A stretch of 22,329 bases of DNA from a virus. Positions 1-22,329 of this stretch are shown piece after piece (position 1 is the first letter of the stretch; every line of letters starts with the position of its first letter). The notes under the pieces were generated by a model. The model did no database searches. It was not told the DNA's origin and worked only from the letters and a program-made list of their open reading frames with translations. A program made the position numbers and the translations under genes. The stretch covers positions 1 through 22,329 of the IMG/VR virus record IMGVR_UViG_3300037063_000010; one strand, written 5' to 3'.

Positions 1-634
1 AATACCCGTCCGGGTTACTTAGCGTAGAAGCAATCTTGTTCTGCGTAGACCCGGCTACCACGGTAGCACTGACTGCGAAGCTAGACTGGTGAAGTGTACA
101 ACCGGGGCTAAACAAAGTCCAACGGCAGCCCGGCTGGATTATATTGCGTGGAAACTGTTGGTCAAACAATATGGTCAGAGCTTTGCACACCACCACGGCA
201 TGTACGCGGTCAACACTGGTTACATTGCCCAGCACACCTGTAAACACATTGATAGTGCCGTAGGCTGTGCCGCCATTGCCGGGATCCTGCATAAACAGCT
301 TGTCAACAACTATACTAGCCTGTTGCCACACGCCTACACGTATGCTCTGCAGTAAAGGAATAGTGCCTATCAACACAGGTGGTAGTTCAGACGGGGCGTC
401 ACCTATGGTCATATCCAGGGTAGCCACTTCAAACCCTAGCTTAGTAGAAGCCTTGCCGCGCTTGAAATAGGGTGGCCCCGGTAGATAGACATTACCGTTG
501 TAAGTTATGGGACCATCGTAGCTGGTAGCTCTAATCACCATACCGCTGGGCAGCGTTACGGTAATTAAATCGGCTACGTTGGCCTCTGTCAGTGTGGGTA
601 AAGCTGCAATCAATGCTGGTGGAGCGTATTTCAT
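1..634 (-). CDS. DUF2163-family tail-tip protein (3' part cut by window edge)
   Basis: I translated this frame by hand: it is open for 211 codons from an ATG at 632-634 to the window edge, so the C-terminus is missing. Near residues 175-190 it reads IIQPGCRWTLFSPGCTL, a Cys-containing motif matching the conserved QP.CR..L....C.L segment of DUF2163 proteins (gene transfer agent ORFG13-like). Family members form part of the hub/baseplate at the tip of siphovirus-type tails. The ATG overlaps the stop of the DUF2460 gene by 4 nt (ATGA), which suggests translational coupling; there is no strong Shine-Dalgarno sequence. The neighbour DUF2460 gene supports the call, since the two families usually sit side by side. 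Confidence 0.82.
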   Translation of the reverse strand, partial: MKYAPPALIAALPTLTEANVADLITVTLPSGMVIRATSYDGPITYNGNVYLPGPPYFKRGKASTKLGFEVATLDMTIGDAPSELPPVLIGTIPLLQSIRVGVWQQASIVVDKLFMQDPGNGGTAYGTINVFTGVLGNVTSVDRVHAVVVCKALTILFDQQFPRNIIQPGCRWTLFSPGCTLHQSSFAVSATVVAGSTQNKIASTLSNPDGY

Positions 635-1272
635 AGGCGCACCGTCATAAGCTCAACTTTGTTGCACTTCCAGATAAGGTACATGAACTCGCTGAACTGC
701 AAGCTATCTTTGGTAAACCTGCAGCGGTATGCCCATGTAAAGTCAGCGCTTATAGCCGCGCCAAGGGCAGGGGGAGTAGAGAAAACTATAATGCCAGTTG
801 TGCCCAGTGTGAAGGCCGTAGTGGGCACACCACCCACATATACCGTAGGTGTGCCCTGCGGATTCTGTACTATGTCCAATATGCCATATACGGTCTGCAC
901 CATTTGAAACGCAGTAGTAGTACCGTCGCCCACACCCAGCAGCTGCCCCTGCACGCTGCTATCAGCAGGTACTAGGGTTAGCAGCGAAGGCTGCAGTAGA
1001 AACGATGTAAATGAACCACGACACTGCCCGAAGAACTGCATCAATGCCGTGCGCTCCGTAAATCCGGTAGGTGCACCGCTGGCGTCTGAGGTCTGCACAT
1101 AATCTCGTAAGTAACTGTAGACTAAGGAAAGTGACCAGGTAGGGTACAGCTGACTACTTTGCCTTGTCTCACGGCCATTCTCAGATTCTTGGATTATAGT
1201 GCGGTACTGCGGCATCCAACCTATATTCCAAGTAAGTCCGGGCAACTGAGGAAACCACAGTGGTGTCGGCAT
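631..1272 (-). CDS. DUF2460-family tail-tip protein
   Basis: This 213-residue protein has the full DUF2460 pattern. Its N-terminus is PLWFPQLPGLTWNIGWMPQYRT, followed by a Trp/Leu-rich segment, then FTERTALMQFFGQCRGSFTSFL. From about residue 113 comes a GVGDGTTTAFQMV strand and a TTGIIVFSTPPALGAAISADFTWAYRCRF segment, as in family members. These proteins (gene transfer agent ORFG12-like) form the distal tail component that joins the tube to the hub. The length is close to the usual ~210 residues. The ATG lies 5 nt after the tape measure stop, and the stop overlaps the next ATG by 4 nt, so the tail genes are probably co-translated. Confidence 0.85.
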   Translation of the reverse strand: MPTPLWFPQLPGLTWNIGWMPQYRTIIQESENGRETRQSSQLYPTWSLSLVYSYLRDYVQTSDASGAPTGFTERTALMQFFGQCRGSFTSFLLQPSLLTLVPADSSVQGQLLGVGDGTTTAFQMVQTVYGILDIVQNPQGTPTVYVGGVPTTAFTLGTTGIIVFSTPPALGAAISADFTWAYRCRFTKDSLQFSEFMYLIWKCNKVELMTVRL

Positions 1273-1277
1273 ATAGG

Positions 1278-3611
1278 CTATGCAAACCTCATGTGCCTAA
1301 AATCAGTTTTGATCTTGGCAACAAATCGCTCATACTGGTCATCCATAATTGCGTTAACGGACTTGGCATCCATGGCTGTAATGTTAGGTGAGAAATGCGT
1401 GTGTAGCTCGGAACTATTTTGCTGCCCACCGGTGGTTGTGAAGTTTGAAACTGAACTGGTTATCAGGTTGCTTATGTTCTTAGGCAGAACCATTTCCTGC
1501 TCATGCAATTTATGGAAGCCAGTGTTAGGCACCAGTCCACCCGCTTCAAATGCGCCAAATGCCATCACACCAGCAAAGGCTGCGGCTGCAGCAATAGCAC
1601 CGGCTACCGGGCCGCCCCACGCGCTAGCCCAGCTGTAGGAATTACCAGCTGCAGTCTTAGCATCTACAAGTATCTGCTTGAGCCCAGCTAACTTTTGAGT
1701 TTCCAACATCTTTAGTATGTTGTTAGCCATACCTTCAAACATGGACTCGCCTAGCTTCAACATTCCTTGCGAGAACGTAGTTTGCCCAGTAAGAATACCA
1801 ACGAAGGCGCTGTTAAACTCAGACCTTTCCTTCGCCAGTGCATTAGCATCAAACTGCTCCATTTGAGTCATTATCTGTTGGTGTTTGGTGGCGTATTGCT
1901 GGTCTAGTTCTACCTTTTTATCGATAAGCGCTTGGTACTGCTCCTTATCCTGGCCATAAATGGTTTCAGCGTCGATAAGCTGCTGTGTTAGCAAAGCATT
2001 TTCTGTATTATACCAGTTGTTCAGTGCAGCAAGGGAGTGCGCTGTCCACTGGTCTATACTCTCATCGTGGTGCTTAAGTGCGAAGTCATCACTTTTTACT
2101 TGCTCAGCCAGCACCTGCGTAGCTATCTTTTCCTCAGTCTGCAGTATTTTCTGCTGTGCCGCGTTGTACGCAGTTACTTTCTTGAGTTGAGCCTTAGTCC
2201 ACGCATCCTCATCTTTCTGATATGCGGCTTCCAACACAGTAAGCGAGTCTTCATTAATTTTGTCGTAATCTGCGGCAGCTTCCTTAACCAGCTTTAGCTT
2301 AGCTTCTTCGTACGTAGTTACAATGGCGTTGCTCCGTTCTTGGTGCGCGTAAGTCTCTGCCTCTTCCTGCCCATTAATACGTGCGAAGGTCGCGGCCTCA
2401 CTAGCACCAGTCGCAGCTTGTCGTTGCGCAGCTTCACTAGCTTGCTCCTGAAGCGCCTTTATAATAATCTGGTGCTTCTGATCTTCCAAACTTAGCAGTG
2501 TGGCCAGTTCATCAGCAGCGGAACTCATATCTAAAGCATGTAGGCTCTTAGCGTAAGATTCTTGGTAAGCTATACGCGCCTCGTCAGCCTGCTTATGTGC
2601 CTCAGTTACGGCAGCCATTTCGGCGAGCTGATCATCAATGCCAGACTTAGCCTTGTCACCTTGTAACGCAGCTTCTTTAGCTGGGAACGCATATTTAACC
2701 TTGTCCGAAAGTTGATCTAAAAGTTTACCGTACACTTCCAGCGACTTATTATTTTCTGCAATGCGCTCACTATTCTGGTGTATCTGAAACCCAGTCTTGC
2801 TCCATAAATCACTGATGTGAAAAGCAAGTTGTGCGTCCTCAGCTGTAACTTGCTCAATGGTAGCTTGTACTTCTTTAATCTTAGATATAGTGTTGGATTT
2901 CTCTTGCTGCAATATCTTTTCTTCGGCTACTACACGTGCTGTACCGGTAAGTGCAGCAGCGCTAGCTTCTAGCTCAGAGTCCTTTAGCTCAGCATTCTTA
3001 CTGATGATTTCAATATTGCGTTCTACAGCAGCAGCCTCAGACTTCTTTACCTCAGCAGTCCACCCAGCTAAGTAGTCAGTAGCGCTGGCAATGGCACTGC
3101 CTATCTGATAAAACACGCTGAGCAATGCTACAGCACCTATGACAGGAAAAGCTGCCTGCAGTACTGGCCCTAGTCCCAGCGTGGTAGCCAGGAAAGCACC
3201 GGCAGCCCGGGTGGTACCTGTAAGGTTGCCCTCCATAACATGCAGGCTGGTGCTGGCTGCTATGCGTGCCGATATACCGCGTGTGGTGGCTGCCGTGTTA
3301 GCATCTTCACTGGCAGTTTCGTCGTCTACAGCTACAGTCAGTTGGTTGTACGCAGCCTGTGCTTCGCGGGCTGCTACTGCGTACTGCGCAATAATGGCGG
3401 CAGCTTGCTGGTTGCCAGTTGCCGCAGCCGCGCCCAGCTGCAACTGCGCATCAGCAAGATTCTTTACCGCAGCGTCCACCACAGTGTACGCCTGAGCCAT
3501 TTGGCCAGTAGTGACCTGAGTGGTGGCAGCTAGATCGGTAAGCCCAGCCTTAAGCTGCGAGCCATCAAACCTAGCTGTCATCACCAGAACGTTGTCAGTT
3601 GTTGCCGACAT
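1278..3611 (-). CDS. Tail length tape measure protein
   Basis: This 777-residue protein is rich in Ala, Gln, Glu and Lys and looks mostly helical/coiled-coil over residues ~190-640. Two hydrophobic stretches stand out: about residues 135-180 (AGAFLATTLGLGPVLQAAFP followed by more hydrophobic sequence) and about 660-695 (Gly/Ala-rich, ending MAFGAFEAGGLVP). This is the usual architecture of a tape measure, which sets tail length during tube polymerisation and enters the host envelope at infection. It directly follows the frameshifted chaperone genes, the diagnostic position. At roughly 0.15 nm per residue the tail would be about 115-120 nm. The ATG at 3609-3611 overlaps the chaperone stop by 17 nt and has an AAGGTAG Shine-Dalgarno-like sequence upstream. 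Confidence 0.9.
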   Translation of the reverse strand: MSATTDNVLVMTARFDGSQLKAGLTDLAATTQVTTGQMAQAYTVVDAAVKNLADAQLQLGAAAATGNQQAAAIIAQYAVAAREAQAAYNQLTVAVDDETASEDANTAATTRGISARIAASTSLHVMEGNLTGTTRAAGAFLATTLGLGPVLQAAFPVIGAVALLSVFYQIGSAIASATDYLAGWTAEVKKSEAAAVERNIEIISKNAELKDSELEASAAALTGTARVVAEEKILQQEKSNTISKIKEVQATIEQVTAEDAQLAFHISDLWSKTGFQIHQNSERIAENNKSLEVYGKLLDQLSDKVKYAFPAKEAALQGDKAKSGIDDQLAEMAAVTEAHKQADEARIAYQESYAKSLHALDMSSAADELATLLSLEDQKHQIIIKALQEQASEAAQRQAATGASEAATFARINGQEEAETYAHQERSNAIVTTYEEAKLKLVKEAAADYDKINEDSLTVLEAAYQKDEDAWTKAQLKKVTAYNAAQQKILQTEEKIATQVLAEQVKSDDFALKHHDESIDQWTAHSLAALNNWYNTENALLTQQLIDAETIYGQDKEQYQALIDKKVELDQQYATKHQQIMTQMEQFDANALAKERSEFNSAFVGILTGQTTFSQGMLKLGESMFEGMANNILKMLETQKLAGLKQILVDAKTAAGNSYSWASAWGGPVAGAIAAAAAFAGVMAFGAFEAGGLVPNTGFHKLHEQEMVLPKNISNLITSSVSNFTTTGGQQNSSELHTHFSPNITAMDAKSVNAIMDDQYERFVAKIKTDFRHMRFA

Positions 3612-4023
3612 TTTCTACCTTACCTTTGCGAGCATCCGCAATCAACTTAGCCATAGAATCCTGCACACCGGCGGGCAGTTTGCTCCAGCTTTGTGCAGGC
3701 ATTTCGTCCATGTACTTCTTCTCTACTTTGGTTAGCTCAGTTGAGCGTTTAGTATTGCCTACTCGGATGCCAAAAGCCGCAGCTATGTTCTGCACTAGCA
3801 GGTGCACCGGCGGATGCACACACCAGTAGTCACTTTGTAGCGCAACGTAGCGCCAAGGCAGGTTGTCTATGTACTCAAGAGACCAACCAGTGGCCGTAAC
3901 AATGCAGCAGCGCATATTCTCTATATCTTCTAGAGTTAAAGCTGCGGTGCTGCCGGTGCTTCCCCCGCCGCAGGCACACCTCCCACACCGGCTTCGGTCT
4001 TCACTACTGTCAGCTTGCTCCAA
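3595..4023 (-). CDS. Tail assembly chaperone T-domain, probably made by -1 frameshift (G-T fusion)
   Basis: This open frame is -1 relative to the upstream chaperone and overlaps its last ~88 nt. Its first candidate start is a TTG without a good Shine-Dalgarno sequence, so independent initiation is unlikely. The likely product is a G-T fusion: the ribosome reads the upstream gene, slips back one base at a run of five G (3962-3966) and continues here. That gives a predicted fusion of about 231 residues (109 from the G frame and 122 from this one). The T part has a domain around ALTLEDIENMRCCIVTATGW and a charged C-terminus ending in VGNN. Position immediately before the tape measure is diagnostic for lambda G/GT-type pairs. 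The exact frameshift product is inferred. Confidence 0.75.
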   Translation of the reverse strand: MEQADSSEDRSRCGRCACGGGSTGSTAALTLEDIENMRCCIVTATGWSLEYIDNLPWRYVALQSDYWCVHPPVHLLVQNIAAAFGIRVGNTKRSTELTKVEKKYMDEMPAQSWSKLPAGVQDSMAKLIADARKGKVENVGNN

Positions 4024-4289
4024 CTTAGTATTTCAGTTTGCAGAAAATCAAACGAAGTGGAGTCAATCTCATTTGCAATTCGTTCAGGTGTCCAGGGCTG
4101 TGCTTCACACATAAACTCAGCATTAGTAAACGAATTAATAACCAAGTTAATGGCCCGCGTCTTTAGTTCTCCAACAGTTTTGCCTTCGGGAGACCAAGCA
4201 ACAATGGTCTCAACCTGCCTCATGGTCAGGGAACCAATAACAAACTCGGCTCCATCGATAGTTACTGCCTTCTTGCGCACAATAGACAT
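3936..4289 (-). CDS. Tail assembly chaperone (lambda gpG-like)
   Basis: This 117-residue protein begins MSIVRKKAVTIDGAEFVIGSLTMRQVE, the usual start of chaperones in this position: a short beta segment holding the phage-typical TMRQ motif, then helices. The C-terminus is a low-complexity Ala/Pro/Gly tail (VGGVPAAGEAPAAPQL), and the frameshift site lies inside its coding sequence. The protein is expected to bind the tape measure and tail tube subunits during assembly and to be absent from the virion. It lies between the tail tube gene and the tape measure gene. A GAGGAG Shine-Dalgarno sequence precedes the ATG by 9 nt. Identification rests on position and on the frameshift arrangement as much as on sequence. 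Confidence 0.78.
   Translation of the reverse strand: MSIVRKKAVTIDGAEFVIGSLTMRQVETIVAWSPEGKTVGELKTRAINLVINSFTNAEFMCEAQPWTPERIANEIDSTSFDFLQTEILSWSKLTVVKTEAGVGGVPAAGEAPAAPQL
3961..3967 (-). promoter_or_regulatory. Candidate -1 ribosomal frameshift site
   Basis: On the minus strand the G frame reads GCG GCG GGG GAA at this point. After decoding GGG, the P-site tRNA can re-pair perfectly one base back because five G occur in a row; the next codon is then GGA in the T frame. It is not a textbook X XXY YYZ heptamer, since GAA to GGA does not re-pair fully in the A site, but it is the only homopolymeric run in the 88-nt overlap. Confidence 0.55.
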
Positions 4290-4324
4290 TGCTTTTAGCT
4301 CCTCACTGGTGGATGCGGGTTACG

Positions 4325-4351
4325 GGGTGGCAGGCTGTGCACCTGCCACCC
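4325..4351 (-). terminator. Hairpin after the tail tube gene (attenuator-like)
   Basis: GGGTGGCAGG (4325-4334) and CCTGCCACCC (4342-4351) form a perfect 10-bp stem with a 7-nt loop, seven bases beyond the tail tube stop codon and before the chaperone gene. No T-run follows on the minus strand, so it may be a partial terminator or a 3'-end stabiliser of the tail tube message. Confidence 0.6.
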
Positions 4352-4357
4352 TAATTG

Positions 4358-5128
4358 TTAATTACCGGGGCTGATCTGGAACCACTCAAACCACTGGCCA
4401 GCGGAGTTAGGGTATGACTCGAACTCAAAGTCACTGATAACGTAGCCATCGCGCTTTAAAGGCGCTGACATCTTGCTAGATCGGCAGTTAAACAAGTGCA
4501 GGCCGTTTGCGCCTTGGTACGGCATGGCAAGGTACAACTCAAACACCGGGCCATAACCTTGCAGTTGATTGATGACCAGCATGGTTTCACCGTCGGTGCT
4601 GTCCGTATACGCGTAGAAGAACAACAACGCGGCACCAGCATCAGCTACGGCAAATGTGTACACACCCTTACCAGCACCTGCCTCTACTACGCTGTACTTA
4701 CCGGCTGCCTCAGCACCAGCTAACACCTGCTGCAACTGCTGCCCTGTGGCTGCATACCTAACACCCAGGTCATTAATAAACGTGGTGTGGTTAGAAACCG
4801 ACACTGTGTAAGGACTAATGGCAGGCACTGTATTAGCTTCGCCGGGGTAAGGCACCAATTTCTTAATGCCAGGGGTAATGGTGCTGCCGAACATCAGGCT
4901 GTTGTAAATCTCTACTTCAATGCGACCAAATGCGGCTTTACCTTTGATATCCATGTCGCCGGGTGCAATGTCATCCGGGCCTTTAAGCTGGCCGCGCAAC
5001 GACACCAATTTCTGTGAAAAGTCAACACTAGCGTCTTGAATGGTGCCGAAAATTTGCGGCCCTGAAGGAGTACCCAGATTACCACCGGTAGGCCGCGCGT
5101 ACATACCACCAATCCCAAACTGAAACAT
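4358..5128 (-). CDS. Major tail tube protein with inserted beta module
   Basis: This 256-residue protein is the main tube subunit by position (connectors before it, chaperones and tape measure after it) and by sequence. It starts MFQFGIGGMYARPTGGN and contains KAAFGRIEVEIYNSLMFG and a C-terminal YVISDFEFESYPNSAGQW segment, typical of the tail tube fold. Residues ~102-172 form a separate module with the pattern SPYTVSV...DLGVRY...G..LQQV...GKYSVV...GVYTFAVADAGAAL, which I recall from many phage tail tube proteins. The same module occurs in this phage's connector gene at 6191-7120. An AAGGAGAATTAAACA leader precedes the ATG. A strong hairpin follows the stop, fitting a highly expressed gene. 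Confidence 0.88.
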   Translation of the reverse strand: MFQFGIGGMYARPTGGNLGTPSGPQIFGTIQDASVDFSQKLVSLRGQLKGPDDIAPGDMDIKGKAAFGRIEVEIYNSLMFGSTITPGIKKLVPYPGEANTVPAISPYTVSVSNHTTFINDLGVRYAATGQQLQQVLAGAEAAGKYSVVEAGAGKGVYTFAVADAGAALLFFYAYTDSTDGETMLVINQLQGYGPVFELYLAMPYQGANGLHLFNCRSSKMSAPLKRDGYVISDFEFESYPNSAGQWFEWFQISPGN

Positions 5129-5180
5129 TGTTTAATTCTCCTTGTGGTGTGCGGCCTTGGCCGCAGAGTTTACCTGCAGG

Positions 5181-5627
5181 CTACATTCCAATCAGTACTA
5201 CGATGGGAATCTCAATCTTGCCTTGCTGGTCAAGCAACCCTTCGTCCCTATCTATGCGGCCTTGTATCATAGCCTGTGTTACAAGGTTGCCTAGAGTTTG
5301 GTTCTCGCCTAGCCTTGGCCCTTGCATAGCTTTGTCAACCATGTCCATAATGTCGTCAAGGTAGTACCCAAAACTATCACCGGGTGCGGCTGGCGTGGCG
5401 TCCCTACGTGCGTAAACCAACGCACTATAGTAGAGTGTGTACTTTATAGCCCCGTATGCTTGCGACTGTTCCCCGGTTTGCACTGGTTGGTATAGCCCGA
5501 AGTAGGGCTGTTCCAAGGCCGTGACTTTAGACCACAGTCGTGCCGTTGGCTCAGCCTTAGCCCATGTGTACGCCCCGGCCAGTAAATTAAATAGTGCTGT
5601 AGAAACTTGTCTGCGAGTAACTTGCAT
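5181..5627 (-). CDS. Putative tail terminator/completion protein
   Basis: This 148-residue protein starts MQVTRRQVSTALFNLLAGAY and includes an ALEQPYFGLYQP segment and a conserved-looking DSFGYYLDDIMDMVDKAM region, ending in a hydrophobic strand IPIVVLIGM. Proteins of this size and position, between the gp10-like neck protein and the tail tube, cap the tail and join it to the head (gpU or HK97 gp11-type role). The motif W.KV.ALEQP.. near residues 32-43 is one I associate with such proteins. The ATG has GGGTAGG upstream, and the gene begins 7 nt after the preceding stop. Function is assigned mostly from synteny. Confidence 0.65.
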   Translation of the reverse strand: MQVTRRQVSTALFNLLAGAYTWAKAEPTARLWSKVTALEQPYFGLYQPVQTGEQSQAYGAIKYTLYYSALVYARRDATPAAPGDSFGYYLDDIMDMVDKAMQGPRLGENQTLGNLVTQAMIQGRIDRDEGLLDQQGKIEIPIVVLIGM

Positions 5628-5633
5628 AGTGGC

Positions 5634-6194
5634 CTACCCTTGCACACCATACGCTTCCAAAATTGCAGCAGCGTAGGCGGTTTGTAGATTTTCTAGTATG
5701 TTGGCGCTCTGTTCATCTAGGCCAGCACGCATAAAGCTGCGCTGTGGGTAAGTAGCGGGGTGCGCGTGCACCACAATGTCAGTACGCACGAAGTTTATCT
5801 GCCTACGCTGGCTAGTAAGGCCACCCTTAGTAAGCAGCCGCACCACGCCACCGCTAGCACTGCGTGCGGAGCGCCGCGTATACTCCGGTATCTGGAATGT
5901 TCCACCTTCTTCGTGCACAATACCGTAAGGTGCTAAGCCGCCACCACCGTTCACTGAGCCTTCAACAGTAGTATCGTCTACAATGGTAGCTGGTACATAG
6001 TTAACCGATGACTGCAGCCTGCCACTGCGGTGCTGCAGCGGATTGCCCTCCAACTTGTTGGCCCGTATATACCCCTCTAGGCTTATCATCTGCGCGTCCA
6101 TGGCGTTTACCATGGCATCCAGCACAGGGGAAATTAAACTGCCCAGCCGAGCTACAATGCGCTGGTCGCCACCACCAAAGTCAGCGGATATCAT
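5634..6194 (-). CDS. HK97 gp10-like neck / head-tail joining protein
   Basis: This 186-residue protein contains NPLQHRSGRLQSSVNY followed by a YGIVHEEGGTFQIPEYTRR segment and PQRSFMRAGLDE near the C-terminus. The order RTGRL...Y....EFGG....P.RSF(M)R is the signature of HK97 gp10-like and Mu gpG-like virion morphogenesis proteins, which form part of the head-tail interface. The ATG overlaps the stop of the preceding connector gene by 4 nt (ATGA), implying coupled translation. The length is somewhat above the ~120-150 residues common in the family, with the additional sequence spread between the RSGRL and EEGG motifs. Confidence 0.75.
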   Translation of the reverse strand: MISADFGGGDQRIVARLGSLISPVLDAMVNAMDAQMISLEGYIRANKLEGNPLQHRSGRLQSSVNYVPATIVDDTTVEGSVNGGGGLAPYGIVHEEGGTFQIPEYTRRSARSASGGVVRLLTKGGLTSQRRQINFVRTDIVVHAHPATYPQRSFMRAGLDEQSANILENLQTAYAAAILEAYGVQG

Positions 6195-7120
6195 AGGACT
6201 ATGGCCTCGCGCCTATAGTCGCACAGCGTGCCTAGTGCTTCCACAGGTACCTCTAAGTCACTGTAGCTAGTAGTGCCACCACCAGGCCCACTAAGTGACT
6301 CGCTCTTTAAGCCAAGTCTGTCGTGCTTTTTATAGTTGTAGGCCACAGTAGTTAGCGCGGCCCAGCGCAAGTCCTCTGGGCACCCTATGTCGGTGCCGTA
6401 GCTTATCTGTACTTGCGCGTTAGCGTCTGCGGCATTGAATAGGTAATCACCACCACCCTGCACAAAGTACTGCCCAGGAGCCGGTGACACCTGCACTTGC
6501 TGCAATGGTGCACCGCCTACAAAGTACTGCACACCTAGATCGACTATCCAAGGTTCGTCCACCTGCACAACGTAGGGGCCACTGGCCGGTACCTGCTGCA
6601 ATTCGTTGTCTACCTGCTGCATAGGAAAACCAGCTGTGTATTGAACAACAACATTTTGCCTACCACGCAGGAATCTAGGCCAGCTATTACCACGAATAAG
6701 ATAGTACTGCGAAGTATAACCACGACTACTAGTACCGCCCATAAGCACAATGCGCTTGCCGTCATCGCTTACCTGGTAACCATAACTACCAAAGCCAATA
6801 CTCAGCGGCACCTGCACGTTGTTAATTACTAAGCTCTGTACCGACTGTATGGGGAACATACGCGTATAGAGTTCCTGCGCATCATTGCCATCACGAACTT
6901 CTGTCACAGATACGGGCTGCACAAACGGCGATTGCAGTGTGCTCTGCCATGCTCCGGAGTAGTTACCAGTGCGCCGTAGAAACATGCGCGAAATGCCAGT
7001 TATAATGCGTTGGATATTATCGTCGTCGCTGGTAGCGCTGGTGTTAACAGTTCCATCACTTGACAGGTAGCTCTTAGCACTGGCAAGAGTAACCAAATCA
7101 ACCGGGCTGGGGCTTAGCAT
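6191..7120 (-). CDS. gp6-like head-tail connector with an inserted beta module
   Basis: This 309-residue protein begins with PSPVDLVTLASAKSYL and a helix containing DDDNIQRIITGISRMFLRR, the start of HK97 gp6/SPP1 gp15-type connectors. It ends with a CPEDLRWAALTTVAYNYKKHDRLG helix and a SDLEVPVEALGTLCDYRRE tail, also typical. These proteins form the ring under the portal. Between these halves, residues ~176-242 form a module matching the one in the tail tube protein: GPYVVQV...DLGVQYFVGGAPLQQV...GQYFVQ...YLFNAADANAQVQISY. That makes the protein about twice the length of minimal family members. An AAGGAG Shine-Dalgarno sequence lies 8 nt before the ATG. Confidence 0.8.
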   Translation of the reverse strand: MLSPSPVDLVTLASAKSYLSSDGTVNTSATSDDDNIQRIITGISRMFLRRTGNYSGAWQSTLQSPFVQPVSVTEVRDGNDAQELYTRMFPIQSVQSLVINNVQVPLSIGFGSYGYQVSDDGKRIVLMGGTSSRGYTSQYYLIRGNSWPRFLRGRQNVVVQYTAGFPMQQVDNELQQVPASGPYVVQVDEPWIVDLGVQYFVGGAPLQQVQVSPAPGQYFVQGGGDYLFNAADANAQVQISYGTDIGCPEDLRWAALTTVAYNYKKHDRLGLKSESLSGPGGGTTSYSDLEVPVEALGTLCDYRREAIVL

Positions 7121-7125
7121 TGCAG

Positions 7126-7332
7126 CTACTCCTTAACAAACAGCGCGTACACTTGCGGTTCAATTACACCGGGGCGCAGCAATAGTTCAAAACTATGCAG
7201 TCGCAGTGCGCCCTTATTTGCTAAGTTGCACCCGTCAATAAACTCATCAAAACTGTTAAAACGTTCTCCGTGATACGTTGGGGCAACTAAATCAGCAGGT
7301 GCTTTATCGTTCCTACCTTGTAATCTTGGCAC
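7126..7332 (-). CDS. Small uncharacterised virion-region protein
   Basis: This 68-residue protein starts at GTG with a clear AGGAG sequence 5 nt upstream, which supports translation. It lies between the capsid terminator hairpin and the connector gene, 5 nt from the next ATG. The sequence (PRLQGRNDKAPADLVAPTYHGERFNSFDEF...) has no motif I recognise, no membrane segment and no signal peptide. Small genes at this spot in other phages can encode capsid-stabilising or Rho-like N-domain proteins, but nothing here proves either. Confidence 0.65.
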   Translation of the reverse strand: MPRLQGRNDKAPADLVAPTYHGERFNSFDEFIDGCNLANKGALRLHSFELLLRPGVIEPQVYALFVKE

Positions 7333-7352
7333 CAGTACTCCTAACTACTAAA

Positions 7353-7382
7353 AGCAAGGCAGGCCGCTAAGCCTGCCTTGCT
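7353..7382 (-). terminator. Intrinsic terminator-like hairpin after the major capsid gene
   Basis: AGCAAGGCAGGC (7353-7364) and GCCTGCCTTGCT (7371-7382) form a perfect 12-bp stem with a 6-nt loop. On the minus strand the stem is followed by TTTAG, so a short T-run is present. It lies about 45 nt downstream of the capsid stop codon and just before the Shine-Dalgarno sequence of the next gene, as expected for partial termination that enriches capsid message. Confidence 0.78.
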
Positions 7383-7428
7383 CCAGTCTGTAACCAACTG
7401 GCTAGCTCTGCCTTACCTAATCAGTTGA

Positions 7429-9099
7429 TTAAGGGGCCACGAACGGACCAACACCAGTACGAATACCGGACACCCACGGCATGTAGTGCGCCAGAACTTC
7501 GTGCACATACGTACCATAAGTCCAGCTACGGGTGGTGATGGGCCACTCAAGGCTGTAGTAGTCGCGCTGCGCCAAGAACTCGCGCACCGCAGGAATACGG
7601 CTGTGTGGGTACGGATTGTTGGCCAGATCGTAGTAGATAGTACCCAGCGGAATCATCGGGTGCATGCGGATAGGAATAGCCGCGCCACCGGTCGGATTCA
7701 TGCTGTACTTAGACTTATAGCTGTCCACAAAGTAGCCACCCATCATGCTACCCTGCGAAGCCTTGTCGTACATAAAGATATACGAGTTGGTTCCAGTGGC
7801 GCTGTACGCAATGCACTGGTCAAGTGCCAGCCGCGTATCCACCGCGCTCCAGATAGTGTCCGGCTGAACCTGGAAGTTCTGCCAGAAATATTGCAGGTCG
7901 CTTTCTACTTCCTTAACCAACCCATTGCCCTGCGGCGTCAACGTGCCACCAGCCATATCCACCCAGCGGCCAAACCGCATAGCGTAAGTAAGCAGGCCGT
8001 CGAAGTCAGTAGGCGCAAAGCTGTTATCAGAACTCAGCCCGGCAAAGTTACCAGCCTGCGTGCCCTGCCCAGCCGTAGTGGTAAGGGTAAGATTGCAGGT
8101 GTTGGTAATCGCAGTGATAAACGAGTTAGCCAGCGTAGGTGCGTTATTGAAGCTGACATACCACGCGTAAGCGAACGCTCCCTGCACAGCGCCACCCGGA
8201 ATGGTAGCTGTAAAACTGTTACTACCGCCACCCGTAGTTACGCTGTTGGACAGCGCACTAATGTGGCTAACACCACCGGCCTGCGTACGTACACTACCGT
8301 CAGCGCCGTTCACAGTGTAGGTGGTGGTTAGACCACTAGTAACCGTAGGCGGAGGCACGTAGCCACCCTGCCCACCGGGGTTAAGCCCCATGCCGCTAAT
8401 GGCCACCACGGCCACAGTACACACGGTAGCGTTGGCAATGCTGCCGCCCACAGCCAAGGTGGCCACCGGGGCGGTAGGTGTACCCAGCGCAAAGCCTTGA
8501 TTGCCTGCGCCAGTGCCGCTGTTGCCCAGCAACGTCATCATTTCTTCACCCAAGCGCAAACGCGCAAGGTTGCGGAAATGCTCGTCACCAAGGTTGTCGG
8601 TGTAGCCTTCACCGGCGAACTGCGAAGTGAAGGTGTTGCCGCCTTCCATTCCCAGTTCCTTGTAGGTTGCAAAGTAATCAATTTCGTTCGGGGTGGCCGT
8701 AGGGCCGCGCTGGCCTTCAAGCACGCCGACGTAAACGTTAGTGCTGTTCGGGTTGCGCGTGGCTTTCCAGTTTGCCGCCGTGCCTACTCCAGCGTTAACC
8801 TTGCCCTTCTTTCCAATCATTTGTATAAAGGGCGTGTTAATGGGGAACAGGAAGTATGCAGGGCCGCGCAAATCGTAAAAGTTAAACCCGGTGCCGGTGC
8901 TAATACCAGCTTTGATAAGGGCGCGTGAAGCGGCCTTGATAAGTGGATGGTCAACACGCCACTCCGTAGGGCTCAGGGCGCGGGCTTTGCGGCACGTATC
9001 AGCAATGCTAGCGTTAGCCAGTGCCTTGCTGATGCCTGCGCGTGCTTCTAGCACCGCACCAACGTACATATTCTGCGGAACTTTTGTAGTTACGCTCAT
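7429..9099 (-). CDS. Major capsid protein with inserted Ig-like domain
   Basis: This 556-residue protein is the main shell subunit by position (protease/scaffold before it, connectors after it) and by sequence. There is a helical N-terminal arm, then YDLRGPAYFLFPINTPFIQMIGKKG (N-terminal part shown in pieces of the fold), a segment with EGQRGPTATPNEIDYFATYK, and a C-terminal domain with WPITTRSWTYGTYVHEVLA. Residues ~206-355 are a Gly/Thr/Ser/Val-rich insertion of two or more Ig-like beta repeats between the EEMMTLLGNSGTG helix and FDGLLTYAMRF, likely displayed on the capsid surface. The gene starts at ATG, with AGGAG about 13 nt upstream, rather far. The 107-nt gap before it contains no gene I can support. 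Confidence 0.88.
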   Translation of the reverse strand: MSVTTKVPQNMYVGAVLEARAGISKALANASIADTCRKARALSPTEWRVDHPLIKAASRALIKAGISTGTGFNFYDLRGPAYFLFPINTPFIQMIGKKGKVNAGVGTAANWKATRNPNSTNVYVGVLEGQRGPTATPNEIDYFATYKELGMEGGNTFTSQFAGEGYTDNLGDEHFRNLARLRLGEEMMTLLGNSGTGAGNQGFALGTPTAPVATLAVGGSIANATVCTVAVVAISGMGLNPGGQGGYVPPPTVTSGLTTTYTVNGADGSVRTQAGGVSHISALSNSVTTGGGSNSFTATIPGGAVQGAFAYAWYVSFNNAPTLANSFITAITNTCNLTLTTTAGQGTQAGNFAGLSSDNSFAPTDFDGLLTYAMRFGRWVDMAGGTLTPQGNGLVKEVESDLQYFWQNFQVQPDTIWSAVDTRLALDQCIAYSATGTNSYIFMYDKASQGSMMGGYFVDSYKSKYSMNPTGGAAIPIRMHPMIPLGTIYYDLANNPYPHSRIPAVREFLAQRDYYSLEWPITTRSWTYGTYVHEVLAHYMPWVSGIRTGVGPFVAP

Positions 9100-9206
9100 A
9101 GTGTTTATGCTATCTCCTAAAGAATTTTGAACTGAACTACCTTGTGGGCCATTACCAAGGCAGATTGGCAGACCCTACTTTGAAACAACTGCAAAGTTCT
9201 GCAGGG

Positions 9207-11111
9207 TTAGTCGTCGGTGTGGACGGTTTCAGTAAAGTCCTGCAAATCCAGCGGTACTTCGGTAGTGTTGTCGGTAGTTCCTGCCCGTTGGATAAGCTGC
9301 GGCTGCTTAATACCAGTTACTCGCACATCGGTCGGCTTAACCACTCCACCCATAGTGGTCTTAAACTGCTCAAGTAGAGCAGCCTTGGCCATAGTTTTGA
9401 ACTCTCCAGTGTTCATAAACTCGGCACCAATGGCAGCCATGGCATTCTTGATTAGAATACTCATGTCCGTGACACCATTTGCAGCTACCACAGTAGCCGC
9501 AGGAGCGGCAGGCACGGCAGCCTTGGTTACGCTCTCAGCTGCAGCAGTCTGTGCAGCTTGATCGCCACCGGCAGCCTTAACAGCTGCCGCAGCGGCATTG
9601 GCCATGGCCTTAACCACGGCGGCGTCAATGGCCACAACAGCCGGAGCAGCAACGGTAGTATCCGATGTAGCTTTGTCAGTATTGGCCGGAGCGGCCTTCT
9701 CATTACCTTCCTCAGCATCGCCCACAGCGCCCATAGCATCAGCAATCTTGCCGTGTTCCTTGGACGCTTTCTCACTGTGCGCTGCCATGGCCTTGTGGAA
9801 ACTCTTCGTGACCTTGCAGTGCTCGTGGCCCGGCTCAGTAGCTTTGCAGGCCTCCAGGGCCTTAGCCATTGCACCGTGTTCTTCAGCTTGGTCGGCGTGG
9901 ACAGCGGCCAACTTCTCGTGTGCCACAGCAGTCTTCTTAAAATGACCCTTCGCTGCCTTGACTACATTGTTTGCAGTGGTTGCCATGTAGATTGCTCCTC
10001 CTCCTCCTGCCTCAGCATTGGCAGCGAGTTCTTCGGTTTCTTCCACGACCTGATCGCGGAAAGTTTCAATTATGTTTTTGAGGTCTTCAAGCAACGCTTC
10101 CGGTAAATCAGAACCGTCATCTTCAAGCTCAGCCTCGTACTTAGCAGAAATCACAAGATAGGCCAGGTCCTGTATAAGCGCTGCCAACTGCTGGACAGCA
10201 TACATTCCCTTTTCCACCTTCCACTCTGCCAGCTTAGCTTTCAAAGCCTTTGGCACTGCACGTTCCAGTGCCAGCGAAACTTTGTCAGCGTTTCCAACAA
10301 CTACAGCAGTTGACACAGCTGCGGCTCCCTTCTCACTAGAAACCTGTATGTCATGCGCTTTAGCGGCACGCACAATTTTTTCCCATACCTTGTCCTTTTC
10401 GGACTCAGGTATATCACCAGTAAGGCTGAACATAGCTATAGCCAGCCGTATGTGCTTCTTGGTTTTTTCCTCACTAGAAAACTTTATAGGCAGGTGCCAC
10501 GTATCAACCTTATCAGGGTCGCCTACGTAGGCAAAAGCACTGGGCGGCAATGCTTCGCCATCTACTTCCTTTGTTTTTCCAGCCTTGCCTATAAGCGGCA
10601 CGTCGTACACACTGCGCAGTTTCACCAGTTCCACGGCACCGTTGGCGCGCACCATGGTGTAGTGGGCTACGCCTAAGCAAGGGTTGTCAACCAGACTTAC
10701 TTCGCTAGGTGAAACAATGTAGCGCTGGCAATTCTTAAAATCAGGGTCGGCCCACATCTTGCCGACCACCGTGCCGCCGTGGCTAAAACCGGTGTACACG
10801 TCTTCCAACACCTTTTGCCACTCATCTTTGTCAACTACCTTGAACCCCATGTGTATTTCTTTGTCTGAGTCACGGAAGTCAACGTTGATGCACTTACCAG
10901 CTGCCTTAAGTTGGTGCATGGCCCGCAAGGGAAACATATTGGCCCCGTTAGTGGCCTTAGTAAACTCATCTATCACGGCCTGGTAGTACGGCTTACTACC
11001 TTCGTAGTCACAAACCTCGTTTTCCTTATCAGGTACTTCGGCAGTAACTAAACCCCATACTTCCTGCTGCGCTTCCAGCACTTTGCTGAAAGGTACAAAA
11101 ATTGTTTTCAC
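9207..11111 (-). CDS. XkdF-like prohead protease fused to scaffold-like region
   Basis: This 634-residue protein begins with a domain resembling the XkdF-like phage serine proteases: EVWGLVTAEVPDKENEV at the N-terminus, a candidate catalytic His at H66 (RAMHQLK) and a candidate Ser at S139 (SPSEVSLVDNPC). Residues ~190-258 contain a second domain with HLPIKFSSEEKTKKHIRLAI and ending in KAHDI, often fused to such proteases. After that comes a long helical, Ala-rich, charged region (~285-560) containing a His-patterned repeat (~385-465), then a C-terminus of scaffold type. It probably directs capsid assembly and is cleaved during maturation. The GTG start overlaps the preceding stop by 4 nt (GTGA). 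Catalytic residues are inferred, not proven. Confidence 0.75.
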   Translation of the reverse strand: MKTIFVPFSKVLEAQQEVWGLVTAEVPDKENEVCDYEGSKPYYQAVIDEFTKATNGANMFPLRAMHQLKAAGKCINVDFRDSDKEIHMGFKVVDKDEWQKVLEDVYTGFSHGGTVVGKMWADPDFKNCQRYIVSPSEVSLVDNPCLGVAHYTMVRANGAVELVKLRSVYDVPLIGKAGKTKEVDGEALPPSAFAYVGDPDKVDTWHLPIKFSSEEKTKKHIRLAIAMFSLTGDIPESEKDKVWEKIVRAAKAHDIQVSSEKGAAAVSTAVVVGNADKVSLALERAVPKALKAKLAEWKVEKGMYAVQQLAALIQDLAYLVISAKYEAELEDDGSDLPEALLEDLKNIIETFRDQVVEETEELAANAEAGGGGAIYMATTANNVVKAAKGHFKKTAVAHEKLAAVHADQAEEHGAMAKALEACKATEPGHEHCKVTKSFHKAMAAHSEKASKEHGKIADAMGAVGDAEEGNEKAAPANTDKATSDTTVAAPAVVAIDAAVVKAMANAAAAAVKAAGGDQAAQTAAAESVTKAAVPAAPAATVVAANGVTDMSILIKNAMAAIGAEFMNTGEFKTMAKAALLEQFKTTMGGVVKPTDVRVTGIKQPQLIQRAGTTDNTTEVPLDLQDFTETVHTDD

Positions 11112-11947
11112 GCTGCCTCCTCCGCGTACCAGAACTTTCCGACCTTGCGTGTCACCTTAACCTCAAACCCGCCGGCCACCTTGGTAACTACAATCGTACA
11201 TTCGCACCACGGATGAATAGGCAACAGCCCTATAGCTTGCTGCACGGTGTAAGGGCCGCTATCCACAACGTCATCACACTCATCGGGTTCGCCGTGGTCA
11301 AAGCTAAGCATTACACTTATCTCTTCAACCACACCTGACTCTTGCCATGCGCTTAAACTGCCGTTGGCCTGTGCGTTACTGGCCTCCGTAGCGGCCACCA
11401 TGTTGGCCCGGTACTGGCTAAAGGTAGTAGCTTCAAGTATCTGGTCGGCAAGTTCGTTAATTGTGGTGTGCTCCGCGAACGCTTGCGTAACCAATTCCTG
11501 TATATCTTCACGCGTTGTTTGCGCGATTGACCACTCGGCATTGGGGTTGTCCACCAAGTTACCACTGTCGTCGTACTGCATACCTACCATTGCAGCTGCT
11601 CTATCCGTGGCCCACTTACGCGCTGCCTCATTCACCGTAGTCATCATAGTGGCATCGCTTATGCCCAACTGGTACAAGCCGCGCCTAGCGTACTCAGTAG
11701 CTATGGCTACAATGTCCTTAGTAGTATCCAGCGCCAAGTCAGCCCACGGAATGCTGTCTAGCCCACTAAGTACATCGTCCTCTGCAGTCTTGCGCACCTT
11801 TACTTGTTTACGCACGTGCGCCGCTAGTTGCTTAGCTGCAACCTGCATAAACTTATGTATTATGCTGGCAATATTCTCACGGTGGTGGGTTAGCTCAGTG
11901 TGCAGCTTTCCCAGTCTAAAATATGGCAGCCGTATGTGCGTCTTCAC
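11108..11947 (-). CDS. Mu F-like minor head / head morphogenesis protein
   Basis: This 279-residue protein has the family signature in its C-terminal half: YRANMVAATEASNAQANGSL, then a long loop with FDHGEPDECDDV, and finally LLPIHPWCECTIV, equivalent to the P.HP.C.C motif of the Mu gpF/SPP1 gp7 family. The N-terminal half is helical. These proteins sit inside the head near the portal and help head assembly and DNA entry. The start is GTG, which overlaps the portal stop by one base (TAGTG), a strong sign of translational coupling. The position immediately after the portal is the canonical one. Confidence 0.82.
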   Translation of the reverse strand: MKTHIRLPYFRLGKLHTELTHHRENIASIIHKFMQVAAKQLAAHVRKQVKVRKTAEDDVLSGLDSIPWADLALDTTKDIVAIATEYARRGLYQLGISDATMMTTVNEAARKWATDRAAAMVGMQYDDSGNLVDNPNAEWSIAQTTREDIQELVTQAFAEHTTINELADQILEATTFSQYRANMVAATEASNAQANGSLSAWQESGVVEEISVMLSFDHGEPDECDDVVDSGPYTVQQAIGLLPIHPWCECTIVVTKVAGGFEVKVTRKVGKFWYAEEAA

Positions 11948-13557
11948 TAACTGCCTCCGGCACGCACCACTTCGTACACCATGTGGTTGCTGGTAAGGTT
12001 GCGGTACTTAACCACACCCTTGCCCTTGGGTGGTTTACCGGCGGGGTTAGGCGCTGGCTCTTCAACGGTAGCTTCAGCGCTGGCGTGCGTAGCTGCGGTC
12101 TGCGCAGCTACTTGGTCCAAGCTAGCCTGCGCGCGTTCGATTGCACCTTCCAGCGGTACCACGGCAGTAGCACTTATTACCATGAGCTGATTAACTTCAT
12201 CCAAATCTATAGGATCAAGCCCGCGCTTATCGCGCACTTCAGCACGCGTAACAATACCAGCACCAACATCACTAGCGTCGGCCTGTGCCAACTTAAGTAC
12301 GTCGGTTTCCTTGCGCGGATCGAACGACATTTCATAGTCAGTAAGCCCAAACTTACGCTGGATAATGTAGTCAATCACGCTGTATTTAAGCCACATCAAG
12401 AACGGCCAGTAACCCTCCACGTCCGCTGACTCCTGTGTTTGCTCAGCACTGGCCCGGTTCATCATCTTCATCAAGCGCTGCGGGCTGGTACCAAACGCAA
12501 AACAAATGAACCGAATTAGCAGGTCGTCAAACGGATCAGTAAGCAGCTTCTCCTTAGAAAATATAATCTGCTCTGGCTTACCGTCAGTTTGGAAGCCTTG
12601 TATCATGCGCCACTGTTGCCGCGCCCAAAGGTTGCCAGCCATTTCACTGTTAATCTGATTCATGGTACTGGCAATTTTCTCAGGCGTAGCATCAGGCGGC
12701 ACCACGTGGATAAGCCCCGGTATGCTGCCTTCTGTGTAGTACGACTCTTGAAACTTAAGCCGCAGCGCACCGGTGCGGCACCAAGTAGCGGCCTGCTCAA
12801 CTGGAGACATACCATATATCTGTGAGCTAAGCGTATTGCGGCGCACAATATTGCGCGGCTTGTATATCAGCTGTGTAGTGTCAAGGTTCACACGCGGCAG
12901 CCCTTCCCACAGCTGTGCATAAGCTGGGTCAGGGGGCTGTGGAGTAAAGCCATTATCATCAATGTAGCGCGTAATGCTATCACCCGGCACTACGCGTAGT
13001 TCCGCCACTTCCTCGTTAAAATTTTTGCGCACCAGCACACTGGCTGCGTCAATAACCAACATATCTTCAAGCAGGGGCCGCACCCAGGTAGCCCAGTCAT
13101 CCTCGTTGTTAGGGTACTCAAAAAACCTGCTTAGTTTAAGAATGTTCTGGTCGCCCTTCTCCTTTTGCTTACGTTCCGTAGTAGTCTCACCGGGCACGGC
13201 ACGACGCTGAATTTCCCAAGGCGTGAAGCACAATTGGTCTTTAACGTTTTCTATGACCACACGTACCAGATCATAAGTAGCCAACCCCTGCAGCTCAGCC
13301 GCTGTGTACTCAGCGTCAGGCCGGGGTGTGTAGTTCATGTTTTGGCCGTAGGTTATGTTGATACCTAACGGCTCGGCGTTGCGCGGCGCAATGGGACTTA
13401 CAGGCTGGCCAGCGCTAGGGAAGTTCTCAGGGCCAATACCATCAATGGTGGTACCGGGTTTTTGGTATAGCGAATTACGAAACCTACGTGCCGCGCCAAT
13501 AATGCCGCCCATATCCACGATACGCAGTGGATTACCATCGTTGCCATTACGTGCCAT
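11947..13557 (-). CDS. Portal protein
   Basis: This 536-residue protein forms the dodecameric DNA gateway of the head. Evidence includes YDLVRVVIENVKDQLCFTPWEIQ near residues 93-115, the VIDAASVLVRKN stretch, a central SSQIYGMSPVEQAATWCRTG segment, FICFAFGTSPQRLMKMMNRASAEQ, and a C-terminal part with TRAEVRDKRGLDPID. All of these are typical of HK97-type portal proteins. It follows the terminase genes at a distance, separated by the appendage cassette, and directly precedes the Mu F-like gene. The ATG has AAGAAGGTGAT upstream and overlaps the end of the zinc-ribbon gene by 11 nt. Confidence 0.9.
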   Translation of the reverse strand: MARNGNDGNPLRIVDMGGIIGAARRFRNSLYQKPGTTIDGIGPENFPSAGQPVSPIAPRNAEPLGINITYGQNMNYTPRPDAEYTAAELQGLATYDLVRVVIENVKDQLCFTPWEIQRRAVPGETTTERKQKEKGDQNILKLSRFFEYPNNEDDWATWVRPLLEDMLVIDAASVLVRKNFNEEVAELRVVPGDSITRYIDDNGFTPQPPDPAYAQLWEGLPRVNLDTTQLIYKPRNIVRRNTLSSQIYGMSPVEQAATWCRTGALRLKFQESYYTEGSIPGLIHVVPPDATPEKIASTMNQINSEMAGNLWARQQWRMIQGFQTDGKPEQIIFSKEKLLTDPFDDLLIRFICFAFGTSPQRLMKMMNRASAEQTQESADVEGYWPFLMWLKYSVIDYIIQRKFGLTDYEMSFDPRKETDVLKLAQADASDVGAGIVTRAEVRDKRGLDPIDLDEVNQLMVISATAVVPLEGAIERAQASLDQVAAQTAATHASAEATVEEPAPNPAGKPPKGKGVVKYRNLTSNHMVYEVVRAGGS

Positions 13558-13846
13558 GGGCTATCACCTTCTTTTCTTTATACATAGCAGCATCAAGCAT
13601 AGGCACAAACCACCGACCCTTACAAACGTGGCACAGGTGCTCAACGTACACGGTGCCCAGCTTTATAGCGCCGTCTATAACCAGCACTGGGTTTTCCCAC
13701 GTGGCCTTAATCTCACCATCGCAATGGCCGCACACCGGGCAGCGAGCATTCACATCTATCTGCTGCGGCAACGCTGCTGGTGGCGGTGGGGGCACCAGCA
13801 ATTTAAGCAGCAATACTACAAACTTACGAAGCCAAGTCCAAAACAT
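13547..13846 (-). CDS. Membrane-anchored zinc-ribbon protein
   Basis: This 99-residue protein starts with a short hydrophobic stretch (WLRKFVVLLLKLLV, residues 5-18), followed by a PPPPPAALP hinge and a C-terminal domain with two Cys knuckles: CPVC at 36-39 (with another Cys at 42) and CHVC at 72-75. This looks like a zinc ribbon tethered to the inner membrane. An AAAGGAAACC sequence precedes the ATG, and its end overlaps the portal ATG by 11 nt, so it belongs to the portal transcription unit. I do not recognise a function. The charged residues inside the hydrophobic stretch leave it open whether it really spans the membrane. Confidence 0.72.
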   Translation of the reverse strand: MFWTWLRKFVVLLLKLLVPPPPPAALPQQIDVNARCPVCGHCDGEIKATWENPVLVIDGAIKLGTVYVEHLCHVCKGRWFVPMLDAAMYKEKKVIAHGT

Positions 13847-13871
13847 TGGTTTCCTTTTGATTCCGTCGAAC

Positions 13872-13982
13872 CTACATCGCTGGGTCTGCGTGCAACTCTG
13901 CGTTCATCTTCGCCTTCTGCGCGGGCGTCAACGTACTGCCTTTACTTTCCAGAAACCGAACTTGTCTGCGCGTCCAGGGCAT
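13872..13982 (-). CDS. 36-residue conserved-looking small phage protein
   Basis: A 37-codon frame from ATG (13980-13982) to TAG (13872-13874) encodes MPWTRRQVRFLESKGSTLTP followed by a Lys/Ala-rich helix and ending HADPAM. It begins one base after the stop of the preceding gene (TAA A ATG), which suggests reinitiation. I recall short phage proteins starting with MPW..KQVR.L.S.GSPLTP, usually a little longer and ending in Lys/Gly, found near structural genes, but I cannot name a function. The sequence is too short for statistics, so the call depends on that resemblance and on the close packing. Confidence 0.6.
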   Translation of the reverse strand: MPWTRRQVRFLESKGSTLTPAQKAKMNAELHADPAM

Positions 13983-13983
13983 T

Positions 13984-14202
13984 TTAGTTACGTGGTTCCA
14001 TCTGGCGAATGTGGCAGTCCGCATTACTGCCACTGCACTTCTGTTCCGGAGAGATCCCCGGATTCGCGCCCGTACATGTCGATACAGAAGCGCCCATAAC
14101 GGGCTGGCCGGTATTCGTCATGACAGGGTTTCCGGTATAGACCGACTGGGCAAACGCAGTGGAGACGAGAAATAGAAGACAGATTAGTTTCTTAATGTTC
14201 AT
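13984..14202 (-). CDS. Small secreted protein, 72 residues
   Basis: The ATG at 14200-14202 gives MNIKKLICLLFLVSTAFAQ, a clear signal peptide with a predicted cleavage after AFA. The mature part is about 54 residues, with NPVMTNTGQPVMGA, a motif common in phage and secreted beta proteins, and three Cys residues that could form disulfides. An in-frame TTG or ATG further upstream would extend it, but would bury the signal peptide, so I prefer the internal ATG; no strong Shine-Dalgarno sequence is visible at either. Its 3' end contains one copy of the 20-bp direct repeat described separately. It lies directly after the spike gene, which also has a signal peptide. Confidence 0.65.
   Translation of the reverse strand: MNIKKLICLLFLVSTAFAQSVYTGNPVMTNTGQPVMGASVSTCTGANPGISPEQKCSGSNADCHIRQMEPRN
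13997..14016. repeat. 20-bp direct repeat, left copy
   Basis: TCCATCTGGCGAATGTGGCA occurs here and again, perfectly, at 14222-14241. The match continues upstream as GTGG with one mismatch (24 of 25 identical). This copy lies inside the 3' end of the 72-residue gene and encodes the C-terminal CHIRQMEP on the minus strand. Confidence 0.9.
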
Positions 14203-14221
14203 GTTGTTGGTATCCAGTGGC

Positions 14222-14241
14222 TCCATCTGGCGAATGTGGCA
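14222..14241. repeat. 20-bp direct repeat, right copy
   Basis: This is the second perfect copy of the sequence at 13997-14016, 225 bp away. It lies in the space between the spike stop codon and the 72-residue secreted gene. The two copies therefore bracket that small gene, as could happen after a duplication, an insertion or a recombination event. Confidence 0.9.
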
Positions 14242-14249
14242 CATGCTTA

Positions 14250-17200
14250 TTAATGGTTGGTTATCAAGCAACTATTCATCAAGCGAACGGCATTTCCAGC
14301 CGTGTTAGCACTAAAGAACAGGTTCTGCTCTAGGGTCCAAGCTGTATTCGTTATAGCAGTAGGCTGTGTTGTGGAAGTCGAACTAGTTTGTGGAGTCGAG
14401 CCAGGGATTCCTAACGATTGCGGAGAGCATATTGCTTGCGTAGCGGAAACCCCGCCAACATTCCAAACTCCTGTAGCGTACCAACCTGTCTGACTGGCCG
14501 TTGGCCCGGTTGCCGCCGTCTGGGAGCATAGGCTGGCTGTTCCAGATCCTTTGGTTACAGTCCAACTTATCGTTGGAGCAGAACTAGAGGTGAACACTTG
14601 GTAATCTTGTTGCAATGCAAAGCGCTGTCCAGCAACAGGAGCAGGCATTGCATGTGTAGCGTTGAAATATGCCTTCGTAGCGCTCACGTCGTCAGACGCT
14701 TGGTTATTGCAGGCCAATGATACTGTTGCCGCATTGCAATTACCCGGATTTCCTGTGTTATTAACTGTGATAGAAGTGCCATGAACGAATGAAAGAATCG
14801 CGAAATGCCCTGCGCATCCCGCTCCTCCACCAAGAACCGTTACCGGAAGACTCGCGGGATATTCAAACAACGTAGTAGAAGAGAAATTAAGGGTAGTAGA
14901 TACTCCGTTGACAGACGAACCTCCCGTAACGGTCTGTACAGCTATAGTTCCATCATCAGCCTTGGCGCACAGCAAGTCACCGGCAGAACTTTGGCAGTCG
15001 GCGGGAGTCCATGAGCCGGGGAGCGTCGCCGTATTTAGCACTGTAAGATTTGAAAAAGTGGTGTTGGCTGCTCCCGTTGGCACCCAGAACGAATCACCGG
15101 AGTAGGTTCCTCCATTCCCAAGATTGGGTGCGGCATCGGTAGTGAGCACGTCGCCCTGCACGCGCACGCCAGTTTCAGTGTTGATCTCAATATCGTGAGT
15201 CGAAGTCGCGCCCCAATTGTTGCCCACTAACTCATCTCCGCTGTTTGCGGCTGGCTCAATACTATATGCCATCGTTCCACTAGTTCGATTGCCTTGATAA
15301 CGAACGTTCCTAGTGGTTATTCCCCCAGAACCGCCAGCGCTATAGATTCCGACGTCGGTGTTTACGCTCCCAGTTATCAGGTTGTTACTAACCAATCCAG
15401 GTCCAACATTGTTGTAGCTGGTTGCCTCAATTACGATACCAATTTGCGAGCCTGCCAGATTATCGATAGTGTTCCCAGAAACCTCAAACCTCTGCGCACA
15501 GTCATCGACAGCAATTCCCCCAGCGGCAGCCGGAGGCAATGCACTAATCACATTGTTCATCGCTATGATGCCGTAACACGGCGTGTTCGCCCCGGTCTGC
15601 CCCCCTATCGTGATGGCATACTGCAAGGCCGAATTGACCAATAGATTGTTAGCTACGGTGCTGTACTTGCCAGCATCTTCGATTCCACCACTGTTATAAA
15701 AATGATTTCCTATCTGGTGGGAATATCCAGAGTTATTGTTGAGTCCCTTGAGTACATGGACATAAGTGTTGTACAGATCGTCAATGCGAGCACCGTGTCC
15801 AGCGTGTTGGTGACCAAAGCCGTAGAAGTCCTGGAAGTAGGTATTCCGTATCGTGACATCGGTGATGTTAGTATCAGACGAACCAGTTGCCACGATGACG
15901 TTGTAGTGGTCATAGGTAGTATCTGACGGATTGGTGTTCTCGCCGTAGAATTGCACCCCATCAACCACAATGTGGTTAGTTCCGTTAGGATACGTGAACC
16001 AGTTGTATGCCGTGTTGGACGGATTACCGGAATCACCAATCAGATAGAGCTTGCAGCCTTCGTTGCCGATGTAGGTAGTATTACTGGATAGGTTGAATAG
16101 ATTAGCATTCTTGATTTCCAGAACGTAAGAACCAAGTCCGGGGCAGATGTTGGCTGTGGACCCTACCGCTGCTGTAAGCAGGTTAGCCATTGGCGTAGCG
16201 TTGTCAGTACCCCAAATCGCGGTTTGTGTGCCGCTCGCATTAGACGATACCTGCGACAAAACTGCTACCGTGGAACTGGAGCAAGATGCGACTGTGACCG
16301 AAGAACCACTAGTTCCGTAGGTCAGCGAGTAGCCACCTGTCGCAGCATTAGGCACGCTGACAACCGCTCCAACCGGGCATGTAGAGAACGGCGCATCAGC
16401 ACATGTCAGGTTGGCTGTGCTGCCATCCATCGAACATGTAGCATCAGCAACAGCATCAGATATTGGCGATAATGTCTTAAAGTTGTACTGCGCTCCGCCC
16501 TTATCGAGCAGCGAGCCTTTAACTACTCCCCCGACTTCCGACACTCCCGTATCCTGTAACACCTTGCCTGTGCCATCGGCAAAGCCTGCACTATCGTTTG
16601 CCGTAGCCGAGCCGGGGCCGGTGACGTTGCCTCCGATCGCCGAGCCGTTAGCATACACCCCGGTTGCGTTGAGAGTTCCCGCCCCTTGTGGCCCACCTGT
16701 GGGTGAACCTATCGTAACTCCAGAACCGTTATCTGTAACGCTGCTATCTTGCAGTGTGTGCGCTGTAGCTGACCCCTTGGACAGCACATTCTGAGTGCCA
16801 GTGTAAGAAGCCTCACCAGAACCGGAGCCACTACTACCAGCATTGCGGCTGATAGTAATGCGGCCATCCATTGTAAAAGTACCACTTCCACCCGTCCAAG
16901 TAGAAATAATCAAGTAGTACTTGTACGGTGCCTGCGGTGCACCACCGGTAAACTGACTACTCTTACGCACAGTAGCTGTGCTGCCACTGTATGTATCCAG
17001 CAAGTCGCAGTTACCCAACGTACCGCAACCCTGCACCGTGGTGCTTACCCCAGACTGACTCCCCACCCAACCATATTCAAAAGATGGAGTTAGTCCGCCA
17101 TTAGCCGGTATCTTAATTACCGTACCACTGCTGTTGGCTGTAGCCTGCAGCTCACACGCTGGTAGCCCTCCGGTAGTACAGGTATCTATAACTACCTGCT

Positions 17201-17261
17201 GTGCAGCCAGCGACGATATACACAACGTCAGCAACAGCGCAATCCAAAGCAATTTCCTCAT
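14250..17261 (-). CDS. Secreted beta-helix spike / pectate-lyase-like appendage protein
   Basis: From the ATG at 17259-17261 the protein is 1003 residues. An AAAGGGGAAAG Shine-Dalgarno sequence favours this over the GTG 24 nt upstream. Residues 1-20 are a signal peptide (MRKLLWIALLLTLCISSLAA) followed by Q21. A Cys-containing beta domain (~22-142) comes next, then Gly/Ser-rich linkers with LQDSSVTDNGSGV-like repeats of the kind common in tail fibres. Residues ~380-730 are a right-handed beta-helix region with many N-rich turns (VTIRNTYFQDFYG, IIAMNNVISALPP, FEVSGNTIDN, GLVSNNLITG). The C-terminus (~770-1003) is Cys-rich. It could be a polysaccharide-binding or -degrading spike, but the catalytic residues cannot be placed. 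Signal peptides are unusual on tail spikes. Confidence 0.72.
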   Translation of the reverse strand: MRKLLWIALLLTLCISSLAAQQVVIDTCTTGGLPACELQATANSSGTVIKIPANGGLTPSFEYGWVGSQSGVSTTVQGCGTLGNCDLLDTYSGSTATVRKSSQFTGGAPQAPYKYYLIISTWTGGSGTFTMDGRITISRNAGSSGSGSGEASYTGTQNVLSKGSATAHTLQDSSVTDNGSGVTIGSPTGGPQGAGTLNATGVYANGSAIGGNVTGPGSATANDSAGFADGTGKVLQDTGVSEVGGVVKGSLLDKGGAQYNFKTLSPISDAVADATCSMDGSTANLTCADAPFSTCPVGAVVSVPNAATGGYSLTYGTSGSSVTVASCSSSTVAVLSQVSSNASGTQTAIWGTDNATPMANLLTAAVGSTANICPGLGSYVLEIKNANLFNLSSNTTYIGNEGCKLYLIGDSGNPSNTAYNWFTYPNGTNHIVVDGVQFYGENTNPSDTTYDHYNVIVATGSSDTNITDVTIRNTYFQDFYGFGHQHAGHGARIDDLYNTYVHVLKGLNNNSGYSHQIGNHFYNSGGIEDAGKYSTVANNLLVNSALQYAITIGGQTGANTPCYGIIAMNNVISALPPAAAGGIAVDDCAQRFEVSGNTIDNLAGSQIGIVIEATSYNNVGPGLVSNNLITGSVNTDVGIYSAGGSGGITTRNVRYQGNRTSGTMAYSIEPAANSGDELVGNNWGATSTHDIEINTETGVRVQGDVLTTDAAPNLGNGGTYSGDSFWVPTGAANTTFSNLTVLNTATLPGSWTPADCQSSAGDLLCAKADDGTIAVQTVTGGSSVNGVSTTLNFSSTTLFEYPASLPVTVLGGGAGCAGHFAILSFVHGTSITVNNTGNPGNCNAATVSLACNNQASDDVSATKAYFNATHAMPAPVAGQRFALQQDYQVFTSSSAPTISWTVTKGSGTASLCSQTAATGPTASQTGWYATGVWNVGGVSATQAICSPQSLGIPGSTPQTSSTSTTQPTAITNTAWTLEQNLFFSANTAGNAVRLMNSCLITNH

Positions 17262-17298
17262 TGCACTTTCCCCTTTCTTGCGCACACTCTAAGTACAG

Positions 17299-17329
17299 TA
17301 GGGCCAGTCCTATTAGGAAACTGGCCCTA
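17299..17329 (-). terminator. Hairpin between appendage gene and spike gene
   Basis: TAGGGCCAGT (17299-17308) and ACTGGCCCTA (17320-17329) form a perfect 10-bp stem, and CCT/AGG inside the 11-nt loop could extend it. It lies between the stop of the 280-residue gene and the start of the spike gene. No T-run follows on the minus strand, so it may attenuate rather than terminate. Confidence 0.6.
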
Positions 17330-17337
17330 GAATTAAC

Positions 17338-18180
17338 CTAGGATGCTGGAGGGGTAAACAGCAGGTAGAACACCGTCACACGCAGCTGGCCCGCGCCCGG
17401 TGTGCCGTTGCAAGTAATACGCAGCTTAGCCGCCGCAGCCTGCACCATTGCTACCGTACCGGCCCAGTGCGCCAACCCTATGGCTGTGTGCCCCACAGTC
17501 AGCACATTGTCAGCAGCTAAGAAGCGTGCCGCCGTGCTACTGTCGCCCAGTGCCCACGTGGTTGCTGTGGTAATAGCCTGCTCAATGCGAGCTACAATGC
17601 CTAGCAAAATAGCTCCGGCAGGCAACATGTTACCGGCCGTATCGGTAGTGGCACCGCTGGTGCTCAAAGCAAGCAACTCGGTGTTCTTACCGATGGTAAC
17701 ACCCTCGCCTGCTCCCCCGAAAATTCCCAGATTAGCAGTAGTGTCATACGACGGATTAGCTGCACCGGCCACAATGCCGTTGTCAACAAAGGTAAGCGGC
17801 GCATAGGGTTGTGACTTGTACAATTCGTTGGGCAAGCTAACACTACCCACATAGCCTTGCGATGCCCCACCCGCACTGCGGTAAATATCGTAGCTAGGGA
17901 AAAAGTTGTTAGGCACAAAGCTAATGGTGTTGTAAGCAGCGGCGCTCAGCGTAGTAGGGCCGTTGGTAACGCTGGCCGTTACGTTGTCGCTGGTGCGGCT
18001 ACCCGTGTTGCCCACCACAATATAGGTATAGCTGCCAGCCGCGCCACCCGTAGGTACAACGGTAAGTCCGGTAGGTGGTGCTGCCCTGACACTGCCTTGG
18101 TTGTTGAAAGAATTTAGACATGCCTCAATAGAGGCAATGCGATCGAAGAGTGACAACGGCGTTGTAGCTAACGGTTGCAT
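17338..18180 (-). CDS. Appendage or decoration-like virion protein
   Basis: The ATG at 18178-18180 has GGAGAAG 4 nt upstream, so I prefer it to the TTG 12 nt further back; this gives 280 residues. The N-terminal ~30 residues form a short helix (LFDRIASIEACLNSF). A Ig/Fn3-like segment follows (APPTGLTVVPTGGAAGSYTY ... SYDIYRS), and the C-terminal half (~150-280) has the GVTIGKNTELLALSTSGATTDT ... VLGIVARIEQAI pattern found in C-terminal domains of phage fibre and decoration proteins. It is probably exposed on the virion, perhaps as a head or tail fibre. It lies between the large terminase and the spike gene. Exact role is unknown. Confidence 0.6.
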   Translation of the reverse strand: MQPLATTPLSLFDRIASIEACLNSFNNQGSVRAAPPTGLTVVPTGGAAGSYTYIVVGNTGSRTSDNVTASVTNGPTTLSAAAYNTISFVPNNFFPSYDIYRSAGGASQGYVGSVSLPNELYKSQPYAPLTFVDNGIVAGAANPSYDTTANLGIFGGAGEGVTIGKNTELLALSTSGATTDTAGNMLPAGAILLGIVARIEQAITTATTWALGDSSTAARFLAADNVLTVGHTAIGLAHWAGTVAMVQAAAAKLRITCNGTPGAGQLRVTVFYLLFTPPAS

Positions 18181-18206
18181 GTACTTCTCCAATTAAACTA
18201 GATTGC

Positions 18207-19796
18207 CTACCTTGTCTTGGCTAAGTACTCGCCACGTGTAGGACCATGGTGTACCTTTGGCAGTTCTCCCCACTGATGCCCACAAGCATTGCAATGTTGC
18301 TGCGCGCCTATACGCACCAAGCACACAGCAGCGCACTGCGGACAACTGGGAGTGCTGGGCGCAGTCGTGGGTTTTATCGTGGTACTGGTTTGTATGCCGA
18401 ACTTCTTCTTAGCCATAGTATCCTCTTCAGGTTTTTGGCCTACGGTGTACTCGCCTTTCATTATTTTGTCCAGCAAGGTAGTAAGCCCGTACAAGCCACC
18501 ACCTTCGCTTAACTCGGTAAGTGCCCACACCAAAGCGTCCATGCGATCAGGACTAGACTGATCTTCTAACTGCGGATCAAAGTCGCACATCTGGTCTTCC
18601 AACGCGGCGAACGTGCCCACGTGGTGCACGCGGCCCTGCTCGTACAACGCGGCAATGGGCTCTGCCCTAACTACCTTGCCGCGCGTAGCGTGCACAGCCT
18701 TAAACGGTATGCCTACGCGCTTGTTTCTAACATTATTCTCTACTAGATCACCACCGTTGTTGACCTCACCAATAACGCGGTCGGCACCGGTGCCGTCATA
18801 GGTTGCCACTACGCGCTCGGCCCACTTATCGGGGCTGGCAGACAAGGTGTTGTCCATTAGCACATAGTAGTGCGGTGGCGTGCGGCTATCACGGCCTGCA
18901 GCTACAATGCCCGTTTCGTCGCTGTTTTTGTTGGCTGTTACGGCAGGGTCAACCCCCACCACTATTCGGTTCAGCGTGCTGGGCAACTGCTCCATGGCTA
19001 CGCGCAGTTCATCAATACGCTTGCGTGTCCACAAGGCGTTAGGGTTGTCGTCCAGCAGTTCAGCGTTAAGTTCTTGGCGGCCCAACCTAGTGTTCTCATA
19101 CTTGGTAATAATCTTAGCTAGGAAGGCACCGGCTAGGTTATGTTTGTTGTCGTAGGTACTACCACGAGTAACTACCGTGGTGGGGTCCTTGATAAGTTCC
19201 TTGATCAGCTTCACCGGCTTAGGTGTGGTGGTTACTACAATCTGCGGGTTGCTACCCAAGCGCAAACCGAAACTAGCCTGATCCCAACTTTCATGGTATC
19301 GCCACGCAGCCACTTCGTCGCCCCACAACTTACTATGCTGCTTACCGCGCAACCGTTCCGGCTCTTCGGCGCTGAACAATAGGCTTACCACACCGTTAGG
19401 CCACACTAACCGTGCCTTACTGGGTTGATACAGCGGCCGCTCGCCCTTAGGACAAATAGCCATGATGCCGCTTTCACCCTCGATCATAATATCGCGAACG
19501 TCACTGCTAGTAGCACCAATCAGGTTTACGGTGCGGTACTCCCCAGTAAGTACCCAGCTACGAATAGTCTCAGCGCCCACACGCGTCTTGCCAAAGCCAC
19601 GGCCTGCCAACACCAGCCAAGTTACCCACACACCACTAGGCAGTACATTGTTAGCTGGTAGGCGCTGGCTGGGCCGTGCCCAAAAATCCCAGTCGTACAC
19701 AAGCGCTTCCGCCTGCTCAGTAGTAAGCTGCGCCATGCGCCGTGCTTGCTCAGCCTTACTAAGCTCCCGAAATTCACCCGCCTTGCTTAATTCCAA
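18207..19796 (-). CDS. terL: Terminase large subunit with C-terminal zinc-ribbon tail
   Basis: This 529-residue protein is the packaging ATPase/nuclease. The Walker A motif GRGFGKT is at residues 65-71 and the Walker B LWGDE at 157-161. The nuclease domain has an acidic cluster: D283 (VGVDPAV), E344 (IGEVNNGGD) and D420 (DRMDALVWAL). The core ends near residue 445, similar to other members. A tail follows: a Thr/Pro linker, then CPQC (485-488) and CNAC (502-505), a zinc ribbon not usual in the family. The start is TTG with CAGGGA 4 nt upstream, and it overlaps the small subunit by 23 nt; an ATG at residue 21 is an alternative. An internal ATG at residue 461 has its own Shine-Dalgarno sequence. 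Confidence 0.94.
   Translation of the reverse strand: MELSKAGEFRELSKAEQARRMAQLTTEQAEALVYDWDFWARPSQRLPANNVLPSGVWVTWLVLAGRGFGKTRVGAETIRSWVLTGEYRTVNLIGATSSDVRDIMIEGESGIMAICPKGERPLYQPSKARLVWPNGVVSLLFSAEEPERLRGKQHSKLWGDEVAAWRYHESWDQASFGLRLGSNPQIVVTTTPKPVKLIKELIKDPTTVVTRGSTYDNKHNLAGAFLAKIITKYENTRLGRQELNAELLDDNPNALWTRKRIDELRVAMEQLPSTLNRIVVGVDPAVTANKNSDETGIVAAGRDSRTPPHYYVLMDNTLSASPDKWAERVVATYDGTGADRVIGEVNNGGDLVENNVRNKRVGIPFKAVHATRGKVVRAEPIAALYEQGRVHHVGTFAALEDQMCDFDPQLEDQSSPDRMDALVWALTELSEGGGLYGLTTLLDKIMKGEYTVGQKPEEDTMAKKKFGIQTSTTIKPTTAPSTPSCPQCAAVCLVRIGAQQHCNACGHQWGELPKVHHGPTRGEYLAKTR
18421..18426 (-). promoter_or_regulatory. Internal ribosome binding site within terL
   Basis: On the minus strand AGAGGA lies 4 nt before an in-frame ATG at 18414-18416 (residue 461). 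Initiation here would give a separate 69-residue protein beginning MAKKKFG and carrying only the zinc ribbon. The spacing is good, but use of this site is inferred. Confidence 0.4.
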
Positions 19797-20271
19797 GTTT
19801 CCCTGCCAGAATGTCTTTAGCTTCGGCGCCAGCTGTGTAGTCTATCTTACCGTCTAGGTTAAGACTTTCTGGTAGCTTGCCCTCCGTTACCTCACGAATT
19901 TCCTTAGCAGCCGGAGTATCGTGGGTTACGGCGCGGTTTAGCATACCAGCGGCCATGGCCTCAGCCCATGTTACGGGGTGGTCGGGGTCAAACCCTAACT
20001 GACGGGCCATAGCAGCGGGCACCTTGTTGCTAAGCATGGTCACGTATGCCTTGCTGATGACCGTTATGTTGCGGCCCTGTATCCCAGTGGGATTACCACT
20101 TTGCCCCGGCTTAAAAGTGTATGGGTTGCCTTTTTTAAAAGGTTGGCCGCGCCCCTCGTATACTTTCCTAGGCACTTCCTCGGTAAGGTCCAACTTAACC
20201 ACGGCTACTTTCTTCTTACCGTAGGACTTAATCACTACGTTAGGCTCTTGGCCCGGCTTAGGTTTTCTCAT
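19774..20271 (-). CDS. terS: Putative terminase small subunit (DUF5681-like)
   Basis: This 165-residue protein lies directly before the large terminase and overlaps it by 23 nt. Residues 53-63 read FKPGQSGNPTG, the core motif of DUF5681, a domain common in phage proteins in this place. The N-terminus is Lys-rich (RKPKPGQEPNVVIKSYGKKK) and could bind DNA; the C-terminal part has a ATHDTPAAKEI-like helix and EGKLPESLNLDGKID, similar to the end of many small subunits. It is expected to recognise the packaging start site and recruit TerL. The start is the first ATG; an in-frame TGA lies two codons upstream. The Shine-Dalgarno sequence is weak. Confidence 0.72.
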   Translation of the reverse strand: MRKPKPGQEPNVVIKSYGKKKVAVVKLDLTEEVPRKVYEGRGQPFKKGNPYTFKPGQSGNPTGIQGRNITVISKAYVTMLSNKVPAAMARQLGFDPDHPVTWAEAMAAGMLNRAVTHDTPAAKEIREVTEGKLPESLNLDGKIDYTAGAEAKDILAGKLGIKQGG

Positions 20272-20378
20272 TTTTCACGCTCGCAGTATTAAAGTGCCCC
20301 AGCTAGACTTACGCAGTAAACCACGCAATGGATTTTTGTGAGTACGTGTTCTGCTGCTGCCGAGGCACTAACTTAGGA

Positions 20379-20630
20379 TTACACAGGCACCAGCTGCATT
20401 ACCCGGTACCCACTGCTGGGACGGCCACACCAGCGACGATTGTTACTACCCTGCTCGCACACGGCCCGCAACTGCGCTGTATTACCGGTAGCACGGTGGG
20501 TGTCGTTAGTTATAAGCTGCATGGCTTCTTTCACAGTTACGTGCAGGTGTTCACTGTGGTTAGGCTCTAAGCCGTAATGATCCAGGCGGCCTACCTCACG
20601 CTTGCTTAGCAGGCATACACGGTTGCTCAA
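20379..20630 (-). CDS. Small uncharacterised protein upstream of terminase
   Basis: This 83-residue frame starts at TTG, overlapping the preceding stop by 4 nt (TTGA), with a GAGG sequence 7 nt upstream. The sequence begins SNRVCLLSKREVGRLDHYGL, then has HVTVKEAMQLI, which could be one helix, and a basic C-terminus (NNRRWCGRPSSGYRVMQLV). There is no signal peptide or membrane segment. I cannot assign a function. Its place before terminase would suit a regulator or packaging accessory protein. About 107 nt without a clear gene separate it from terS. Confidence 0.55.
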   Translation of the reverse strand: MSNRVCLLSKREVGRLDHYGLEPNHSEHLHVTVKEAMQLITNDTHRATGNTAQLRAVCEQGSNNRRWCGRPSSGYRVMQLVPV

Positions 20631-20833
20631 TTGTTGGCCTCTGGGCTGGGCACAGCCGCAAGCATAGCAACAAAATCAGCTAAACTTATGGCATACACCG
20701 TGTGTTGGCAACACATGCCTACCACACATACACGGTCGTCAGGCATTAGCAGCAATTGTGGGGACCAATCAGTACGCTCCAGTAAGAACTCAGCTACAAG
20801 TTGCGCAGGATCGTGTGTAGGTAGTCTGTCCAT
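20627..20833 (-). CDS. Small acidic protein, unknown function
   Basis: The ATG at 20831-20833 has an AAGGAGA sequence 9-10 nt upstream, so I prefer it to the TTG at 20857. The product is 68 residues, MDRLPTHDPAQLVAEFLLER followed by a hydrophobic beta-like stretch VCVVGMCCQHTVYAISLADF. It overlaps the upstream gene by 44 nt and ends in a 4-nt overlap with the next one. It has no recognisable family. Three Cys residues cluster at about 36-42, without a convincing zinc pattern. Confidence 0.55.
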   Translation of the reverse strand: MDRLPTHDPAQLVAEFLLERTDWSPQLLLMPDDRVCVVGMCCQHTVYAISLADFVAMLAAVPSPEANN

Positions 20834-20996
20834 GTGCGCCGCTCTCCTTAATTGCAACAGCTTTCAAATGTACGTCGGTAATGCGCAAAGCATCGGTTTT
20901 GTTTAGAACGTCCAGGGGTTTAATGCCGCAGGAACAAACTACTCGCAGGCACCCTTTGTTAGTTGGGTGTTTTTCGTATGTGATAGTGTGCTGCAT
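20790..20996 (-). CDS. Small Cys-containing protein, unknown function
   Basis: This 68-residue protein starts at ATG (20994-20996), 13 nt after the stop of the two-membrane-segment gene; a GGGGTG sequence may serve as ribosome binding site. It has Cys at 16, 21 and 23 near the N-terminus and CATC (64-67) at the C-terminus, so a small metal-binding fold is possible. The middle contains NKTDALRITDVHLKAVAI. The 44-nt overlap with the next gene is long, so the true end or the next start may differ. No function can be given. Confidence 0.5.
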   Translation of the reverse strand: MQHTITYEKHPTNKGCLRVVCSCGIKPLDVLNKTDALRITDVHLKAVAIKESGAHGQTTYTRSCATCS

Positions 20997-21009
20997 GCAC
21001 GCGCACCCC

Positions 21010-21180
21010 CTAGTTGCTGAAAAACATACTGGCCACTAAACAAGCCAGCCCTGCCGACAACAGACGGTTGCGCCACGGCCAGGGCTCCAGCCAAGTAACA
21101 GCGTTAATCGTAAACAGTACAAATGCTGCTACCAACAAGATAAGGCGAAAAGGCATACCACCACTGTTGTGTTGGTTCAT
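21010..21180 (-). CDS. Small protein with two membrane segments
   Basis: A 57-codon frame from ATG (21178-21180) to TAG (21010-21012) encodes a 56-residue protein. It has two hydrophobic segments, about residues 12-28 (RLILLVAAFVLFTINAV) and 40-54 (LLSAGLACLVASMFF), separated by a short turn containing WLEPWPWRNR. GAGGAA lies 9 nt before the ATG. Size and topology would fit a class II holin or another small phage membrane protein, but no endolysin gene is adjacent and the position near terminase is not informative. It is the first gene after the repeat-rich region. Confidence 0.62.
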   Translation of the reverse strand: MNQHNSGGMPFRLILLVAAFVLFTINAVTWLEPWPWRNRLLSAGLACLVASMFFSN

Positions 21181-21247
21181 TGTTTAAGGTTCCTCAGTAA
21201 ATTCAAATTTCAGAAAGTGTGCATAGCAGCAAGTGCCCCGACGCCCG

Positions 21248-21273
21248 AAAAAAATCCTATTGCTGCAGAATAG
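21248..21273 (-). terminator. Weak terminator-like element
   Basis: On the minus strand a 5-bp stem (CTATT/AATAG, 21257-21273) with a 7-nt loop is followed after two bases by seven T (21248-21254). The stem is short, so this is only a candidate for ending transcription that enters from the repeat region. A second small perfect hairpin (CGTAG/CTACG, 21288-21300) lies beside it. Confidence 0.35.
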
Positions 21274-21314
21274 TCAGTGGCATGGTTCGTAGCGCCTACG
21301 ACACCGAGTGCCTA

Positions 21315-21440
21315 TGTGTTGTGTGTTGTGTGTTGTGTGTTGTGTGTTGTGTGTTGTGTGTTGTGTGTTGTGTGTTGTGTGTTGTGTGTTGTGTGTTGTG
21401 TGTTGTGTGTTGTGTGTTGTGTGTTGTGTGTTGTGTGTTG
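21315..21440. repeat. Heptamer tandem array A, 18 perfect copies
   Basis: TGTGTTG is repeated 18 times without a single variant base (126 bp). On the minus strand the unit reads CAACACA. Because 7 is not a multiple of 3, every frame on each strand is open and encodes a 7-residue periodic peptide, so the long open frames here are not evidence for a gene. I see no gene start or ribosome binding site in it. Confidence 0.95.
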
Positions 21441-21495
21441 TGACACACTAACAACACCCAAGTTGTGTGTTGTAACAACGAACAACTACGTGTTG
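21441..21495. repeat. Spacer related to the 76-bp repeat (55 bp)
   Basis: This segment, TGACACACTAACAACACCCA followed by more, matches the 76-bp repeat unit at 21594-21745 except for its first bases and the loss of one 21-bp sub-block (TAACACCCAAGTTGTGTGTTG, the 21-bp block is given here as positions 21626-21646 approximately). It separates heptamer arrays A and B. Confidence 0.8.
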
Positions 21496-21593
21496 TGTGT
21501 TGTGTGTTGTGTGTTGTGTGTTGTGTGTTGTGTGTTGTGTGTTGTGTGTTGTGTGTTGTGTGTTGTGTGTTGTGTGTTGTGTGTTGTGTGTTG
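21496..21593. repeat. Heptamer tandem array B, 14 perfect copies
   Basis: The same TGTGTTG unit as in array A is repeated 14 times without variation (98 bp). It directly abuts the 55-bp spacer on the left and the 76-bp tandem repeat on the right. Confidence 0.95.
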
Positions 21594-21745
21594 CGACACA
21601 CTAACAACACCCAAGTTGTGTGTTGTAACACCCAAGTTGTGTGTTGTAACAACGAACAACTACGTGTTGCGACACACTAACAACACCCAAGTTGTGTGTT
21701 GTAACACCCAAGTTGTGTGTTGTAACAACGAACAACTACGTGTTG
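21594..21745. repeat. 76-bp tandem duplication
   Basis: Two identical 76-bp units (21594-21669 and 21670-21745) are followed by the first 8 bases of a third. Each unit contains CGACACACTAACAAC, two copies of a block with ACCCAAGTTGTGTGTTGTAAC, and AACAACGAACAACTACGTG. The unit includes single heptamers and their complements, so it can also fold on itself. Confidence 0.92.
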
Positions 21746-21784
21746 CGACACACGTTCCTCAACAGCCCTGTGTATCACAATGTG

Positions 21785-21808
21785 GTACACATAGTTGTAC
21801 ACATAGTT
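21785..21808. repeat. 12-bp tandem repeat, two copies
   Basis: GTACACATAGTT is repeated twice in a row next to related sequence (GTGTATCACAATGTG). It could be a protein-binding pair, but nothing else supports this. Confidence 0.7.
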
Positions 21809-21858
21809 AGACCAGAACGTAGCACGTGGCTGCACACTGTGCGGCAGTGCAGCGCCGT

Positions 21859-21921
21859 GCCCGGTGTGTACGACTATGCACCGGGCTGCATGGTTACCGG
21901 CAGCCGTGCTACAGGCTGCCG
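21859..21921 (-). other. Two GC-rich hairpins downstream of the edge gene
   Basis: GCCCGGTG (21859-21866) pairs with CACCGGGC (21879-21886), and CGGCAGCC (21898-21905) pairs with GGCTGCCG (21914-21921). Both stems are perfect 8 bp. They follow the stop codon of the gene at the right edge by about 20 nt. There is no T-run on either strand, so they might be a Rho-dependent or structured 3' end, or part of the repeat region's function. Confidence 0.6.
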
Positions 21922-21942
21922 ACACATGCCGCAATGTTCAGG

Positions 21943-22329
21943 TTAGCTTGCCACTTCCTGAATTATAAACGAATCCACATTGTCGGCATCTTGAACAATG
22001 TCGAACGGCGCGCTGGTGTTGGACACAACCGTGTTGTCGGCGAGCGTAAGCGAGATCGTAGCCGTGAACGCTGTACCGTCAATCGGAGGAGCAGGAAGCG
22101 TGCCGGTAGCGATCAAGCCAGTTGAATCGACCGCAAGGTTAAGAATGCCAACCTGGCTCAGAGTCCACGTGGGCACTTGGCCGGGTTGCAGGGTTACTGG
22201 GTTACCGTTCTTGGTGGGTACCGCGGTGAACACGATCCCCTTGCCGTCGTCCTTAATTTGTAGATCCACGTTGTCCTCAATTCGTTGTGGAAATATCTCG
22301 AACCCATTCAACGTGGGCCGAACTATCTC
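21943..22329 (-). CDS. Ig-like beta protein, 5' end outside window
   Basis: The frame stays open to the right edge, giving at least 128 residues. A TTG at 22309-22311 could start a 122-residue form, but it lacks a Shine-Dalgarno sequence, so the true start probably lies outside the window. The sequence has NPVTLQPGQVPTWTLSQVGILNLAVDSTGLIATG and a later TAFTATISLTLADNTVVSN stretch, the pattern of a bacterial Ig-like (Big-type) domain seen in phage virion proteins. The role is unknown; it could be a decoration or minor structural protein. It is the last gene before the repeat-rich gap. Confidence 0.62.
   Translation of the reverse strand, partial: EIVRPTLNGFEIFPQRIEDNVDLQIKDDGKGIVFTAVPTKNGNPVTLQPGQVPTWTLSQVGILNLAVDSTGLIATGTLPAPPIDGTAFTATISLTLADNTVVSNTSAPFDIVQDADNVDSFIIQEVAS

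Follow-up and report, generated by a model that had tools for sequence, protein, structure and literature searches.

The window, i.e., the whole stretch of DNA that was analysed, comprised the entire IMG/VR contig of 22,329 bp. This record is itself a fragment and the phage is therefore only partly seen. All called genes were on the minus strand, and included a candidate small terminase subunit (TerS), the large terminase subunit (TerL), portal and tape-measure proteins, followed by a baseplate hub protein. Upstream of this gene block, two tandem arrays of a heptamer occupied a gene-free gap of 762 bp; the second-largest gap in the window was 137 bp. A gene for an Ig-like protein was the upstream neighbour of the gap, while the late block of packaging and structural genes lay on its other side. 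The distance from the array to the candidate TerS gene was about 1 kb, with four small ORFs in between. The genes and arrays concerned were as follows.

18207–19796, minus strand: terminase large subunit (Terminase_6N/6C).
19774–20271, minus strand: candidate small terminase subunit (DUF5681), assigned from its position before TerL.
21010–21180, minus strand: hydrophobic ORF of 56 aa; reading 3' from the array along the sense strand, this is the first ORF to possess a start codon, and 135 nt separate it from array 1.
21181–21942, minus strand: gene-free gap of 762 bp containing all repeats, bounded by the 56-aa ORF and by the Ig-like ORF, whose end is at 21943.
21315–21440, minus strand: array 1, 18 perfect copies, reading TGTGTTG on the plus strand and CAACACA on the sense (minus) strand.
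21496–21593, minus strand: array 2, 14 perfect copies, within a period-seven run at 21490–21593.

The initial annotation, which was made from the same sequence, claimed 18 and 14 invariant copies of TGTGTTG in an intergenic gap, and this was confirmed. Its coordinates (21315–21593) were correct for the arrays but too short for the repeats as a whole, which run on to about 21755. The uninterrupted period-seven runs measured 128 bp (21315–21442) and 104 bp (21490–21593), and no other G/T-only run in the window exceeded 16 bp. Among 100 first-order Markov sequences matched to the window in composition, the highest number of perfect tandem heptamer copies was two. The sense-strand unit, (CAACACA)n, consists of A and C only, is rich in ACA triplets and offers no self-pairing within the array; the sense RNA was 43% C and free of G over 128 and 104 nt.

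The arrays were accompanied by further repeats and by structured DNA, all within or bordering the same gap.

21441–21495, no strand assigned: spacer of 55 bp between the arrays, composed of TGACACACTAAC, one 21-mer, AACAACGAACAACTAC and GTGTTG.
21588–21753, no strand assigned: higher-order unit of 76 bp, repeated identically 2.2 times and containing inverted repeats as well as 21-mers in pairs (AACACCCAAGTTGTGTGTTGT).
21738–21755, no strand assigned: dyad ACGTGTTGCGACACACGT at the end of the repeat region.
21754–21945, minus strand: interval separating the repeats from the upstream gene, strongly structured (-82.4 kcal/mol, z = -2.6).
21785–21808, no strand assigned: two tandem copies of the 12-mer GTACACATAGTT, with an inverted partner near 21865–21878.

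The spacer was a shorter, diverged copy of the 76-bp unit, having TGACAC in place of CGACAC and one 21-mer rather than two. Five copies of the 21-bp subunit were present within the repeat region, together with dyads, and the 76-bp units contained both dyads and G/T-rich blocks able to pair with A/C blocks. The sense RNA of the repeats folded no better than shuffled sequences, while the plus strand folded as DNA did so somewhat better than shuffles (z = -2.84). The repeat region produced no match when used as a DNA query against the phage database, an Rfam search of the region found no family, and the search for promoter-like sites across the array was negative. The structured noncoding stretch at 21754–21945, with its 12-mers and inverted partner, is a candidate regulatory or replication element.

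The array was also present in a second contig of the same phage, IMGVR_UViG_3300036930_000010 (hereafter L013), which was identical to the window to the right of the array and had 2 SNPs over the approximately 11.6 kb compared to its left. The difference between the two contigs at the array itself was a single segment:

21315–21495, no strand assigned: 181 bp, corresponding to array 1 plus the 55-bp spacer, absent from L013; the breakpoints slide over about 99 bp of homology.

A breakpoint that can slide across such homology is as expected for recombination between the arrays, and the exact difference of 181 bp, set against 2 SNPs, shows that the array changes far faster than the remaining genome. 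The array is therefore real and fast-changing. Comparison of copy number with this near-identical contig, which lacks one array and its spacer, also supported the view in the initial annotation that perfect identity reflects recent expansion or homogenisation.

The absolute copy numbers depend on how the contig was assembled. Under a shortest-path de Bruijn model with k = 127, 18 copies were returned for every true number of at least 18; 18 is therefore the ceiling of such an assembly and may be a minimum. With k = 99, the same model returned 14 copies for the flanks of array 1 at any true number of at least 14. Runs of 104 bp and 98 bp are shorter than a k of 127, and the figure of 14 could be taken at face value only for an assembly that finished at this k. 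The exact match between the 18 copies observed and the output at k = 127 for any longer array would be consistent with the double array, or its length, having been produced by the assembler. However, both the array and the identical 76-bp units recurred in L013; the spacer was not identical to the later 76-bp units, differing by one base and one 21-mer, which argues against a simple assembly duplicate; and the 98-bp run of L013 would, by the same arithmetic, misfit a collapse at k = 99 or 127. An origin through assembly error was accordingly considered extremely improbable, while it should be recognised that assemblers may impose a ceiling on the repeat copy numbers seen in short-read contigs.

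The array was neither inside an open gene frame nor reading into one. The 56-aa ORF that follows has its own ATG, and a TAG cuts the array off from the sole open frame that abuts array 1, such that there is no read-through from one to the other; this agrees with the earlier opinion that the array is unlikely to be translated. That frame, ALGVVGATNHATDYSAAIGFFSGVGALAAMHTF (window 21181–21315, minus strand), follows the TAG, lacks a usual start codon and has the look of a small membrane peptide. For the small ORFs beside the array, this frame included, no PHROG match was significant.

Other viral contigs holding at least three copies of the CAACACA heptamer were examined, of which 19 were independent once duplicates had been merged. 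An ATG opening an ORF of at least 60 aa was found no more than 30 nt downstream in 10 of 19 contigs on the A/C strand, and in none of the 19 on the G/T strand; random positions satisfied the same definition in 10.4% of cases, but the comparison of A/C strand with G/T strand is the safer control. A composition-matched heptamer, CCAACAA, scanned with the same 30-nt limit, gave 8 A/C-sense against 2 G/T-sense cases among 29 arrays, and therefore it seems to be A/C composition that matters, not a single precise word. With a wider A/C heptamer pattern, for which the limit was 40 nt, the A/C sense was favoured by 15 to 1 among 37. When the three scans, which partly overlap, were pooled at 40 nt into 62 independent clusters defined by flanking sequence, with ORFs called mechanically, 25 were associated with a start in the A/C sense only, 1 in the G/T sense only, 2 in both and 34 in neither (sign test, p = 8e-7). 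This bias towards the sense strand at gene starts indicates that such A/C tracts are not randomly placed in other phages. Furthermore, three phage lineages have retained (CAACAAA)n immediately ahead of a start codon. These conserved leaders occurred in L176, L181, L188, L192, L199, L205, L207 and their relatives; in two of the three lineages the leader preceded MAKFIKF-type proteins, and the two of these that were scanned had no PHROG match.

The window arrays resembled the (CAACACA)n, (CAACAAA)n and (CCAACAA)n leaders of other phages in having a period of seven, a composition of A and C only, and the A/C strand as the sense strand. They differed in position, as the nearest start is 135 nt away while the leaders elsewhere lay 0–40 nt from an ATG (the limit of proximity being about 40 nt). 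They were also longer, doubled, and situated beside dyad-rich 76-bp units: leaders in other phages were mostly 21–90 nt long and the other CAACACA tracts 21–58 nt, compared with 126 and 98 nt here.

On the evidence of sequence, the most likely interpretation, put forward tentatively, is that the array serves as, or originated from, a leader on the late-operon mRNA that is rich in A and C and unstructured. The points counted in its favour were orientation relative to the minus strand, position, the sense bias elsewhere, the (CAACAAA)n lineages, fast turnover, and the absence of four copies of the heptamer from 857 sampled genomes, which speaks against a common host repeat. Against it were counted the distance of 135 nt, the abutting frame with no usual start, the unusual length of the arrays, the pairable G/T-rich stretches of the 76-bp units, which are unlike a purely unstructured leader, and the 34 comparison tracts near no start. 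In addition, the other genes of this phage had no A/C-only leaders (A+C of 34–71% over the 35 nt upstream), and several had Shine-Dalgarno-like motifs. The initial annotation drew attention to the strand asymmetry of the array but missed the main clue to it, namely the recurrence of A/C-rich leaders on the sense strand in other phages. That pattern appears to be a better explanation than a packaging signal under conservation, and neutral expansion follows it closely.

As a leader, the arrays would represent a run of simple sequence within the untranslated region that precedes the late gene block, probably transcribed in the sense direction to give an RNA reading (CAACACA)n. Such a leader may help ribosomes to load, in the manner of an ACA-type enhancer and perhaps through ribosomal protein S1, while slippage and recombination between the arrays would keep altering its length, which may itself be important. 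In enteric bacteria, translation is enhanced by ACA motifs that precede the Shine-Dalgarno sequence, and their spacing need not be strict; replacement of four ACA motifs in dppA reduced expression more than 100-fold, and the authors put forward ribosomal protein S1 as a potential partner (PMC3879156). Like the window array, the GcvB target sites of yifK, dppA and gltI described there are ACA-rich and located ahead of coding sequence in the sense orientation. However, these enhancers are short (that of gltI is part of a 27-nt segment) and were shown by mutation, whereas the window contains perfect tandem arrays of 126 and 98 nt, 135 nt from the next start, that are known from sequence. A wider proposition, that phages repeatedly evolve A/C-only heptamer leaders, some of which grow into length-variable arrays that act as a rheostat for late-gene expression, is rather unlikely. 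If the sense-strand bias holds, phage repeats that look like junk or packaging sites would be better read as untranslated leaders, the strand asymmetry of such arrays would be explained, and a simple question follows: does array length set downstream gene expression?

Among the alternatives, it is possible, though less probable than a leader, that a short intergenic seed, A/C-rich or prone to repeats, simply expanded through slippage and unequal recombination within a tolerant gap, and has no present function. Neutral expansion is consistent with the perfection of the copies, the nesting of higher-order duplications and the clean difference of 181 bp between near-identical genomes, as well as with the failure of the sense RNA to fold better than shuffles and the lack of an array in terminase relatives. 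It fits less well with the retention of 762 bp in a module where other gaps do not exceed 137 bp, and with the strong bias of A/C tracts in other phages towards the sense strand at gene starts. A signal acting on transcription would make the G-free, C-containing sense RNA a loading site for termination or antitermination, of the Rho type or otherwise, and its location between the Ig-like gene and the late block would suit this. Yet Rho prefers YC dinucleotides and the unit has none, and a terminator in this place would cost late expression unless overcome; such a role is very unlikely. Equally remote is a length-dependent switch, whereby changes in copy number would shift a frame or promoter spacing and so turn a gene on or off. 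Copy number does differ between the two contigs, but the TAG closes the adjoining frame off from the array, so that the slippage-driven reading-frame switch suggested initially is not supported, and the array has no promoter-like site across it. Leader length might still act as a rheostat. Cyanobacterial STRRs are bacterial heptanucleotide repeats and, as in the window, consist of tandem heptamers of varying number. The same applies to the heptanucleotide repeats of the phage-encoded neuO (PMC13001214); neuO is, however, a phase-variable gene, whereas the window array is untranslated and reads into no gene.

The remaining alternative, a site for packaging or replication in which the small terminase (pac/cos) or a replication initiator would bind an iteron-like array, was raised by the initial annotation and is kept as a rival, but is judged unlikely. 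The array occupies the one large gap of the window, ahead of the candidate TerS gene, and is adjoined by dyads, tandem 12-mers and hairpins; a short way to the right, the two contigs of the phage terminate no more than about 214 bp apart. Two terminase relatives, L036 and L037, have a different cluster of repeats and palindrome just upstream of the ORF before TerL. Their GAGTGGTA repeats (L036, 2710–2850; L037, 3125–3190) are unrelated to the heptamer, and in L036 are followed by a palindrome upstream of that ORF. Over about 90 terminase-relative loci, TRF rows numbered 13 upstream and 5 downstream of TerL. None of these relatives had a heptamer array at the same place, and a conserved packaging signal therefore has no support; members of the family seldom carry repeats ahead of TerL, and those present are of unrelated sequence. 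With TerS, portal and the Ig-like protein as baits, the same gap was found in no relative except the near-identical contig. The same heptamer sits at gene starts in other phages, and no other contig bearing it had a TerL resembling that of the window. The existence of a contig with one array also shows that two are not needed. The further suggestion of a telomere-like end gained no support.

Phage T7 has heptamer arrays, SRL and SRR, with imperfect copies next to its terminal repeats. These are likewise short tandem heptamers in noncoding phage DNA, but they differ in sequence and adjoin terminal repeats, while the window is a genome fragment. The closest precedent for a packaging role would be the pac region of SPP1, where the beginning of the gene for the small terminase is straddled by three sets of direct repeats (PMC4737164). 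SPP1 and SF6 resemble the window in having direct repeats in the small-terminase region, but the SPP1 repeats span promoters and the start of the TerS gene, whereas four small ORFs separate array and TerS here. No paper on such arrays by terminase genes was found in the literature.

Some further observations concern recombination and the host. Outside the array, the heptamer was equally frequent on both strands (3 and 3), and the idea of a Chi-like or RecA hotspot was rejected. There was no HIP1 site in the window, which distinguishes it from cyanobacterial STRRs and removes a sign of a cyanobacterial host. Four copies of the heptamer were present in none of 857 sampled genomes from three groups, a weak test of a host-derived repeat. 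GATC was depleted in the window between 1 and 21300, where 31 sites were observed against 82 expected from base composition; this possibly reflects avoidance of a host restriction or methylation site.
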